From contig JASGUC010000027.1 in assembly GCA_030057915.1 (NCBI GenBank), forward strand, positions 1 to 64,000: DNA of 64,000 nt, in the 5' to 3' direction. This document shows, piece by piece, positions 1-64,000 of this stretch; position 1 is the first letter of the stretch, and each line of letters begins with the position of its first letter. Made by a program: the position numbers and the translations under genes. Origin of the DNA: Pseudomonadota bacterium (lineage in GTDB: Bacteria > Desulfobacterota > Syntrophia > Syntrophales > UBA8958). The notes under the pieces are model-generated. The model saw only the letters and a list, made by a program, of their open reading frames with translations. It was not told where the DNA came from and did no database searches.

Positions 1-61
1 CGGAAAAGGCGTCCATGCCCAGGGCCACGGCAATCAACAGCACGGACCAGAAACCCGTCAC
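1..61 (-). CDS. MntP-like manganese efflux membrane protein, N-terminal fragment
   Basis: Only the first 20 or so codons lie in the window; the gene runs off the left edge. Read on the minus strand from a GTG at 61, the peptide begins VTGFWSVLLIAVALGMDAFS. The hydrophobic stretch ending in ALGMDAFS matches the start of MntP/YebN manganese exporters, where the Asp in the first membrane helix is part of the conserved motif. A GGGGGA stretch about five bases upstream can serve as ribosome binding site. The frame stays open further upstream but the extra residues are Arg-rich and unlike the family. It follows uvrC on the same strand. The identification rests on one short motif. Confidence 0.5.
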   Translation of the reverse strand, partial: MTGFWSVLLIAVALGMDAFS

Positions 62-233
62 GAAGGTCCCCCATCGTATTTTGCCGGCGGCGATTTCGAT
101 GCCCCTCCGAAAAGGATCGCGCCTCCGGTCCGCCGCGGCGCGTCGGGAGGCGCCCCTGTCGTTCGCCGCCGCCGGCGCTTCGCTTCGTTTGTTAACCCCT
201 CCCCTGAGGCCGGGAGGGTTCGCCCTTGAAGCC

Positions 234-2294
234 CTACGGCTCCGCATTATCCAGGGAGGCCGCGAAAAATCCCTCGATTCTTGAGGCCAGCTTTACCCCG
301 ATCCCTGGAACCGTCCGCAGTTCCGCCGCCGTTGCCTTCCTTATCCGCTCCAGATCCCCCAATCCCCCGAGGAGGGCCTTCTTCTTATCCGGGCCAAGAC
401 CGGCAATCCTGTCCAGGGGCGAGGCAAAATTCTCCCTCTCCCGAACCCGTCGATGATAGGTGACGGCGAAGCGGTGGGCTTCGTCCCGGAGCCGCTGGAG
501 AAGGCGCAGGGCGTTGGGACGCCGGGAGAGAAACAACGGCTCCTTCCGTCCGGGAAGAAAAACCCGATCTCCGATCCGGTCCCGGCCGGGCCGGCCACTC
601 TCGGCCTCCGCCCCGGCCTCTTTCGACCCGAGCGCCTCCCTGCCCCCTTCCTCACGACCCGGGACCCCTTCGGGAAGCCTCGTCGCGGATGGGAAAAGGC
701 GTCGGCCATTCCTCTCCATGCCGCCCGATGACGCCTCTCCCACGGCGCCGACGGCGCCGCTTCGCCGCCCCCCCCCGAGGGGGCCATGACGCCGGTCCTC
801 GAGGGGGAAATCCCGTTTTTTGGCTAGGGCAACGACATCCGTCGTCTGGATCCGCAGTTCCTCGAGGACCGACACGGCCGCCGCAAGCTGCCCCTTCCCT
901 CCGTCCACCACGAGGAGATCGGGAAGGTCCTTCCCCGTGGCCAAGCGCCGGACGAGGACCTCGCGCATCATGGCGCAATCGTCGGCCCCGGTGATGGCGC
1001 GGATGCGGAAACGACGATAGCCGCTCCGGCGGGGGACGCCCCCGACAAAGGTCGCCATGGACCCCACGGCGCTTCGGCCGCCGATATTGGAGATATCGAA
1101 ACACTCGATTCGCTCCGGCAGCCGCCGGAGGTCCAGGGCCGCCGCCAGGGCCCGCAAGTCTTCCTCGGGTCCCTGCCGCCCCCGGACCGTCTGCATGATC
1201 TCCTTGGCGTTTCTCTCCGCCATCTCCACCAGGGCACGTCCCCGTCCCCGTTGCGGGACATGAAGACGCACGCGTCGCCCCTTCTTCTCCCCCAACCATT
1301 CGGACAGGACCCGGCGGTCCTCCCCCGCCTCGGGCAGGAGGATCTCCCCGGGAACTTCATGGCCGGCGTCATAGAATTGCATCACTGCCGCCGTCATGAT
1401 CTCCCCCAAGGGCTGACCGACCCGGAGCAGGGGAAAGGTCCGCATCCCCACCATCTTCCCGGCCCGGATCCGCAGCAGGCAGAGCTGCGTCCAGTCCCCT
1501 TCCCGGGCCGCGCCGAAGACATCCTGGTCGTTGGCCCCCATCGAGGCAGTCCGCTGCCGTTCCAGGGTTGCCCGGATAGCGCCGATGCGATCACGGAGGG
1601 CCGCCGCCTCTTCAAACCGCAGCTCCGCCGCCGCGTTGTTCATCCGTTCTTCCAGGTCCCTCATCGCCGCGGCGGCGTTTCCCTCCAGAAACGCCAATCC
1701 CTGACGGACGGATCGCCCATAGGCTTCCTCGTCCACCAACTGGACGCAGGGGGCCGGGCAGCGGCCGATCTGATACTCCAGACAGGGACGCCGGCGGTTC
1801 CGGAGTTCCGCGTCCCGGCAGGTCCGGAGGGGAAATGCGGTCTGCAGGAAACGCAGGGTCTCCTTGGCGGCGCCGCTGGATGGATAGGGGCCGAAATACC
1901 TCGCCCCGTCCTTTTTGGGGCGGCGGACCAGTTGCCACCGGGGGAAGGGGGCCGTCACATCCATGCGAATATGGAAATAGTCCTTGTCGTCGCGAAAAAC
2001 GACGTTGTACCGGGGGAGGTGCTCCTTGATAAGATTGTTCTCGAGGATGAGGGCCTCCTTTTCCGTCGCGGTAAGGATCCATTCCACCCGCCGGACCCGG
2101 GAGAGAAGGAAGGGTATCATCCCCCTGCCATCCGTCCCGCCGACATAGTTGCGGAGGCGGGCCCGCAGGTCTTTGGCCTTGCCGACATAGACGATCTCCC
2201 CCACGGCGTCCCTCATCAGATAGACGCCCGGAGCCCGGGGGGCCGACCGGACCATGGTCGCTATACTGGTCTCCGTGGCGCCCATCGTCTTCAT
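234..2294 (-). CDS. uvrC: UvrABC system protein C with an unusual internal insertion
   Basis: Dual-incision endonuclease subunit of nucleotide excision repair; it acts on the UvrB-DNA complex. Visible in order: a GIY-YIG domain (APGVYLMRD, then IVYVGKAKDLRARL), a cysteine cluster near CLEYQIGRCPAPC, a UVR/UvrB-binding segment, the RNase H-like nuclease domain (ERIECFDISNIGG, LLVVDGGKGQL) and C-terminal helix-hairpin-helix repeats ending in TVPGIGVKLASRI. The ATG at 2294 gives 686 residues, against roughly 610 usual. The excess is a Gly/Arg/Glu-rich in-frame insert at about residues 494-574, between VALAK and DRVFLPGRKEP. The open frame extends to 2387, but that part is unlike the family. It lies downstream of uvrB on the same strand. 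Confidence 0.93.
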   Translation of the reverse strand: MKTMGATETSIATMVRSAPRAPGVYLMRDAVGEIVYVGKAKDLRARLRNYVGGTDGRGMIPFLLSRVRRVEWILTATEKEALILENNLIKEHLPRYNVVFRDDKDYFHIRMDVTAPFPRWQLVRRPKKDGARYFGPYPSSGAAKETLRFLQTAFPLRTCRDAELRNRRRPCLEYQIGRCPAPCVQLVDEEAYGRSVRQGLAFLEGNAAAAMRDLEERMNNAAAELRFEEAAALRDRIGAIRATLERQRTASMGANDQDVFGAAREGDWTQLCLLRIRAGKMVGMRTFPLLRVGQPLGEIMTAAVMQFYDAGHEVPGEILLPEAGEDRRVLSEWLGEKKGRRVRLHVPQRGRGRALVEMAERNAKEIMQTVRGRQGPEEDLRALAAALDLRRLPERIECFDISNIGGRSAVGSMATFVGGVPRRSGYRRFRIRAITGADDCAMMREVLVRRLATGKDLPDLLVVDGGKGQLAAAVSVLEELRIQTTDVVALAKKRDFPLEDRRHGPLGGGRRSGAVGAVGEASSGGMERNGRRLFPSATRLPEGVPGREEGGREALGSKEAGAEAESGRPGRDRIGDRVFLPGRKEPLFLSRRPNALRLLQRLRDEAHRFAVTYHRRVRERENFASPLDRIAGLGPDKKKALLGGLGDLERIRKATAAELRTVPGIGVKLASRIEGFFAASLDNAEP

Positions 2295-2430
2295 CCCCCA
2301 ACGGCCCCCCTCCTCCGGGGAGGGGTAAAGCGGCAGGCATTCGTCCTTTGGGGATTCGCCGCGGGCCTCGGAGGGGCAAGAGGCCAAGCCGGCTTGGAGA
2401 CGGAAGGGATGGCGCCGGCGTTATCCATGC

Positions 2431-4437
2431 TCATGCCGTTTCTCCCCCGAACTCCACCAGCAGCCTGGTCAGTTCCCTGATCTCGTCCCGGAGTGCCGCC
2501 GCCTTTTCGAATTCCAGGGCGGCGGCGGCCGCCTTCATCTCCCCTTTCAGGCGGGCCACCAGCTCCGCCAGATCCGCCTCGCCGCCATAAGGGGCTTCGG
2601 TCTCCCGCACCAGGGGCACGGTTACATAATCCGCATCATAAACCGAGGTCAGGACATGGGAGATGGATTTTCGGATCGACTCGGGGGCAATGCCGTGGCG
2701 CCTGTTATATTCCGCCTGGAGACGGCGGCGCCGCTGCGTCTCGTCGAGACAGGCCCGGATGGAACCGGTAATCTCATCGGCATACATGATCGCCTGCCCG
2801 GCGATATGCCGGGCCGCCCGTCCCACCGTCTGCATGAGCGAGCGTTCCGAACGGAGAAAGCCCTCCTTGTCCGCATCGAGGATGGCGACAAGGGACACCT
2901 CCGGGATGTCCAGACCCTCCCGAAGCAGGTTCACGCCGATGAGGACGTCGAATTCCCCCCGACGGAGATCGCGGATGATCTCCACGCGCTCCAGCGTATG
3001 GACGTCGGCGTGGAGGTAACGCGCCCTCACCCCCACCTCGTCATAATAGGCCGCGAGGTTCTCGGCCATGCGCTTCGTCAACGCGGCAACCAGGACCCGC
3101 TCCCCTCGCGCCGCCCGTCGGCGGATCTCTCCGAGCAGATCGTCCACCTGGCTCTTGACGGGCTTGACGACGATCTCCGGATCCATGAGCCCCGTGGGCC
3201 GGATGATCTGCTCCACGACGGCCCCCGAGGCCTTCGCCAGCTCGTAGGCCGCCGGCGTGGCGGAGACATAGAGGCGCTGCTGGGGAAAGGCTTCGTATTC
3301 CTCAAAGCGGAGAGGCCGGTTGTCCAGGGCCGAGGGAAGGCGGAATCCATATTCCACCAGGGTCTCCTTCCGGGCGCGATCCCCGCGGTACATGCCGATT
3401 AGTTGGGGGATCGTCGCATGGCTCTCGTCGATGACGATCAGCGCGTTCTTCGGCAGGTATTCCATCAGGGTGGGCGGCGGCTGGCCGGGGTTTCTACCGG
3501 TGAGATGGCGGGAATAGTTCTCTATGCCCCGACAGTAGCCCATCTCTTCCATCATCTCCAGATCGAAAAGCGTTCGCTGCTGGAGACGCTGGGCCTCCAG
3601 CAGCTTCTCTTCACGGCGCAGCTCGTCGAGACGCTCCCGCAGTTCGGTCCGGATCGCGGCCATGGCCCGCTGCAGGTTGTCCCGGGGCGTCACATAGTGA
3701 CTTCCGGGATAAACGGCCAGCTTCGAGAGTTTCTCCAACTTCCTGCCCCGGAGGGGATCGACGATGAGGATCTCCTCGATGGCATCGTCGAGGAAGGCCA
3801 CCCGGACCGCCCGCTCATCCTCATAGGCCGGGAAGATCTCCACCACATCGCCTCGCACCCGGAAGGTCCCCCGGTGAAAGTCGTAATCGTTGCGTTCATA
3901 CTGCATCTCCACGAGGCGGCGAAGCACGGCGTCCCGACCCAACTCCCTTCCCTCCTCCAGGTAGAGGAGCATCCCCTGATACGCCTCGGGCGAACCCAGA
4001 CCATAGATGCAGGAGACGCTCGCCACGACAATGACGTCCTCCCTATCGAAGAGGGCGTGGGTGGCCGCGTGACGGAGCTTATCGATCTCCTCGTTGATGG
4101 CCGAGTCCTTCTCGATGTAGGTGTCGGTGCTCGGGATGTAGGCCTCGGGCTGGTAGTAATCGTAATAACTGACGAAATACTCTACGGCATTGGCGGGGAA
4201 AAGACCCTTGAACTCCCCGTACAACTGGGCCGCCAGGGTCTTGTTGTGGGCGATGATGAGGGCGGGACGCTGGACGGACTGGATGACATGGGCAATGGCA
4301 AACGTCTTCCCCGACCCGGTGACGCCAAGCAGCGCCTGGTGCGGGAGACCCGCCTTCAGTCCTTGGGCCAATCGGGAAATGGCCCGCGGCTGGTCTCCCC
4401 GGGGCGAATATTCCGATACGAGTTCAAAGGCCTGCAT
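2431..4437 (-). CDS. uvrB: UvrABC system protein B, excision repair helicase subunit
   Basis: Damage-verifying DNA helicase of nucleotide excision repair. The 668-residue length is standard. It opens [20 protein letters not shown] and carries Walker A GVTGSGKT, the beta-hairpin region [20 protein letters not shown], a DESH Walker B box, helicase motifs including [10 protein letters not shown] and TVGRAARH, and a C-terminal UVR motif ([17 protein letters not shown]) that contacts UvrC. The uvrC gene follows on the same strand, so the two are probably cotranscribed, an arrangement that makes the damage-specific B-C partnership explicit. The upstream region is shared with the divergent phaC. Confidence 0.97.
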
Positions 4438-4671
4438 CGATGCCTTCTACCACATCGCGCCGGGAAAGCGAAGCCTCTTGTTTTCGAAGCCCGGAGGCGA
4501 GGAATTTGACCTTGATATTTTTCCCACATCTGTTAGTCTCTGCCATCTCCACATGGGCGCGCTGGACCGGAAAGTCGGGAGGCCCTGTGGTGCCTCGCGT
4601 CGTGAAACCTTCGAACATCCCGCTTTTCGAGGGTCGTGCGTGGACCTTCGGCAAAACAAGGAGGAAAAGAC

Positions 4672-6405
4672 ATGGAAGCCACTAAAGAATCCGCCCATGC
4701 GAGCGTTGACAGTTTCATTCATGCCCGAAAGGCCAAATTCACCATGAATCTCTCGCCGGTCACCCAATTGCTGGCCTTTCTCGACTGGTTCATCAATCTC
4801 GCCGACTCTCCGGGAAAACAGTACCGGATCATTGAGGATTTCTGGGAGAAAACGGCCAATTACTGGGACTATGCGCTCCGTTCCTGCCTGCTGCCCATCG
4901 GGGAGTCGGAAAAACCCATCGCCCGCGATCCCCGTTTTCGTGATGAGGCCTGGCAGAGCTACCCCTACAATTTGCTGCACCAGGCCTTTCTCATGAGTGA
5001 ACAGTGGTGGCGGAACACCACCACCGGCATCCCCGGCGTTTCCCGTCATCACCAGAATGTCGTTTCCTTCATGGCCCGGCAGTTTATGGACCTCCTTTCC
5101 CCGGCCAACTTTCTCTGGACCAACCCGGTCCTGACCAGGGTGACGGGGGAGCAAGGGGGACAGAACCTCGTCCGGGGGTGGGAAAATATGCTGGAGGACT
5201 GGCGGCGGCAGCGCAACAACGAGCTGCCTGTGGGGACGGAGAACTTCCGCCCCGGCGAAAAGGTCGCGGTGACTCCGGGCAAGGTGGTCTTCCGAAATCA
5301 CCTCATCGAATTGCTGCAATACGCGCCGACGACCAAGAAGGTTTACGAGGAGCCGGTCCTCATCGTCCCGGCCTGGATCATGAAGTATTACATCCTCGAC
5401 TTGTCCCCCCACAATTCTCTCGTCAAATTCCTGGTGGACAAGGGGCACACGGTATTCATCATCTCCTGGCTGAATCCCACGGAAAAGGACCGGAACCTCT
5501 CCATGGCGGATTATCACTTCGACGGCATAATGGCGTCTATCAACGCCATTTCCAAAATCGTGCCGGACAGGAAGATCAACACGGCGGGATATTGCCTCGG
5601 CGGCACCATGCTCACCATCGTCGCCGCCACGATGTCCCGGGACGGCGACGAGCGCCTGAAGAGCATGACCCTCCTGGCGGCGCAGACGGACTTTACGGAG
5701 GCCGGAGAGCTGAGTCTCTTCATTGACGAAAACCAGGTCAACTTCCTCGCGGACATCATGTTCGACCGGGGCTATCTGGACACGAAGGAAATGGCCGGGG
5801 CCTTCCAGCTTCTCCGGGCGAACGATCTATTCTACTCCCGGATCATTCAGGACTACCTGATGGGCGCCCGCCGCCCCCTGAACGACCTCATGGCCTGGAA
5901 CGCCGACGCCACCCGCATGCCCTACCGGATGCACAGCAAATATCTCCGTCGTCTATTTCTGGACAACGACCTATTCGAGGGCCGTTACCTCGTCAACGGC
6001 CGCAATATCGTCATCAGCGACATCCACATCCCCGTTTTCCTCGTGGGCACCGTGCAGGATCATGTCGCCCCCTGGCGTTCCGTTTACAAGTTCCACCTTA
6101 CATCCGACGCCCCAACGGTGACCTTCGTACTCACCAGCGGCGGCCACAATGCGGGAATCGTCAGCGAACCGGAAAACACCCGCCGGACGTACCAGATGCG
6201 CACCCACCACGAAGGGGAAAAATACATCGACCCGGACCGCTGGCTGGAGGAAGCTCCCAAGTTCAAGGGCTCCTGGTGGCTTCCCTGGCAGGAATGGCTG
6301 GCCGCCAACTCCTCCGGCACGACGGCCCCCCCCGGCATGGGCGCCCCTGATAAAGGCTTGAAAATATTGGGAGACGCTCCGGGCACTTATGTATATCAGA
6401 TCTGA
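4672..6405 (+). CDS. phaC: Poly(3-hydroxyalkanoate) synthase, class I-like
   Basis: Polymerises (R)-3-hydroxyacyl-CoA into polyhydroxyalkanoate storage granules. The ATG at 4672 follows AAGGAGG and gives 577 residues, the class I size. The lipase-like box GYCLGG places the nucleophilic Cys at residue 308; the catalytic Asp is probably in VGTVQDHVAPW and the His in SGGHNAGI. The C-terminal region has the typical WLPWQEWL segment. No phaA, phaB, phasin or phaE gene is adjacent, so precursor supply must be encoded elsewhere and a class III PhaC-PhaE arrangement is unlikely. A weak promoter-like pair (TTGACC at 4506, TGTTAG near 4531) lies in the divergent gap with uvrB. Confidence 0.92.
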   Translation: MEATKESAHASVDSFIHARKAKFTMNLSPVTQLLAFLDWFINLADSPGKQYRIIEDFWEKTANYWDYALRSCLLPIGESEKPIARDPRFRDEAWQSYPYNLLHQAFLMSEQWWRNTTTGIPGVSRHHQNVVSFMARQFMDLLSPANFLWTNPVLTRVTGEQGGQNLVRGWENMLEDWRRQRNNELPVGTENFRPGEKVAVTPGKVVFRNHLIELLQYAPTTKKVYEEPVLIVPAWIMKYYILDLSPHNSLVKFLVDKGHTVFIISWLNPTEKDRNLSMADYHFDGIMASINAISKIVPDRKINTAGYCLGGTMLTIVAATMSRDGDERLKSMTLLAAQTDFTEAGELSLFIDENQVNFLADIMFDRGYLDTKEMAGAFQLLRANDLFYSRIIQDYLMGARRPLNDLMAWNADATRMPYRMHSKYLRRLFLDNDLFEGRYLVNGRNIVISDIHIPVFLVGTVQDHVAPWRSVYKFHLTSDAPTVTFVLTSGGHNAGIVSEPENTRRTYQMRTHHEGEKYIDPDRWLEEAPKFKGSWWLPWQEWLAANSSGTTAPPGMGAPDKGLKILGDAPGTYVYQI

Positions 6406-6424
6406 TCGTCCCGGGCGTTTTAGC

Positions 6425-6453
6425 TTGACAAGCACCGCCGAATATGGTTATTG
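6425..6453 (+). promoter_or_regulatory. Candidate sigma-70 promoter of the rpmH block
   Basis: TTGACA at 6425-6430 is a perfect -35 box, followed after 17 bases by TTATTG as a weak -10. It sits between the phaC stop and rpmH, about 45 bases upstream of the rpmH ATG, where a promoter for the ribosomal protein and RNase P genes is expected. Confidence 0.5.
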
Positions 6454-6498
6454 GTGCATCTTTGCATGAACAATAACTGAACCGAGGCCTGAAAGACG

Positions 6499-6636
6499 AT
6501 GAAAAAGAAACTGAAACCCGTGAGCAACACGCGCCGGAAAAGGACCCACGGATTCTTGGTCCGCATGGCTACAAAAGGAGGGAGGCTCGTCCTCAATCGC
6601 CGCCGGGCAAAAGGGCGGAAAAGACTGGCCGTTTAG
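6499..6636 (+). CDS. rpmH: 50S ribosomal protein L34
   Basis: Small basic ribosomal protein of the large subunit, 45 residues. The translation starts [19 protein letters not shown] and ends [12 protein letters not shown], carrying the invariant KRTHGF..RMAT and RRxKGRxxL signatures of L34. A GAGG lies 11 bases upstream of the start. It is the first gene of the conserved rpmH-rnpA-yidD-yidC-khpB-mnmE order. In many bacteria this block is beside dnaA and oriC, but here phaC lies upstream and no DnaA-box cluster was seen. Confidence 0.97.
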
Positions 6637-6688
6637 TCCTGGCAAAGTCAGGTCGGGCATCTCCGGTCATGCCCGGCCTGCGCATCCC

Positions 6689-7036
6689 ATGGAACGCTCT
6701 ACCTTCGGCAAAGAGGAAAGGATAAGGAAACGACGCGATTATCTGACGGTCTATAAGCAGGGGATTCGCGAACATTCTCGGCATTTTACCTGTCTTACAC
6801 GCCGGAATCCCCTGGAAAAGGGAAGGCTCGGCATCGCCGTGGGCAAAAAGGTGGGCAAGGCCGTCAAGAGGAACCGGATCAAACGCCTAATTCGGGAGTT
6901 TTATCGCTTGCACAAGCAGAGGCTTCCCGTCTCTCTCGATATCGTGATAACCGCCAGGCCCCGGGTTGCGCTGCTGACGAATCACGAGATCCGGAGGGAC
7001 CTGGAGTTGCTTTTTGATAGAATAAAGGATGAATAA
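6689..7036 (+). CDS. rnpA: Ribonuclease P protein component
   Basis: Protein cofactor that helps the RNase P RNA process the 5' ends of precursor tRNAs. It has 115 residues. The family core is clear: [28 protein letters not shown], which includes the RNR box, preceded by a basic N-terminal segment and a conserved Phe in the substrate-leader cleft. It follows rpmH by 52 bases, and its last eight bases overlap yidD. No convincing Shine-Dalgarno sequence precedes the ATG, so translational coupling to rpmH is possible. Confidence 0.96.
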
Positions 7037-7265
7037 CAAGATATTATCGCAAACCGTGGCCAAGCTGCTGGTCCTGGTTATTCGTTTATATCAGTTGTCT
7101 ATCTCTCCGGTTTTGCCCCCCTCCTGTCGTTTTTATCCCACCTGTTCCGAATATGCCATCCAGTCCATACGGCGTTACGGCCCCCTCCGGGGCGCTATCG
7201 CCGGCCTAAAGCGTTTGGGCCGCTGTCACCCCTGGCATCCCGGGGGCTGCGACCCGGTCGGATAA
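7029..7265 (+). CDS. yidD: Membrane protein insertion efficiency factor
   Basis: Small membrane-associated factor that assists YidC/Sec-dependent insertion of inner-membrane proteins. The 78-residue product has a short N-terminal amphipathic/hydrophobic helix, then the family signature [24 protein letters not shown] with its paired cysteines, and ends in [13 protein letters not shown]. It overlaps rnpA by eight bases and is followed 21 bases later by yidC. This order is the standard genomic context for YidD. Confidence 0.96.
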
Positions 7266-7286
7266 CTGCAACAAGGGAGGTAATGC

Positions 7287-8903
7287 ATGGACAAGCGGAC
7301 CATCCTCGCCATCGTCCTGTCGGCGGCGGTCATCCTCATTTACCAGATGTTCTTCATGAAACCCCCGGTGAAGGAACCGGCGCCTCCGCGGCAAACGGTC
7401 ACAAGCGAAAAGAAGGACCTCATGGCCCCGGCGCCGCCTCCGGCCCCTCTTCCCGCCGCGGCGTCGATCGCCCCAGGGAAAGGCGGCGCGCCGGCGGTGG
7501 CGGAACGGATCATTGCCGTTGAAACCCCTCTTTATTCCGCTCAGTTCAACACGAAGGGAGGGGCGCTCCATTCCTTCAAACTCAAGGGATACCGGCAAAA
7601 ACTGGACGCCTCCTCGGCACCCATTGAAATGGTCTGTGTCTCGCCCGGAATGCCCCTTCCCTTGACGGTGTCCTTTCCAGGCTCCTCTCTCGACCCCCCC
7701 GCGGAGGGCATGTACGAGTCGGAAACGAAAAACCTCACGCTGACGGACAGCAAGGAACCACAACGGCTCACGTTCCGACAGACCGTCGGCAATGCCATGA
7801 AGATAGAAAAGATTTTTACCTTCTACCGGGATCGCTACGCCATCGACCTGGAGGTGCGCGTCTTTAACCTCGCCGCCGTTCCGTTGAGTCAGAACGCCAG
7901 CCTCAACTGGAACCAATACGTCGATCCGAAAGAAGAGAAGGATAGTTGGGCACACAAAGGCCCGGTGGCCATGGTCGCCAAGGACATCGAGCGGATCGAC
8001 ACGAAGAAGATCGAGAGTGGCAAACTCCTGGGTCCCAACGTCACTTGGGGCGGTTTTGAAAGCAAGTACTTCATCGCCGCCGTATTCCCCCATAATCCCA
8101 CCCTAACGAGCATGGCCGTGAGCAAGGACGGTCGGGACATGACAACGGTCGGTCTGCAGGGTCCGAAAATCCTCGTTCCCGGCGGCCAGGCCGACTCGTT
8201 CATCTATACCCTTTTTATCGGCCCCAAGGATTATTCCATCCTCAAGGCCCAGAACGTCCATCTGGAGAACGCCATCGATTTCGGCTCCTGGTTGAAATGG
8301 CTGGCGATGCCCCTGCTGATAATCCTCAAATGGCTCTACCAGTACGTGCACAATTACGGCATCGCCATAATCATCATGACGATCCTCATCAAACTCATCT
8401 TCTGGCCCCTGGGCAACAAGAGCTACGAATCGATGAAAAAGATGCAGAAGCTGCAGCCGAAGATGAAGGAACTGCAGGAGAAGTACAAGGGGGACCGGCA
8501 GAAACTGAGCCAGGAGACCATGGCCCTGTACCGGACGCACAAAATCAACCCCATGAGCGGCTGCCTGCCCATGCTCATTCAGATCCCGGTGTTCTTCGGT
8601 CTCTACAAGACGCTTCTCTACGCCATCGAACTCCGCCATTCGCCATTTTTCTGGTGGATTCAGGATCTTTCCGAAAAGGACCCCTATTACATTACGCCGA
8701 TCATCATGGGAGGCAGCATGTGGCTGCAGCAGAAGATGACCCCCGTAGGGGGCGACCCCATGCAGCAGAAGGTCATGCTTTGGATGCCGGTGATCTTCAC
8801 CTTCCTCTTTCTCAGCTTCCCGTCAGGACTGGTTATCTACTGGCTCTTCAATAATATCATCAGTATTGGACAGCAATATTACATCAACAAGCGTCATTCT
8901 TGA
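7287..8903 (+). CDS. yidC: Membrane protein insertase YidC/Oxa1
   Basis: Inserts and folds inner-membrane proteins, alone or with SecYEG. The 538-residue protein has the Gram-negative architecture. An N-terminal signal-anchor (RTILAIVLSAAVILIYQMFF) is followed by a Pro/Ala-rich linker, then a large periplasmic P1 domain (about residues 80-320), then the conserved Oxa1 core starting near GIAIIIMTILIKLIFWPL. The charged C1 loop (KKMQKLQPKMKELQEKYKGD) and the segment NPMSGCLPMLIQIPVFFGLY are typical. The C-terminus ends in a short tail after the last helix. An AGGGAGG ribosome site precedes the ATG. Confidence 0.97.
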   Translation: MDKRTILAIVLSAAVILIYQMFFMKPPVKEPAPPRQTVTSEKKDLMAPAPPPAPLPAAASIAPGKGGAPAVAERIIAVETPLYSAQFNTKGGALHSFKLKGYRQKLDASSAPIEMVCVSPGMPLPLTVSFPGSSLDPPAEGMYESETKNLTLTDSKEPQRLTFRQTVGNAMKIEKIFTFYRDRYAIDLEVRVFNLAAVPLSQNASLNWNQYVDPKEEKDSWAHKGPVAMVAKDIERIDTKKIESGKLLGPNVTWGGFESKYFIAAVFPHNPTLTSMAVSKDGRDMTTVGLQGPKILVPGGQADSFIYTLFIGPKDYSILKAQNVHLENAIDFGSWLKWLAMPLLIILKWLYQYVHNYGIAIIIMTILIKLIFWPLGNKSYESMKKMQKLQPKMKELQEKYKGDRQKLSQETMALYRTHKINPMSGCLPMLIQIPVFFGLYKTLLYAIELRHSPFFWWIQDLSEKDPYYITPIIMGGSMWLQQKMTPVGGDPMQQKVMLWMPVIFTFLFLSFPSGLVIYWLFNNIISIGQQYYINKRHS

Positions 8904-8915
8904 ATGAGGTAATCG

Positions 8916-9797
8916 ATGAAAATGATCGAATTCGAAGGAAAAACGATAGACGAAGCAATCGAAAAGGCCTGCCGGGAGCTTGGTGCGCCCCGGGAAAAGC
9001 TGAGCGTCGAAATCATGGCGGAGGGAACCTCGGGATTCTTCGGCCTAGGATCCAAACCGGCAAGGATCAAGGCCCGCCTCATGACCATAGACATCGCCGA
9101 GGAACGCCTCGGCGAGCCCGTCGTCGCGACAGGGGAAAAGACGGCCCCGAAGCCTGCGGAGCGCCCGAAGACCACGGCGGCGCCGGCGCCGCCCCCGAGC
9201 CGGGTCGTCGCGGAAGCCGCCGGCGCCGTCCCGGCGGCAAAGGAAGAACAGCCCCCGCGGAAACCGGCCTCCCCGGAAACGCCATCGCCGACGGATCAGG
9301 AGGTGGCCGCCAGGGCCCAGGACATTCTCTCCGGCATTCTGGAGCGCATGAATATCGCCGCACCGGTTGTGGTGGATATCCGGGAGGACGCCATATTCCT
9401 GAACATCGAGGGCGACGGCGGCGGACTGCTCATCGGCAAGCGGGGCCAGAACCTGGACGCCCTCCAGTACCTGGTGAACAAGGCCGCCAACCGATCCGGA
9501 GAGGAACGGAAAACGATCATCATCGATACGGAGGCCTACCGCCGACGCCGTGAGGACGCCCTGACCTCCCTGGCGGAGCGGCTGGGGCAGAAAGTCAAAA
9601 AGACGCGAAAAGCCGTCACCGTGAGCCATATGAATGCCCACGACCGTCGAATAATCCATCTGACCCTCCAAGGGGATGCCTCCCTCGTCACCAAGAGTCG
9701 CGGCGAGGGGGAGTATCGGAGGATCGTCATCATGCCCGCAAGAAAGGAAAGGGAGCGGGACCGGAACGGGACCGCCACGACCACGGCGGCCAGGTAG
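8916..9797 (+). CDS. khpB: RNA-binding protein KhpB/Jag
   Basis: Cytoplasmic RNA-binding protein linked in other bacteria to cell-envelope control. The 293 residues divide into a Jag_N domain (1-52, MKMIEFEGKTIDEAIEKACR onwards), a long Ala/Pro/Glu-rich linker (about 65-130), a KH domain containing GGLLIGKRGQNLDALQYLVN and an R3H domain with NAHDRRIIHLTL. A short basic Thr-rich tail follows. It starts 12 bases after yidC and ends just before mnmE, the standard position. Confidence 0.95.
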   Translation: MKMIEFEGKTIDEAIEKACRELGAPREKLSVEIMAEGTSGFFGLGSKPARIKARLMTIDIAEERLGEPVVATGEKTAPKPAERPKTTAAPAPPPSRVVAEAAGAVPAAKEEQPPRKPASPETPSPTDQEVAARAQDILSGILERMNIAAPVVVDIREDAIFLNIEGDGGGLLIGKRGQNLDALQYLVNKAANRSGEERKTIIIDTEAYRRRREDALTSLAERLGQKVKKTRKAVTVSHMNAHDRRIIHLTLQGDASLVTKSRGEGEYRRIVIMPARKERERDRNGTATTTAAR

Positions 9798-9804
9798 GTC
9801 AACC

Positions 9805-11187
9805 ATGTCCGAGGGTGACACCATCACGGCCGTGGCCACGCCACCGGGAGTGGGAGGCATTGCCGTTATTCGTCTCAGCGGACCCGCCGCGGAAAGGATC
9901 GGCAGGACGATCTTCCGCTCCGCCCAAGGCCATCCCCCGCCATTCGCCACCCACCGCCTGTACCACGGCCATATCGTGTCGACCGTGGACGGCGCCGTCA
10001 TCGACGAGGTCCTGGTCGTTCTCATGCGGGCCCCCCACTCCTACACCGGCGAGGATGTGCTGGAGATTCACGGCCACGGCGGCTATCTCCTGCCACGGCG
10101 GATCCTGGCGGAAACCATTCGCGCCGGCGCCCGTCCGGCGGCGCCGGGAGAATTCACGAAACGGGCCTTCCTGAATGATCGCCTGGACCTCTCCCAGGCC
10201 GAGGCGGTGGCCGACATGATCGACGCCCGAACCGAACGGGGGCTCGATCTGGCCCAATCTCAATACCGGCGTCAACTGGCAGGAGAGATAACGGCCCTGC
10301 GCGACGGGATCGTCGATGCCATCGCCCGCCTCGAGGCCGACATCGAATTCGCCGCGGACGACCCCGACGCCCCCGACGCCATGTCGATTCCCAACCGGCT
10401 ACAGGAGATAGGCCGCGAGGTCAACTCCCTCATTGCTTCCTACCGGGAAGGCAGACTCTACCGTCAGGGGGTCAGCCTGGTCATCGCCGGCCGAACCAAT
10501 GTGGGCAAATCGAGCCTTCTCAACCGTCTTTTGGGAGAAAAGAGGGCCATCGTCGCCGCCACCCCGGGCACGACCAGGGATTTCATCGAGGAGACGGTGA
10601 ATATCCACGACATCCCCGTGCGCCTCACAGACACCGCGGGCATCCGCGGCGCCACCGACGCCGTAGAGCAGGAGGGGATCGCCATGGTCTGGCAGCGTAT
10701 CGACGCCGCCGACGCCGTCCTATTAGTCCTCGACGGCTCGGAGAGCCTGACGGCGGCGGACCGGCAAATCGTCGCGGAACTGTCCGGCAAGACCCTGATC
10801 CCCTTGGTCAACAAGGCTGATCTTCCCAGGATACTGACGCCGGAGGCCCTGTCCGATCTCCTCCCGAACCATCGGGCGTTATGGATTTCAGCGAAAAACG
10901 GAACGGGGATCGACGAGTTGCTCCAGGCCGTTCGCCGCCTTTTCCTCTCCGCCGAGGGGGACGCCTCCACCGGCATGAGGATAACCTCCCTGCGCCACAA
11001 ACTGGCCCTGGAAAAGGCGTCCTTTTTCCTCTGTCAGGCCACGGCGCGGGCGGCCGGGGGAGGATCGCCCGAATTGGCCGCCGCGGACCTCCAGGAAGCC
11101 CTGGAAGCCCTGGAAGAGATCACCGGTGAGACCGCCGACGAGATGATCCTGGAGAGGATATTCGCCAACTTCTGCGTCGGCAAATAA
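9805..11187 (+). CDS. mnmE: tRNA uridine-5-carboxymethylaminomethyl modification GTPase
   Basis: GTPase that works with MnmG to modify wobble U34 in certain tRNAs. The 460-residue product begins MSEGDTITAVATPPGVGGIA, the formyl-tetrahydrofolate-binding N-terminal domain (PGEFTKRAFLNDRLDLSQAEA). The G domain is inserted in the helical domain: GRTNVGKSSLLNRL near residue 228, the TTRD switch, DTAGIR and NKAD. It ends FANFCVGK, with the catalytic Cys motif CxGK required for modification. The ATG at 9805 is chosen because the upstream in-frame extension is out-of-family and overlaps khpB. Confidence 0.97.
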   Translation: MSEGDTITAVATPPGVGGIAVIRLSGPAAERIGRTIFRSAQGHPPPFATHRLYHGHIVSTVDGAVIDEVLVVLMRAPHSYTGEDVLEIHGHGGYLLPRRILAETIRAGARPAAPGEFTKRAFLNDRLDLSQAEAVADMIDARTERGLDLAQSQYRRQLAGEITALRDGIVDAIARLEADIEFAADDPDAPDAMSIPNRLQEIGREVNSLIASYREGRLYRQGVSLVIAGRTNVGKSSLLNRLLGEKRAIVAATPGTTRDFIEETVNIHDIPVRLTDTAGIRGATDAVEQEGIAMVWQRIDAADAVLLVLDGSESLTAADRQIVAELSGKTLIPLVNKADLPRILTPEALSDLLPNHRALWISAKNGTGIDELLQAVRRLFLSAEGDASTGMRITSLRHKLALEKASFFLCQATARAAGGGSPELAAADLQEALEALEEITGETADEMILERIFANFCVGK

Positions 11188-11378
11188 GGCTTAGATCCCA
11201 GGGTAAATTTCTTCTCAATGTAAGTAGTTGATCTTGAATGATCTACTAAAACTGAGGCACGTCCTGTTTTCAGCCACTTAGAGATAGAAACAAATTTACC
11301 GTGGCTTATATCCCCTTTACAAAACTTGCCCGCTTCAGTATATTCGACCCGAAAAATTCCCTCCGGAGGTCCGTTATC
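11188..11378. other. AT-rich leader between mnmE and the FlgT-like gene
   Basis: This 190-base gap is distinctly AT-richer than its surroundings. GGTAAATTTC near 11206 is matched by an inverted partner near 11288 (AAACAAATTTACCG), so the segment could fold into a long stem. A smaller interrupted palindrome around 11224-11247 (AGTAG..GATC/GATC.TACT) lies inside. It probably holds the promoter or an mnmE 3' structure, but no clear promoter boxes were found. Confidence 0.35.
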
Positions 11379-12524
11379 ATGCCAAGATCAGCGGCGGTTA
11401 TCTGCTCTATCTGCGTTGCCTTCCTCTTCCTGTCCGCCCCTTGCGCCGGGGCTCAGCTCCGATGCATCGACGCCGAGGGAGAGGCGGCGATCTTGAACAA
11501 CGACCTTCCCTCCGCAAGGATGGAGGCCGTGGCGCGGGCAAAGTGGCATGCCATCGAGCAGACGCTCGGCGTCGATGTGAAGGCCGGAAGCTATGTGTCT
11601 AATTTTGCCCTTGTGGAAGACGTCATGAAGACCCAGGTGGGCGGATCGGTCAAAAGATTCAAGATTCTGAGCCAGACTGAAAAGGACGGCGTTCTCGCCA
11701 TGCGGATCAATGCCTGCGTGGAACCGAAAAAGGCTCAGGAGGCCATCGCCTCCGAACTGGCCCTAAACAGCGGCATTGCCGTGTTCATCCCCGCCCGGAA
11801 GCCCCAAGGGTCCGCGGGAGGGGATGCCTATGAAGAGACCAATATCCTCTCCGAAACGCTCATCGGCAAGCTTACGGAACAGCGCTACCGGGTCATCGAC
11901 GCGGCCCCCACCCATGCCCCGACGGCGGCGGCGCTGGAAAGGGCCATGCGGAGCGGCTCTACCTTGGCGGTCCGGAGCATGCTCTACAAATATCTGTCCA
12001 ACATTGCCGTTATCGGCAGCACCGACTATGCCGTATCGACGAAAAAGGGAGAGGACATCGGCTACGGCCTTTCCATGCCCTTCAACAATGTCACGGTCCG
12101 ACTCACGTATCGGGTGGTTGCCCGGAACAACAAAACCGGCAACATGGAAATCCTCAGCGCCGGCACGGAGCAGGGAAAGGGCATCCGCAACAGCGTCGAG
12201 GACGCCGCGGCGGCGGCCCTCAAGGATGTGGCGGACAAGGTCATCCCGAAAATCCTCGACAAGACCGCCCAATACCTCCAGGGGAACGAGAAGCGCATCC
12301 GGGTGACGATCGCCGGCGTCAAGGATATGGAGACCAACATCGACATCAAGGGCATCCTCCAGAACATCGTCTGGGTGTCCGAGGTGGAGGAGCTGGAGCT
12401 GGGCGAGTTCATCGTCGTCTATCCGGAAAACCCCGTTTATCTGGCAAACAGCATAAAACAGAAGGGCAACTTCACCGTTGACAACTTCACCGCCTATTCG
12501 CTGAGACTCAGCTATAAACCCTGA
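11379..12524 (+). CDS. Exported hypothetical protein with a FlgT-N/LPP20-like region
   Basis: Function unknown. The ATG at 11379 follows GGAGG and gives 381 residues with a clear signal peptide (MPRSAAVICSICVAFLFLSA, cut after CAGA). The mature N-terminus (AEGEAAILNNDLPSARMEAVARAKWHAIEQTLGV, then NFALVEDVMKTQ and GSVKRFKIL) has the layout of FlgT N-terminal/LPP20-type domains. In these, a repeated ARxEAxxxA helix is followed by a short beta segment. The middle resembles a periplasmic stress-protein-like fold, and the C-terminal third (KRIRVTIAGVKDMETNIDI) may be a second small domain. No flagellar gene is nearby, so a motility role is not supported by context. Likely periplasmic or outer-membrane associated. 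Confidence 0.7.
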   Translation: MPRSAAVICSICVAFLFLSAPCAGAQLRCIDAEGEAAILNNDLPSARMEAVARAKWHAIEQTLGVDVKAGSYVSNFALVEDVMKTQVGGSVKRFKILSQTEKDGVLAMRINACVEPKKAQEAIASELALNSGIAVFIPARKPQGSAGGDAYEETNILSETLIGKLTEQRYRVIDAAPTHAPTAAALERAMRSGSTLAVRSMLYKYLSNIAVIGSTDYAVSTKKGEDIGYGLSMPFNNVTVRLTYRVVARNNKTGNMEILSAGTEQGKGIRNSVEDAAAAALKDVADKVIPKILDKTAQYLQGNEKRIRVTIAGVKDMETNIDIKGILQNIVWVSEVEELELGEFIVVYPENPVYLANSIKQKGNFTVDNFTAYSLRLSYKP

Positions 12525-13000
12525 TGGGCCATCCATAGGCGGACCTTCCGCCCTTCCACCGGGCGGCCCCCGGGAAGGACGAAAGCGGCAGCGGCTCCTT
12601 CGACCTCCCCCGCGTCGTCATCGCCTCCTCCCTGAAGACCCGGGAGGCGGGGCGTCGCGACGGCCCCCAAGGGGCCTCCGCATTGTCGCCACGGTCGCCA
12701 CGGAAGAAAAGAGACCCCGGGGAGGCGCTCGCCACATCCGGAGACCTTCGATAACCCCGCCTTCCCGGCATCCGAACGGGACGAAAAACATGGTCCGAGA
12801 CCTTTGAAAATCCGCGCCTTCCTGTCGTCCCGTCAATGGCCGGTCGCGAGAACACCTTGAAAACAAGTTATTCCAGACTTGGCCGGCATGACGACAGGTG
12901 GCCCGAGGCGGCGTTTCTCAAAGGTCTCGGTCTGGGAATAGTTCCGGCCCGTCAGCGCTGGTTTTGCAAAGGTCTCGCCCGGACGGCGCCGGGTGAGGCT
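12525..13000. other. Intergenic stretch with repeat-family-A sequences
   Basis: No gene was recognised. The left half is GC-rich and featureless. The right half holds a complete family A element (12797-12928, listed separately) and an isolated A-type end, TTTTGCAAAGGTCTC, at 12962-12976. The convergent genes on either side end here, so the stretch may also act as a transcription-termination zone, though no U-tract hairpin was found. Confidence 0.6.
12797..12928. repeat. Family A inverted-repeat element, copy 1
   Basis: The 132-bp unit begins GAGACCTTTGAAAATCCGCG and ends GCGTTTCTCAAAGGTCTC, so the ends are imperfect inverted repeats of about 18 bases. A second inverted pair lies inside (CCTGTCGTC near the left, GACGACAGG near the right). 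Size and terminal structure match the other family A units at 33557, 38456 and 38741. No open frame of interest is present. Confidence 0.75.
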
Positions 13001-13753
13001 CTAAGCCCCAGCGCCTTCCATCCCTTGGATCAGGGCCAGGACGTTCTGCCCCAGGACCCGGTGATTGTAGCCCCCTTCCAGGATGGCGAAGCATCCCCCC
13101 TTGTTTCTGGCCGCCGCTTCCCGGACCATTTCTCCCATCTCCCGGTAATCGCCGGTCTGCAGTAGTCCGCCCCAGTCATCCACATGATTGTCGAAACCCG
13201 CAGAGATGCCGATAATATCGGCGCGGTCCCCCTCGAGAAAGGATCGGACGCCCTGGAGATAATCCCGGCGGCTCGACGACGAGGGGTTGTATATCTTCAC
13301 GTAGCCTTTTGGTCCGAGGATATTAACCGTGCCGTCGCCGAAGTGGAGATCGAAGTCGAGGACCATGGCCTCGCCGATCAGGCCGTCGCGCTTGAGCTTC
13401 TCCAGGGCGATGGCCATGTTGTTGAAATAGCAAAAACCCCAGGAACTGCCCGCCGAGGCGTGGTGTCCCGGCGGTCGGATCAGGGCGAAGCACGGTTCCT
13501 TCAAGCCGATTTGCGCCGCCTGCACGGCCCCGCCGGCAGCCAGGGCCGCAATGTCGTAAATCCCCTCCCGACGGACCATATCCAGATGATTCTGGGTATG
13601 AACGGCGGCGATGTCGTCCTCCGCGGCCGGCACGGCATTCACAATCTTCACCCTGTCCTTGATTACGGAATAAACCGCCTCGATGCGACCAAAGGCGGCA
13701 GCCGGATCGGAACAGTAAGAAATGTCGAACTCCTTGGAATAAACAACTTTCAT
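13001..13753 (-). CDS. Histone deacetylase / acetoin-utilisation AcuC family hydrolase
   Basis: Zinc-dependent amidohydrolase of the arginase/deacetylase fold; members remove acetyl groups from lysines, polyamines or small amides. In the 250 residues one sees RPPGHHA with the active-site His pair (97-98), the GFCYFNN segment, the metal-binding DFDLHFGDGT (Asp133, Asp135, His137) and ISAGFDNH carrying a further Asp ligand. The usual HH in the DxDxHHG motif is HF here. At 250 residues it is shorter than the typical 300-370, so the N- and C-terminal loops are trimmed. The substrate cannot be told from sequence. Nudix, NRDE and Sir2 genes follow upstream on the same strand. Confidence 0.9.
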   Translation of the reverse strand: MKVVYSKEFDISYCSDPAAAFGRIEAVYSVIKDRVKIVNAVPAAEDDIAAVHTQNHLDMVRREGIYDIAALAAGGAVQAAQIGLKEPCFALIRPPGHHASAGSSWGFCYFNNMAIALEKLKRDGLIGEAMVLDFDLHFGDGTVNILGPKGYVKIYNPSSSSRRDYLQGVRSFLEGDRADIIGISAGFDNHVDDWGGLLQTGDYREMGEMVREAAARNKGGCFAILEGGYNHRVLGQNVLALIQGMEGAGA

Positions 13754-14017
13754 GGCATCACCTTAAATATGTTTTGGGGACGGGACCACGCCGTCCTCAT
13801 TTCCCAGCACGCCTTTAGCCCGAATATCCACCCCCGGCGAGCGCCCCGTTTTACGCCATTCCCGGGTGGGGAGTGGCGCGGAGATGTCCGCAACTATTTG
13901 GACATTTTCATCCTTCGTTCCGACTGCCACGGGCATGGCCGTCAGTCGGCATCGATCCGCACGGCCCCCCTCAAACCATTCCCATCCTTCGTGGGGGGGC
14001 TGGACAGAGGGATCGCT

Positions 14018-14449
14018 TCATGAACCAAGGAAGCCCCGATGGCGAAGGATCTTCAGGGTGTTGGCCGATACGGGCAGGTCCGGCAGTTCCGCCGGGGAAA
14101 CCCAGCGGACCGCCAGGGCGTCGTCGGCCGCCCGGATCTCCCCCTCCAGATATTCAGCCTCCACATCGACGACGACAAAATGGTACTGGAGGCGTTTTCG
14201 GTCATCGTATTGAATGAAGTCGAAGGCATAGACCGGATTTCCTGCTTTGATGCGGATGCCGGTTTCCTCCAGGATCTCCCGTTCCGCCCCTTCTTGCATG
14301 GTCTCGCCGACCTCGAGGGAGCCGCCGGGGATGGCCCACAATCCCTGACTGGGAGGCGCCGCCCGCTGGATCAACAATACCTTGCCGTCCTTCAGGACGA
14401 TGGCCCCGACCCCCACAATCGGCCGCTGGGGATATTCCCGACGCGTCAT
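14018..14449 (-). CDS. Nudix hydrolase, ADP-ribose pyrophosphatase-like
   Basis: Hydrolyses a nucleoside diphosphate linked to another moiety. The 143-residue protein has a complete Nudix box (GGSLEVGETMQEGAEREI, continuing LEETGI) that fits GX5EX7REUXEEXGU. The N-terminal PIVGVGAIVLKDGKVLLIQRA strand and the later RWVSPAELPDLPVS are typical of the ADP-ribose/NADH branch, but specificity is a guess. GAGGAG lies just before the ATG. It sits between an HDAC-like gene and the Sir2-NRDE pair, which hints at a role in handling ADP-ribose products of NAD-dependent deacetylation. Confidence 0.9.
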   Translation of the reverse strand: MTRREYPQRPIVGVGAIVLKDGKVLLIQRAAPPSQGLWAIPGGSLEVGETMQEGAEREILEETGIRIKAGNPVYAFDFIQYDDRKRLQYHFVVVDVEAEYLEGEIRAADDALAVRWVSPAELPDLPVSANTLKILRHRGFLGS

Positions 14450-14458
14450 ATCTCCTCT

Positions 14459-14521
14459 ATTTTGTCATTTCGACCGACCATTTTGTCATTTCGACCGACC
14501 ATTTTGTCATTTCGACCGAAG
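14459..14521. repeat. Three tandem 21-bp units of family B left end
   Basis: The unit ATTTTGTCATTTCGACCGACC occurs at 14459-14479 and 14480-14500, and a third begins at 14501 but runs on into the full family B sequence (CGACCGAAGGGAGAAAT). The two complete copies are identical, which points to recent slippage or duplication of the module end. They lie just upstream of the Nudix start and may overlap its promoter. Confidence 0.85.
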
Positions 14522-14642
14522 GGAGAAATTCATGTCCCGAATGCCAGGAGGGATCTTAGGATTTCTCAGTCGCTTCGCTCCTTCGAAATGACATCTGGGT
14601 ACGCTCGCGCTCCTCGAAAGGACATTTTTCAAAGGTCTCCTC
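14501..14642. repeat. Family B palindromic module with a family A right end
   Basis: The left arm GTCATTTCGACCGAAGGGAG near 14505 pairs with an arm ending CCTTCGAAATGAC near 14590. Between them lies ATCTTAGGATTTCTCAGTCGC, also found at 53052 onward. The unit continues to ATTTTTCAAAGGTCTCC, the right end of family A (14627-14642). A closely similar segment is present at 53008-53108. It fills the gap between the Nudix gene and the NRDE stop codon. Confidence 0.75.
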
Positions 14643-14644
14643 CT

Positions 14645-15409
14645 TCAGTTTTCCAGGACGAAGACCGTGGACATCCAGAACCCGTCCCCGCCGGCATATT
14701 GTCGCTCCTCGAAACGAATCCGGTTCCGGCGGTCCTTGAGGATCACGGTGGAAGACCTCGTCCCGTAAATCGGGCTGGCGATGAAGATCGAGGCGAGGAT
14801 CCGTTCCCATTCCCGGCCCACCCCCGTATCGGGAAGTTCCTCGTCGGCCGGCCGCGACCGGTCCGCAAGGAGGGCAAACAGATCTTCGGGATGCAGTCGC
14901 CCCGCCCGGGACGTTACCCGGCGCAACCCCTCCCTGGCCTTGATCACCTTCGGCCAGGGGGAATCGAGGAGATGGTTGCTGAGACCATAGATGCCCGGGG
15001 GCAGGACAACCGGCGCTCCTCCCCGGTTGGAATAATAATGCAATTCCTCGGCGTCGCCCAGGATCAGGCTGAAACCATTGTAACGGTCCGCTTCTTCCTT
15101 TAGGTTCCCCAGATACTCCGCCGCCCCTTCCCGGCCGGCGAGAAAATCACGGACCAGCCAGCCCCGAGAAGGGGCGTCCTCCTTGTTGCGCAGCGGGTCA
15201 CGATAATTGGTGAGGGCGGCGAAACGTCCCTTTCGCGTTATTCCCAGCCAGGTCCCTTTCTCCTTCAAATCCCGGCCGCCCAGGATCCCCGGCTGGTCCT
15301 CCCAAAAATCGGCGGCCAAGGTAGGCCGCTCGTAGAATTCATCCCGGTTGGCAGCCACGACGAGGGGATAATCGGGATGCCGCCGCCAGGCCAAAAGGAT
15401 CAGGCACAT
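14645..15409 (-). CDS. NRDE/TANGO2 family protein
   Basis: Member of the NRDE (TANGO2) family of cysteine-initiated proteins. Their role is unclear in bacteria, although eukaryotic TANGO2 is linked to lipid and haem handling. The 254-residue product starts MCLILLAWRRHPDYPLVVAA and has the signature NRDEFYERPT, then GGRDLKEKGTWLGI and FAALTNYRDP. Cys2 directly after the initiator Met resembles N-terminal nucleophile enzymes, although hydrolase activity is not established. Its start overlaps the end of the Sir2 gene by ten bases, so the two are likely translated from one mRNA. Confidence 0.9.
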   Translation of the reverse strand: MCLILLAWRRHPDYPLVVAANRDEFYERPTLAADFWEDQPGILGGRDLKEKGTWLGITRKGRFAALTNYRDPLRNKEDAPSRGWLVRDFLAGREGAAEYLGNLKEEADRYNGFSLILGDAEELHYYSNRGGAPVVLPPGIYGLSNHLLDSPWPKVIKAREGLRRVTSRAGRLHPEDLFALLADRSRPADEELPDTGVGREWERILASIFIASPIYGTRSSTVILKDRRNRIRFEERQYAGGDGFWMSTVFVLEN

Positions 15410-16191
15410 AGACCGCCCATCCTTCTCAAGCTCGCCACGATTCCCGTCATCACCTCGCCGGCGCCGCCGCGGATGACCAGATCGGCGCTGGTGTCATAAG
15501 CGGTTTCCGTTTTGTTGACGATAAGCAATTTGGCCCCGGCGCCTTTGGCGTACATCGGGATATAGGCCGCCGGATAGACCACCAGGGAAGAGCCGATGAC
15601 GATCAGAAGATCACAGTTGCCGGCGGCGTCGTTGGCCTCCTTGAGGGTTTGCGGCGGCAGGGACTCGCCGAAGAAGACGACATCCGGTTTCAGAAGACCT
15701 CCGCAACGCCCGCATTCGGGGACATCGCCGCTTTCCCGGAACCTCGTCAGCATCTCCGGCAGGGGATAACGTTCAAAGCACTCCAGGCACTTCATCCACT
15801 TCATGTTGCCGTGCAATTCATAAACCCTGTCCGGCGAGTTGCCCGCCTGCTGGTGCAGGTTGTCGATATTCTGCGTGATGACACAAACCAATTTTCCCTG
15901 TTCCTCGAGCCAGGCGATGGCTCTATGGGCGCTGTTGGGGCGGGCCTGGGCAAAAATTCCTCCCTCGAAGAGAAATGTCCACTGTTTTTTTCTCGTTTCC
16001 GGACTGGAGAGAAATCTCTCGAGGGTAAAGTCTTCGGGATCGAAGCGGGACCAAAGACCTCCGGGGCTCCGAAAATCGGGGATGCCGGATTCCGTGCTGA
16101 CCCCGGCGCCAGTAAACACGACAACCCTCTCCGCGGCGGCGATCATGGCCGCCGCACGATCGATCATGGCTTTTGAATCCGCGTCGCTCAT
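15400..16191 (-). CDS. cobB: NAD-dependent protein deacylase, Sir2 family
   Basis: Removes acyl groups from lysine using NAD, producing nicotinamide and O-acyl-ADP-ribose. The ATG at 16191 follows GAGGAGA and gives 263 residues. Motifs: GAGVSTESGIPDFRS near residue 28, TQNIDNLHQQAG, the catalytic His in YELHGN, a structural zinc site of two Cys pairs (CLEC and CGRC), and GSSLVVYPA. The open frame extends upstream to 16344, but that part is not family-like. It is followed by an overlapping NRDE gene. The Tyr/Arg desuccinylase pair was not clearly identified, so plain deacetylation is the conservative call. Confidence 0.93.
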   Translation of the reverse strand: MSDADSKAMIDRAAAMIAAAERVVVFTGAGVSTESGIPDFRSPGGLWSRFDPEDFTLERFLSSPETRKKQWTFLFEGGIFAQARPNSAHRAIAWLEEQGKLVCVITQNIDNLHQQAGNSPDRVYELHGNMKWMKCLECFERYPLPEMLTRFRESGDVPECGRCGGLLKPDVVFFGESLPPQTLKEANDAAGNCDLLIVIGSSLVVYPAAYIPMYAKGAGAKLLIVNKTETAYDTSADLVIRGGAGEVMTGIVASLRRMGGLCA

Positions 16192-16351
16192 CGGGGCTCT
16201 CCTCAAAAAAGGCATTGGCAACCACTTTTGGTTTACGATACACCATCTTCCGGGAAAATCAAAGGACGATGTTGAAGTCCCCGCGGGCGCTATATTAGAA
16301 TACCTGCCGGCTCTCGATCCCATGAGACGGCAAAACATGGACAACCCGCTT

Positions 16352-16378
16352 TGTCATTTCGACCGAAGGGAGAAATCC
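16352..16378 (+). repeat. Family B repeat, single arm
   Basis: TGTCATTTCGACCGAAGGGA followed by GAAATCC, one unpaired copy of the family B arm. It lies upstream of the diadenylate cyclase promoter. The same sequence occurs in inverse orientation at 18002-18028, so copies flank the cyclase gene. Confidence 0.85.
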
Positions 16379-16400
16379 TTGAAGGTCGCTCGGAAGGGCC

Positions 16401-16429
16401 TTGACAGGGAAGGGACAACCTAATAGTCT
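16401..16429 (+). promoter_or_regulatory. Candidate promoter of the diadenylate cyclase gene
   Basis: TTGACA at 16401-16406 is a perfect -35. With a 17-base spacer the -10 would be TAGTCT (16424-16429); a better-looking TAATAG begins at 16421 but with only 14 bases between. Transcription would start near 16436, right at the left arm of the perfect hairpin listed next. Confidence 0.45.
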
Positions 16430-16436
16430 GCGGAAG

Positions 16437-16475
16437 TTCGGCAAGGCCACCGCACGAAATCCGCGCCTTGCCGAA
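16437..16475 (+). promoter_or_regulatory. Perfect 11-bp inverted repeat in the cdaA leader
   Basis: TTCGGCAAGGC (16437-16447) and GCCTTGCCGAA (16465-16475) are exact inverse complements separated by 17 bases. It is placed between the candidate promoter and the start codon at 16502, so it would be at or near the 5' end of the mRNA. It could be an operator, an mRNA-stabilising hairpin or a regulatory fold; no known riboswitch consensus was recognised. Confidence 0.6.
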
Positions 16476-16501
16476 ACTCTGGAAATGGAGCGTCAACCTC
16501 G

Positions 16502-17968
16502 ATGCAGCCCTTTCTCTCCTTCGCCAATAACCTCCGCATCCAGGATGTCCTTGACGTAATCATCATCTCCCTGATGATCTACTTCCTGCTGGTGTGGTTC
16601 AAAAACCGGGCATCCCGCTTCGTCCTCATGGGCCTTAGCGTCGTCGGCGCGGTTTACGTTGTCGCACGGTTCTTTCAGCTCTATTTGACCACCGTCGTCC
16701 TCCAGGGTTTTTTCGCCATACTCATCTTCGTCCTCGTCGTCATCTTTCAGGAGGACTTGCGAAGGCTCTTCGAACGTCTGGCCGTCATCGGCAGATTCGG
16801 CGGTCAACCCGCCGTGGGCGCCGTGCGCGACGACACGGAGATCCTGACGACGACTGCCGTCAACCTGGCCCGGAATCGCATTGGCGCCTTGATCGTTCTG
16901 AAAGGGAAAGACCCCCTGGAGCGACACCTTGGCAACTGCATACCCCTGGACGGCCTGATCAGCCAAGAGTTGCTGGAGAGCCTTTTCGATCCTCATTCCC
17001 CCGGTCATGACGGCGCCGTCGTCATTGCGGGCAACCGCATCACCCACTTCGGCTGCCATCTCCCCCTGGCGGCCGATATGGGACGCAACGGCTCTGCCGG
17101 CCTGCGCCACACCGCCGCCCTGGGTCTGGCCGAACGGGCCGACGCCCTGTGCATCGCGGTCTCGGAAGAGCGGGGGACCATCTCGCTGGCCCGAAACGAG
17201 AGGATGCGGGTCTTGAGCGGCGGCTTGGAATTGCGCAACGAACTGGAGAACTTCTACCGGGAACTGGCGCCGGAGGAACAAACCGCCTCCCGCATCGCCG
17301 TGGAGCTGCGGAAAAACACCCGGGAGAAGGTCATCGCCGTAGCCCTGGCATGCGTCCTCTGGGCGACCTTTGGCTATCAGAAAGAAACGGTTCGCAGGGA
17401 ATATGCCGTGCCCATAGAATACCTTGACGTTTCACGGAATTTCGTCCTGGAAGAGCCGCGTATCCGGGAGGCAAGGGTGATCTTGTCCGGTCCCACCCAG
17501 GCCTTTCAGCTCCTGGATCCGGGGGCCTTGAGGGTTGTCCTCAAAAAGGCGGATCTCCAGGAGGGCCGACAGAGCATCGTCCTCACGAGCGACATGGTAA
17601 AAACGCCGTCGAACATCAACGTCGTCGCGATCATCCCCCCGGAAATCACGGTAACGGCAACCCGGTATCTGCCGGTTTCCATCCCCCTGGAGCCAACCAC
17701 CACGGGAAGGCCGCCCCGCGGGATAGCCGTCAAGGGGATAGAGGTGGAACCTGCCGCCGTAAGGGTCTTCATCCCCAGTGTCATCGCCCCGGGAAAGATC
17801 AAGATCAGGACGGCGCCTATCGATTTCGCCCGCCTGTCCGAACAGACGAGCTTCAATGTCGCCCTGCGTTATCCCCCCGGCGTCAGGTTTCCCGACGACA
17901 AGGTCCCGTCGGCGGTGGTAACGGTCAAGATCAGGAAGAAGGCGGGGGACGGCGGCCGGTCCAGATGA
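16502..17968 (+). CDS. cdaA: Membrane diadenylate cyclase fused to a YbbR/CdaR-like region
   Basis: Makes the second messenger c-di-AMP from two ATP. The 488-residue protein has three N-terminal membrane helices (about 15-33, 39-58, 62-83) and a cytoplasmic DAC domain (about 100-235) with the DGA motif at 170-172. RHT at 202-204 stands where RHR is usual. A fourth helix (277-291) leads into about 190 extracytoplasmic residues with a repeated beta pattern (VILSGPTQAFQLLD; PLEPTTTGRPPRGIAVKGIEVEP) typical of YbbR repeats. In Firmicutes CdaA and its YbbR-type regulator CdaR are separate neighbouring genes; here they appear joined in one chain. No glmM gene is adjacent. Confidence 0.88.
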   Translation: MQPFLSFANNLRIQDVLDVIIISLMIYFLLVWFKNRASRFVLMGLSVVGAVYVVARFFQLYLTTVVLQGFFAILIFVLVVIFQEDLRRLFERLAVIGRFGGQPAVGAVRDDTEILTTTAVNLARNRIGALIVLKGKDPLERHLGNCIPLDGLISQELLESLFDPHSPGHDGAVVIAGNRITHFGCHLPLAADMGRNGSAGLRHTAALGLAERADALCIAVSEERGTISLARNERMRVLSGGLELRNELENFYRELAPEEQTASRIAVELRKNTREKVIAVALACVLWATFGYQKETVRREYAVPIEYLDVSRNFVLEEPRIREARVILSGPTQAFQLLDPGALRVVLKKADLQEGRQSIVLTSDMVKTPSNINVVAIIPPEITVTATRYLPVSIPLEPTTTGRPPRGIAVKGIEVEPAAVRVFIPSVIAPGKIKIRTAPIDFARLSEQTSFNVALRYPPGVRFPDDKVPSAVVTVKIRKKAGDGGRSR

Positions 17969-18344
17969 CCCCTGGGCATCTGCCTGCCGAAGTTCCCACG
18001 GGGATTTCTCCCTTCGGTCGAAATGACAATTGGAGTCCGTTTCGCAAGCTGGCGTGGTCAGGGCTACCGGCTACCACCTACCAGCTCACAGCTACCAGCT
18101 ACGTCCGCCAATGGGCGCTTCGCGCCGCGATGGTCATCGTGAGCGGCATGGCCGCGTGAAAAATTTTGTGGCAGCGGGGCTTGCTTGGCTTTGCCTCATC
18201 CGCTGTCTCCCGATTATGGGAAGGCGCCCCGGTCGGAAGGCTTGCCCCCAAGGCAAAACCGAGCAAGGATTTCTCCCTTCGGTCGAAATGACTAAAAAGA
18301 CGACCCCGAATGACAAAAAGGACGACTCCTTAGGACGACCCCCT
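17969..18344. repeat. Intergenic repeat cluster: two inverse family B arms and an AGCTACC repeat
   Basis: No gene is evident between the convergent cyclase and tamB. GGATTTCTCCCTTCGGTCGA plus AATGAC occurs at 18002-18027 and again at 18267-18292, both in the inverse orientation of family B. Between them, 18061-18104 is a run of CTACCAGCTACC-like words; an inverse relative (GTAGCTGGTGGCTGGTAGCTC) is found at 63867 onward. Confidence 0.75.
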
Positions 18345-21300
18345 TCAATCGAACTCCAGCTTGTAGAAGAGGTCGATGCTGCTCTGGCGGCCGGCCTTGG
18401 TTTCCACCTCCCAGCGCCTCGAAAAGGAGTATTTCATCACGTAGAGAATGTCGTCGCTGAACATGGCCCGGGCCAGCCCTACATAGAGCCGCGGCGACAG
18501 GTACTGCCCCAGGGTGGAGAGGGAGGTGGTCATATCGGTTCTACCCTGCTTGCTCCGGGATGGGGCCGTTATCCCGCCCACCTCCAGCCCGGCGCTTCTA
18601 CGCAGACTGTCCTCCAGTCCTCCCGCTTTTCCCTGGGCGAGAAACATCCCCGCCGCTTTCAGCAGCGTGGCGGCCTGTATCTTCTCTCCCGTATAGCTTG
18701 TCCCAAAGACGATATAGGCCAGCACATCCTGATCGGGCAGCGAGGGAACGGAATAAAGGGTCACCACCGGCTCCCGGAGCGTCCCGGTCACCAGAAATCC
18801 TGCCCGGACGTCGCCGACCGTCTTGACCGCCAGGATGTCCAGGTCCGCCTGGGAGAAGGGCTTATCCTTGAAGTGGATATGTCCTCTTTCAATGGGCAGT
18901 TTCGTATTGGCCGCGTGCAGATACCCCTGAGTGATGTGTATTTCCCCCCGGGTCTGGAGATCCTCCCGGTTCTTTCCCCTTGCGTTCATCTCCCCGGAGA
19001 GGTTTCCCTCGATATCCCTGGTCTTGATATGGACCTGCTCTCCCAGGGTAATGGTCAGGTCCATATCGAGCGCAAAAGGCGCGGCCGGCGTTTTCTTTTC
19101 CGGCTTGTCGATTATTTTCACATCCTTGCTGGCGCCGATCAGGCCAGGATCCCGAGGCTCGGCATAGCGGCCCTCCGGGACCTGGAGAGCCCCCCGGACG
19201 GTCAGACGCTCCGTGGTCCCCTCGAAGACGATGCGGGGGCTGACCAGTAGCCGCAGCTCCGGGAGGTAGGCCGCCTGGAAGCGCTCTCCCTCCAGATGAC
19301 CCTTGATCTCCCTTACCTTGCCGCCGCCATGGCGGATCGTCGCCCGGCCTTTCAGGCATCCCGGCCCGGAACAAACGGAAAATCCCTCTATTTCCACCCT
19401 CTCCGGGAAGAGTCTGGCCTCCGCCTCCACATCCCGGAGACGAATCCCCGTCCCCGTTACATAGGCGCCTGCCTTTAAGAGGCGGAGACGGCCTTCATAA
19501 CGAGGCTTGTTCCAAGCGCCGGCAACGGCCAGATCGATGGCCAACCGACCGTGGGTTTCCCGGACCGTCCCGGGAAAAATGGCGCCCAGGATGCCCTTTT
19601 CCCTGACCTCTCCCTTCACCGAGGCGCTAATCGCGTCTTGAGGGTTTATTCCCAGGGGATATCGAGACCGGACAGGCAGCGAAAAAACGGTCCGCAAACG
19701 GCCATGATCGGCAAATGCCCCCTCCATTGTTCCCTGGAGGACATCGTCGCGCCAGGCCCAGGCCAGGGCCAGACGTTCCTGAACAAGGCGCGTCGTCCCG
19801 CGGCGTCCGACCACCGTCCAGGCCCCCCGCACGACCTCAGCCCGGCCGTTCATGGCAAATCGTCGCCGCGGCAGAAAGCTTCCGTCCAGGTGTCCGGACA
19901 GCGCCCCTTCAGCGCGGAGGGATGAGGGGAGCAAGGGGTTCAAAAGCCCGACGTCGAGATCGACCAGGGTCGCCTCGTAGGTTCCGGACTCGGGGAAAGA
20001 AGGGAAAGGCGCGGCCCCTGACGACAGTCGGGCGGTCAATCTGCCCATGGGGCCTAAATCGAGGCTGCCGCCGGCATCCAGTCCCTTAGTCTGCCATTGG
20101 AAGCGCAATTTCCCCTCCCGGAGGTCCAGGCTACGTTCCCCCTGGACGATCCGTCCCTGGAGCCGGGCCTCTCCCTCTGCCTGGAATCCCTCTCGCACCC
20201 GACGCTGTTCCACCCGCAACCTACCGGTAGTCCTGCCATGCCACCGCATATGGTCCACCGGCGAGGGAAGGCGATCCAGTTGAAAATCCCGCCAGGACAT
20301 CCGGGCATATCCGGGCTGTTTCCGGTCCCCCAGATGGGCGGAGATTTCCAGCCGTTCTCCAGATGGCCCGGCCATGACGAAGTCCTCTACCCTCAGCAGG
20401 CCCGGGGATACGGAAAGGGCCGCCGGACGGGAAAGCTGAAGGACGCCGGCGGATTTGCCGTCCACCGTGACGGCGCCGACCGCTCCCCTCCACACTCCCC
20501 CATCATATGCTCCCGTCGCCTTCGCCGTCAGCCCTCCCTCCGGCGTCGAGAGCCGCAGGTTCAGCTCCTGCCTCTTTCTCGTTCCCGTAGCCGTTAATTC
20601 GCCCTGGAGACATTGTCCGGCCAGGCGCAGGTCCTTGGCCTGGATCTGGGCGCGGAGTTCCTCCGCATCCCCCTCGCCCAGAGACAGGGACAACGCCAGT
20701 TCATCTATTCGCCCCTGACCCCAGGTTATCTTCTTGCCCGCCGCGTTCAGCGCGCCGGAGAGGAGACGGTGGCGATACCGGACCCAGCCCCGGCCCTGGA
20801 GTCGCCCGTCAGCCTCGGGCATAAGATGGGCAAGGCTGGCGATCCGAACCTCAAAGCCCACCCGCTCACGGAGATCGCCCCGAGCCCGAGCCTGAAAGCC
20901 CTCCCCTCGCACCTCCAGATTGTCCAGCAAGAGCAGGTCCTCCTCCCAGCGCATCCCGACCCCGCCGGTCATTTGTCGCCCGGACAAGCGACTCTCGAGA
21001 AAGCGCCCCGTCAGCCTGCCGCTGCCCTTCCCCCCCGCCGTAAGCCGCCAGAAGCCATCGAAATCGGCATTGACAACCCCCCGGACCCGTGGGATCGCCA
21101 GGGAAGGATCCATGTTCCGGGCCTGCAGGGCCCAGGAAACCGTCCAACCCCCATCCCGGGCCACAACTGCCCGCCCGCGGACAATCCCCTGGCCGACATC
21201 GATCCGCAACCCATCGATTGCCATCCGCTCCCCAGACCCGGAGAAACCGCCCTGGATCGCCAACGACGGCCCGACGGCGACATGGGGCAGCAGCCGGAAA

Positions 21301-22331
21301 CGGCCCTCATAGGAGGACAAATTGCCCGCGAACTCCAGGTCGCCGGCCAGAACCAGCTCCCGCCCGACTTCGGGAGACAGGTCGAGACGGTGGAGACGCA
21401 ACGTCGAGGACAACCGCGGCGAGGGTCGGGAAAAATCGAGGCACGCCTCCCCTTGCACGGAGCCGGACCGGCCCCGCTCCTCCCCGGACAGCCCGGTTAG
21501 GTTCAGGACATGGCCGGAGGTTGCGACGTGGCCATTGAAGATATAGCGCTCCCGTTGTCCGTCGGCGATCACGAGAGCGACAGGCCCCTGAAGGTGGAGA
21601 GAATCGGAGGACGCCCGCAGGGACGCCCGCAAGGTCGTCTCATGTCGCGGCCCTTCGTCGGGAACGAACTTTAACCGCGTCTCGAGAAAGGGACGGGCAA
21701 GATGGAACTGGAGGCGTCCGGAGAGCCTCCCGCCGGGAACGGACGCAACGAAATCGGAGAGGCTCGTCAGCCCGTATGCGTAATCCAGCGCCAAGGTCAG
21801 CCGCGGCATGGCGATCTCCCGGTCAGCATTTTTCCAGACGAGATTCCGGATCTCCAGGGCATCGATGCCGCCACGAAACCAGGCGAGGCAGCCGGGCAGG
21901 CGGGGCCAGGTCAGGTCGAGGGGTCTGGCCGGACGGCGGTCCTGAAATTCCAAGCCGTCAAGAATCAGCCTCCCCAGAAACACCTTCCCCGCCCACAATT
22001 CCCAGGGACGCCACCGGACAACCGTCCGCCGCGCCGTCAGGCACCATCCTTCTCCACGGACCCGCAAATCCGCCACGGATAGTTCCCCGCCCAGGGCGCC
22101 CTCGATCCGTCCCGTCTCCACCCGGGCCGGGATCATCCCCAGGAGGCGTCCGACCAGCCAACGAGAGCCGTTTTCACTGCCGAAGACCCATGCCGCCGCC
22201 CCCAAAATAACGAGGGCAACCGCCGCTCCCAGTAAAGCCGCCGACAACCGCTTCCGGGCATGAAGAGGCATCGTGCGGCTTGTTTCGCCACGGTCGTCCC
22301 TGGAAGGCGGACGCGCCTGGCCGTTGATCAT
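18345..22331 (-). CDS. tamB: Translocation and assembly module subunit TamB
   Basis: Very large inner-membrane-anchored periplasmic AsmA/TamB-type protein that bridges the envelope. It is thought to act in lipid transfer or outer-membrane protein assembly with TamA. The chosen ATG at 22331 overlaps the tamA stop as ATGA and gives 1328 residues. A single hydrophobic anchor (LSAALLGAAVALVILGAAAWVFG) precedes more than a thousand residues of beta-strand-rich repeats. The C-terminal TamB/DUF490 domain is recognisable from DQDVLAYIVFGTSYTGEK to YLSPRLYVGLARAMFSDDILYVMKYSFSRRW. It ends in the aromatic-rich YKLEFD. Confidence 0.93.
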   Translation of the reverse strand: MINGQARPPSRDDRGETSRTMPLHARKRLSAALLGAAVALVILGAAAWVFGSENGSRWLVGRLLGMIPARVETGRIEGALGGELSVADLRVRGEGWCLTARRTVVRWRPWELWAGKVFLGRLILDGLEFQDRRPARPLDLTWPRLPGCLAWFRGGIDALEIRNLVWKNADREIAMPRLTLALDYAYGLTSLSDFVASVPGGRLSGRLQFHLARPFLETRLKFVPDEGPRHETTLRASLRASSDSLHLQGPVALVIADGQRERYIFNGHVATSGHVLNLTGLSGEERGRSGSVQGEACLDFSRPSPRLSSTLRLHRLDLSPEVGRELVLAGDLEFAGNLSSYEGRFRLLPHVAVGPSLAIQGGFSGSGERMAIDGLRIDVGQGIVRGRAVVARDGGWTVSWALQARNMDPSLAIPRVRGVVNADFDGFWRLTAGGKGSGRLTGRFLESRLSGRQMTGGVGMRWEEDLLLLDNLEVRGEGFQARARGDLRERVGFEVRIASLAHLMPEADGRLQGRGWVRYRHRLLSGALNAAGKKITWGQGRIDELALSLSLGEGDAEELRAQIQAKDLRLAGQCLQGELTATGTRKRQELNLRLSTPEGGLTAKATGAYDGGVWRGAVGAVTVDGKSAGVLQLSRPAALSVSPGLLRVEDFVMAGPSGERLEISAHLGDRKQPGYARMSWRDFQLDRLPSPVDHMRWHGRTTGRLRVEQRRVREGFQAEGEARLQGRIVQGERSLDLREGKLRFQWQTKGLDAGGSLDLGPMGRLTARLSSGAAPFPSFPESGTYEATLVDLDVGLLNPLLPSSLRAEGALSGHLDGSFLPRRRFAMNGRAEVVRGAWTVVGRRGTTRLVQERLALAWAWRDDVLQGTMEGAFADHGRLRTVFSLPVRSRYPLGINPQDAISASVKGEVREKGILGAIFPGTVRETHGRLAIDLAVAGAWNKPRYEGRLRLLKAGAYVTGTGIRLRDVEAEARLFPERVEIEGFSVCSGPGCLKGRATIRHGGGKVREIKGHLEGERFQAAYLPELRLLVSPRIVFEGTTERLTVRGALQVPEGRYAEPRDPGLIGASKDVKIIDKPEKKTPAAPFALDMDLTITLGEQVHIKTRDIEGNLSGEMNARGKNREDLQTRGEIHITQGYLHAANTKLPIERGHIHFKDKPFSQADLDILAVKTVGDVRAGFLVTGTLREPVVTLYSVPSLPDQDVLAYIVFGTSYTGEKIQAATLLKAAGMFLAQGKAGGLEDSLRRSAGLEVGGITAPSRSKQGRTDMTTSLSTLGQYLSPRLYVGLARAMFSDDILYVMKYSFSRRWEVETKAGRQSSIDLFYKLEFD

Positions 22332-24145
22332 AACGTAAACCCAAAGCTCAGATGGAGGCGGAGCGTCGGTTCCGCCGTTCCGATCTGTCTGGCCAGATCC
22401 AGCTTTATCGGACCGACAGGGGTATAGTAACGGAGACCGAGCCCCGCCCCCGAGGCGAGATCCGCCTCCCGGAAGCTGTTGAAGGCATTGCCCCAATCAT
22501 AGAAGGTCGCGGCGGCCCAGTCTTTGAACAGGGCCTTTTCCATCTCGACGCTTCCCGTTACGGTGTGTCTGCCCCCGACCACCTCCCCGCGCTGGTCCTT
22601 GGCGCCCAGGGATTGATAGGCATAGCCCCGGACACTGTTGTCGCCGCCGGCAAAATAGCGTATGGCGATGGGAAGATCCCGAAAATCTTCATTCTGTACC
22701 GTTACGCCGAGCTTGATCCGGCCCAGGAGGGAAAAGCCGCCGCCCAGGGCATGGATGCCGTTGGCCGTTATCGTCGCCTGGAGAAAACCGGTATAGGACC
22801 CCAGGCTCTGATGGCCCCCCCGGACCTCCGCCACATAGGAGTAGCCCTTCCCGGGCCGGGTCGGGTGGTCAAACCAGCGGTCAAAGATTCGGCACCCCGG
22901 CATGAGGGAAAAGGTGTTGGTCTGGGTGTCGCCGGCAACGGAATCCTCCCGCAGCATTTGGAGAAAGACGGCCCCCGACCTGTCGAAGACATAAGGCCGG
23001 ACATGCTGGAGTTCCATGGAAAACTCCTTGGTGTCGTATGTGTCGGGATTGTCCCGTTTCAGATTGACTCCCAGGACGGAAAAGGTCCTCACATCCCGTC
23101 CCGGAATCGTATAGCCCAGGGCCAGGCCCTGGAAAATCCGGCTCACATTGATCCCCCCTTCCCAATGATGACCCGCTGCGAAAATATTCTTGTCCCGGTA
23201 ATTGATGGAGGCCCGGGGACCCGTATCGGTGCCGTAGCCCACGCCAAGCTTCAGGTGGCGCTCTGGTCCGGGCCGCAGCTTGATCTCCACGGGGATTCGG
23301 TGGTCGCGGGCATTTTCCTTATCGATCTCGATGAGCACATCGGCAAAACGATCGGCCAGGATGAGATTCCGCTGCGTCTCCCGAAGCTTTTCGTAAGAGA
23401 ATGTCTCTCCCTCCTGGAAGGACAGATAGCGGTTTAGAAACGGTCGCGGATAAAGTGGGGCGCCGGTGACCCTTATCGCACCGAAAGAGTAGCGGGGACC
23501 GGTATCATAGACGATCTCGATATCGGCGGTCCGCTTCCCGAGATCGACTCGCGCCTCATGAACGAGAAAACGGCCGTCGAGGCAGCCATGGCGAATGGCG
23601 GCGTCGTGAATGCCCCGCTTCGCCTCTTCATATATATCGTGGCGTAGCGTCATCCCCGGGGCAAGGGGATAGTTCGCCGTCAAACGACGAAAATCCTCCT
23701 CATCCTTTCCCATCCCTTCGATGCGGATAACGACCCCCCGCACCAGGACCGGCTCTCCCTTGACGACCGCGGCCCGCACCTTCACGGCGCCTTCCGGGGT
23801 CGTCTCCCGGGACGCCGTGGCCGTCCCGTGATAATACCCAAACGGCGTCAGGGCCTCCCGCACCTTGCCGGGAATCCGGTCTAGAAAGTGTTCCAGCCAG
23901 GCCTCGTCGCCAAGGTCCTGCTTGACTAAATCCGGCGGCACGGCAAGGGCCGCCTGGACATTTTTCAGCTCCTCGCCTTCCAGGCCCTGAACGATCACTT
24001 CCACGGGCGTGGCGGCCCAGGTCAAGGAGGCGGCCAGCAGGACCAGCAGACATGGAACAAGGCACTTATTAGGACGCAAGGATTCCCCCATCGGAAAATT
24101 CAAGCCGCCGCCGGCATGACGAAGACGGGGAGACGCCGTAAACAT
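22328..24145 (-). CDS. tamA: Outer-membrane assembly factor TamA (Omp85/BamA family)
   Basis: Outer-membrane beta-barrel with periplasmic POTRA domains. The 605 residues comprise a signal sequence (CLVPCLLVLLAASLTWA), POTRA domains (EVIVQGLEGEELKNVQAALA and the region to about 270) and a C-terminal barrel with FAGGDNSVRGYAYQSLG, the conserved RGY motif of the Omp85 L6 loop. It ends in LHLSFGFTL, with a C-terminal aromatic beta-strand. The start at 24145 has GAGGAAA seven bases upstream; a second ATG at 24091 begins a shorter, more conventional signal peptide. Its stop codon overlaps the tamB start, indicating translational coupling. Confidence 0.93.
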   Translation of the reverse strand: MFTASPRLRHAGGGLNFPMGESLRPNKCLVPCLLVLLAASLTWAATPVEVIVQGLEGEELKNVQAALAVPPDLVKQDLGDEAWLEHFLDRIPGKVREALTPFGYYHGTATASRETTPEGAVKVRAAVVKGEPVLVRGVVIRIEGMGKDEEDFRRLTANYPLAPGMTLRHDIYEEAKRGIHDAAIRHGCLDGRFLVHEARVDLGKRTADIEIVYDTGPRYSFGAIRVTGAPLYPRPFLNRYLSFQEGETFSYEKLRETQRNLILADRFADVLIEIDKENARDHRIPVEIKLRPGPERHLKLGVGYGTDTGPRASINYRDKNIFAAGHHWEGGINVSRIFQGLALGYTIPGRDVRTFSVLGVNLKRDNPDTYDTKEFSMELQHVRPYVFDRSGAVFLQMLREDSVAGDTQTNTFSLMPGCRIFDRWFDHPTRPGKGYSYVAEVRGGHQSLGSYTGFLQATITANGIHALGGGFSLLGRIKLGVTVQNEDFRDLPIAIRYFAGGDNSVRGYAYQSLGAKDQRGEVVGGRHTVTGSVEMEKALFKDWAAATFYDWGNAFNSFREADLASGAGLGLRYYTPVGPIKLDLARQIGTAEPTLRLHLSFGFTL

Positions 24146-24483
24146 CGAGTTTCCTCGGCCCCTTGGATCTCCACATCCTTCGTGAAACGCCTGCTTCCCA
24201 GCTTCCGCGGCCAGGGTGGGAAGGCCAAGGCGGATTAGCGAACACCCCGGAATCCACGCCCCGGCTCTTCTTTCCCCACCGGTTTTGGTATTATACTTGC
24301 CGATAATTGTAAAGCGCCGATCAGGGCCTCGGGACCCTTGAAGAACCGCGCCTACGTCCTCCGCATCGTCCCGCCGACGAAGGCCGGCCCATGGCGCCGG
24401 ATAAAAAAATGGCTTGTTATGGCGCTTATTTTCATCTATACAGTCACAATGCGAAGTCCAGGGAGAATCTCGGAAGATCTTGA
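24146..24483. other. Intergenic stretch upstream of the ferritin-like gene
   Basis: The leftmost part lies upstream of tamA and may hold its promoter. A degenerate family A end (GGGACCCTTGAAGAACCGCG) starts near 24329. No open frame with family resemblance was found. The right edge becomes AT-rich toward the promoter listed next. Confidence 0.5.
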
Positions 24484-24512
24484 TTGACTCTTGATTAACA
24501 TTTATGGATAAA
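24484..24512 (+). promoter_or_regulatory. Candidate promoter of the ferritin-like gene
   Basis: TTGACT (24484-24489), 17-base spacer, GATAAA (24507-24512), inside an AT-rich island. The ATG at 24542 follows GGGGAGGTAAGGG, a strong ribosome site. Confidence 0.5.
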
Positions 24513-24541
24513 ACGAATTAATGAATTCGGGGAGGTAAGGG

Positions 24542-25018
24542 ATGAGCGCTTTCAGGGGCAGTGACATTTTGGAAATCGCCTTGCGGATCGAAGAGAACGG
24601 GGAGAACTTTTACCGCTACGCCACCCAGTTGGCCAAGGATGAAGAGGCGAAAAAGGTCTTCTTGAATCTGGCGGAGGCGGAACGGCAGCACAAGAAGACC
24701 TTCGGCAGGATCTTTGCGGCCATGGAAAAGGAGATCCCGCCGGAGAGCTATGACGGAGAATACGACGCCTACCTCCACGACTTCGTGGACAACAAGATCG
24801 TCTTCAAGAAGGAACTGCTCGAGGCGGAAATAGCCAAGGTGAAGGACACCCTGGCCGCCATCGACTTTGCCCTCCAGCGGGAACTCGATTCCATCCTCTT
24901 TTACCATGAGATCAAAAGGCTTGTCCCCCCCCGGGAACACGCCGCCATTGAAGAGGTCATCGAAGAAGAGCGAAGGCATTTCAAGGGCTTGTCTAACTTG
25001 AGGACTCGTTTCGTCTAA
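24542..25018 (+). CDS. Ferritin-like/rubrerythrin-family diiron protein without rubredoxin domain
   Basis: Four-helix diiron protein, probably in peroxide reduction or iron handling under oxidative stress. The 158 residues are almost entirely helical and contain the expected carboxylate/His ligand positions: EENGENFY (helix 1), EAERQHKK (helix 2), RELDSILFY (helix 3) and EEERRHFKGL (helix 4). There is no C-terminal CxxC rubredoxin domain, unlike classical rubrerythrin, so an external electron donor would be needed. It appears monocistronic with its own promoter. Substrate and partner cannot be read from sequence. Confidence 0.88.
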   Translation: MSAFRGSDILEIALRIEENGENFYRYATQLAKDEEAKKVFLNLAEAERQHKKTFGRIFAAMEKEIPPESYDGEYDAYLHDFVDNKIVFKKELLEAEIAKVKDTLAAIDFALQRELDSILFYHEIKRLVPPREHAAIEEVIEEERRHFKGLSNLRTRFV

Positions 25019-25237
25019 CCGGGCGCCGGCATTGCCCGGCCCGCGCCCCGGTCAGCGCGTCCTCGGCCGGAGGGCGCGGACGGCGACGTCCCTTCCGGCG
25101 CGGGCCATAGTCGCGACCCCGGGCATCCAGCGGGGAAGCGACAGGATGGCGCCGGTCGGAAAACCGGGCGCGGGCCATGCATGTTGCCACCCTCCGACGG
25201 AGACGCTCCCCGGCTCCCCATCTCGCCGCCTCAGCGC

Positions 25238-25266
25238 TTGACAAACCCTGGCAACTACGTTAAGCC
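25238..25266 (+). promoter_or_regulatory. Candidate promoter of the FIST-histidine kinase pair
   Basis: TTGACA at 25238-25243, a 17-base spacer and TAAGCC (25261-25266) as a weak -10. Predicted transcription start is near 25273, only a few bases before the ATG at 25277, which lacks a Shine-Dalgarno sequence. Confidence 0.4.
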
Positions 25267-25276
25267 CCCGACCTAT

Positions 25277-26431
25277 ATGATCATAGAACAAAGTCAATGG
25301 AAGAATAGCGTCGGCTGGATTCCGGGCCTGGATGCTGGACGTCTGGGCAAGGCGCAACTGGCGATCGTCTTCGGGGCGTCCCACCTGATTAGGGAGGGAA
25401 GGCTGCTCGCCGAGGTCAGGGAGGCCTACCCGGAGGCGTTCCTTTGCGGCGCCTCCACCGCCGGGGAAATATTCGGCGCCCAGGTCGATGACGACACCAT
25501 GACGGTTACGGCGGTCCATTTGGAGCGGACCCGATTGCAATTTGCCGGCGAGGAGCTGGGAGAGGACGGAGACAGCGCGAGGGTGGGGGCAAGACTTGCC
25601 GGACGCCTGGACAAACGGGGCCTTAAACATGTCTTTGTCCTTTCCGACGGCTTGCGCGTCAATGGCAGCGGGCTTGTCCGGGGTCTCCTGAGCGGGTTGC
25701 CGGAAGGGGTTTCCGTAACCGGCGGCCTGGCGGCGGACGGCGACCTCTTTGATGCTACCTCCGTAATCTTTGCCGACGAGGGGAAAAGCGGGCTGGTAAC
25801 CGCCATAGGTTTTTACGGGGACTCCCTGCAGGTGGGGCATGGCTCTTTCGGCGGCTGGGATCCGTTCGGTCCGGAAAGGCTCGTTACCCGCTCCCAAGGC
25901 AATGTCCTCCACGAAATGGACGGCAAATCGGCCTTGCGTCTCTACAAACAATACCTGGGTCCTCATGCCGACGAGTTGCCCGCCTCCGGCCTCCTTTTCC
26001 CCCTCGCGCTGCGCACGGGCCAAGGCGACAAGCCGCCGCTGGTGCGCACCCTTTTGGCGGTGGATGCAACCAGTGGGGGCATGATCTTTGCCGGCGATAT
26101 ACCCGAGGGCTCTTACGCCCGCCTGATGAAGGCCAACTTCGACCGCCTGATCGACGGGGCCGCCCATGCGGCCCGGGCCTGCAAGAGTTCCCTTGGCCCT
26201 TTCCATCCGGAATTGGCGATCATGATAAGTTGCGTCGGCCGCAAACTCATCCTCCAGCAGCGCATCGAGGAAGAGGTGGAAGCGGTCCGGGATATCCTGG
26301 GGCGCCAAACGGCTTACACGGGCTTCTACTCCTATGGGGAGATTGCCCCGACCGATGCGGGCGCGCCATGCGAGTTGCACAACCAAACCATGACCATCAC
26401 CGCCTTCTCCGAGAACGACCGCCGTGCATAG
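25277..26431 (+). CDS. FIST-domain sensory protein
   Basis: FIST (FIST_N plus FIST_C) domains are thought to bind small ligands such as amino acids and usually sit on, or next to, signalling proteins. The 384-residue product has the N-terminal FIST pattern (QLAIVFGASHLI, FLCGASTAGEIFG, VFVLSDGLRVNG, VSVTGGLAADG) and the C-terminal one (ALRLYKQYLG, LALRTGQGD, AIMISCVGRKLILQQRIEEEV, GFYSYGEIAP, CELHNQTMTITAF). No membrane segment or signal peptide is seen, so it is cytoplasmic. It overlaps the following kinase gene by eight bases, so kinase control by this protein is likely. The ATG choice is the best match to the family but lacks a ribosome site. Confidence 0.85.
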   Translation: MIIEQSQWKNSVGWIPGLDAGRLGKAQLAIVFGASHLIREGRLLAEVREAYPEAFLCGASTAGEIFGAQVDDDTMTVTAVHLERTRLQFAGEELGEDGDSARVGARLAGRLDKRGLKHVFVLSDGLRVNGSGLVRGLLSGLPEGVSVTGGLAADGDLFDATSVIFADEGKSGLVTAIGFYGDSLQVGHGSFGGWDPFGPERLVTRSQGNVLHEMDGKSALRLYKQYLGPHADELPASGLLFPLALRTGQGDKPPLVRTLLAVDATSGGMIFAGDIPEGSYARLMKANFDRLIDGAAHAARACKSSLGPFHPELAIMISCVGRKLILQQRIEEEVEAVRDILGRQTAYTGFYSYGEIAPTDAGAPCELHNQTMTITAFSENDRRA

Positions 26432-28817
26432 TCTCTTGGAGCGCCAACTGAAAAAGCTCTTTGGAAGCGTCGATGGCTTCGATCCGGCATGGCAGGCCTT
26501 TATCGACAGCGTCGATCACGCCTACCGGCAAAGCGACGCGGATCGGGGCATGCTCGAGCGGGCCCTCGACCTGAGTTCCGAGGAATTGATCCAGGCCAAC
26601 TCGGAACTCAGGGCGGTTTTTCAAACCCTGCCGGACATCTATATGCTCGTCTCCGCCGACGGCAGGATTCTCGATTTCAAGGGGTCGGAACCCCCCGGCC
26701 ATTTCTTTTCAATGCCTCCCCCCATCGGCAAATCCCTGGCGGAGCTATTCCCCCCGGACATCCATTCCGAATTTGCCTCCTTCATCTCCCAGGTCCTGAC
26801 TGACAAGACCATGAAAAGCAAGGTCTTCGCGATCGGACATCAGGCCCGGACACACGATTACGAAGCGCGTTGCGTGCCCTTCCCGGGCGAGCGGGCGATC
26901 GTGGTCATTCGCAATGTCACGGAACGAAGGCGTTCAGAAGAAGCCCTGCGCAAGGAGGTACGGGAAAAATCGGTTGTCCTCGACACGATGTCGGAAATCC
27001 TCGTTTACATCGACCGGGACTGTAATGTCGTCTGGGCCAACAAGGCCATGTACGACGCCTTTGACCTATCTCAAGAGAACTACGAGGGGAAGAAGTGCTT
27101 CAGCATCCACAAGCGCGTGGCCCGGTGCCCTTTCTGCCCGGCCGTCAAGGCGATGGAAACCGGAACTCCCCAGATCCACGAGGAGCTTTCCTCCTATGGG
27201 AAAAGATGGATTTTACGCGGGTACCACGTTCGGAACGACCAGGACGAAATCGTCGGCGCCGTGGAGATAGTCACGGACGTCACGGAAAGCCGCAATGCCG
27301 AAGACGCCCTCAGGAAATCCGAGGAACGCTACAAGCTCCTCGTGGAGCATGCCAGCATGGCCATTGTCATCATCCAGGACGGGATGATGAAATATGCCAA
27401 CCCCCGGGCTTGCGAGTCCACCGGCTACCGCCTCGAGGAGATGCTGTCCATGCCGGTTTTGAATCTTGTCCATCCCGACGATTTGGAGCTGGTGGCGAAT
27501 GTAAGGGGGAAGCGGTCCCGGGGAGAAAAGACGCCGCCAAGTTATGTCGCCCGGATCATCCATAAAGACGGCCATGTCATCTGGGGGGAATTTGCCGGGG
27601 TTCGTCTATCCTGGGACGGCAAACCGGCCACCATGAATTTCATCAAGGACATCACCCAGGAGAGGCAGCTTGAGGAAAAACTGCTCCAGGCCGAGAAACT
27701 CGAGGCCATCGGCACCCTGGCCGGCGGGATCGCCCATGACTTCAACAACCTCCTCATGGGCATTCAGGGATATGCCTCCCTGATGCTCCTGGACACGCCG
27801 CCTTCCCATCCCCATTTCCAAAAGCTCAAGAGCATCGAGGAACAGGTGCAAAGCGGGGCCAATCTTACGAAACAACTCCTTGGCTTTGCCCGAGGGGGAA
27901 AATACGAGACCAAGGCCACCAATCTGAATAAATTCATCCTTCACAACTCCAACCTCTTCGGGCGCACCCGGAAAGAAATCACCATCCACACCATATTCGA
28001 GCCCGATCTTTGGACTGTGGCGGTCGACCGGGGTCAGCTCGACCAGGTATTTCTCAACCTCTACATCAACGCCTGGCAGGCCATGCCCGGACAGGGCGAT
28101 CTCTATATCGAGACGCAAAACATCGTGCTGACGGAGGAATCCGTCCTAACCGCCGAGTTGCCTCCCGGCCGGTACGTTAAGGTCTCGGTCCGCGACACCG
28201 GGATGGGCATGGACGAAAACACCCGCCGACGCATCTTCGATCCCTTCTTCACCACCAAGGAAATGGGACGCGGCGTCGGTTTGGGACTGGCCTCCGCCTA
28301 CGGCATCATCGGCAACCACGGCGGCATGATCAGCGTCGAGAGCGAAAAGGGGAAAGGGGCAACCTTTCATATCCTGCTGCCCGCCGTGGAAGCCCCTCCC
28401 GCGGCAGAGGATAAAAGGCGGGGGTCCGTGGCGCCGGGCGGACGGGGAACGATCCTCGTCGTGGACGATGAGAAGGTCAATATCGATGTGATAAGCGCCA
28501 TGCTGGAGCACCTGGGATACCGGGCGATCAGTGCGGTCGGCGGCCGGGAAGCCGTTCGGCTGTACCGGGAGAACTGGCCCGCCATCGATTTAGTGATCCT
28601 CGACGCCATCATGCCGGAAATCGGCGGCAGAGAAACCTTCGCAAGCCTCAAGGAAATCAACCCCCAAGTCAAGACCATCATCGCCAGCGGCCACAGCCTC
28701 GACGAGTTCTCGACGGCGCTGCCGGAACAGGGCATCCGCGCCTTCATTCAAAAACCGTTTCGCCTTGAAGACCTGGCCCGGAAGGTCAAGGAGGGGCTGA
28801 GTCCGTCCCGCCTCTGA
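26424..28817 (+). CDS. PAS-domain hybrid sensor histidine kinase with receiver domain
   Basis: Cytoplasmic hybrid kinase of 797 residues with no membrane helix. Order: N-terminal helical region, a PAS domain from about 55, a second PAS from about 180, a third from about 300 (ERYKLLVEHASMAIVIIQDG), HisKA with the phospho-acceptor in GGIAHDFNNLL near residue 437, HATPase (DTGMGMDENTRRRIFDPFFTTK, GVGLGLASAYGI) and a receiver starting VVDDEKVN near 679. Its phospho-Asp is in VILDAIMPEIGG. The second PAS carries a cysteine set C..RCPFCPAVK, a motif seen in some deltaproteobacterial PAS domains that might bind metal or haem. No output regulator is adjacent. The upstream FIST gene is the probable input partner. 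Confidence 0.92.
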   Translation: MHSLLERQLKKLFGSVDGFDPAWQAFIDSVDHAYRQSDADRGMLERALDLSSEELIQANSELRAVFQTLPDIYMLVSADGRILDFKGSEPPGHFFSMPPPIGKSLAELFPPDIHSEFASFISQVLTDKTMKSKVFAIGHQARTHDYEARCVPFPGERAIVVIRNVTERRRSEEALRKEVREKSVVLDTMSEILVYIDRDCNVVWANKAMYDAFDLSQENYEGKKCFSIHKRVARCPFCPAVKAMETGTPQIHEELSSYGKRWILRGYHVRNDQDEIVGAVEIVTDVTESRNAEDALRKSEERYKLLVEHASMAIVIIQDGMMKYANPRACESTGYRLEEMLSMPVLNLVHPDDLELVANVRGKRSRGEKTPPSYVARIIHKDGHVIWGEFAGVRLSWDGKPATMNFIKDITQERQLEEKLLQAEKLEAIGTLAGGIAHDFNNLLMGIQGYASLMLLDTPPSHPHFQKLKSIEEQVQSGANLTKQLLGFARGGKYETKATNLNKFILHNSNLFGRTRKEITIHTIFEPDLWTVAVDRGQLDQVFLNLYINAWQAMPGQGDLYIETQNIVLTEESVLTAELPPGRYVKVSVRDTGMGMDENTRRRIFDPFFTTKEMGRGVGLGLASAYGIIGNHGGMISVESEKGKGATFHILLPAVEAPPAAEDKRRGSVAPGGRGTILVVDDEKVNIDVISAMLEHLGYRAISAVGGREAVRLYRENWPAIDLVILDAIMPEIGGRETFASLKEINPQVKTIIASGHSLDEFSTALPEQGIRAFIQKPFRLEDLARKVKEGLSPSRL

Positions 28818-28940
28818 TCAAACCCGAAATCCTTCACAAGACGTTCTCGTTCGGCCTGCGGCGCCATCCCCGCGAGCCGCACGATTATCCCAAATTTTCC
28901 ATCAGGAGGCTTCAGCCATTTGGCCGCGGCGCCGGGGAGA

Positions 28941-29735
28941 TTACCCCCGCGAGCCGAGACGCAGTCCGCCGTGAATGAAAAATACGTCGCCGGCCAGGGC
29001 CTCGTTGCGGTACAGCTCGCCTACCAGGGAGGCCACCTCCTCCGGGTCGATGAGACGGCCGATGGGGACATCCGCCAGGATCTTCTCCAGGGCCCTCTGG
29101 TCCATCCGCCGCACCATGGCCGTGCCCACGTAACCGGGGGCCACGGCGACGCAGCGGATTTGTCCGGACAGGCCACGCCGGAGGAACTCGGCGGTAATGA
29201 CCTTGGGAAAAACGGACATGGCCGCCTTGGAGGAAGAGTAATTGATCTGGCCGGCCGTCCCCAGGGAACCCGTGGAGGACACCAGGCAGATCAACCCCTT
29301 GCAGTTGTGGTTTATCATCCGTTCCGCGCACTCCCTGACGGTGAGGAAAACACCGGTCAGATTGATGTCGATGACCGCCCGGAACTGCTCGAGGCTCATC
29401 TTCCGGTTCACCCTGCCCGTTTCCTTGCTGGTGGACACCATGAGTCCGTCCTTGATGATCCCCGCGAAGGGCGCCACCAGATTGATCCGGCCGAAAAGCT
29501 CAATGGCCACATCCGCCAGTCGGGCGTTGTCCTCTTCCTTCGTCACGTCGCAGACGACCGTCGCCACTTCCCCGCCCAATTCCTTCAACTGGGCCTCCGC
29601 CTGGTCCAGCAGCGGCTGGGCTATATCGGCAATCACCACCCGGCCGCCGTGGCGCACCCAGTATTTCGCTATCTCCAGCCCTATTCCCCCTCCACCGCCG
29701 GTAATGACGGCCACCGATCCTTCGATCTCCAGCAT
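28941..29735 (-). CDS. Short-chain dehydrogenase/reductase, FabG-like
   Basis: NAD(P)-dependent oxidoreductase of the classical SDR family, 264 residues. The cofactor loop is TGGGGGIG near the N-terminus, DV follows at CDVTKEED, the expected NAG is AG in APFAGIIKD, and the catalytic set is the Ser in LVSSTGS with Y-x-x-x-K in INYSSSKAA. An Asp at the end of the second strand (VIADIA) suggests NAD preference. AAAGGAG precedes the ATG. It is downstream of two CoA-transferase genes on the same strand, with a terminator-like hairpin between, so a shared pathway acting on acyl-CoA substrates (for example hydroxyacyl-CoA oxidation) is possible but unproved. Confidence 0.9.
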   Translation of the reverse strand: MLEIEGSVAVITGGGGGIGLEIAKYWVRHGGRVVIADIAQPLLDQAEAQLKELGGEVATVVCDVTKEEDNARLADVAIELFGRINLVAPFAGIIKDGLMVSTSKETGRVNRKMSLEQFRAVIDINLTGVFLTVRECAERMINHNCKGLICLVSSTGSLGTAGQINYSSSKAAMSVFPKVITAEFLRRGLSGQIRCVAVAPGYVGTAMVRRMDQRALEKILADVPIGRLIDPEEVASLVGELYRNEALAGDVFFIHGGLRLGSRG

Positions 29736-30254
29736 GTCTTTCTCCTTTATCTATCTATCTGTCCAGGCCGCGCCTGGCTAATTATCCGGCAATCCACCCT
29801 CGCTTCCCCCCCGCCCTCGTGGCGAGCATCATCCGCAAAAGCTTCCATGCGCCTTATTTCCCTCGCCGCCAATCTTCCTCCTCTTCAAGGATTTACCCCC
29901 ATGCCCGTGTATTGAACAGGCTGGATGCCATCGTCCCGCTTGACCGGACGATCCGGTGTTTTATGGGTTCCCCGTTCGAGTTCGGGAAAGACCGTGCGGG
30001 CCCGCGCCAGATCTTTTGAACATCAAACTTCGTTTTCATCCCCCTTTGCGACGGGACGCCTTCATGTGCGTTTCGGCTATCCTAAGCGGTCCTTTGCCGA
30101 AAAGGAAGGGAGGGCAAGGCGCCCCTCCCTTCTTTTTCGTCACGACCCTTCTTGATTCCCGTTTCCCGGCGTCGCGGGCACACTTGCCGGCCCTCGGGGG
30201 CTGGTCATCTTTTCGCCCCCAAAGCGCTCGACGGCGAGATATTTCCATCCAGGC
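29736..30254. other. Intergenic stretch between the SDR and CoA-transferase genes
   Basis: No gene was recognised in about 520 bases. The only distinct features are a run of TATC-type tetranucleotides next to the SDR ribosome site (near 29749-29760) and the terminator-like hairpin listed separately at 30101-30137. Confidence 0.6.
30101..30137 (-). terminator. Bidirectional intrinsic terminator after the CoA-transferase pair
   Basis: GAAGGGAGGG (30105-30114) and CCCTCCCTTC (30123-30132) form a perfect 10-bp stem with an 8-base loop, extended by A/T pairs into TTTTT on the plus strand and CTTTT on the minus strand. It would end transcription of the minus-strand CoA-transferase genes and also work in the opposite direction. 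Confidence 0.75.
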
Positions 30255-31604
30255 TCAGATAACGCCCCGCTCCCCCAGCTCTCTGAGCCTTTCCGGTCCA
30301 TAGCCCAGATATTTCAGATATATGTAACCATTGTCGTAACCGACGGGGCGGCAGACCCACTTCGTCCGCGGCGGCGTTTCCGTGGACTTCCATTGGGCCT
30401 GGGCGCAGATGATCGAGCCATAGACGGGGTCCTGCACAGGGGCAAAGACGCCGCGATCCCGCCAGACCTCGTCGTGCATGGCATTCCAGGGTGGCACGAT
30501 CTCCGCCACGACGGGGGTGATGGGCGCCAGGCGCCCCAGCTTGGCATATTCGATGGACTTCGCCGTCAATTCCTGACTCGTGTATTGCCGCGTCTCCGGA
30601 TTGATCATGGCCTGATACTTCAATTGCCAGTCCTTCTTCATGAACGGCGCCAGGGTCGTCCACTGCTCGGCGCCCCAGTCGTCGTATTTGCCGATAATAT
30701 CCACGAAGGCCTTCCACATCTCCAGACGCAGCCCCCCGAGAAATACGCCGCCGTCCTTGGTTGGATAGAAGCCGTAGAGCCAGAGGCAGGTGTCGAGGTT
30801 GCCGAAGCGTTCGTTGACCACCCCCTGGTCGGCATACCAGTGGAGCATATAGTCGTTGAGGCGCTCATAGGCCTCGGGGGTGCTGATGTCGATGGCCTGT
30901 CCTTCGCCGGACATCTCCCGCCAATACGCCGCGGCCAGGATCCCCAGGGCGCCGAAGGTCCCGGACACCGCCCAGGCGATCCACGGCCCGGCCTTGGTGG
31001 AGACGGCATAGGGAACCTCCGCGACGGTCTTGCCCTCGGGAAGGACCTCGCCGGTGGCGTACTGGACGCCCGAGCGGGCCTGGGCCACATTGTCGTAATC
31101 AAACTGGTTCCGGCCGCTTTCCGGGCCGAACTGCCCGTAGCCGGTTATGGAGGCATAGATCAGGCGAGGGTTCAGTTTCGCCAGTTCCTCGTAGCCAAGG
31201 CCCCAGTTATCCATCCTCCCGGCCGGAAAGGTCTCGACGAGAACATCCGCCTGGGCGACGAGGGAGCGGAGCATGTCCCGCCCGGCCTCCGTTTCCAGAT
31301 TCAGGGTGACATGGTATTTGTTACGCCCTTCCTGAAGATAGGCCATTCCCGTCCCGCGGTGCATGACGCCATTGGGGGAATAGCTCCTGACCAGATCACC
31401 CCCCGGCGGTTCGATGCGGATCGTCTCCGCCCCAAGCTCCGCCAGCAGGGAGGTGCAATAAGGCCCCGCCATGCTCCGGGAACTCAGGTCAATGACGGTC
31501 AAATGGTCCAGCGCTTCGGGTTTTTCGAAGTTTTTCGCCGGATCGTCAAGGGCGCGGATATGATCGGCCCAGTCGGCCCATTTCGGTCTTTTATGCTCGG
31601 TCAT
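30255..31604 (-). CDS. Family III CoA-transferase (CaiB/BaiF/FRC), probable non-catalytic-type subunit
   Basis: CoA-transferase-like protein of 449 residues; the start at 31604 follows AGGAGG located inside the end of the preceding gene. The CaiB/BaiF fold is shown by LTVIDLSSRSMAGPYCTSLLAELGAETIRIEPPGGD, by the segment ADVLVETFPAG and by GLGYEELAKLNPRLIYASITGYGQFGP. Where active family members have the catalytic Asp (SIADLAAG-like position), this chain reads VSTKAG, with Ser at the alignable site. It lies five bases after its paralogue and probably forms a heteromeric enzyme with it, as in BbsEF benzylsuccinate CoA-transferase. Donor and acceptor acids are unknown. Confidence 0.88.
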   Translation of the reverse strand: MTEHKRPKWADWADHIRALDDPAKNFEKPEALDHLTVIDLSSRSMAGPYCTSLLAELGAETIRIEPPGGDLVRSYSPNGVMHRGTGMAYLQEGRNKYHVTLNLETEAGRDMLRSLVAQADVLVETFPAGRMDNWGLGYEELAKLNPRLIYASITGYGQFGPESGRNQFDYDNVAQARSGVQYATGEVLPEGKTVAEVPYAVSTKAGPWIAWAVSGTFGALGILAAAYWREMSGEGQAIDISTPEAYERLNDYMLHWYADQGVVNERFGNLDTCLWLYGFYPTKDGGVFLGGLRLEMWKAFVDIIGKYDDWGAEQWTTLAPFMKKDWQLKYQAMINPETRQYTSQELTAKSIEYAKLGRLAPITPVVAEIVPPWNAMHDEVWRDRGVFAPVQDPVYGSIICAQAQWKSTETPPRTKWVCRPVGYDNGYIYLKYLGYGPERLRELGERGVI

Positions 31605-31609
31605 CTCCC

Positions 31610-32938
31610 TCACCTCCTGATGATGACGCCGGCCTGTCCGTCCCAATCGGACGGGGGGCGGCGTCCCTGCATGTCTTTCCATTTTCCAAGAACGCCATGC
31701 AGATACAGTTCGTCGATCTGCGCCTGATTCCTCCCCAGGATCTTCGTCATGACGAATTCGTTGTCGAATCCTACCGGTCGCACCGTCCACTTGATCTTGG
31801 GAGGAGTCTTGGACATCATGACGGGAAATTCGTGCTCCACATAACATCCGTAGAGAGGATCGTCGATCTCCTTTACGAATCCCCGCTGGCGGCGGTGGGG
31901 ATCTTCGTTCATGTCCACGGCATTGTGGAGGCGGGTGGCGGCAAAGCCAAACTCCCGGCCCCGGGCCTCGATTTCGTCGGCGGTATGGGCGCGGGCCCAG
32001 GCGGCGACGATCTTCAAGATCTCCAGGGCGTTCTCCTCCTGAAGCCGGACGCTATGTTCCCGGAAACGGGGGTCGTCGGCCAGCTCCGGCCTCCCCATGG
32101 CCTTGCACAGGCCCATGAACTCGTCCGGGGCCGGGGCGGCCAGGGCGGCCAGACGGCCGTCGGCGCACAGGAAGGTGTCGGCGGGGCAGATGCACTGATC
32201 GCGGTTTCCCGCCGCCTCCACGCCCTTGCCGGTCAACTGCTGGTACGGCCAGACCCAACTCATGGCCCGCATGATGTTCTCCGTCTGGGACATCTCGATG
32301 AACTGCCCCCGGCCGGTCTTCCGGCGGTGGTGAAGGGCGGCCAGGACCGCCACCTCACCCATCAGCCCTCCGTAATAATCGCAGATCCAGATGGACTGCT
32401 TCAGGGGCGGACGATTGGGGAAACTGGACATCCAGGCGTATCCGGAGAGGGCTTGAGACGCCCCGTCGTTGGAGGGTCGGTCTTGCTCGGCGTAAAGACC
32501 CCATTGGCCGAAACCGTTCTTCTCGATGTAAATGATGCCGGGGTTAGCCTCCTTGATCTGTTCGTAGCCGATATTCCAGCGCCTGGTGACCCCGGGACGG
32601 AGATTGAATTCGATGATATCCGCCTTGGCCGCCAGCTCCTTGAATATCTGTTGTCCCAGGTCGATATGGAGGTCCAGGGCCATATAATACTTATTGGGGT
32701 TGATGTGCATGAACATGGGCGACTGTTCCTTGTAGAACCAGCCGAAGGGATTGAGAGAGCGGGTTACGTCTCCGGCGGGGGGAAGCTCGATCTTGATGAC
32801 CTCGGCGCCCATCTCCGCCAGAAAGGACGGGCCGGAAGGCCCGAAGAGGAGTGTACAGACCTCGAGGACCCGGACGCCGTGCAGCGGAGCGGGCCGGGAG
32901 AACTTTTTCTTTACATAATCTTTGAAAACATCAGGCAT
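31610..32938 (-). CDS. Family III CoA-transferase (CaiB/BaiF/FRC), probable catalytic subunit
   Basis: Transfers CoA between an acyl-CoA and a free acid through an aspartyl-CoA thioester. The 442-residue chain shows GVRVLEVCTLLFGPSGPSFLAEMGAEVIKIELPPAGD, then ADIIEFNLRPG and NIGYEQIKEANPGIIYIEKNGFGQWG. The catalytic-Asp position is filled (IWICDYYGG), in contrast to the following paralogue. The C-terminal parts of the two chains (IKWTVRPVGFDNEF / TKWVCRPVGYDNGY) are clearly related, so the pair arose by duplication. The first gene of the set, it has a region with repeats upstream. The substrate could be a succinate-, malate- or carnitine-type acid. Confidence 0.9.
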   Translation of the reverse strand: MPDVFKDYVKKKFSRPAPLHGVRVLEVCTLLFGPSGPSFLAEMGAEVIKIELPPAGDVTRSLNPFGWFYKEQSPMFMHINPNKYYMALDLHIDLGQQIFKELAAKADIIEFNLRPGVTRRWNIGYEQIKEANPGIIYIEKNGFGQWGLYAEQDRPSNDGASQALSGYAWMSSFPNRPPLKQSIWICDYYGGLMGEVAVLAALHHRRKTGRGQFIEMSQTENIMRAMSWVWPYQQLTGKGVEAAGNRDQCICPADTFLCADGRLAALAAPAPDEFMGLCKAMGRPELADDPRFREHSVRLQEENALEILKIVAAWARAHTADEIEARGREFGFAATRLHNAVDMNEDPHRRQRGFVKEIDDPLYGCYVEHEFPVMMSKTPPKIKWTVRPVGFDNEFVMTKILGRNQAQIDELYLHGVLGKWKDMQGRRPPSDWDGQAGVIIRR

Positions 32939-33267
32939 AAGGTCCCTCCTTTAACCATGAAGCATAAGTGATTACGATACGCATCCGCCCGATTTCTCAA
33001 TTTCTGAAGATCACCCCCTTTATCCATGGATTCAGACCTTGGCATGCCCGCTCTTCCGCCATGCTTGCGTAACGAAAGCAATGGTCCAGGAAGCACGGCG
33101 GAATGGAAAGGCCGGTTTTTCAAAGGTCTCGGTTCGACTGTTCTTGGTTGGGAAAAAACGACGCCGGCGACGACGCGGATAAAGTAACACGGCGGCGGTG
33201 GCAAAGCAAGAGATATTTACCCTTTTCGGCCTTCCATGGCCTCCCCGCCGCTGGGCCCGTCCCCGTC

Positions 33268-33474
33268 TTACAAGACTCTCATGGAGAGCCCGCCGACGAC
33301 TTTTTCCGCCGGGGAAGGCCGCCGGGCCAGGGCATGGGAGGGATCGACATCGCCCCCCCGGATAAATTGCCCGTGATCGGTCACCGTCGTCTCCACAACC
33401 TTGCCAATCGCCGGGTTTTCGATTCCTACCCGGGCGCCCGAACGACAGAATTCTTGTTGCAATCTCTTCGTCAT
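33268..33474 (-). CDS. Doubtful small hypothetical protein
   Basis: An ATG-initiated frame of 68 codons, rich in GC-ending codons after the first 20 residues, reading RVGIENPAIGKVVETTVTDH and ending KVVGGLSMRVL. No family was recognised. There is no good Shine-Dalgarno sequence. It might be a real short gene, a remnant, or a chance frame in GC-rich DNA; it is recorded because nothing else explains this interval. Confidence 0.3.
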   Translation of the reverse strand: MTKRLQQEFCRSGARVGIENPAIGKVVETTVTDHGQFIRGGDVDPSHALARRPSPAEKVVGGLSMRVL

Positions 33475-33556
33475 ATCTGCTACATTCGCCCCGTTTTCAT
33501 TTCATCGTGACATTGGACATATATATGCCGATATTTCCCACGGCCAATGATAAGGA

Positions 33557-33689
33557 GAGACCCTTGCGAAACCCCGCCGTGTCCTCCCCATGGTCCCTCC
33601 CGGGAAGGTGGGAATCCAGTGTCTTCAACGATTTTCCGCATGCCGGCTTAAGCCCGACAGGGCATGGGCGGCAGTTTTTCAAAGGTCTC
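33557..33689. repeat. Family A element, reference full copy
   Basis: It begins GAGACCCTTGCGAAACCCCG and ends CAGTTTTTCAAAGGTCTC. The internal 95 bases (GGTGGGAATCCAGTGTCTTC, AACGATTTTCCGCATGCC, AGCCCGACAGGGCATGGGCG) match those at 38741-38872 nearly base for base with only scattered differences, showing a mobile or recombining unit rather than chance similarity. It lies directly upstream of the HD-domain gene. Confidence 0.85.
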
Positions 33690-33751
33690 AAGGATCGGCG
33701 ACAGGAGAGACACCCCGATTCCCAGAGACTAAAAAATGGCCGGCAGGCGCG

Positions 33752-34699
33752 ATGAGCGATCTTGACAAGCAATTGGCCAACCTTCTGAGTACCGAGGACC
33801 ACCAGGCCGTTTATGAAGAAATCAGGGCCATTGTGCTCTTGATCTTTCCCCGGTTCGACTTCGTCCATTTCGAGCGCGCCTGGGATGACATCGTCCGGCT
33901 CTTCCAAGGCAAGTATCCTCATTTCCTTCACTCCGACCTGAAATACCACGATTTGACCCACACCGTGGCGGTCACCCTCGCCGTGGCCCGACTGCTGCAC
34001 GGGGCCGTCGTGGCCGGCCATTCCTTTACGGAAAAGGATGTGAACATGGGACTGATCAGCGGGCTCATGCACGATGCCGGCTACATCAAGAGAGAGGACG
34101 ACGCCGAGGGAACTGGGGCCAAATATACCCTGGTCCATATCGAAAGAAGCATCTCCTTCCTGAAGGATTATTACCGCGACGATCCCTTGTTCAAGAACGA
34201 TCTCTCCACGTTTCAGGACATCCTCCGCTGCACCGGACTCAACACCAATATCGCCGGGATGCGTTTCCGCAGCGAAACGGCGGCCCTGCTCGGGAAAATA
34301 CTCGGCACGGCGGACCTCTTGGGGCAGATGGCCGAGCGCCATTACCTGGAGAAACTCCTCGATCTGTACAACGAGTTCGTGGAGGGCGGCATAAGGTCCT
34401 TCACGAGCCAGTTGGATCTCTTGGAGAAGACCCGGGATTTCTACGATATGACCCGGCGCCGCTTCACGGAAGAACTGGGAGGTGTCTATCGTTTTTCCCT
34501 CTTTCATTTTCGGACGCGCTGGGGCATCGACGAGGACCTCTACCTAAAGGCCATCGGCAACAACATTGCCTATCTCGATCGCATCCTCACGCGCTACGGC
34601 GAGGGCTGCCGATCCCACCTGAGGCGGAAGAAATATGGGCCGCCGTCTCCAGAGGAACGGATACCCCGGGGGCCGGGGGGACCAAGCGAGGAACGATGA
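33752..34699 (+). CDS. HD-domain (cyclic-nucleotide phosphodiesterase-like) protein
   Basis: Predicted metal-dependent phosphohydrolase. The 315-residue protein has the HD pattern: His in KYHDLTHTVAV, HD in LISGLMHDAGYI, and a later candidate Asp in GTADLLGQMA. The YHDLTHT segment is reminiscent of class I cyclic-nucleotide phosphodiesterases (YHNxxHA) rather than HD-GYP, and no GYP motif is present. A charged Pro/Arg tail ends the protein. The chosen ATG at 33752 leaves out an upstream extension that crosses a repeat. It overlaps the next gene by four bases (ATGA), so the two are cotranslated. Substrate unknown. Confidence 0.78.
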   Translation: MSDLDKQLANLLSTEDHQAVYEEIRAIVLLIFPRFDFVHFERAWDDIVRLFQGKYPHFLHSDLKYHDLTHTVAVTLAVARLLHGAVVAGHSFTEKDVNMGLISGLMHDAGYIKREDDAEGTGAKYTLVHIERSISFLKDYYRDDPLFKNDLSTFQDILRCTGLNTNIAGMRFRSETAALLGKILGTADLLGQMAERHYLEKLLDLYNEFVEGGIRSFTSQLDLLEKTRDFYDMTRRRFTEELGGVYRFSLFHFRTRWGIDEDLYLKAIGNNIAYLDRILTRYGEGCRSHLRRKKYGPPSPEERIPRGPGGPSEER

Positions 34700-35133
34700 T
34701 CTATCATACCTTCCTTTTCGATGAGAATATCTGGATCGCCGCCGGGGTTTACATCGATGGCCACGGTCGTTTACATTCCGTGAGGGGGGAAATCAGGATC
34801 GTCCATGAGGAAGCCTTATGGATCCACGAATCCCGGATGAGTCTGGAGGACAATCCCGCCGTGGAATTCGTAAGCCGCAGCGAAATCCTGCCCATGGACA
34901 GGAAGCGGGAATGGACGAGCTGGTCCTCGGAGAATCCCGCCCTGGGAAGGCTGGCGGGAAGGTTTGTCTTGGTTGACGATTCCATTCTGTCGTCCTGCGT
35001 TTCGACAGACGGCTCGGTTCAGGGGGTGGAATGCCTGAAAATGATCGAGGACGATCTATACTGGCATCGGGGATGCCTCTTCCAGGGAGATAAAAAGCTA
35101 TCCTCCTGGGCGGTGGATCTCCGGAGAAGGTAG
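34696..35133 (+). CDS. Hypothetical protein coupled to the HD-domain gene
   Basis: I do not recognise this 145-residue protein. It is soluble, with no signal peptide or membrane helix. It reads as mostly beta-strand with paired aromatic residues (MIYHTFLFDENIWIAAGVYI, ALWIHESRMS, WTSWSSEN, LYWHRGCLFQGDKKLSSWAVDL), a layout that could fit a calycin-like or other small barrel fold. The start ATG overlaps the HD-gene stop, which suggests a functional link, perhaps as ligand sensor or product-binding partner. An ArgArg-rich C-terminus ends it. Confidence 0.65.
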   Translation: MIYHTFLFDENIWIAAGVYIDGHGRLHSVRGEIRIVHEEALWIHESRMSLEDNPAVEFVSRSEILPMDRKREWTSWSSENPALGRLAGRFVLVDDSILSSCVSTDGSVQGVECLKMIEDDLYWHRGCLFQGDKKLSSWAVDLRRR

Positions 35134-35231
35134 CGACCGGGTCTCCTTATCTAGCGTGGCCACCGGGGCCTCCCCTCCCGCCGCGTCTTTCGCCACCGCA
35201 CGGTCCCTCGGAGCGACGCCGGGCGCCCGTC

Positions 35232-36962
35232 TCAGTCCGCAAAAAGCGGCACAAAAGCGAATTTATTCACATCCACCAGCCCCCGGTCCGTCAGCTTCAG
35301 TTCGGGGATGACGGGAAGGGCGAGGAAAGACAGGTGCATGAAAGGTTCGCTGAGACGGCATCCCAATTGCTGGGCCCGGTAGCGGATCTCTTCCCAGACG
35401 CCGGCCGTTTCCGCCAGCGGCCGGTCCGACATCAAGCCGCCAATGGGGAGCGGCAGCCGGGCAACGATGCGCCCGTCACAGGCGATGGCCAGTCCTCCCT
35501 TCATCTCTTCCACCGCCCGGACCGCGGCGGTCATGTCGAGGTCCGTACAACCCACGGAGATGATATTATGGGAATCGTGGGCCACGGAGGCGGCCAGGGC
35601 CCCCTCCCGGAGGGAAAAGCCCCGAACGAGCGCCACGGCGATGTTGCCCGTCCCGCGGTGCCGTTCAACCACGGCGAGTTTCAAGATGTCCCCTTGCAGG
35701 TCCGGAACGACCAGCCCGTTTTGGATCTTGACGGGGAGCTTCACCTTTCTCGTCAAGATCTGGTCCGGAATCAGATCGATCACCAGGGCCTGCCTCCCCA
35801 GTGCCGGCAGCGCGAAGGCCTCCGCCTCGTAAGGCTTGACATTCATGGAGGACAACCCGGCCGGCAGGTCAGCGGCGGGGATGTCAACGGCCAGCTCTCC
35901 CCTATCGACCACATGCCGCCCGTCCTTGAAGACATGGCGCACCCGCACGGGGTCCAGGGAGGACAGCAACACCAGGTCGGCCCGATAACCCGGGGCTACG
36001 GCGCCCCGGTCCGCAAGGGAAAAATACCGGGCGGTGTTGAGGGTGACCATGGCGATGGCCCATAGGGGCGGCAAGCCCATCTCGATGGCCAGACTCATGA
36101 CCGCATCCAGATGGCCGTGACGAAGGATGTCGTGGGGATGGAGATCGTCGGTCACCAGAGAACACCGCGGTAGCGTGACGGCGTCGACCAGCGGCAGGAG
36201 CGCGGCGAGGTTCTTGGCTTGAGTGCCCTCGCGGATCATGATCCGCATCCCCAGACGGAGCTTTTCCCGAGCCTCCGCCAATTGGGTGCACTCGTGATCG
36301 GAACGGATTCCGGCGACGATATAGGCGTTGAGGTCTTTCCCCGACAGCAGCGGGGCATGACCATCCACAACGGCGTCCTGGAAGGCGGCCAGTTTGGCCA
36401 GGACGACGGGGTCTCGATGCAGGACCCCCGGAAAGTTCATCATCTCCGCCAGGCCGAGAACCCTTCCTTCCCCCCGCAAAGCGGCTAGCTCTTCCACCGT
36501 GAGGTTAGCCCCGGAGGTCTCCAGGTGCGTCGCCGGCACGCAGGAGGGCGCCATGAGAAAGAAGTCCACGGGCAAACCCTCGCTGTCCTGAAGGAGGTAG
36601 CGCAGACCCCGGAGCCCCAGGACGTTGGCGATTTCATGAGGGTCGGCGATGATGGCCGTCGTTCCCCGGGGGAGGACCGCCCTGGCCAATTCGCGAGGGG
36701 AAAGCATGGAACTTTCGAGATGGAAATGACCGTCGATGAATCCCGGGGTCACATAATAATCCGCGGCATCCAGACAGCGGGGGCCATCGTATTTTCCCAG
36801 CCCGACAATCACGCCGTCGAAGAGGGCCACATCCGTCCGGACGAATTCTCTGGTGAACAGATCGGCCACCAAGCCGTTTTTCAGGACCAGGTCCGGCGCG
36901 GCCTCTCCCCGGGCGACCCCGATCCGTGCGGCGATCCTTTCCACGGCGCCGGCGGCGGTCAT
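35232..36962 (-). CDS. ade: Adenine deaminase
   Basis: Converts adenine to hypoxanthine in purine salvage; member of the amidohydrolase superfamily. The 576 residues show the metal-binding GFIDGHFHLESSML, ADPHEIANVLG, DGHAPLL with another His, and LVTDDLHPHD, plus the C-terminal adenine-deaminase-specific region with VAHDSHNIISVGCTD. The length matches the family. The start at 36962 follows CAGGAG; the open frame extends upstream to 37178, but with unlike composition. It stands alone; no permease or phosphoribosyltransferase is adjacent. Confidence 0.93.
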   Translation of the reverse strand: MTAAGAVERIAARIGVARGEAAPDLVLKNGLVADLFTREFVRTDVALFDGVIVGLGKYDGPRCLDAADYYVTPGFIDGHFHLESSMLSPRELARAVLPRGTTAIIADPHEIANVLGLRGLRYLLQDSEGLPVDFFLMAPSCVPATHLETSGANLTVEELAALRGEGRVLGLAEMMNFPGVLHRDPVVLAKLAAFQDAVVDGHAPLLSGKDLNAYIVAGIRSDHECTQLAEAREKLRLGMRIMIREGTQAKNLAALLPLVDAVTLPRCSLVTDDLHPHDILRHGHLDAVMSLAIEMGLPPLWAIAMVTLNTARYFSLADRGAVAPGYRADLVLLSSLDPVRVRHVFKDGRHVVDRGELAVDIPAADLPAGLSSMNVKPYEAEAFALPALGRQALVIDLIPDQILTRKVKLPVKIQNGLVVPDLQGDILKLAVVERHRGTGNIAVALVRGFSLREGALAASVAHDSHNIISVGCTDLDMTAAVRAVEEMKGGLAIACDGRIVARLPLPIGGLMSDRPLAETAGVWEEIRYRAQQLGCRLSEPFMHLSFLALPVIPELKLTDRGLVDVNKFAFVPLFAD

Positions 36963-37396
36963 GGCGTCAAGACTCCTGCCGCCCCGCGCCGGACAGCGCC
37001 CCTCATGGCGGCGGCCTCCCCCTCCCCCGCTGCCCGGCCTTGCCTCTTGGAGACGCTGGCGACAAAACCGCGCCACGATCCTCCTCGCGGGTCTCCACCA
37101 AGGACGCCCCCGCCTGGGGCTGCCCCAGGAAAGGATGATAATAGCCAGACCGTTACATTCATTTTTTCCAAGAGTCACCTTACGGAATCACGCCCACCCC
37201 GGCGTCCATCGCTATCGTCTCAAAAACCATCCCGACGACGCTCCCGCCATGGACAGCGCCGCCGCCCACCACGGAGACGGTCGCGACGGCGGGACGCAGA
37301 TACTTGCAAGAATCGCAACCTTCGACGCGGCGGCGTTTCGCGGCGGCGCCCGGTGGCGGCGAAAGGCGAGTGTTGTCATCCCTCCCCGGCCCTCGT
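36963..37396. other. Intergenic stretch upstream of adenine deaminase
   Basis: About 430 GC-rich bases without a recognised gene, promoter pair or repeat from the families seen elsewhere. Several open frames cross it, but none resembles a protein family. Confidence 0.5.
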
Positions 37397-38377
37397 TCAT
37401 CGCGTCCCCACCACATCACGGATAATGGGCATCATCAAGGCCACGGCCCTGCGTCCTTCCTCGATCGCCTCCGATGCCCGATTGAATTCCAGAAGACCGA
37501 TTTGGGCCAGCCGGGGGCGTATCAGCACCTCCGGGGGGTCCGCCGCCAGTCTATGCCGGGTGATCTGATCCTGCATGATATATACCGACGTGGCAATGAC
37601 CTCGAAGAGGGTCGGTCCGCGACTGGGCTGGTTCTGGGCGTAGCGCTTGAAGACGGATGCCTGTCCCGCCTTGAGTTTGCCGTTGAAGAATGCCGCGAGT
37701 CGTTTGGGAAGATACTGGTCGTTCACCTCCGCCTTCGGTTCCTCTTCCCCGTTGCGATCCTGACGGTTGAAGCTCCGGCCCATGATGTCGTTGTTGAGAT
37801 CCACGGCGATGACGATGTCGGCCCCCATGGCCCGACAGAGTGACACCGGCACTGGATTGACGAGACCGCCGTCCACGAGCCAGCCCTCCCTACCGGGGAA
37901 AGGGGTCAGAATCCCCGGCATGGACATGCTGGCCCGAATGGCGTCCATGAGCGACCCTTCCCTGATCCATACCTCCCGGCCGGACTTCAGCTCGGTGGTG
38001 ACGGCGGCATAGGGCATGGGCAGGTCCTCGATATGAGAGTCGGAGATGTTTTCCCGGAAATAGCGGATAAGCTTGTCGCCTTCAATGAGGCCCGAACGGG
38101 GGAGACGCACATCCATGAAGCCCAGGATATCGGGCCAGGTCAAGCCCCGGACCCATTCGTCCATGACCTCGATGAAGCCGGCGGCGAAAGCCCCGGCCAC
38201 CATGGCGCCCATGGAGGCACCGCAGACCAGTTCGATCTTTATCCCCGCTTCCTGCAATCCCTCGATCACCCCGATATGAGACCAGCCCCGTGCGGAGCCG
38301 CTCCCCAAGGCCAGGCCGATACGCTTCGGCGGCGGCGGAAAAACGTCCGCTGGCCTCTCCGTCGCGGTTCTTTTCAT
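37397..38377 (-). CDS. Patatin-like phospholipase, RssA/NTE type
   Basis: Ser-Asp dyad lipid hydrolase of 326 residues, cytoplasmic or peripherally bound. The oxyanion region is GSGSARGWSHIGV rather than the more usual GGGxRG; the nucleophile elbow is CGASMGAMV with Ser55, and the catalytic Asp is in the WLVDGGLVNPVPV block. The later PRLAQIGLLEFNRASEAIEEGRRA region is typical of RssA-like proteins. It has no signal peptide. Its role is probably in phospholipid or fatty acid turnover, but no partner gene is adjacent; the upstream region is a dense repeat array. Confidence 0.9.
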   Translation of the reverse strand: MKRTATERPADVFPPPPKRIGLALGSGSARGWSHIGVIEGLQEAGIKIELVCGASMGAMVAGAFAAGFIEVMDEWVRGLTWPDILGFMDVRLPRSGLIEGDKLIRYFRENISDSHIEDLPMPYAAVTTELKSGREVWIREGSLMDAIRASMSMPGILTPFPGREGWLVDGGLVNPVPVSLCRAMGADIVIAVDLNNDIMGRSFNRQDRNGEEEPKAEVNDQYLPKRLAAFFNGKLKAGQASVFKRYAQNQPSRGPTLFEVIATSVYIMQDQITRHRLAADPPEVLIRPRLAQIGLLEFNRASEAIEEGRRAVALMMPIIRDVVGTR

Positions 38378-38412
38378 CCCGATGCCCCTCCCAGGGCAAA
38401 TTCATTCTGCTT

Positions 38413-38440
38413 GAAATTGGCCGAAAATAGCGGGTTTCCC
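38413..38440 (+). repeat. Family C repeat, copy 1
   Basis: GAAATTGGCCGAAAATAGCG then GGTTTCCC. A near-identical copy is at 55970-55997 with one internal base different, and an inverse relative occurs at 53965-53991. It borders the family A array on its left. Confidence 0.7.
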
Positions 38441-38455
38441 ATTGTTTGCAGTCAC

Positions 38456-38587
38456 GGGGCCTTTGAAAAACGACCATTTCCCGCCGTCCCGGCATAATCC
38501 GGGCTCGGGAAAACCTCGAAAACAAAGCCTTCCGGCTTCCGCCGGCATGACGACAGGAACTCGGAAACGGCGGTTCTCAAAGGTCTC
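38456..38587. repeat. Family A-related element, array unit 1
   Basis: The left end GGGGCCTTTGAAAAACGACC and right end CGGCGGTTCTCAAAGGTCTC bound about 132 bases. The interior includes GCCGGCATGACGACAGG, as in the unit at 12797-12928. Two further A-type units follow directly, so 38456-38872 is an array. Confidence 0.7.
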
Positions 38588-38593
38588 AGTCGC

Positions 38594-38740
38594 GGGGCCT
38601 TTGAAAAACGATCTATCTTGTCATGCCGGGCTTGACCCGGCATCCATAAGCTACCTGAAAACAGAGGGCTTTCACCTCTCAAAACGCGCCTGTTCCCAGA
38701 CGCACGGATTCCCGTTTTCGCGAGAATGACGAGACGCATG
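38594..38740. repeat. Family A-related element, array unit 2
   Basis: Begins GGGGCCTTTGAAAAACGATC and continues TCATGCCGGGCTTGACCCGG, a sequence also found in variant form at 53170, 53300 and 57685. Its right part (ATTCCCGTTTTCGCGAGAAT) differs from the other units and the right A end is missing, so this unit looks truncated or recombined. Confidence 0.55.
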
Positions 38741-38872
38741 GAGACCTTTGCAAAAACCCGCTGTACCCTCCCATGGTTCCTCCCGGGAAAGTGGGAAGCC
38801 AGTGTCCTCAACGATTTTCCGGATGCCAGCTCTAGCCCGACAGGGCTTGGGCGGCGGTCTTTCAAAGGACTC
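38741..38872. repeat. Family A element, array unit 3, homologous to 33557-33689
   Basis: Starts GAGACCTTTGCAAAAACCCG, ends GTCTTTCAAAGGACTC. Interior blocks CTCCCGGGAAAGTGGGAAGC, CAACGATTTTCCGGATGCC and AGCCCGACAGGGCTTGGGCG match the 33557 copy in the same order and spacing. Confidence 0.85.
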
Positions 38873-38988
38873 GTCCCAGGCAATCAGGCGCCTGCCGGAG
38901 GAACGAATCCACCCCGATGCCCCTTACTGGGGCAGTTTTCCTAACATACAAACAACCGTATGGGAAGGAGAGTTTTTTAAATTCCTCG

Positions 38989-39017
38989 TTGAAAAGATCC
39001 GCCGGTTGAAATATAGT
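38989..39017 (+). promoter_or_regulatory. Promoter of the DUF3313-DegP genes
   Basis: TTGAAA (38989-38994), exactly 17 bases, TATAGT (39012-39017): one of the best sigma-70-like pairs in the window. It lies 59 bases before the ATG at 39076. Confidence 0.65.
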
Positions 39018-39075
39018 CCCACTACCGAGGCCAGGGGATTCCTTGGCCGGCCAACACAGGAGAAGGAGACAAGAG

Positions 39076-39756
39076 ATGAAATCATTCCGAGCAATGACAA
39101 TCGCCGCCGCGGTTCTGCTGATTTTTTCCTTCTCTGCGGAAGCCGCTGGAGACATCCCCTTTTCGGGGTTTTTCGGCAATCCGACCATCTACGATCAGTT
39201 GCAGCCCGGGCCCAAGGGCGGCGCGAGGCTCCGTTGGATCAAGACGGGGGTGGATCCGGCGAAATACCAACAATTCATGGTGGATAGCGTCATATTCTTT
39301 CTTGCGGACAATGCCGATTACAAGGGCATCGACCCCCAGGAGATGAACGAACTCTGCGACGCCTTCAATAAGGAGATCGCCGCCGCCCTGAAAGACAAAT
39401 ACCCCATGGTGGCCGAACCCGGCCCCGGCGTGGCGCGGCTGAGCATCGCAATCACCAACATCCACCCCAGCAAGCCCGGAGTAAGCGCCATTACATCCGT
39501 AATCCCGGTCGGCCTGGGGATCAGCCTCATCAGGAAAGGCGCCACCGGCGGCTGGTCCGGCAGCGGCCAAACCTGCATGGAGATCAAGGTCCAGGACAGC
39601 ATGACCAATGAAATCATCATTCTGGCCGTCGATCAACGGAAGGCGGAATTCGAGGAGCGATTTACGAAGTGGGGTTCGGCTCGCGACGCCTTCAAGTTCT
39701 GGGCGGGAAAGATGGTGGAATTCATCGACAACGCACGGAAGAAAGACAAAAGATAG
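39076..39756 (+). CDS. Exported DUF3313-family protein
   Basis: Function unknown. The ATG at 39076 follows AAGGAG and gives 226 residues with a signal peptide (MKSFRAMTIAAAVLLIFSFS, cut near AEAAG). The mature part has DUF3313 features: GGARLRWIKTGVDPAKYQQFMVDSVIFF, a long central helix region and ARLSIAITNIHP, then VQDSMTNEIIILAVDQRKAEFEERF. Most family members are lipoproteins, but no lipobox Cys is visible here, so it is probably soluble in the periplasm. The degP gene follows 40 bases downstream and may share its promoter. Confidence 0.8.
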   Translation: MKSFRAMTIAAAVLLIFSFSAEAAGDIPFSGFFGNPTIYDQLQPGPKGGARLRWIKTGVDPAKYQQFMVDSVIFFLADNADYKGIDPQEMNELCDAFNKEIAAALKDKYPMVAEPGPGVARLSIAITNIHPSKPGVSAITSVIPVGLGISLIRKGATGGWSGSGQTCMEIKVQDSMTNEIIILAVDQRKAEFEERFTKWGSARDAFKFWAGKMVEFIDNARKKDKR

Positions 39757-39796
39757 CCTTGGCGGCCTCGACCGCCCGTTGCCCAGGAGGTTGGAC

Positions 39797-41242
39797 ATGA
39801 GACACTGGATGGTTGACAGGGATGGAGGCTCTCGTCCCGCCGTTTTATTTTTCCTCGCCTTTCTATTGACATTTTGCGTCTCCGCAACCGTTGCCGGCGC
39901 CGCTAAGACAACTACCGGCGATTACGGACGGATGTTTTCCTTCGCCGATCTGGCGGAAAAATGGGGCCCCGCGGTAGTCAACATCAGCGCGACCCAGACC
40001 GTCAGGTCCGGCCGGGGGCTATACGGAAACATGCCCCGGCGCTTTTTCGATCAGGACGATTTCTTCCGTCGGTTCTTCGGAGACATGCCGGAGCGGGAAT
40101 ACAAGCAAAACAGCCTGGGTTCCGGCTTTCTCATCTCCCCAGACGGTTACATCTTCACCAACAACCACGTCGTCGCCAAAGCCGACAAGATCAAGGTAAA
40201 ATTGTCCAACGGGAAACAATACGACGCGGAGGTCAAGGGCAAGGACCCCAATACCGACCTGGCCCTGATCAAGATCAAGGCGGACGAGAACCTGCCCTAT
40301 GTCCGGCTCGGCGATTCGGACAAACTCCGGGTCGGCGATTGGGTCTTTGCCATCGGCAACCCTTTCGGTCTCGACCATACGGTCACCGCCGGCATTGTCA
40401 GCGCCAAGGGAAGGGTCATCGGCGCCGGGCCCTACGATAATTTCATCCAAACCGACGCCTCGATCAACCCGGGCAACAGCGGCGGGCCCCTCTTCAATCT
40501 CAGCGGCGAGGTCGTGGGGATCAACACCGCCATCGTCGCCCATGGGCAGGGCATCGGCTTTGCCGTCCCCGTCAATCTCGCCAAGGACATCCTCAAGGAT
40601 CTCAAGGAAAAAGGTCATGTAACCCGAGGCTGGATGGGGCTCTCGATTCAGGACATCACCCCGGACATGGCGGAGAATCTTAAGCTCCCGGATCGTCGCG
40701 GGGCCATCGTCAGCCAGGTCTTCCCCGGCGACCCCGCCCACGCGGCCGGGATCGAAACGGGGGACATCATCCGGGCCATCGACGACCGGACAATCGAAAA
40801 TACCCAGGAGCTGTTGAGAATCGTCGCCGCCCTGCCGGTGGGCAAGAAGGTGGAGGTTCTTATCTTCCGCAACGGTCGGGAGTTGCGGAAGTCCCTCGTG
40901 ATCGCCCAGAGAAAGGAGGCGCGGGATTTGGCCTCCGGCGCCGGGAGCAACGGACGTTGGGGCCTGACGGTGCAAGAAGTCACTCCGGATATGGCCCGGA
41001 CCCTGAAGCTGACGGAAAAGGGCGGCGTGATCGTCACCCGGATCGATCAGGACTCCCCCGCCGAGGATGCGGGGTTGAAGGTAAATGATGTCATCTTGCA
41101 GATCAACCGGACGCGGATTCAATCCCTGCGGGATTACACCGATGAGATCGCCCGGAGCGAAAAAGAGGCGACGGTGATGCTCCTGGTCAAAAGAGGCGAC
41201 GGGGCCCTGTTCGTCACCTTGCGCCAGGAGCTGAAACAGTAG
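39797..41242 (+). CDS. degP: Periplasmic serine protease DegP/HtrA
   Basis: Protein-quality-control protease and chaperone of the cell envelope. The ATG at 39797 follows CAGGAGG and gives 481 residues with a signal peptide (VLFFLAFLLTFCVSATVAGA). The trypsin-like domain carries His124 (TNNHVV), Asp154 (NTDLALIKI) and Ser228 (GNSGGP), with a Phe-rich LA-type loop (RRFFDQDDFFRRFFGDM). Two PDZ domains follow (GWMGLSIQDITPDMAENL and WGLTVQEVTPDMARTL). The layout is that of full-length DegP rather than DegS. It is preceded by a DUF3313 gene and followed by sodB. Confidence 0.96.
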   Translation: MRHWMVDRDGGSRPAVLFFLAFLLTFCVSATVAGAAKTTTGDYGRMFSFADLAEKWGPAVVNISATQTVRSGRGLYGNMPRRFFDQDDFFRRFFGDMPEREYKQNSLGSGFLISPDGYIFTNNHVVAKADKIKVKLSNGKQYDAEVKGKDPNTDLALIKIKADENLPYVRLGDSDKLRVGDWVFAIGNPFGLDHTVTAGIVSAKGRVIGAGPYDNFIQTDASINPGNSGGPLFNLSGEVVGINTAIVAHGQGIGFAVPVNLAKDILKDLKEKGHVTRGWMGLSIQDITPDMAENLKLPDRRGAIVSQVFPGDPAHAAGIETGDIIRAIDDRTIENTQELLRIVAALPVGKKVEVLIFRNGRELRKSLVIAQRKEARDLASGAGSNGRWGLTVQEVTPDMARTLKLTEKGGVIVTRIDQDSPAEDAGLKVNDVILQINRTRIQSLRDYTDEIARSEKEATVMLLVKRGDGALFVTLRQELKQ

Positions 41243-41322
41243 CCCGTGACGGATTCGGCGCGGGCGCCAACGGTCATCATTTAAACGGCGAGACAAAAGA
41301 TCCGAAAGAAAGGAGATCATCC

Positions 41323-41925
41323 ATGGCTATAAACCTGCCCGCACTTCCCTATGGGAAGGACGCCCTGGCGCCCTACCTCAGCGCCGCCACCCTGGAATTC
41401 CATTACGGCAAGCACCATCGGGCCTATGTGGACAATGCCAACCGGCTTCTTGCCGGCACGGCCCTGGAAAATGCGGCCCCGGAAGAGATCATCGCAATAA
41501 CCGCCGGCGATCCGGCGCAGGCCGCCGTCTTCAACAACGTCGCCCAGGCGTGGAACCATGCCTTCTACTGGCGGGGGATCAAGCCGGGCGGCGGCGGGCC
41601 TCCTACCGGGGCCATAGCCGGAAGCATCGCCGCCACATGGGGCGGATACAACCAATTCGCGGAGGAGTTCAAAAACGCCGGCGCAACCCAGTTCGGCAGC
41701 GGTTGGGCATGGCTTGTCCTGGACGGCGGGGCCCTCAAGATCATCAAGACCGCCAATGCCGACAACCCCCTGACCAGGGGCATGAAGCCCCTGCTCACCG
41801 TCGATGTCTGGGAACACGCCTACTACCTGGATTACCAGAACCGGCGGCCGGACTACCTGACGGCCTTCATCGACAAACTGATCAACTGGGACTTCGTGAA
41901 CGCAAATCTGAACGATGAACGATGA
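41323..41925 (+). CDS. sodB: Superoxide dismutase, Fe/Mn family
   Basis: Dismutates superoxide in the cytoplasm. The 200-residue protein has the four metal ligands: His in LEFHYGKHHRAYV, His in AWNHAFYW, Asp in LTVDVWEHAYY and the following His. The GGGGPPTG and FGSGWAWLV segments are family-typical. Fe is the more likely metal, by the AxxxQFGSGW type of motif, but this cannot be settled here. AAAGGAG precedes the ATG. Its last codons are part of a threefold AACGATG repeat that also supplies the radC start. Confidence 0.95.
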   Translation: MAINLPALPYGKDALAPYLSAATLEFHYGKHHRAYVDNANRLLAGTALENAAPEEIIAITAGDPAQAAVFNNVAQAWNHAFYWRGIKPGGGGPPTGAIAGSIAATWGGYNQFAEEFKNAGATQFGSGWAWLVLDGGALKIIKTANADNPLTRGMKPLLTVDVWEHAYYLDYQNRRPDYLTAFIDKLINWDFVNANLNDER

Positions 41926-41931
41926 ACGATG
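41911..41931 (+). repeat. Threefold AACGATG repeat at the sodB-radC junction
   Basis: Three perfect tandem 7-base units cover the sodB stop (TGA) and the radC start (ATG at 41922). Because seven is not a multiple of three, gain or loss of one unit would change the frame relation between the two genes. Confidence 0.9.
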
Positions 41932-42614
41932 AAGGGTCAGCGCCCCACTATCTTGGGCACCGGCAGCGTCTGAAGGAAAAATACCTGGCCCGGGCGCTGG
42001 AGGGGTTTCATGATTATGAAATCATGGAACTCCTCCTCACCTACGGCATCCCCCGGAAGGACGTCAAGGGGCCGGCCAAGCAATTGATCAAACGTTTCGG
42101 CGGTTTGAAGGGGGTTCTGGACGCCGGCATGGACGAACTCAGGGAGGTGCCGGGCATCACCGCCCATAGCGCCGTCCTGGTCAAACTCGTCAAGGACATC
42201 GGCGCCGCCTATCTCTTCCAGAAGGCCCAGGAACGGACCCAGATCTCCTGCACCGCCGAACTCATCGATTTCTGCAAGACCGCCATGGGAGCGCTGAAGG
42301 ACGAGGAGTTCCGAGTATGCTATCTCGACGCCCAGAACCGCATCATCGCCATGGAAACCATTCAGGAAGGGATCGTCAACCAAGCCGTGGTATATCCCCG
42401 GAAGGTCCTGGAGAGGGCCCTTCAGTGGAAGGCATCGGCGATCATTCTGGTCCATAATCATCCTTCCGGCCATGTCCGCCCCTCCGACGCGGACATCCGC
42501 CTCACTCGCACCATCCAGGAGACCGCCCGCACCCTGGATATTCTCGTTCATGACCATCTCATCATCGGGGAAAACCGTTTCTTCAGCTTTCGGGAAGAAG
42601 GCCTGATGAGCTAA
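41922..42614 (+). CDS. radC: RadC family JAB/MPN-domain protein
   Basis: The 230-residue protein has an N-terminal helix-hairpin-helix region (DELREVPGITAHSAVLVKLV) and a C-terminal MPN/JAB domain with the metal motif VHNHPSGHVRPSDAD. The biochemical role of chromosomal RadC is not established; a DNA-repair function was proposed and later disputed. The start overlaps the sodB stop by four bases. Its 3' end overlaps by four bases the convergent M50 protease gene. Confidence 0.92.
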   Translation: MNDEGSAPHYLGHRQRLKEKYLARALEGFHDYEIMELLLTYGIPRKDVKGPAKQLIKRFGGLKGVLDAGMDELREVPGITAHSAVLVKLVKDIGAAYLFQKAQERTQISCTAELIDFCKTAMGALKDEEFRVCYLDAQNRIIAMETIQEGIVNQAVVYPRKVLERALQWKASAIILVHNHPSGHVRPSDADIRLTRTIQETARTLDILVHDHLIIGENRFFSFREEGLMS

Positions 42615-43441
42615 AAGGGAGCGGGGGTGAAGGTAAAGACGAAGATCCCCATGGCCCCCCAGCCGAGAAGGCGCTCGCGACGGCCCAGGGGCTTCCATTC
42701 ACGGATCGTCGGGGGGTGATCCAGCCCCATGATATAGAGGATCGCCGCCCAGATGAGCCATCCCGTCCAGCTTGTCGCCCCCAGGACGATCAACGCCGCG
42801 AAGACTATCCGCGCCAGAAGACGCTGCCGCCGACCCAACAGGAGGGCATAGGCCACATGACCGCCATCGAGTTGGCCTATCGGCAGGAGATTGAGGCAGG
42901 TGACCAGCAGGCCGATCCAGCCGGAAAAGGCGACGGGATGGAGGATGATGTCCATGCCTTGGGGCAGGCTGCCGTGGACGATCCAGCCCAGGAGAGAGAA
43001 GAGAAGGGAGCTGCCCAGACTCACGCCGGCTTCCGCCGTCATCGGGCGGACCTCCGAGAGGGCAAGGCCCGCCACGGTCACCGGCAGGGCCGCCACCAGG
43101 CCGGCCACGGGTCCGGCGACGCCGACATCGAGGAGCCCGCACCGGTCCGACAGGGGGGACCGCATCTTGATAAAGGCCCCAAAAGTGCCGATGAACGATG
43201 GGGCCGGGATGAAATAGGGCATCGTTACGTCCACTCCGTGATGCCGGGCCATGAAGTAATGGCCGAACTCGTGGGCCCCAAGGATGATAAGCAGTGTAAA
43301 GGAGAAAGGTATTCCCTGCCAGATCCCGCCGGGGGTTTCCAGCGGGTTGACTCCCTGCTGGATGGCCCCGGCAATGAGCGTCGTGAGCAGCGTCAGCAGG
43401 AAGAGGATGGAATGGACCATGGGAAGACGGCGACCAACCAA
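42611..43441 (-). CDS. Site-2-protease-family membrane metalloprotease (M50)
   Basis: Intramembrane zinc metalloprotease of 276 residues or so. The catalytic helix has GAHEFGHYFMARH (HExxH), and the third zinc ligand is in LNLLPIGQLDGGH. About six hydrophobic segments are present, without PDZ or CBS domains. The resident MHP-like SREBP-cleaving fold suggests regulated intramembrane proteolysis or general membrane processing. The start is uncertain: TTG at 43441 opens the frame, while an ATG at 43420 is the first normal codon; neither has a strong ribosome site. Confidence 0.88.
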   Translation of the reverse strand: MVGRRLPMVHSILFLLTLLTTLIAGAIQQGVNPLETPGGIWQGIPFSFTLLIILGAHEFGHYFMARHHGVDVTMPYFIPAPSFIGTFGAFIKMRSPLSDRCGLLDVGVAGPVAGLVAALPVTVAGLALSEVRPMTAEAGVSLGSSLLFSLLGWIVHGSLPQGMDIILHPVAFSGWIGLLVTCLNLLPIGQLDGGHVAYALLLGRRQRLLARIVFAALIVLGATSWTGWLIWAAILYIMGLDHPPTIREWKPLGRRERLLGWGAMGIFVFTFTPAPF

Positions 43442-43506
43442 CGCAAAAAGGGACCGCCCTGAAAAACCGCCTCTCGAGGGCTGCTTCGGGGCGATCCCTC
43501 CAAGTT

Positions 43507-43546
43507 AAAAAAGGCGTCCTGACCCGCCGCCGGTCCCGGCCGCCTT
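43507..43546 (-). terminator. Candidate intrinsic terminator after the IHF/HU gene
   Basis: On the minus strand AAGGCG (43546-43541) pairs with CGCCTT (43516-43511), enclosing an inner GCCG/CGGC stem, and is followed by a run of T (43512-43507). It begins at the stop codon of the gene. The large internal loop lowers confidence. Confidence 0.45.
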
Positions 43547-43821
43547 CAACGATCGACCTTTTCTTTCAACTCCTTGCCTACCTTGAAAAAGGGAAGCTTC
43601 TTCGGAGACACCTCGATATTCTTGCCCGTCTTGGGGTTCCGGCCGGTATAGGCCTCGTAATCCCGCACCACGAAGCTCCCCAGCCCCCGGATCTCGATCC
43701 TTCCCCCCTTCTTCAATTCTTCGGTAAACCCTTTGAAGATCAGATTTACCACCTCGACTGCCTTTTTCTCGGTAATATTCTCTTTCCTGCTCAATGCCTC
43801 AATCAATCCGGATTTGTTCAT
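43546..43821 (-). CDS. Integration host factor/HU-family DNA-binding protein
   Basis: Small nucleoid protein, 91 residues, that bends DNA as a dimer. It starts MNKSGLIEALSRKENITEKK and includes GRIEIRGLGSFVVRDYEAYTGRNPKTG, with the intercalating Pro in the beta-arm (GRNP), ending in LPFFKVGKELKEKV. The VSPKKLPFFK tail resembles IHF beta subunits more than HU, but the IHF alpha partner is not in the window. An own promoter lies upstream, overlapping the rluB stop, with AGGGAGGAG before the ATG. Confidence 0.93.
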   Translation of the reverse strand: MNKSGLIEALSRKENITEKKAVEVVNLIFKGFTEELKKGGRIEIRGLGSFVVRDYEAYTGRNPKTGKNIEVSPKKLPFFKVGKELKEKVDR

Positions 43822-43896
43822 ACACTCCTCCCTGAGAATTGCCCGCTACCCTCGCCTTTTCGAATAACATGATAATATGGCTTAGTTTTTCGGCGA

Positions 43897-43924
43897 CTAT
43901 TATTTATTTTGTTTTGAATGTCAA
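43897..43924 (-). promoter_or_regulatory. Promoter of the IHF/HU gene overlapping the rluB stop codon
   Basis: On the minus strand, TTGACA (43924-43919) is followed after 16 bases by TAATAG (43902-43897), in a strongly AT-rich island. The -35 box shares bases with the rluB TGA at 43921-43923. The downstream 70 bases are AT-rich, unlike the genome background. Confidence 0.6.
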
Positions 43925-44709
43925 GTGATTTTTGAATTTTTTTTAATACTTCCCCGAACTTGGGGGACCAGGCACGCCGCGGCCTCCTGGGGTTCAAGAA
44001 ACCTGGTCCGACCTTCCGCCAGTCCCGCCAGGGTCAGCGGTCCCACCGCCGTGCGGATGAGGCGGACCACGGGCAGCCCCAGTTGTTCAAAGGCCCGTCT
44101 CAAAATGCGATTACGACCCTCGCTGATGGCGATGTCGAGCCAACAACTCCGGTCGTTCACCTTCTCCACCATGAAACGCAAGGGACGGAAAGGGCCGTCG
44201 TCGAGTTGCAGCCCCTTTTTCAGGCGGCGCGCCGCGGCTTCGGAAAGGTTTCCCTTGATCTTGACGCGGTAGGTCTTTTCCAGACGAAAGCGCGGATGCT
44301 GAAGCCGATAAGCCCAGTCGCCGTCATTGGTCAGCAACAGAAGCCCTTCGGAGTCGTAATCGAGCCTCCCCACGGGGAAGACCCTCCCGGCCCCCTCGGG
44401 GATCAGCTCGGCAACCGTCGGTCTTCCCTGGGGGTCGTTGAGCGTCGTCACATAACCCCGGGGTTTGTAGAGCATGATATAGACCTGTTCCGGCCGCGGC
44501 CCGATAAGCTTGCCGTCCACTCGGATCTCGTCTTCTCCCCGGACCCTGAGGCCCATTTGACTGACCGGCCGCTCATTGACGGTCACACGACCTTGGCGGA
44601 TCAATGCCTCGGCGGCCCGGCGGGAGGCGATCCCCGCCCCGGCCAGGACCTTTTGGAGTCGTTCCCCCGGCGGGGACGACGTTGGGCAATCTTCAATCTC
44701 TCCGACCAT
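43921..44709 (-). CDS. rluB: 23S rRNA pseudouridine synthase, RluB/RsuA type
   Basis: Isomerises a uridine in ribosomal RNA. The 262-residue protein has an N-terminal S4 domain (ERLQKVLAGAGIASRRAAEALI), the catalytic Asp in GRLDYDSEGLLLLTNDGD, and the C-terminal core with GRNRILRRAFEQLGLPVVRLIRTAVG. It belongs to the RsuA/RluB/RluE group; RluB is the most likely on size and context. It follows scpB by 67 bases. This trpS-scpA-scpB-rluB order is widespread in Gram-positive and delta genomes. Confidence 0.93.
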   Translation of the reverse strand: MVGEIEDCPTSSPPGERLQKVLAGAGIASRRAAEALIRQGRVTVNERPVSQMGLRVRGEDEIRVDGKLIGPRPEQVYIMLYKPRGYVTTLNDPQGRPTVAELIPEGAGRVFPVGRLDYDSEGLLLLTNDGDWAYRLQHPRFRLEKTYRVKIKGNLSEAAARRLKKGLQLDDGPFRPLRFMVEKVNDRSCWLDIAISEGRNRILRRAFEQLGLPVVRLIRTAVGPLTLAGLAEGRTRFLEPQEAAACLVPQVRGSIKKNSKIT

Positions 44710-44776
44710 AGCTCAGGGCCTCACAACCGCGGCACATCCCGGACAGGCGCAAGGTCCGGCACCCTCTTCCGATCCT

Positions 44777-45304
44777 TCATTCAGCCAAATCCTTGAACTC
44801 TCCCAGGGTGGGCAATTCCGCCAAGTCCTTCAGTCCGAACACCTCCAGGAACTTCCTGGTGGTGCCGTAGATCATGGGCTTTCCCGGCACGTCCTTCCTC
44901 CCCAGGATCCGGATCAGCCCTCTTTCCAGCAGGGTCCTCAAGGGCCGGCCGGCATCGACGCCCCGCAATCGATCCACCTCGGCCTTGACCACCGGTTGAC
45001 GGTAGGCGACAATCGCCAGGGTTTCCAAGGCGGCGGCGGTGAACGCCGCGGGCCGGCCGGCCTTCATCCTCGCTATCCAGACCGCCAGTTCCGGCCGGGT
45101 CCGGAACTGGTATCCCCCCGCGATCTCCCGGAGCAGGAAGCCTCCCTGCCGTTCCTCATGCGCCGCCGTCAGTTCCTGCAGGCACATCGCCACCTCCCGT
45201 CGGTCGATTTCTCTTTCCCGAAGGATCTCCACAATCCGCTCGACGGTCAATGGCGACTCGGCAGCAAAGATCAGTCCTTCAATAATCGCCTTGTTTTCAT
45301 TCAT
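44777..45304 (-). CDS. scpB: Segregation and condensation protein B
   Basis: Part of the Smc-ScpA-ScpB condensin, bridging the kleisin ScpA. The chosen ATG at 45304 overlaps the ScpA stop and gives 175 residues. Two winged-helix domains are visible: NKAIIEGLIFAAESPLTVER first, and TAAALETLAIVAYRQPVVKAEVDRLRGVDAGRPLRTLLERGLI second, followed by GKPMIYGTTRKFLEVFGLKDLAELP. The alternative TTG at 45316 adds four residues only. Confidence 0.95.
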   Translation of the reverse strand: MNENKAIIEGLIFAAESPLTVERIVEILREREIDRREVAMCLQELTAAHEERQGGFLLREIAGGYQFRTRPELAVWIARMKAGRPAAFTAAALETLAIVAYRQPVVKAEVDRLRGVDAGRPLRTLLERGLIRILGRKDVPGKPMIYGTTRKFLEVFGLKDLAELPTLGEFKDLAE

Positions 45305-46022
45305 GTTCTTCTTCAACGGCCAGAAACACGCGGATCGTTCCGAAGGACCCCTCCTGAAAGATACGGATTAGCCGTTGCCGGACCAGTTCGAGCAGGGCGA
45401 TGAAGGTATGCACGATCAGGCGTCGCTCCGGCCGTTCCTCGATCAATTCCGCAAAGGTGAGAGACCGATGGCGCCGCAGACGCTCCATGATCGCATTGAT
45501 CCGATCCGCCAGGGAAGTGCGGTCCAGGTCGATTTCTATCCGTTCCGGAGGAGAAAGTCTGCCGAGGGCCTGACGAAAGGCATCCACCAGTTCGAACAGG
45601 CCGACTTCCACCCGTTGCGGCGTCGCCTGAGGCAACGCCTCGGTCACGGCCGCGCCTCCCCGGGCAAACACGTCCCTATCCAGCAATTCCCGGGTCTGGA
45701 GGGACTGGGAGGCCTTCTTGAAGGCCTGGTATTCCAGCAGTTGCTCCACCAGCTCCCGACGCGGATCGGGTTCTTCCTCCCCCTCATCCGTCGTTTCCGG
45801 GAGGAGCATTTTCGACTTGATATGAACCAGCGTCGCCGCCAGCACCAGGTATTCGCCCGCCAGATCCAGATTCAGCGCCTTCAGGGCCTCGAGGTACTCG
45901 AGGTACTGCCGGGTGATGAGAGCGATGGGGATGTCGTATATATCAAGCTCGTTTTTCTTGATCAGATGAAGGAGAAGGTCCAGGGGACCCTCGAAGACAT
46001 CGAGCTTGACCTCATAATCCAT
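45297..46022 (-). CDS. scpA: Segregation and condensation protein A (kleisin)
   Basis: Kleisin subunit that closes the Smc ring for chromosome organisation. The 241-residue protein begins with the Smc-head-binding N-terminus (YEVKLDVFEGPLDLLLHLIKKNELDIYDIP, ALITRQYLEYLE), has a middle acidic linker and ends in a winged-helix region (TFIALLELVRQRLIRIFQEGSFG). Its 5' end overlaps trpS by 11 bases and its 3' end overlaps scpB, so the three are almost certainly cotranslated. Confidence 0.96.
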   Translation of the reverse strand: MDYEVKLDVFEGPLDLLLHLIKKNELDIYDIPIALITRQYLEYLEALKALNLDLAGEYLVLAATLVHIKSKMLLPETTDEGEEEPDPRRELVEQLLEYQAFKKASQSLQTRELLDRDVFARGGAAVTEALPQATPQRVEVGLFELVDAFRQALGRLSPPERIEIDLDRTSLADRINAIMERLRRHRSLTFAELIEERPERRLIVHTFIALLELVRQRLIRIFQEGSFGTIRVFLAVEEEHE

Positions 46023-47013
46023 AACTGATCTTCATCGCCGCCCGGACCTCTTCCAGGGTTCCCTCCGCCACCGACCGGGCGCGGAGACACCCCGCGGCGA
46101 TAATATCCCGGATCTCCTGGAGATGATCCCGATAGTATGCCTGACGCTCATGGAGGGGGGACATGACGGCGCCGAGGTTTTCCCCGAGAATCCTCTTGCA
46201 GTCCGTGCAGCCGATGCCGGCCTGCCGGCATTCCACTTCGATCTCCCGGGTTCTTTCCCAATCCGTGTATAGCCGATGGAAGGCGAAGACGTTACACAGC
46301 TCCGGGCGGCCCGGATCGCGGCGGCGCTGGCGCTGGGGATCGGTGAACATAGAGGAGACCTTTTTTTGCAGCTCTTCGCCCGTATCGCTCATATAAATCG
46401 AGTTTTCATAGGACTTGCTCATCTTCCTGCCGTCGATCCCCAAAAGCTTGGGAACCTGGGTCAAGAGCGGTTCCGGAATCGGAAAGACCTCCCGGTACAT
46501 AAAATTGAAGCGCCGGGCGATTTCCCGGGTCAGCTCGATGTGGGGCAGTTGATCCACCCCCACGGGAACGCCATAGGCCTTATACATGATGATATCCGCC
46601 GCCTGGAGAACCGGATAACCCAGAAAGCCCAGGGTGGAGAGATCCTTGTTGCTCAGTTCCTCCTTCATCTCCTTATAGGTCGGGTTTCGCTCCAGCCAGG
46701 GCAGCGGCGTGATCATGGACAGGAGAAGCCACAGCTCGGCATGCTCCTTGATCCGGGACTGAACGAAGAGGATGCTCCGGGCCGGGTCGAGACCGGCGCT
46801 CAGCCAATCGATGACCATATCCGTAATATTATCGCCGATTTCGCTCGTATCGGCATAGTCGCTCGTCAGGGCGTGCCAGTCGGCGACGAAATAGAAACAC
46901 TCATATGCCCCGTCGTTTTGCAGCTCCACCCAGTTTTTGAGGGCCCCGTGGTAGTTTCCCAGATGGAGTTTGCCCGTGGGCCTCATGCCGCTCAAAATTC
47001 TCTTTTTTGCCAC
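46012..47013 (-). CDS. trpS: Tryptophan-tRNA ligase
   Basis: Charges tRNA-Trp. The GTG at 47013 with GGAGGTGAA just upstream starts the family N-terminus AKKRILSGMRPTGKLHLGNYHG, where HLGN corresponds to the HIGH motif; KMSKS occurs as GRKMSKSYEN. It has 333 residues. The Asp-containing DWHALTSDY and the GYPVLQAADIIMYKA segment support Trp rather than Tyr specificity. The longer frame to 47172 is not family-like and overlaps the mltA end. A CxxC-type pair (CTDCK) is present in the C-terminal part. Confidence 0.96.
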   Translation of the reverse strand: MAKKRILSGMRPTGKLHLGNYHGALKNWVELQNDGAYECFYFVADWHALTSDYADTSEIGDNITDMVIDWLSAGLDPARSILFVQSRIKEHAELWLLLSMITPLPWLERNPTYKEMKEELSNKDLSTLGFLGYPVLQAADIIMYKAYGVPVGVDQLPHIELTREIARRFNFMYREVFPIPEPLLTQVPKLLGIDGRKMSKSYENSIYMSDTGEELQKKVSSMFTDPQRQRRRDPGRPELCNVFAFHRLYTDWERTREIEVECRQAGIGCTDCKRILGENLGAVMSPLHERQAYYRDHLQEIRDIIAAGCLRARSVAEGTLEEVRAAMKISYGL

Positions 47014-47044
47014 TTCACCTCCGTCAATCCGTCGTCCGCGGCAC

Positions 47045-48364
47045 TCATTCTTCTGGAACTGCGCGGTGTGACGACGTTTTCCCTCCATGTCCCTTACCGC
47101 CGCCGGCGGCAGCGGTATAACAGAAAGACCCCGGGCTGTCAAACCCGGAGGGGATGCGACCCTGCCGATCACGACGCTTCAGGATGAAAAACATCCTCCC
47201 CTTTTCCTTCATCGCCCCGGCAGTCCTTTCCGCCTCCGGGCCGATGCCGCAAAAAATATCCACCCGCCCCGGGCCCTTGATGGCCGCCCCGGTGTCGTGA
47301 TTCAATACCAGACGGGAGAAGGGCTGCCAGGACACAATCCTGCCGTCGTCGGCAAATGCCGGTTTGCGGGTCTCAATTATCGCCAGGGCCCCCTTGGGAT
47401 ATATATCGAGATCGGTGGCCACCGATCTTCCCGGAACGAGGGTCAACCCCAGGGCCCCCAGCGGCCCTTCCGGCACGACGCGAAAGAAGATATACCGTTC
47501 ATTGTAGTTCATAAGCTCCTGCCGCTCCGCGGGGCGTTCGCGGAGGACCTTTTTCATCCGCTCATAAGACCCCTCGCCCTCCGTCAAAAGTCCCCGCGCC
47601 GTCATCATCCCCGTCAGGCCCCGAAACGGCCGGCCGTTGGATTGGGCATAACTCACCGCCACCTGGCGGCCATCATCCAGACGGATCTTTCCCGAGCCCT
47701 GGATATGTAGGGAAAACAAATCCACCGGATCGTCAACCCAGGCAATCTCCAGACCCCGCCCCGCCAGGATTCCTTGAGAATCGATCTGCCGGCGGCTGTA
47801 GTGCGGTACCACCTCCCCCTTTTCCAATCTCCCGATCAGCCGGTCCTGGCCCCATGCGCCTTCGAAGCGGTCCAGACGCACCACCACGGTTTCCTCCGGA
47901 ACCCGATAGAGGGGGTAGCGACAACGGCTGGTCCTTTGGAGGCTGCCGTTGAGAATCGGTTCGTAATAGCCTGTATATACGATGTCTTCGTCAGTCGCGA
48001 CGATGTCGAATTCCTCCCGAACGGCCCTTTCCTTAGCCGCGGCCGACAACTCGCTTTTCATGATCTTCAGAAACCTCTCCAGGCCGGAGATCATCTCCGC
48101 CGCCGAATGACAGCGGCCCCGGAGACAGTGCTTCTCCTCGGCGCCCCGGCCCCGGTAGTATCGGATGCTCGCCGCCACGGCCTTTTCCAGGGAGGGCAGA
48201 TCCAGATCGTCGAAGGGCGCGGTCCCTTCCTGCGCCCGGACCGATGGGGGGATGCGGGACAATTCCTCCCGGGACAGGTCCGCGACAGGCCGGCAGGAGA
48301 CGGTCAACAGCAACGGCGGGAGGAACAACATAACGAGGAAGCGGACAAAGGTCGCTCCTTTCAT
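47045..48364 (-). CDS. mltA: Membrane-bound lytic murein transglycosylase A
   Basis: Outer-membrane lipoprotein that cleaves peptidoglycan glycan strands. The ATG at 48364 overlaps the GNAT gene stop and gives 439 residues with a lipoprotein signal (FLVMLFLPPLLLTVSC, Cys as lipid site). MltA features: VYTGYYEPIL, SRRQIDSQGILAGRGLEIAWVDDPVDLFSLHIQGSG, and the C-terminal 3D domain with LVLNHDTGAAIKGPGRVDIFCG, which holds the catalytic Asp. A basic tail of some 35 residues (RRDRQGRIPSGFDSPGS and on) goes beyond the usual end of the family. Confidence 0.94.
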   Translation of the reverse strand: MKGATFVRFLVMLFLPPLLLTVSCRPVADLSREELSRIPPSVRAQEGTAPFDDLDLPSLEKAVAASIRYYRGRGAEEKHCLRGRCHSAAEMISGLERFLKIMKSELSAAAKERAVREEFDIVATDEDIVYTGYYEPILNGSLQRTSRCRYPLYRVPEETVVVRLDRFEGAWGQDRLIGRLEKGEVVPHYSRRQIDSQGILAGRGLEIAWVDDPVDLFSLHIQGSGKIRLDDGRQVAVSYAQSNGRPFRGLTGMMTARGLLTEGEGSYERMKKVLRERPAERQELMNYNERYIFFRVVPEGPLGALGLTLVPGRSVATDLDIYPKGALAIIETRKPAFADDGRIVSWQPFSRLVLNHDTGAAIKGPGRVDIFCGIGPEAERTAGAMKEKGRMFFILKRRDRQGRIPSGFDSPGSFCYTAAAGGGKGHGGKTSSHRAVPEE

Positions 48365-48819
48365 AATTCGATGATCATCGCCGTTTCGTCGCAATAGTCG
48401 GGATATTTCGGGCAGCGGAAACAGTCCGTCCAGATCTTTTCCGACAGTGAGGAACGGTCCACGGCGTGGAAGCCGACCTGCTGAAAGAATTCTCTTTTGT
48501 AGGTAAGGGTGAAGATGCGGAATAGCTCCAGGGTGATGGCCTCGGAGATGCACGCCTCCACCAGGATCCTGCCGATGCCCCGTCGTCGGAAGGCCTCATC
48601 CACGTACAGGGAGCGCACCTCGGCCAGATTCTCCCAGATGATGCTCATGGCGCAGATGCCGACGATGAGCCGTTCCTCCTCGTCATAATAGACGAAGAAG
48701 TCCCGAAGGCTGCCGTAGATATCCATCAGGGAGCGGGGCAGGATCTCCTCCTTGCTTGCCGAGACGTTGATCATCTTGTGAATGGTCTTGACATCGCCGA
48801 TCCGTGCTTTCCTCAACAT
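48361..48819 (-). CDS. GNAT N-acetyltransferase, short ArgA-like
   Basis: Acetyltransferase of 152 residues. MLRKARIGDVKTIHKMINVS is followed by LPRSLMDIYGSLRDFFVY, acetyl-CoA-binding RRRGIGRILVEACI, and the tail KIWTDCFRCPKYPDYCDETAM. The C-terminal Cys-rich KIW.DC..CPK signature is shared with short N-acetylglutamate-synthase-like proteins known in deltaproteobacteria and related groups, so a role in arginine synthesis is likely though not proved. It overlaps recN by seven bases and mltA by four. Confidence 0.88.
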   Translation of the reverse strand: MLRKARIGDVKTIHKMINVSASKEEILPRSLMDIYGSLRDFFVYYDEEERLIVGICAMSIIWENLAEVRSLYVDEAFRRRGIGRILVEACISEAITLELFRIFTLTYKREFFQQVGFHAVDRSSLSEKIWTDCFRCPKYPDYCDETAMIIEL

Positions 48820-50501
48820 CGCTCTCTCCTTCCGGCCCTGGCCAGCATCTCCCGGGCGTGGCTTTTCGTCGTCTCGGTTATCTCCAGCCCGCTGAGCATG
48901 CGGGCGATCTCTTCGACCCGCGCCTCCGCGCCCAGTTCCCGGACCTGGGTCTCCGTCCGCTCCTCGCCCACATGCTTCGTTACCAGAAAGTGCCGGTCTC
49001 CGTAACAGGCGATCTGGGGCAGATGGGTTATGCAAAGGACCTGGTGACGCTCCGCCGCCGCCCGGATTTTTTTCCCGACAATTTCCGCCGTGGCCCCGCC
49101 GATGCCGCTGTCCACTTCGTCGAAGACCATCGTCCCGACGGAACCGGCGCGAGCCAGGACATTCTTCATGGCCAGGACCAACCGCGACAATTCGCCGCCC
49201 GAGGCAACCCGGGAGAGGGGCTTGGGCGCTTCCCCGGGATTTGCCGACAAGTGGAACTCAAGGCGGTCGGCCCCCCGAGGGGTGTAGGCGTCATCGCCCT
49301 CGTCGTCCTCTCGGAAAACCACCGAGAACACCGCCGCCTCCATCCTCAGGGCGTGGATCTCCTCCTCGACGGCCTCCCGCAACCTCCCGGCCACGACCCG
49401 GCGGGCCGCCGACAGCTCGCCGGCCTTTGCCTCCAGCTCCCGAAGGACGGCCTGGAGCGACAGCTCCGTCTCTTCCAGATCCCTGCCCAGGGAGGCGATG
49501 CCGTCCAATTCCCTTTCCAGGGCCTCTTTCTTCTTCAACACCTCTGTCAGGGCGCCCCCGTGCTTCCTCTTGAGCTTGTTGAGCAGATCGATCCTTTCGT
49601 CGATCTGCTCCAGTCGTTTGTCATCGCCGGCCAGGCCCTGGGCATAATCCCTGAGGGTATGGGCCGCATCCTCCAGGCAATAATAGATGTCGTCCAGTTG
49701 CGTTTCCGCGACCTTAAGGCGCGTATCGATCTTTTTGATCTCCCCGACGGCATTTCTCACGGTCCTGAGTTCTTCCAGGAGGGAACGTTCCCTGCCGTAG
49801 AGGATCTCGTGAGCCATGACCGCATGATCCGTGAGCTTCCGGGTATTGGTGAGAATCCTCTTCTCCTCCGCCAGACGGACATCCTCGCCGGCTTCCGGGG
49901 CCGCAGCTTCAATCTCCGCATGTTGAAAACGGAGGAACTCTTCCCGTTCTTCCCGTTGCCGCTGCCGGATCTCCAAGGTTCGCCGCCGCTCTTTCAAGGC
50001 CTGAAGACGATCGTAGAGGACCTCATAGTCGCCCCGCAATCCCTGGAGACCGCCGAAGGCGTCGAGGATGTCGAGATGATGGTCCTCCTTGAGCAGGAGC
50101 TGGTGCTCATGCTGGCCACAGATATTGAGAAGCGATTCCCCCAGTTCGGCGAGCATGGCCAGGCTGACAAGATTGCCGTTGATGTAAACCCGGTTCTTTC
50201 CCCCCCGGGAGATGATCCGCCGGGCAACCATCTCGTCTTCCGCCTCCAGGCCCCATTCCGCCAGCCGGGAGCGGATTCCGTCCTGATCCGAGAGCAGAAA
50301 ACGGGCCTCCACGGTTGCCGTATCGGCGGAGGAACGGATCATGTCCACGGAGGCCCGGTCCCCCAGGAGGAGGCTCACCGCTCCCATAATGATGGATTTG
50401 CCCGCCCCCGTTTCTCCGGTAAGGATATTCATGCCCTTGCTGAACGATATGTCCAGGGACTCGATGATGGCGAAATTTCTGATGCTCAGTTGGGCTAACA
50501 T
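48813..50501 (-). CDS. recN: DNA repair protein RecN
   Basis: SMC-like ATPase acting in double-strand-break repair. The 562-residue protein starts MLAQLSIRNFAIIESLDISF, has Walker A GETGAGKSIIMGAVS, a long central coiled coil (about 150-400) and the C-terminal signature SGGELSRLVLAMK, with Walker B FDEVDSGIGG. It ends QVLCITHLPQIACYGDRHFLV and beyond. The ATG at 50501 is preferred by family alignment; a TTG at 50513 is a possible alternative. It is cotranscribed with nadK upstream and the acetyltransferase downstream. Confidence 0.95.
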   Translation of the reverse strand: MLAQLSIRNFAIIESLDISFSKGMNILTGETGAGKSIIMGAVSLLLGDRASVDMIRSSADTATVEARFLLSDQDGIRSRLAEWGLEAEDEMVARRIISRGGKNRVYINGNLVSLAMLAELGESLLNICGQHEHQLLLKEDHHLDILDAFGGLQGLRGDYEVLYDRLQALKERRRTLEIRQRQREEREEFLRFQHAEIEAAAPEAGEDVRLAEEKRILTNTRKLTDHAVMAHEILYGRERSLLEELRTVRNAVGEIKKIDTRLKVAETQLDDIYYCLEDAAHTLRDYAQGLAGDDKRLEQIDERIDLLNKLKRKHGGALTEVLKKKEALERELDGIASLGRDLEETELSLQAVLRELEAKAGELSAARRVVAGRLREAVEEEIHALRMEAAVFSVVFREDDEGDDAYTPRGADRLEFHLSANPGEAPKPLSRVASGGELSRLVLAMKNVLARAGSVGTMVFDEVDSGIGGATAEIVGKKIRAAAERHQVLCITHLPQIACYGDRHFLVTKHVGEERTETQVRELGAEARVEEIARMLSGLEITETTKSHAREMLARAGRRERC

Positions 50502-50544
50502 CTTCCTCGTCAAGCAGCCCCCGCTCCTGCTGATCGGCGACGCT

Positions 50545-51435
50545 TCATCCCGGGCGGATCATCCCCGACGTCACGCCACGCCAACCGAGTTTGGAGCGTA
50601 GGATTTCCATGTAATCGCGATGGGGCGAGGCGACAAGAAGGGTTGCGTAGTTGGACTTACGCACCGTCATGACATCTCCCGATTTCAGGGTATGAAAGAT
50701 CTGACCGTCCAGTGTGACCGTGGCCCCCTGCCCCTTGGACCAGAGCGCCACCCGGATGACGACTCCTCCCGGGAGGATGACCGGGCGGTTCGTCAGGGTG
50801 TGAGGACAGATGGGATTGATAATTATCGAGTCATGTTGCGGAAATACGATGGGTCCCCCGGCGGAGAGGGAATAGGCCGTGGATCCCGTCGGGGTGGAGA
50901 CGATCAGCCCGTCCGCCTTGAAGGTATTCAGGTAACAGTCGTCCACCGCCGTCTCCATCTCCACGATCCGGGACAGGTTGCCCCGATTGATCACCACATC
51001 GTTGAGGACCGTGCGTTTCTTGACCACTTCGCCGCCGCTTTCCATGACGACATCGAGCATCATCCTCTTTTCGGTACGAAATCCCTGGCGGCGGAAGATC
51101 TCGAAGGCGTCGATCATCTCGTTGAGATTGACCTCCGTGAGATAACCGAAGCCGCCCAGGTTGATCCCCACAATGGGTATGGGGAATTCCCGCACCGCCC
51201 GGGCGGTCCTCAACATGGTGCCGTCGCCGCCGAAAACCGCGATGATATCCGTCCGAACGGCGAGTTGCCGCCGGTCGTATCCGTAACCGGCGCCGATTGA
51301 GGCGGCAACCCCTTTGTCCAGATAGACCTCGATTTCATGATCGAGGCACCACTTCCTCAATACCTTCGTTACTTCTCCGGCCTTTTCCTTCGCTGTATTG
51401 GCGACGATTCCGACTTTACGCACCTTCCGATCCAC
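50545..51435 (-). CDS. nadK: NAD kinase
   Basis: Phosphorylates NAD to NADP. The 296-residue product has FGGDGTMLRTAR, the NAD-binding ILNDVVINRG-type motif (LNDVVINRG here), and TPTGSTAYSLSAGGPIV, all hallmarks of the family. The IGINLGGFGYLTEV segment resembles the GVNLGRLGFLT element. It lies 43 bases upstream of recN, an arrangement found in many bacteria. The start MDRKVRKVGIVANTAKEKA is well supported by the family. Confidence 0.95.
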   Translation of the reverse strand: MDRKVRKVGIVANTAKEKAGEVTKVLRKWCLDHEIEVYLDKGVAASIGAGYGYDRRQLAVRTDIIAVFGGDGTMLRTARAVREFPIPIVGINLGGFGYLTEVNLNEMIDAFEIFRRQGFRTEKRMMLDVVMESGGEVVKKRTVLNDVVINRGNLSRIVEMETAVDDCYLNTFKADGLIVSTPTGSTAYSLSAGGPIVFPQHDSIIINPICPHTLTNRPVILPGGVVIRVALWSKGQGATVTLDGQIFHTLKSGDVMTVRKSNYATLLVASPHRDYMEILRSKLGWRGVTSGMIRPG

Positions 51436-51525
51436 CTCATAAACGGGCGCCCATCGTCACGGAAGCCCCCTCCATCCCCCCGACGCGACGATCACATCAC
51501 CCCAAGGTTCGCCAAAGACCCCTTC

Positions 51526-52488
51526 TCATCGATTGCCGAGCAACTGGCCCGGCATTTCCGCCATGATCCGCTCACAATCCCTGGCGATAGCATCGACGAC
51601 GTCGCCCGCGGCGGGAAGATCCCCGATCGCCCCCGCGGCCTGGCCGATCTGAAGCTCACCCTCCCTCAGATCGCCTTCGAACATGCCGATTTTTGTTCGT
51701 TTTTCTCCGATGATCCGGAGCAGTTCCTCCGGCGACGCCCCCCTTTTTTCCGCTTCCACAACCCTTTCGTACCAAGGGTTTTTAATGACCCTGGCCGGAA
51801 TCAGTTTGCGGAGGATGAGAAAGGTATCGGTAGGCCGGGCATTCAGAATCATCCCCTTGAAATTGTCATGGGCACTGGATTCGCGGGTCGCCGCAAAGCG
51901 TGTGCCGATCTGGACCCCAGCCGCCCCCATGGCGAGCGCGGCGGCCATCCCCCGGCCGTCGAATATTCCTCCGGCTGCAATCACGGGGATCTTCACCGCA
52001 TCGACGGTCTGGGGGACGAGGACCATGGTCGTCAATTCATCCCGACCGTTATGGCCTCCGGCCTCGAATCCCTCCATCACCACGGCGTCAACTCCTGCCT
52101 CTTCGCATTTGACGGCTAACTCCGGCGTCGCCGTCACGTGGGCCACCTTGATCCCGGCGTCCTTGAAACGGGAGGTGTATTTGCGGGGGCTGCCGCCGGA
52201 GGTGAAAACCACCCGGACCTTTTCCTCCAGGATGATCCGGGCCATCTCCTCGGCATACTGAAAAAATATCGGGAGGTTCACGCCCCAGACCCCCTCCGCG
52301 TCTTCATTCTTGATCTTGCGAATATGCGCCCGGAGCAATTCCGGGGTCATGGAACCAGCGCCGATCAAGCCCAGGGCGCCGGCTTTCGACACGGCCGCGG
52401 CCAGACGCCAACCGCTGACCCAGATCATGCCTCCCTGGACGATAGGATGTCTTAGTCTAAATATCTCGTTTATTCTGGTAGTGATCAT
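51526..52488 (-). CDS. FabK/nitronate monooxygenase-family flavoprotein
   Basis: FMN-dependent TIM-barrel protein of 320 residues. HPIVQGGMIWVSGWRLAAAVSKAGALGLIG, the central GVDAVVMEGFEAGGHNG (His in GGH) and PVIAAGGIFDGRGMAAALAMGAAGVQIGTRFAAT are shared by enoyl-ACP reductase II (FabK) and nitronate monooxygenase. It cannot be assigned to one with certainty. The chain length and the absence of other fab genes nearby leave both options; the general class is solid. The ATG at 52488 has a GGAGA just upstream. First gene of the run leading to nadK and recN. Confidence 0.85.
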   Translation of the reverse strand: MITTRINEIFRLRHPIVQGGMIWVSGWRLAAAVSKAGALGLIGAGSMTPELLRAHIRKIKNEDAEGVWGVNLPIFFQYAEEMARIILEEKVRVVFTSGGSPRKYTSRFKDAGIKVAHVTATPELAVKCEEAGVDAVVMEGFEAGGHNGRDELTTMVLVPQTVDAVKIPVIAAGGIFDGRGMAAALAMGAAGVQIGTRFAATRESSAHDNFKGMILNARPTDTFLILRKLIPARVIKNPWYERVVEAEKRGASPEELLRIIGEKRTKIGMFEGDLREGELQIGQAAGAIGDLPAAGDVVDAIARDCERIMAEMPGQLLGNR

Positions 52489-52980
52489 CGTCTCCAATCT
52501 CCTTCGGACCCCTGCCTTCCACGGCATTTAGAGGCGGATGGGAAGCGGGTTCCGCCGATTGCGAAAATTCCCGGAGGGTCGCAATTTCCGTCGCCTCGTC
52601 ATACAAGGCGACGCCTCCGCCCGACACGCCCCGACGGTCATGGCCCAGAATCCCCAGCAGGAGTTCAGGAATGCCCTGGGCCTCCACTCTATATTCCCCC
52701 GAGCGAACGGCGGAATATTAAACTATTTCTCCCCCCATGTAAACACGAGAAATCTCCGGCGGGATCAATTCCGCTTCTTGTCATTTCTACCGATTTCTTG
52801 TAATTTCGACCGAAGGGAGAAATCTTTAACAATCTGCCATGACGAATTCGGGCTCAAACCGCCGACCGGCGGTTTAGATAAAGAAGGGGACTCTCAGGAA
52901 TGGACTTCCCGCGCCTTGACTCGGGGAAGGACCCACGGAAAAGAAAAACCCGCTGTCAGCAGCAGGCTTGACGTTACCTT
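52489..52980. other. Repeat-bearing intergenic stretch upstream of the FabK-like gene
   Basis: No gene was recognised. It includes a family B pair: TGTCATTTCTACCGATTTCT at 52780 runs into TGTAATTTCGACCGAAGGGA at 52800, followed by GAAATCTTTAACAATCTGCC to 52842. The same tail follows the family B arm at 53215-53257. The rest, up to the composite element at 52981, has no visible structure. Confidence 0.6.
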
Positions 52981-53108
52981 GAGACCTTTGAATAACCGCC
53001 ATTTTTGTCATTTCGACCAAAGGGAGAAATCCATGTCCGAATGCCATGAGGGCTCTTAGGATTTCTCAGTCGCTTCGCTCCTTCGAAATGACATTTTTCA
53101 AAGGTCTC
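52981..53108. repeat. Composite element: family A ends around a family B hairpin
   Basis: Starts GAGACCTTTGAATAACCGCC and ends ACATTTTTCAAAGGTCTC, the two A ends. Inside, TGTCATTTCGACCAAAGGGA pairs with the arm ending CTTCGAAATGACA, around the core TCTTAGGATTTCTCAGTCGC. It is the complete version of the partial copy at 14501-14642 and shows that A and B modules move as one unit. Confidence 0.8.
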
Positions 53109-53357
53109 ACCTTGAATGACGATGGGGCGCCAAATGGAGACCTTTGGGAACGCCGCTTCAGATGCCCTGTCAGGCTTGGCCCGGCATCCAGAGAATACTC
53201 GCAGACCCGTTTCTTGTCATTTCGACCGAAGGGAGAAATCTTTAACAATCTGCCATCATTAGGATTTCCCCGAGACCTTCGAAATTCCGCCGCCCATGTC
53301 CTGTCAGGCTTGGCCCGGCATCCAGAAATATGGGTTTCCCCGGGGGCCTTGGATAAT
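53109..53357. repeat. Truncated family A and B fragments upstream of the ssrA terminator
   Basis: Two left-end A fragments begin at 53137 (GAGACCTTTGGGAACGCCGC) and 53272 (GAGACCTTCGAAATTCCGCC); both run on into TGTCAGGCTTGGCCCGGCATCCAGA. Between them is a family B arm at 53215-53257. Neither A fragment has its right end. The layout suggests serial insertion and recombination rather than one element. Confidence 0.7.
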
Positions 53358-53392
53358 GAAAAAGAAAAAACCCGCTAATTCTGGCGGGTTTT
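53358..53392 (-). terminator. Intrinsic terminator of ssrA
   Basis: On the minus strand AACCCGC (53390-53384) pairs with GCGGGTT (53375-53369) around an 8-base loop, flanked by A and T tracts, and is followed by TTTTTTCTTT. It lies 32 bases beyond the tmRNA 3' end. A textbook Rho-independent terminator. Confidence 0.9.
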
Positions 53393-53423
53393 ACGCTTCG
53401 TTGGATTGTCTGGGATCATGCAT

Positions 53424-53777
53424 TGGTGGAGGCGGGGGGAATCGAACCCCCGTCCGGAAATATTCCACTGCAGGTTCTTCGTGCGGAGCCTCTGATTTTC
53501 TTTCGCCGGCGCTCCCTCCCAAAGGCAGGATGGAACGTGACTATCCTGAGTCGATTCGCCTCCCCCCCTCCAGGCCCGAGAGTTTGGCTATCCCACCTGT
53601 ATTGCGCCCTGTCCGACCCGGCGGGCATGACCGGCAGAACGTTAGCCGTCTTACGCGGCTAAGGCGTATTCGTAGTCGTTTGCGACTATTTTTTTCCTAC
53701 CTGTTTAACGAGGCCTGTAGGAACCTCGGCACGCTGCTACAGCTTCAACTATCCCCGTCGAAACCATTACGCCCCCA
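53424..53777 (-). ncRNA. ssrA: Transfer-messenger RNA (tmRNA)
   Basis: Rescues stalled ribosomes together with SmpB. The minus-strand 5' end GGGGGCGTAATGGTTTCGAC and the 3' end GGGGTTCGATTCCCCCCGCC plus TCCACCA are the conserved tRNA-like half. The acceptor stem forms GGGGGCG with CGCCTCC, with a discriminator A and an encoded CCA at 53426-53424. The tag frame is at 53683-53651, encoding ANDYEYALAA then TAA, with the resume codon GCA after AATAGTC. Total length is 354. The gene is not permuted into two pieces. smpB is encoded nearby on the same strand. Confidence 0.97.
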
Positions 53778-53843
53778 TAAGGATGATTTCTTCTGGTTTG
53801 CAGGAATTGTGGAATGACAAAGAACCTCTTCCAACTATCCAGT

Positions 53844-53872
53844 ACACTAACCACCGGCGCCGGAAATGTCAA
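53844..53872 (-). promoter_or_regulatory. Promoter of ssrA
   Basis: TTGACA (53872-53867), a spacer of exactly 17 bases and TAGTGT (53849-53844) on the minus strand. Transcription would begin about 60 bases before the mature 5' end, leaving a leader for RNase P to remove. Confidence 0.65.
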
Positions 53873-53964
53873 GGCCAAAGAGCGACCCTCGAAAGACGAC
53901 CTGTCCTGTCATGCCGGTGTTGACCCGCCATCCAGAGGATGCTTGAAAACACTGGGAAAAATGT

Positions 53965-53991
53965 GGAACCCGCCCTTTTCGGCCAATTTCT
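53965..53991 (-). repeat. Family C repeat, inverse copy
   Basis: On the minus strand it reads GAAATTGGCCGAAAAGGGCG then GGTTCC, matching the direct copies at 38413 and 55970 except for a few bases. It lies between the STAS gene and the ssrA promoter. Confidence 0.6.
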
Positions 53992-54040
53992 GGCAGGGCA
54001 ACTTTACCCTGGGGGATGTCTTGGGATTGGCAAGGGCCGA

Positions 54041-54415
54041 TCATCCGCTCTCGAGGGTCTTTTTCTGCATGGCGTCGAAGTATGCGTCCGCTTCCTCGAC
54101 ACTGGCGAAAAGCGTCATCCCCTTCAGCATATTGACGATCTCGAAGACCTTTTCAATCTGGGGCTGCATGTTGACAAAATGGACGCTTCCGCCTTTGCCC
54201 AAGATTTCTTTCCGCGTTTTCAAAATGACACGCAAACCCATGCTGCTTATGTAATCCAGCGCCGACAGGTCGAACATGATCGCCTGTGTGTCGGCAACGA
54301 GAAGCGGCCGGATCTTTTCTTCACAAGCCCCATGGGTATTGTTGTCGAGGCGGCCGCCTAATGTGACCAGGTAGTATCCCGGCATCCGTTCTTCGATCCC
54401 TATTGCCAGCGACAT
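54041..54415 (-). CDS. STAS-domain anti-sigma-factor antagonist-like protein
   Basis: Single STAS domain, 124 residues. The usual phospho-acceptor region is LDYISSMGLRVILKTRKEI, with Ser in the conserved position, and the strand IMFDLSALDYI before it. Family members control anti-sigma kinases or similar partners by reversible phosphorylation. No kinase or phosphatase gene is adjacent, so a partner must lie elsewhere. It sits between smpB and ssrA on the same strand and begins 36 bases after smpB, with AGGAGG upstream. Confidence 0.88.
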   Translation of the reverse strand: MSLAIGIEERMPGYYLVTLGGRLDNNTHGACEEKIRPLLVADTQAIMFDLSALDYISSMGLRVILKTRKEILGKGGSVHFVNMQPQIEKVFEIVNMLKGMTLFASVEEADAYFDAMQKKTLESG

Positions 54416-54450
54416 CTCTCTCCTCCTGATTTAGCGGCGGCGCCGGATCG

Positions 54451-54909
54451 TCAGTCCCGCCGTCGCATCTCCCGTCGGGCGTCTTTTTCCTTCATGGCCT
54501 CGCGCTTGTCGTAGAGTTTCTTGCCCCGGCCAACGCCGATCTCCACCTTTACCTTCCCCCTTTTTAAGTAGAGCTTCAGAGGAACGATGGTCAAGCCCCG
54601 CTCCCGGGATTTGCCATAGAGTCGTTTGATTTCCCGACTGTGCAGCAGGAGCTTGCGGGTCCGCAATGGGTCGTGATTATAGCGATTCCCGAAGGAGTAC
54701 GGACTGATGTGAAGGTCATGAAGAAAGACCTCCCCATCCCTTACCAAGGCGTAACTGTCCTTGAGGTTGGCCCGCCCCTCCCGCAGCGATTTGACCTCCG
54801 TGCCGACGAGCGCGATACCCGCCTCGTAGGTTTCCTCGATGAAGTAGTGAAGACGCGCCGTCTTGTTTTGGGCGATGATCCTTACCGTCGCATTTTCTTT
54901 GGCTGTCAT
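54451..54909 (-). CDS. smpB: SsrA-binding protein
   Basis: Binds tmRNA and brings it to stalled ribosomes. The 152-residue product has the family core: [41 protein letters not shown], then [13 protein letters not shown], and the basic C-terminal tail ending [22 protein letters not shown]. The tail is needed for translational resumption in known members. It lies 674 bases upstream of the ssrA start on the same strand, separated by the STAS gene. Confidence 0.97.
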
Positions 54910-54973
54910 GGTTCCTCGAGATTAGAATTCAAAAAACCGGGCCGCCCCCGCGCCGTCGGGCGGGAAACCCCGT

Positions 54974-55711
54974 TCAGAGCAGGTATTCGGTCTTCACATG
55001 GCGCATGGCCGTCCAGATGTTGTGCCGCAATTGACGGTTATCCTTCTCCAATGCGCGGATCAGCTCCTTGATGTAAAGCCGCCGCGAGGCGCCGCTGGTG
55101 GGGCACCGGTTGGGGACCGCGGCCAGACCCCGTTCCTCCGCATATTTCTTGATCGACGCCTCCGGAAGATAGGCCAGGGGACGGATGATGTGCAGCTTCC
55201 CCCCAAAGATGGACTGGATGGGTCTCATCGCGCTTATCTCCCGCCCGTAAAATAGGTTGATCAACAGGGTTTCGATTATGTCGTCGCGGTGATGGGCAAA
55301 GGCAATGCGGTTGCACCCCCGGGCGGCGGCAATCTCGAAAATCCGGCGGCGGCGGAGACGGGAACACAGGAAGCAGGGGTTCTTGCGGTTGATCTCACCG
55401 TGGGCCACCAGGCCAATGTCCGTCTTTTCCGTTACCCAGTCCTCAACCCGGCGCCTCATTTCCTCTTCGATATGGGCGGAATCATCCTCCCCCCCGGCGA
55501 AACCAAGATCGACATGGACCGCGACAAGGGTAAATTCCGGTATGAAGACCATGGGCGAGGCTAGGAGATCGAGCAGGACCAGACTATCGGCGCCGCCCGA
55601 GACCCCTACTAGGACCCGGTCTCCCGAACGGATCATCCCGTAATCGAGCACGGCCTTCTCCAGCCACTTCTTCAGGTGGAGACGAAGCCGGGCATGCTCC
55701 CGTTTTGCCAC
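54974..55711 (-). CDS. ttcA: TtcA/TilS-type PP-loop tRNA-thiolation protein
   Basis: PP-loop ATPase of 245 residues, probably tRNA 2-thiocytidine synthase. VLVGVSGGADSLVLLDLL is the adenylation motif near residue 37; NPCFLCSRLRRRR supplies the CxxC pair typical of TtcA, and FAHHRDDIIETLLINLFYGRE is the conserved helix. A second cysteine of the usual set appears in NRCPTSG. The start GTG at 55711 follows AAGGGGGG; upstream frame residues are unlike the family. Other members of this group thiolate U34 or U54, so substrate base is inferred only. Confidence 0.87.
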   Translation of the reverse strand: MAKREHARLRLHLKKWLEKAVLDYGMIRSGDRVLVGVSGGADSLVLLDLLASPMVFIPEFTLVAVHVDLGFAGGEDDSAHIEEEMRRRVEDWVTEKTDIGLVAHGEINRKNPCFLCSRLRRRRIFEIAAARGCNRIAFAHHRDDIIETLLINLFYGREISAMRPIQSIFGGKLHIIRPLAYLPEASIKKYAEERGLAAVPNRCPTSGASRRLYIKELIRALEKDNRQLRHNIWTAMRHVKTEYLL

Positions 55712-57459
<1,748 letters not shown>

Positions 57460-57649
57460 GGCTGCGGTCGGCAAGGTCCCGAGACAGCGACCCAAGGCAG
57501 CGCACGGCGGGGGGCGTCCGCCCTCCGCCGGCAAGGGCTTCCCCCGGAACGTCCGTTTCCGGGAGGCCAGGGGGGGATGTCGGCCCTTGCCCCTTATCGT
57601 GGTCGGGCGAAGGCGCGGGAAAGGCTGCGGGGCCGCCCGCGACGGGCCC
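57460..57649. other. GC-rich sequence downstream of eno
   Basis: No gene, promoter or terminator was recognised. The neighbouring downstream stretch to 57892 is the interrupted family A element. Confidence 0.4.
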
Positions 57650-57892
57650 GAGACCTTTGAAAAACCGCCGCCCATGCCCTGGCGGGCTTGACCCGACATC
57701 CAGAAAATCGTCGAAGACACGGGATTCCCGCTTTCCCGGTTAGGACCGACGAGAAATCCTAGGAGGCCGCGCTTCCTCAGTGGATCGTCGTTCCTCTGAA
57801 AAATGTCATTTCGAGGAGCGCGAGCGACGAGGAATCCTATGAGGCTGCGCTTCCTCGATGGGGAGGGCACAACGGGGTTTTGCCAAGGTCTC
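57650..57892. repeat. Family A element interrupted by a nested family B module
   Basis: The left part (57650-57741) is the inverse of the 33557 copy: GAGACCTTTGAAAAACCGCC, then ATGCCCTGGCGGGCTTGACC, AGAAAATCGTCGAAGACACG and GGATTCCCGCTTTCCCGG. The right part (57859-57892) resumes with GGGGAGGGCACAACGGGGTT and ends CCAAGGTCTC. In between lie about 117 bases containing GTCATTTCGAGGAGCGCGAG and two near-identical CCTA.GAGGC.GCGCTTCCTC sequences (57767, 57838), a B-type module with direct repeats. Confidence 0.75.
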
Positions 57893-57925
57893 AACCCGCA
57901 ATCCGACGCCGGCGCGGCCCCGCCC

Positions 57926-60565
57926 TCATAGGAACCGGAAGAGACGCCGTCGCAGGGCTTCGTGAGCCCGACGGTCATCCGTCAGGAAGAAGGTCCTTCG
58001 GTCTTTACGATCTTTCTTCTCGGGGTTTTCCGAGAAGTCAAGGATCCCCTCCTCCTGGAGGGAGATCATGGCGTTGCCGTAGTTGGCCTCGGACAGCGCC
58101 TCCGCCCGGCGGATCTCCCCTTTCCTAAACATCCTGGCCCCGAGTTTGTGGATCCCCTTGAGCCACTCCCGCTCGGAGCGCGGTCCCTTTCGGAGATAGG
58201 CGCACGCCCGAACGACGATCCAGTAGGACTGGATATAATTTTCGATCAGTCCTGCAAAGGGGCGGAGGCTGGTCCGTCCCTTTCCCTTCACCTCGAAGCA
58301 GGCCTCGGCGTCCTCTTCGGGCCCCCGGATGGCGATCATCCCCCTATCCAGGAGATATGCCAGGACGTTGTTGACCTCCCCGCCGTCCTCCCGCTCCGTG
58401 TCGAAGATAAACTCGTTCCAGAACAGACGTTTTAAAAAGCGGTAGTCGTCCAGGATCAAGACCAGGGGGATATGGTCTTGAGGATGGGCCAGCATGGAGG
58501 CGGCGACGAAGCTTAACGGGATGAAAAAATGCAGAATGTTGTTTTTGTAGTATTCCAGGTTGAGACGCTTGTCGTCGTCGAGGCTATAGACGATTTCTTC
58601 CAGTTCCGGCTCCTCTCCCTCTTCGTCCCCGAGTCTTGAAATGAGCCCCGATTGATCGAACAACAGTAGGGCATCGTTGATGGCCTTGTCCCGGCGAACA
58701 AAGGTGGCCGCCAGGCTGACCTTCATATGGATCAGATATTCGTGGAACTCGTTGAGGATCGCCATCAATTCGTCGTGGCTGATCCCGCGGCGGTCATGGG
58801 AGAGCAGCCCCGCGGAGATCAGGGCAAAGGGCGTGACCACGGAAACCTTGTTTATGGCCAAGGCGATTTCATAGCCCATTTTTCGATAGAGGCTCTGACG
58901 TTCCTCCAGGTCCATCTCGGCGAAGCTCTTTTCCTCCGCCGCCAGGAAGGCCCGCAGATATATGGGCGCGCCGATATTCACATAGACGCTGCCATACCGT
59001 TTGCGGAGGATCCGCGAACTCTTGATGACATCCGTGGTCTTTTCCCGCTCCTTGGGGACGCCGCTCAACTCCTTGAGATATGATTTCTCCTCGATCACCC
59101 GGTCATAACCGATATAAACGGGGATGGCGGCCAGATCTTCCGCCGCATGGCGTTGGAAGGCCTGAATGATCATGGAGAGCAGCCCGTATTTCGGCATCAC
59201 CATCTTGCCGGTGCGGCTCCGCCCGCCCTCGATGAAGAACTCGATGGGCAGTCCCTCCCGGATGAGCACCTCCAGATATTTCGCGAAGACCTCCCCGTAC
59301 AGGGCGTTGCCGCGAAAACTCCGCCGCAGAAAGAAGGCCCCGGATTTGCGGAAGATATAACCGAATGGGCCGAAGGCCATATTGGTTCCGGCGGCAATCA
59401 AGGGCAGTTGAATGCGATGCTGGTAGAAGACGTAAGACAGAAGCAAGTAATCAATGTGGCTACGATGGCAGGGGATTATAACGAAGGGCATCTTTTTGGA
59501 AACGTTTCGGATACGGGCCATGCCCTCCAGATCCACGACCACCCCGTCATAGATGTTGTTCCAGAGCCAGGAAAGCAGCCGGTCCCACACCTCGACATAC
59601 GCCTCCTGGTAATCCGCGGCAATCTCGTCGAGGTATCTTCTGGCCTCCTTCACCACGGCGCCGTAGTCCTTCTTGCCGGCGGCGGCCTCTTTTTTCATGA
59701 AGTCCACGAGGTCCGGCGACCGGAGCGCCATGCCGATATGCTCCTGGCGGGATTTGAGAAAGGGCCCGATCAGGGCCGTCTTTTCCTCGTCGATGCGTCC
59801 GAGCAGTTCGCCGCGGAGATTGCCGACCGCCTCCCCGCGGGGCAGGTCGGCGTTTTCCCGGGAAAATTTCGACATCTCCACAGGTTCCGTGGGCATGACG
59901 AATATCTTGCCGGCAAAGCGCAGAAACGAGATCAGCCGCTGGAGGAACATCGTATTGTCCGTCTGGCCGAAGAGGATGTTGAGGATGCTCTCCTTCTCCT
60001 TCTCCCGCCTCCGCCCGTAGGTAACCAGCACCGGGACCAGGTAAAGCGGCCGATCGAGGGACTCCTGAGCGTCCCAGAGACCGTTGAGGACATCGTTAAC
60101 CTTTTTGTTCTCGAAGAATTCCGATCCCCCTAAATGAATGATCAGGGTCCGACCGGCCGCCAGATGGTTCCTCATGGCCAGGAGGCCGTTGGCGTCCCCC
60201 GCGCCCGGACGGGAGAAAACGCGGCGCCAGGTGGAAGCGACAACCCGCAGGGAGGCGGAAAAGGGCTGCCAAAGCGTCATGTTGACGTCATGACTGTGTG
60301 CCGGCATGGGGATCCCCTTCCGCCTGGCCAGATCCCAGAGGATAAGGCTGTTGAGCTGGCTCCGGTCCTTCAAGGCATAAACCACCAGACCTTCGTTGCC
60401 AAGCCTTCGCAGATTGTCGGCAACCTCCACATCGAAAGAGATCTTCCACAGGGCCTTCCTGACCAGCCAGTCCAAAAGGAAATTGGCGCCTTCATACAGG
60501 CTTTCCGGCCTGTAATGACGGCTGTCTCGGAACCAGCCGGCTATCTTGCCCATCATCGTCGTCAT
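57926..60565 (-). CDS. plsB: Glycerol-3-phosphate 1-O-acyltransferase
   Basis: First acylation in phospholipid synthesis, using acyl-ACP or acyl-CoA. The 879-residue length fits full PlsB. The catalytic HX4D motif is in VIIPCHRSHIDYLLLSYVF, followed by the glycerol-phosphate-binding block GAFFLRRSFRGN and LPIEFFIEGGRSRTGKM, and by AIPVYIGYDRVIEEKSY. The large C-terminal region is typical of the bacterial long form. It starts 18 bases after the enzyme I stop, so it may belong to the PTS operon. Confidence 0.95.
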   Translation of the reverse strand: MTTMMGKIAGWFRDSRHYRPESLYEGANFLLDWLVRKALWKISFDVEVADNLRRLGNEGLVVYALKDRSQLNSLILWDLARRKGIPMPAHSHDVNMTLWQPFSASLRVVASTWRRVFSRPGAGDANGLLAMRNHLAAGRTLIIHLGGSEFFENKKVNDVLNGLWDAQESLDRPLYLVPVLVTYGRRREKEKESILNILFGQTDNTMFLQRLISFLRFAGKIFVMPTEPVEMSKFSRENADLPRGEAVGNLRGELLGRIDEEKTALIGPFLKSRQEHIGMALRSPDLVDFMKKEAAAGKKDYGAVVKEARRYLDEIAADYQEAYVEVWDRLLSWLWNNIYDGVVVDLEGMARIRNVSKKMPFVIIPCHRSHIDYLLLSYVFYQHRIQLPLIAAGTNMAFGPFGYIFRKSGAFFLRRSFRGNALYGEVFAKYLEVLIREGLPIEFFIEGGRSRTGKMVMPKYGLLSMIIQAFQRHAAEDLAAIPVYIGYDRVIEEKSYLKELSGVPKEREKTTDVIKSSRILRKRYGSVYVNIGAPIYLRAFLAAEEKSFAEMDLEERQSLYRKMGYEIALAINKVSVVTPFALISAGLLSHDRRGISHDELMAILNEFHEYLIHMKVSLAATFVRRDKAINDALLLFDQSGLISRLGDEEGEEPELEEIVYSLDDDKRLNLEYYKNNILHFFIPLSFVAASMLAHPQDHIPLVLILDDYRFLKRLFWNEFIFDTEREDGGEVNNVLAYLLDRGMIAIRGPEEDAEACFEVKGKGRTSLRPFAGLIENYIQSYWIVVRACAYLRKGPRSEREWLKGIHKLGARMFRKGEIRRAEALSEANYGNAMISLQEEGILDFSENPEKKDRKDRRTFFLTDDRRAHEALRRRLFRFL

Positions 60566-60583
60566 GGACGGCCGCCTGGAATC

Positions 60584-62362
60584 CTAAGCGCCGTTGCCGG
60601 CCAAAAGACCGGGGAATCTGTCTCGCATGGCCTTTTCCACATGTTCCCGAATCTCCGCCGCCGAGGCCATCTTCATTATCCTCCTCAATAGCCGCCGCGC
60701 TTCTTTGAGGGTCGTTTCCCTAATGATTTCCTTTACTTTGGGAATGGCAAGGGGATTCATGCTCAGCTCGTCGATTTCCATGGCCAGCAGGATCATCGTA
60801 TAGGTAGGGTCTCCGGCCATCTCCCCGCACATGGCCACGGGGATCCCCGCCCGGTGGCCGATTTCCACCACCCTTCCGATCATCCGGAGCACGGCGGGAT
60901 GGAGGGGTTCGTAGAGATAAGTGACCTGATCGTTGATCCGGTCGATGGCCAGGACATACTGGATCAGATCGTTGGTGCCGATGCTGAAAAAATCTACCTC
61001 CCGGGCCAGTTCCGCGGCGATGATCGCCGCCGACGGCACCTCGATCATGACGCCGATCTCGATATCCCCACCCACGGCAATCCCCTGCTGCTTCAGATCG
61101 TCCCGGACTTCCCCCAGGATATTCTTGGCGGCTCGTATCTCTTCAATGCCCGAGATCATGGGGAATAGTATCCTTGCCTTCCCGAAGGCACTGGCGCGGA
61201 GGATCGCCCGGAGCTGCACCTTGAACAGATTGATCTCCTTTAGACAGAAACGGATGGCCCGAAGCCCCATTTGGGGATTCATTTCCTTCGCCAGTTTCGG
61301 GTCGGAGAAGAACTTGTCGCCGCCCAGATCGAAGGTGCGGATCGTCGCCCATTCCAGCCCCTCCACGCCGATGACCCGGCGATAGTTGAGGAAGTGGTCC
61401 TCCTCCGTCGGCAGCTCCTCCCGGTTGATGTAGATGAATTCGGTGCGATACAGCCCGATCCCCTCGGCGCCGTGCGCGACGGCGGAGGGGATTTCTTCGA
61501 TGAACTCGATATTGCCGGCAATCCGCACTCGGCATCCGTCTTTGGTAACCGCGGGATATTTGGCATATTTAAGCTCTTCTTCCCGAACCGTCTGGTAATG
61601 GCGCCTCTTTTCCTCGTAGCGGTGCAAAAGCTCCGGATCGGGATTGACGATGACGAGACCGGCGGTTCCATCGATAATGATGAGATCGTTCGTCCGGACC
61701 TGCCTGGTCGCCTTCTCCAGTCCCACGACCGCCGGGATGGCTATGGATCGGGCCACAATGGCCGTATGGGAGGTCTTGCTGCCCATGTCGGTGGCGAAAC
61801 CCAGCACCTTGTCGATCATCATCTGGGCCGTATCGGCGGGCGACAGATCCGCGGCGATAACGATCACCCCTTCACCCAGGGGAGCGATCTTTTCCTGGCG
61901 TCGTCCGGCAAGATTACGGAGGATCATCTGCCCTACATCACGAATGTCGTTGAAGCGGTCCCGCAGGTATTCATCGTCCATTTTCTCAAAGATGTCACGA
62001 TATTTATCGATCGTCAAACGGAGCGCCCATTCCGCGTTTACCGACATTTCACGGATCTGCCGGACCACGTTGGCAACAAACGATCGGTCTTTGAGGATCA
62101 TGATATGGACATCCATAATATAGATCGGCTCCAGGCCCCCTGTTTCCGTCAGCTTGCTCTTGATCTCCTTCAACTGCCGCTCCGAGGCCCGCAGGGCTTC
62201 ACGGAACCGCCTGATTTCTTCTGTTTTCTGGACCGCCTTATCGAGTTTGTAAAAGGAAATCTGGGCGTCAAGGCGATCGAAAAGGTAGGCCCTTCCCGTC
62301 ACCACCCCGGGCGAGACGCCGATTCCCTTGAGCACCGTGTTCTTTATGTTCTTTTCCTCCGG
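60584..62362 (-). CDS. ptsI: Phosphoenolpyruvate-protein phosphotransferase (PTS enzyme I)
   Basis: Transfers phosphate from PEP to HPr. From the ATG at 62362 the product has 592 residues. LKGIGVSPGVVTGRAYLFDR starts the family domain; the phospho-His lies in DMGSKTSHTAIVARSIAIPAVVG near residue 198, and the PEP-binding domain shows GIGLYRTEFIY, FDLGGDKFFSDP, NPQMGLRAIRFCL and GTNDLIQYVLAIDR, plus CGEMAGDPT with the catalytic Cys. No clear ribosome site precedes this ATG; the frame is open back to 62410 and overlaps HPr. Confidence 0.95.
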   Translation of the reverse strand, partial: PEEKNIKNTVLKGIGVSPGVVTGRAYLFDRLDAQISFYKLDKAVQKTEEIRRFREALRASERQLKEIKSKLTETGGLEPIYIMDVHIMILKDRSFVANVVRQIREMSVNAEWALRLTIDKYRDIFEKMDDEYLRDRFNDIRDVGQMILRNLAGRRQEKIAPLGEGVIVIAADLSPADTAQMMIDKVLGFATDMGSKTSHTAIVARSIAIPAVVGLEKATRQVRTNDLIIIDGTAGLVIVNPDPELLHRYEEKRRHYQTVREEELKYAKYPAVTKDGCRVRIAGNIEFIEEIPSAVAHGAEGIGLYRTEFIYINREELPTEEDHFLNYRRVIGVEGLEWATIRTFDLGGDKFFSDPKLAKEMNPQMGLRAIRFCLKEINLFKVQLRAILRASAFGKARILFPMISGIEEIRAAKNILGEVRDDLKQQGIAVGGDIEIGVMIEVPSAAIIAAELAREVDFFSIGTNDLIQYVLAIDRINDQVTYLYEPLHPAVLRMIGRVVEIGHRAGIPVAMCGEMAGDPTYTMILLAMEIDELSMNPLAIPKVKEIIRETTLKEARRLLRRIMKMASAAEIREHVEKAMRDRFPGLLAGNGA

Positions 62363-62384
62363 CATGGCTATGGTTGGCTTATCG

Positions 62385-62654
62385 CTACTCCTCTCCAAAT
62401 TTGTTCGCAAACAGTCGTTCCAGGGCTAACAGCGCCTTGTCGGCATCGCTGCCCTCCGCCCTGACCTTCATCCTGCCTCCCGATCCACACGCCAAGGTCA
62501 GAATGCCGAGAAGACTCTTGCCGTTTACCTCTTGACCTTCATATTCAAAGAATATTCTCGCCTTGTATCTTCTGGCCTCCTCGACCAGCTTTGCCGCCAC
62601 TCGGGCATGAATCCCCAACTTGTTCCTGACCTCGAAGATCCTTGTCTCCCGCAT
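62385..62654 (-). CDS. ptsH: Phosphocarrier protein HPr
   Basis: Small phosphocarrier of 89 residues between enzyme I and EIIA. His16 lies in LGIHARVAAKLVEEA, the phosphorylation site, and Ser47 in NGKSLLGILTLACGSGG, the regulatory position used by HPr kinase in organisms that have it. Whether HprK exists here cannot be seen in the window. It starts one base after the EIID stop region and is followed by enzyme I. Confidence 0.96.
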   Translation of the reverse strand: MRETRIFEVRNKLGIHARVAAKLVEEARRYKARIFFEYEGQEVNGKSLLGILTLACGSGGRMKVRAEGSDADKALLALERLFANKFGEE

Positions 62655-62655
62655 A

Positions 62656-63402
62656 TCAAGGCATCACCACCGCGCAAACGGCGGTCAGGGCATAAAGGAT
62701 CACTAACGGCGACATTCCCCGGCGCATGGACAAAAACGCCGCCAGCACCGCCGTCAGTACGGCAATATTCGCCCCCTGCCGCGGCCAGAAGCTCCCGGGG
62801 AAGAGGTCCATCCGAGCAATGAGTAACCCGGCGGCCACCCCTAAGATGGTCAGGGAGATCCAGCGCAGGCAGCGAGCCCGCCGCGGCAGGTCCCAGGATT
62901 GAATATAAGCGAATCCCTCCCTTCCCTTACGGTAGCCTTCGAGGAACCCTCTCCAGCGGATCCATAAATGCAGGGGATCGAAGATCAGAAGAAAGACGAA
63001 GGGCGCCCAGACAAAGCCCTCATAGGCAAGGATCGCCGCGACGATCCCGGCCAGGGGGCGCAGACTCCCCCAGAAGAAATTGTCTCCGATGGCCGCGTAA
63101 GGGCCCATAAGCGATTCCTTCAGTTTCGTCGTCGCCGCTTGGCCGGCGGAGTCAACGGCGTCTTCCTTTTCCTCCAATCGAATCACCGCCCCGAGAACGG
63201 CCCCGGAGAGGTAGGGATGGGTGTTGAAATAATCGAGTTGACGCCGGACAAAGGCCGCGATTCGCTCCTTGTTTCCGTTCATGTTGCGGACCAGGGGTAA
63301 GATGGCGTAGGCAAAGCCAAGATTCTGCATTCTCTTGAAGTTCAGGGAAGACATCACAAAGAGGGAGCGCAGAAAAAAACCGGACAGATCCAATGCAGTC
63401 AT
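62656..63402 (-). CDS. PTS mannose/fructose/sorbose family EIID component
   Basis: Membrane subunit that, with EIIC, forms the sugar channel in mannose-type PTS. The 248-residue protein starts MTALDLSGFFLRSLFVMSSL and has FKRMQNLGFAYAILPLVR, NTHPYLSGAVLGAVIRLEE, LMGPYAAIGDNFFWGSLRPLAG and several hydrophobic helices near the C-terminus, all as in EIID. No EIIA, EIIB or EIIC gene precedes it; the divergent PxxKW gene begins 160 bases away. It is the first gene of the EIID-HPr-EI-plsB set. Confidence 0.92.
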   Translation of the reverse strand: MTALDLSGFFLRSLFVMSSLNFKRMQNLGFAYAILPLVRNMNGNKERIAAFVRRQLDYFNTHPYLSGAVLGAVIRLEEKEDAVDSAGQAATTKLKESLMGPYAAIGDNFFWGSLRPLAGIVAAILAYEGFVWAPFVFLLIFDPLHLWIRWRGFLEGYRKGREGFAYIQSWDLPRRARCLRWISLTILGVAAGLLIARMDLFPGSFWPRQGANIAVLTAVLAAFLSMRRGMSPLVILYALTAVCAVVMP

Positions 63403-63563
63403 CTCAAGCCTTTTCTTCCTGTCAGTCGTGTGGCGGCAAATGGCGGTTTTTCTATCACGCCGGGCTGTTTAAGTCAATTCATTCCGAATCTTTTGCGCCC
63501 TTTATCCTTGACAGCGGCATGGTTATTTGTTAGATATGCAAACTTTTTTTTGAGGTGAGAAGG

Positions 63564-63857
63564 ATGATTTGTCAGACGATCAGGACGGGCGCCGAATGTG
63601 TGTTCATGAAGAGCAGCGGCTGTGCCTTCAAGGATGGGGCCTGTAAAACTATTGCGGAAAAATGCGAAGGCTGCGGCAAGGTCGTGGAACTGGCGACCGG
63701 ACGCTACTGCCAGATATACATGGATCCGGCCAGCAAATGGCTTATGGGCAATTGTCCTCGGGCAACTCACGTCAAGCTGGCAATCAGGGAAAACACCCAG
63801 AAGATCAACCCGTTGAAGGCCTCCAAGCGGGCGAGTCGTGCGAAGAAAAAGAAATAA
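63564..63857 (+). CDS. PxxKW family cysteine-rich protein
   Basis: Small protein of 97 residues, function unknown. Cysteines occur as C3, C12, C20, C27, then CEGCGK, C and a final C in MDPASKWLMGNCPRATH, where PASKW is the family name motif. The C-terminal NPLKASKRASRAKKKK is strongly basic. The cysteine arrangement suggests metal binding, possibly with nucleic-acid contact via the tail. It is characteristic of deltaproteobacteria. The ATG at 63564 follows GAGGTG. It is divergent from the PTS genes. Confidence 0.88.
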   Translation: MICQTIRTGAECVFMKSSGCAFKDGACKTIAEKCEGCGKVVELATGRYCQIYMDPASKWLMGNCPRATHVKLAIRENTQKINPLKASKRASRAKKKK

Positions 63858-64000
63858 CCCCCCCGTAGCTGGTGGCTGGTAGCTCGTGGCTCGTAGCTCA
63901 TGGGATTTTGCACATTTTTTTCCTATGAGCTATGACCTATCAGCTTTCATTTTTCAAAGGTCTCCAATGGAAAATCTGGGCTAAAGGAACCCCCGGGGTA
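63858..64000. repeat. AGCTACC-type repeat and a family A right end at the window edge
   Basis: GTAGCTGGTGGCTGGTAGCT at 63867 onward is a relative of the sequence at 18061-18104 in inverse orientation. At 63949-63964, ATTTTTCAAAGGTCTCC is an isolated right end of family A. Confidence 0.65.

Follow-up and report, generated by a model that had tools for sequence, protein, structure and literature searches.

A family III CoA-transferase gene pair with the catalytic Asp on one chain only, probably a heteromer with a single live site

Two neighbouring genes in the window (the whole stretch of 64,000 nucleotides that was analysed) encode family III CoA-transferase chains, here named A and B; A carries the catalytic Asp of the family, and in B a Trp occupies that position. 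We infer that the two chains probably make up one heteromeric enzyme with a single live site, in which Asp187 of A would face a loop supplied by B. The features on which this reading rests are as follows.

31610..32938, minus strand: gene A, putative catalytic chain of a family III CoA-transferase, 442 aa (P0001), with Asn112, Asp187 and Gln218; identified by its PF02515 match, by Asp187 in the catalytic column and as the neighbour of B.
32378..32380, minus strand: codon of Asp187 of A, read from the sequence.
31610..31618, minus strand: AGGAGGTGA, ribosome-binding site of B, which shares bases with the stop codon of A and stands five bases ahead of the ATG; read from the sequence.
30255..31604, minus strand: gene B, Asp-less partner chain, family III CoA-transferase, 449 aa (P0002), with Trp211, Thr125 and Thr242; identified by its PF02515 match and by Trp211 at the Asp column.
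30972..30974, minus strand: codon of Trp211 of B, read from the sequence.
30789..30803, minus strand: loop residues 268-272 of B (GNLDT), occupying the position held in YfdE by the GNxH loop, which faces the Asp of the partner chain; placed by alignment, with its role taken from the YfdE structure as described in the available part of PMC3720670.
30111..30125, minus strand: weak hairpin resembling a terminator, located between gene B and the SDR gene, from a consensus scan that found 8 in the region against 4.3 expected in shuffles.
28941..29735, minus strand: SDR oxidoreductase (FabG-like), 264 aa (P0003), 519 bases downstream of B; adh_short match of 135 bits.

Gene A ends at its 3' side with AGGAGGTGA, whose TGA is the stop codon of A and is followed by five bases and then the ATG of B, exactly the spacing given in the earlier note, which had also placed a ribosome site for B inside the first gene. 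The motif GGAGGTGA was present in 21 of 21 related loci and overlapped the stop codon of A in 20 of them (L017 being the exception), in agreement with that placement. The start of B at 31604 is the one kept in relatives; a mechanical open reading frame of 530 aa (31847-30255) begins within gene A.

The PF02515 CoA_transf_3 profile matched nearly the whole length of both chains, with 342 bits for A and 271 bits for B against a cut-off of 23.3, so that the family III assignment proposed from the sequence alone was upheld. None of the NCBIfam equivalogs for mesaconate, glutarate, oxalate and carnitine CoA-transferases scored above its curated cut-off (best 182 bits versus 700), and plasmid searches returned no homologue above 60% identity, the best among the matches listed being about 34% for A and about 33% for B. 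Comparison with solved family III enzymes by phmmer placed Asp187 of A (IWIC-D-YYGG) on their catalytic Asp column, where it aligns with Asp169 of E. coli Frc, and placed Trp211 of B (TKAGPWIA-W-AVSG) in the same column; a MAFFT alignment with Frc, YfdE and CaiB agreed on both residues. The translation of B holds no Asp over residues 172-238, the nearest being Asp171 and Asp239, and therefore no reasonable realignment supplies B with an Asp of its own. The earlier note had thus read correctly both the catalytic Asp within IWICDYYGG and its restriction to one chain, and no alignment giving B an Asp was found; its choice of VSTKAG as the equivalent position in B was off, Trp211 lying a few residues downstream.

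As a rule, family III CoA-transferases are homodimers whose two sites are equivalent, and E. coli Frc, which has the same fold family and Asp column as A, is a homodimer with two identical sites. E. coli YfdE, alike in fold family and Asp column, is likewise described as such a homodimer in the available part of PMC3720670, whereas A and B would form a heteromer. Enzymes of this family are interlocked dimers in which the active site is at the interface of one chain's large domain with its partner's small domain (available part of PMC9196870); the available part of PMC3720670 reports that Asp173 and loop His233 of each YfdE site come from different chains and that in UctC, a homologue, an Asp-to-Ala change removed activity. 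By analogy with the YfdE geometry described there, Asp187 of A would face loop 268-272 of B, and Trp211 of B would face the GNRDQ loop of A. The YfdE loop reads GN-R-H, whereas A and most of the B rows shown read GN-x-D, with Asp where YfdE has His.

In the proposed mechanism, Asp187 of A would take the acyl group from a donor acyl-CoA and pass the CoA to an incoming acid, the chemistry proceeding on A via aspartyl anhydride and thioester intermediates, and the product would feed acyl-CoA degradation. B has Trp211 for the catalytic Asp and has also lost the Asn and Gln of A, so the site on the large domain of B should be dead. It would still complete the live site, because each site in the interlocked fold pairs the Asp of one chain with the loop of the other; the conserved loop of B (268-272 and the residues that follow) would face Asp187 of A and help set which acid is accepted. 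This loop is strongly conserved and clade-specific, reading GNLDT in the window and GNYD with PYTY in several other clades, and its conservation and clade differences would fit a role in the live site. Single-chain AlphaFold models built from alignments of 20 close relatives were poor (mean pLDDT 51.5 for B and 55.6 for A). Three observations count against a heteromer: A by itself retains all that a homodimer requires, both chains of one tandem pair (L135) carry Asp, and one genome (G440, locus L085) has B without A at the cut-off.

The earlier note had coupled the pair to the downstream SDR gene, which does exist (29735-28941) but lies 519 bases away and is not a conserved neighbour: tblastn found close homologues at 5 of 23 related loci, where they lie 27 to 317 bases beyond B, and since three of the 23 end too soon, this amounts to 5 of the 20 relatives whose downstream sequence is long enough. 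Those with the homologue were all among the closer kin of the window. The SDR was therefore dropped as a functional partner and kept as a clade-level association only. At a distant pair (L082), an SDR of the same cluster sits behind a thiolase-cluster gene, and a 4HBT thioesterase follows the SDR in relatives.

Across the relatives, the neighbours included acyl-CoA dehydrogenases, hydratases, thiolases and acid transporters, cluster labels here and below resting on one searched representative per cluster. An AMP-dependent acyl-CoA ligase directly follows B at L007, L014, L015, L018, L094 and L102, the last of which also has an iron alcohol dehydrogenase and a member of the HpaB family, to which 4-hydroxybutyryl-CoA dehydratase belongs. 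A glutaconate CoA-transferase-like pair and an acyl-CoA dehydrogenase stand beside A-B at L005, L007, L017, L020 and L105; the two chains of that pair have about 350 and 300 aa and keep the active-site Glu region. Acid transporters differed by clade, with a TRAP transporter near the pair in 3 of 3 loci (L074-L076), a sodium:solute symporter in 3 of 4 (L077-L080) and ABC transporter genes of the branched-chain kind in 7 of 7 (L123-L129; Pfam was run on the substrate-binding and ATPase clusters only). L083 and L084 carry an FAD oxidase, an Fe-S protein, a GntR regulator and LrgB. At L138, an acyl-CoA dehydrogenase, three hydratases, a carboxyltransferase, an HMG-CoA-lyase-like protein, A, B and a short-chain fatty acid transporter form a set that looks like branched-chain acid degradation, together with a distant glutaconate CoA-transferase-like pair, and at L140 clusters of 3-hydroxyacyl-CoA dehydrogenase, acyl-CoA dehydrogenase and thiolase precede A and B. 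Several pairs have none of these neighbours, for example most of L086-L090.

The common thread of these neighbourhoods is acid uptake and CoA-activation for beta-oxidation-like use. An acid-activation step in a degradation pathway, as suggested in the earlier note, thus fits the surroundings of the relatives in a beta-oxidation-like setting, even though the SDR link from which it had been argued is weak (5 of 20). Within the heteromer reading, we tentatively considered that the acid could be a short branched or hydroxy acid arising in the fermentation of amino acids or fatty acids, with paralogous pairs serving different acids. The neighbourhoods of L138, L140, L083/L084, L074-L076 and L123-L129 point that way, but neighbourhoods differ strongly by clade, no single acid fits all of them and the window itself offers only the distant SDR, which leaves this refinement doubtful.

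We then considered how closely the two genes are associated. At an E-value cut-off of 1e-100, B was found in 33 of 155 Syntrophales genomes and A in the identical 33, with neither alone at that cut-off, and A and B adjoin with A first in all 33 at the places listed. Two of these A genes are damaged or fragmented, that of G150 by an internal stop and that of G020 by lying over two reading frames. The latter (L002, 8701-9994 of G020:C25) is whole in the related G021; its split could reflect either an error of assembly or genuine decay. Across 395 sampled genomes of the phylum, at a cut-off of 1e-55, B was found in 40 and A in 56, a surplus that means little because ordinary family III enzymes are also picked up by the A profile; of the 40 genomes with B, 37 were within the A set. 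Among the three B genomes without A at this cut-off, G394 and G414 show only weak B matches. The genes upstream of the B chain at L085 (G440:C13) are like those preceding the pair in L077-L080. One genome (G486, L091) has the reversed order, B then A, and three or four B matches per genome were found in G312, G336, G459 and G493. Distances among A chains and among B chains, compared over 46 pairs, correlated with r = 0.97, a value that partly reflects the common descent of the hosts, and the rate of change in B is no higher than in A (mean distance 0.54 versus 0.53).

These patterns bear on the explanation that the chains work independently, A as a homodimeric CoA-transferase of the ordinary kind and B as a separate or regulatory protein whose gene simply accompanies that of A. 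Such an arrangement is unlikely in our judgement: all catalytic residues are indeed kept in A and one genome has B without A, but the identical presence in 33 of 155 genomes, the fixed order and spacing, the conservation of B to the same degree as A and the highly conserved partner-facing loop in B all speak against it, and a B homodimer would have no Asp at its site at all.

The Asp/Asp-less split is itself a lasting trait of the pair. In a thinned and widened alignment of 46 A and 47 B chains, from whose counts and column scan the exceptional Asp/Asp tandem pair L135 was kept out, the catalytic column held Asp in 46 of 46 A rows and in none of the 47 B rows, where it held Trp in 44, Gly in 2 (L123 and L128) and Ala in 1 (L134). 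The first set, in which several genomes appear twice because their loci were drawn from two collections, gave Asp in 54 of 56 A rows and Trp in 58 of 59 B rows; the rows with no letter at this column were two pieces of one broken A gene (L002) and a B fragment without that part (L023). The near invariance of the Trp (44 of 47), which was not simply lost, along with further B-specific conserved positions in the column scan, including Tyr277, Pro372 and Trp381, would suit an enzyme in which B performs Asp-independent chemistry with Trp211 in a new active site. We regard this as very improbable, however, given that the Asn and Gln columns are altered too, that Gly replaces the Trp in two B rows and Ala in one, and that no partner-free B lineage was seen except L085.

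A plan of this kind, an Asp chain alongside one that lacks the Asp, is already known from BbsEF, the toluene-pathway enzyme, which likewise consists of two family III chains from neighbouring genes. For comparison, BbsF was identified by sequence match as chain B of the solved benzylsuccinate CoA-transferase 9fn0 and BbsE was taken as the gene next to it, so that the bbs naming rests on that match and on pairing. Scanning the whole alignment for residues found in 95% or more of A rows but in no more than 10% of B rows yielded eight positions: P34, N112, D187, Q218, F332, A334 and two C-terminal prolines in a region absent from B. At N112, D187, Q218 and A334 all 5 BbsF rows had the residue of A and all 4 BbsE rows had another (Ser, Tyr, Cys/Ile and Leu/Ile, respectively); the P34 and F332 columns showed no split of that kind. 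This four-column pattern makes A like BbsF and B like BbsE in function-related residues, not by descent. The Asp column of the Asp-less chain holds Tyr in BbsE, whereas it holds Trp in B, and bbsE comes first in the bbs homologues, whereas the Asp chain comes first here.

Phylogeny separated the two systems. In a tree of 79 rows, A chains formed one clade (support 100/99) and B chains another (100/100), the two being sisters (99/93) apart from BbsE and BbsF. A tree of 83 rows that took in distant pairs and left out near-duplicates, CaiB and one own-genome chain agreed with it (A 100/95, B 100/99, A+B+L135 100/100), and the A and B trees showed matching subclades. Forcing B, BbsE and the Gly chain of a tandem pair (L115) together cost 55.8 log-likelihood units (AU p = 0.00016). 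The trees contain long branches, which according to a warning from the program may be joined falsely. Since A pairs with B and no clade unites B with BbsE, the likeness to BbsEF is one of convergence, and on sequence grounds the Asp-less chain appears to have arisen independently of BbsE. The phylogenetic check proposed in the earlier note thus did not group A with BbsF or B with BbsE; what stands of its BbsEF-like heteromer is the Asp/Asp-less pairing and the four-column match, which make such a heteromer probable, and what falls is orthology, A and B being each other's closest kin. A search for PF02901 glycyl-radical enzymes found 0 matches in the pair's own genome, which is listed as 100% complete (the control was positive in 3 of 14 genomes), and this argues against a benzylsuccinate role. 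That the pair is a BbsEF orthologue activating a succinate adduct (benzylsuccinate or alkylsuccinate) has therefore only the slightest chance of being right: the same kind of split and the same four separating columns would suit it, but the A+B group stands apart from BbsE and BbsF, joining B with BbsE is rejected (p 0.00016), the gene order is the reverse and the own genome has no PF02901 enzyme, and orthology was rejected on these grounds.

L135 (G374:C1, 8952-11674), the tandem pair with Asp in both chains, falls at the base of the A+B clade; the best tree puts, with weak support, one chain on the B side and one on the A side (72/47 and 79/89), a split that, if real, could possibly suit an ancestor with two Asp chains. 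Outside the A+B clade, one Asp-less chain also occurs in the tandem pair L115 (a Gly chain and an Asp chain) and in a second tandem pair at L109 (an Asp chain and a Ser chain). The latter lies at 10494-12997, downstream of A-B and of genes of 3-hydroxyacyl-CoA dehydrogenase and thiolase clusters. The Asp-less chains of L115 and L109 retain the Asn, so loss of all the sites is not universal among Asp-less chains. The own genome further contains a single family III gene with Gly at the Asp column and no family III neighbour (G000:C12:36965-38059; L025, L143).

Two-chain family III CoA-transferases are also known in SmtAB, which acts on malate, and SptAB/PhtSab, which act on phthalate. Phthalate activation after the manner of SptAB was considered and is weakly disfavoured, no UbiD-type decarboxylase having been found among the neighbour proteins put through Pfam. 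A literature search, with most subscription papers outside its scope, returned no paper on the pair, on a chain with Trp for Asp or behind 9fn0, nor a description of the separate origin, the Trp signature or the spread of this lineage.

Extending the heteromer reading, we put at about even the chance that the pairs represent a half-site CoA-transferase lineage within one phylum. One duplication followed by replacement of Asp with Trp in the second chain would have produced a dedicated partner that plugs one site and gives a specificity loop to the other, and several paired paralogues would then have arisen, each by a different acid transporter or degradation module, making this a second, independent invention of the BbsEF plan.

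If this is true, heteromers with one site have evolved on at least two occasions, each time with loss of the same residues from the silent chain, and residue swaps would offer a direct test of what that chain is for. An automatic annotation that calls such B chains active CoA-transferases would then mislead, and the Asn, Asp and Gln columns would serve as simple markers of silent chains. The pairs belong to syntrophic and other anaerobic degraders of acids, in which acid-activation steps are often unassigned.

Follow-up and report, generated by a model that had tools for sequence, protein, structure and literature searches.

An intergenic family of short elements with ISNme1-type inverted ends in a Syntrophales genome, very probably non-autonomous IS5-type MITEs

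Several short repeats without a transposase have been connected to insertion sequences of the IS5 family. The AT-rich repeat (ATR) of Neisseria meningitidis has been proposed to be a MITE of ISNme1, an IS5-family element with the published ends GAGACCTTTGCAAAA and TTTTGCAAAGGTCTC (PMC4596501). BrickBuilt and MITEPgRS of Porphyromonas gingivalis are likewise non-autonomous and have IS5-type ends, such as GAGACCTTTGCA in BrickBuilt copies (PMC4596501). The units described in this work resemble ATR in their ISNme1-type terminal inverted repeats, the lack of a transposase and the proposed IS5 parent, but they occur in another host, have a different interior whose hairpin core is G+C-rich, measure 121-135 bp, and are by our estimate ten times more numerous than the 19 copies reported for ATR. 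With BrickBuilt and MITEPgRS they share IS5-type ends, whereas BrickBuilt has a 23-nt minisatellite and the duplications reported in P. gingivalis were irregular in length. The ends of the units are also those of ISNme1 and of its relatives in the IS5 family (NCBIfam NF033581), and an IS5 relative from the same order (in L244) combines such ends with a 5-bp duplication, as the units do; unlike these elements, the units of the analysed stretch contain no transposase.

The window, that is, the whole stretch of 64,000 nucleotides that was analysed, contains five complete units of 128-133 bp and one unit interrupted by an insertion. All complete units are intergenic, and those for which the first-pass annotation had given coordinates lie where it had placed them. 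Two complete units on the plus strand belong to subfamily A, at 33557-33689 (133 bp, flanked by the 5-bp duplication AAGGA/AAGGA) and at 38741-38872 (132 bp, no recognisable duplication); they had been described as alike over their full length, and indeed are 86% identical throughout. The units at 12797-12928 (flanks GGTCC/GGTCT, four of five bases equal) and 38456-38587, both of 132 bp and on the plus strand, had been said to share ends and size, and they form a second subfamily, B, with a mutual identity of 72%. As a small correction, the 38456 unit opens with GGGGCC and not with GAGACC. Subfamily C is represented by a plus-strand unit of 128 bp at 52981-53108, with the duplication ACCTT/ACCTT. 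Nested and interrupted units occur: the 12797 unit apparently lies inside an older unit at 12741-12976, and on the minus strand a subfamily A unit at 57650-57892, with enolase and a convergent acyltransferase gene one on either side, is broken by a REP-like sequence of about 110 bp. Incomplete units, all on the plus strand, were found at 38594-38740, with a single recognisable end and a GTCATGCCGGGCTTGACCCGGCATCC hairpin, its right end having been lost beside the 38741 unit, and at 53137-53364, where left ends of partial units are located at 53137 and 53272. In units of the 33557 type, only the right end is the inverse of the 20-base end quoted in the first-pass annotation; the consensus left end of that type is GAGACCTTTGCAAAACCCCG. 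With up to three mismatches this 20-base end had nine matches in the window, against none in 100 shuffles, and five pairs of inverted ends spaced 110-140 bp apart (at 12797, 33557, 38456, 38741 and 52981) were found against none in 30 simulated windows.

Other repeats are present in the same stretch. The sequence of about 110 bp within the interrupted unit (57748-57860), with GACGAGAAATCC and TGTCATTTCGAGGAGCGCGAGCGACGAGGAATCCT hairpins, is a separate REP-like repeat having its own borders without IS5-type ends, and a stretch similar to it is located at 56041-56082. Another dispersed repeat, CCCCGATGCCCCTCCCAGGGCA..GAAATTGGCCGAAAATAGCGGGTTTCCC, occupies 38376-38440 and 55945-55997, with a seeming reverse copy at about 53960-54010. 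The stretch 55946-56082 is missing from one congener (G004). The sequence GTCATTTCGACCGAAGGGAGAAATC was also observed as free copies, some of them in short tandem arrays, at 52788-53247, 14473-14537 and 16341-16384. The window also includes a tmRNA gene at 53424-53776 (tag ANDYEYALAA), and the host genome has a Y1_Tnp (RAYT-like) gene at G000:C57:124169.

The host genome is a draft assembly of 2.85 Mb in 64 contigs. Further copies, for which the first-pass annotation had proposed a genome-wide search, are many: BLASTN with the 33557 unit returned at least 40 copies with identities of 78-100%, and exact 15-mer ends were found 172 times genome-wide, against zero for a reversed control pattern. 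Extrapolating from the number of units per exact end, we estimate about 200 complete units, in several subfamilies. We sampled 78 units of 110-140 bp, drawn from 464 kb of the host genome and from search matches; most of the sampled units measure 130-135 bp, and units overall mostly 121-135 bp. They are thus short, multicopy, devoid of a transposase gene and bounded by terminal inverted repeats, GAGACCTTTG(C/A)AAAACC, which match the published ISNme1 ends. Grouping of the interiors at 70% identity yielded subfamily A with 31 units (including 33557 and 38741), subfamily B with 30 (including 12797 and 38456), subfamily C with six (including 52981) and further small groups. Subfamilies A and B are of nearly equal length. 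Since their consensus centres resemble each other when A is read on the opposite strand (TTGAAGACAC / TTGAAAACAC, then ATTCC) and the units of the congener (L347-L349) agree in length and layout, A and B are probably diverged descendants of one ancestor.

Target-site duplications, which had been suggested as a check, have a fixed length of 5 bp. Exact 5-bp duplications flank 22 of the 78 sampled units, against 0.35 expected, and flank positions are equal over five bases in 68% of cases, compared to 30% in shuffles; in the same sample, duplications of other lengths are at or near background. The duplicated sites follow no strict sequence, although G is somewhat favoured at the first position and C at the fifth. 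Moreover, the comparison of empty sites that the first-pass annotation had recommended revealed, for two units, a precise empty site in the congener G004. At L084:2990-3121 the host sequence is GATAGCAA-unit-GGAAAAAGGAGCG and that of G004 is GATAAACAAAGGAGCG, so that the two differ by 132+5 bp; at L084:9875-10047 the host sequence TCATATT-unit-CCATTGGCAACC corresponds to TCCTATTGACCACC in G004, and here they differ by 173+5 bp. In both cases the 5-bp copies on either side of the unit have now diverged from each other, and therefore these insertions are not recent. Two blocks of the window are also missing from G004, namely 38403-38909, with three units, and 52771-53364, which includes the C unit. 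As a 28-bp sequence flanking the former has one copy in G004 and two in the host, the history of this block may partly involve recombination. For the 33557 unit, the congener gene has no unit upstream, and the spacer is too diverged for alignment of an empty site. The idea that congeners are free of the family is contradicted by at least three complete related units in G004 and by remnants in two others (G006 and G002). A draft in 64 contigs might raise the suspicion of an assembly artefact, or the similarity of the units might be due to chance; yet the zero matches expected from shuffles, together with the duplications and the empty sites, refute this explanation, to which we assign next to no probability.

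The interiors of the units contain paired REP-like hairpins, and in this they resemble REPINs and REPs associated with a RAYT. REPINs depend on a RAYT and are not known to make a target duplication; neither 5-bp duplications nor ends of the IS5 type are among their known features. According to the REPIN-like interpretation, which had been put forward alongside the MITE one, a single-strand RAYT (TnpA-REP) would have spread the units by acting on the paired internal hairpins, and two Y1_Tnp (PF01797) matches in the host genome would agree with it, as would the subfamily C hairpin, GTCATTTCGACCGAAGGGAGAAATC, being free of ends in 8 of its 20 copies. However, the cores of A, B and related units nearly always adjoin an end (for example, 25/25 and 27/27), and the borders of the units consist of DDE-type inverted ends followed by the 5-bp duplication. 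The proposed search for a TnpA-REP-like gene sharing the repeats did recover the PF01797 genes, but no unit core is present within about 1.5 kb of them, the only matches there being end-like ones, in L061. For subfamilies A and B the duplications contradict a spread by a RAYT, and overall this reading is considered very unlikely.

It could also be argued that the units are retained as functional intergenic elements, such as terminators, RNAs or protein-binding sites, instead of being parasites. Every complete unit of the window is indeed intergenic, and several units fold better than shuffled sequence (z of -5.0 for 12797 and -5.7 for 52981). The 33557 unit, however, folds no better than shuffles (z of -0.85) and covariation in subfamily A is negligible, with changes on both sides in 2 of 21 pairs and a covariation term of +0.2; because of these two results, the structure of this subfamily gives no sign of selection. 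A structured RNA was rejected in view of this near-nil covariation and of the Rfam search, which had no match for the units and whose sole match was the tmRNA. Considering also that copies are missing at orthologous sites in the congener, retention for a function seems highly improbable.

An autonomous partner within the same genome is usual, though not obligatory, for a MITE derived from IS5/ISNme1. In the 64-contig draft of the host, a profile search found no PF05598 or related transposase and tblastn gave no match for an IS5-type transposase; in a draft of this kind, the assembly step may have dropped an IS present in several copies. Two DDE_Tnp_1 transposases of the host were considered as partners and discarded: one is within an element ending in TTAACCGGACAGGCGTGA, the other is IS1634-like, and neither has the ends of the units. 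The full transposon with common ends that the first-pass annotation had suggested looking for thus exists in relatives, whereas the search of the host did not recover it. One example from the same order, in L244 at positions 630-2052, is an IS5 element of 1423 bp with an ATCAG/ATCAG duplication and an open transposase frame of 353 aa, matching NF033581 at 4e-53. Further IS5 copies from this order with such ends are found in L234, L250 and L243, and the ends of the same-order copies are one to three bases off GAGACCTTTGCAAAA (for example, GAGAGCTTTGCACAA and GAGACCTTTGCACAA). Among the congeners, G006 has a full-length open copy of the transposase gene; its element ends in GAAACCTTTGCATAA and GAGAGCTTTGAATTT, and no duplication can be seen around it. 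G002 and G004 have fragments of IS5 transposases. A plasmid search for a near relative detected no unit, and its transposase matches were only 30-35% identical.

The MITE interpretation of the first-pass annotation is upheld by the copies, the duplications, the empty sites and the ends of the IS5 elements of relatives. We regard it as very probable that the units are non-autonomous IS5-type (ISNme1-like) MITEs, moved in trans by an IS5 transposase that is now undetectable in the host. An IS5-family DDE transposase, of the NCBIfam IS5_4 type, would recognise the 15-20 bp ends and insert the whole unit of about 132 bp at staggered cuts 5 bp apart, which would leave a 5-bp duplication at each site without a strong preference for any target sequence. 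As the units contain no transposase gene, the enzyme would have been supplied in trans. Given that no such transposase is detectable in the host genome today, the family is probably what remains from earlier bursts of an IS that has been lost or has diverged; mobilisation of these copies by a transposase of the IS5/ISNme1 type, since lost from the host, is the most likely history.

Ends of this type are not confined to the host. An exact scan of public genomes found them in Neisseria, Eikenella, Nitrosomonas, Desulfobacterales, Syntrophobacterales, Bacteroidales, Melioribacteraceae, Chloroflexota and others. In N. weixii, an IS5-type IS (L153:2560-3810) is bounded by perfect GAGACCTTTGCAAAACC ends, while its transposase frame is split into two parts. 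Short elements with these ends, from the taxa of the scan and from the same order and thus from several phyla, have exact 5-bp duplications in 35 of 83 cases, against 1.7 expected. In Neisseria, elements that measure 196-197 bp and carry such ends have a hairpin inside, in loci that were selected by their ends, which biases the proportion; we take this hairpin to be dRS3-like. A tentative and rather doubtful extension is that MITEs with ISNme1-type ends form one very widespread class with a uniform 5-bp duplication, spanning Neisseria, Eikenella, Desulfobacterota, Bacteroidota, Chloroflexota and Marinimicrobia, which might be a main carrier of REP-like hairpins between genes, the dRS3-like GTCATTCCCGCG..GCGGGAATCC of Neisseria being a possible example. 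Within the order, the genomes G038 and G014 contain 200 and 74 exact GAGACCTTTGNAAAA ends, respectively, apparently amplified independently and outside the genus, and G014 has at least nine PF05598 matches.

The family itself is new and its kind, the IS5/ISNme1-type MITE, is already well known; its description is of value as a useful annotation and not as a new mechanism. One known mechanism accounts for much of the intergenic repeat content of the host, and the combination of ISNme1-type ends and a 5-bp duplication is seen again in several phyla. That a burst of MITEs has no partner detectable in its own genome suggests an IS that arrived and later disappeared.
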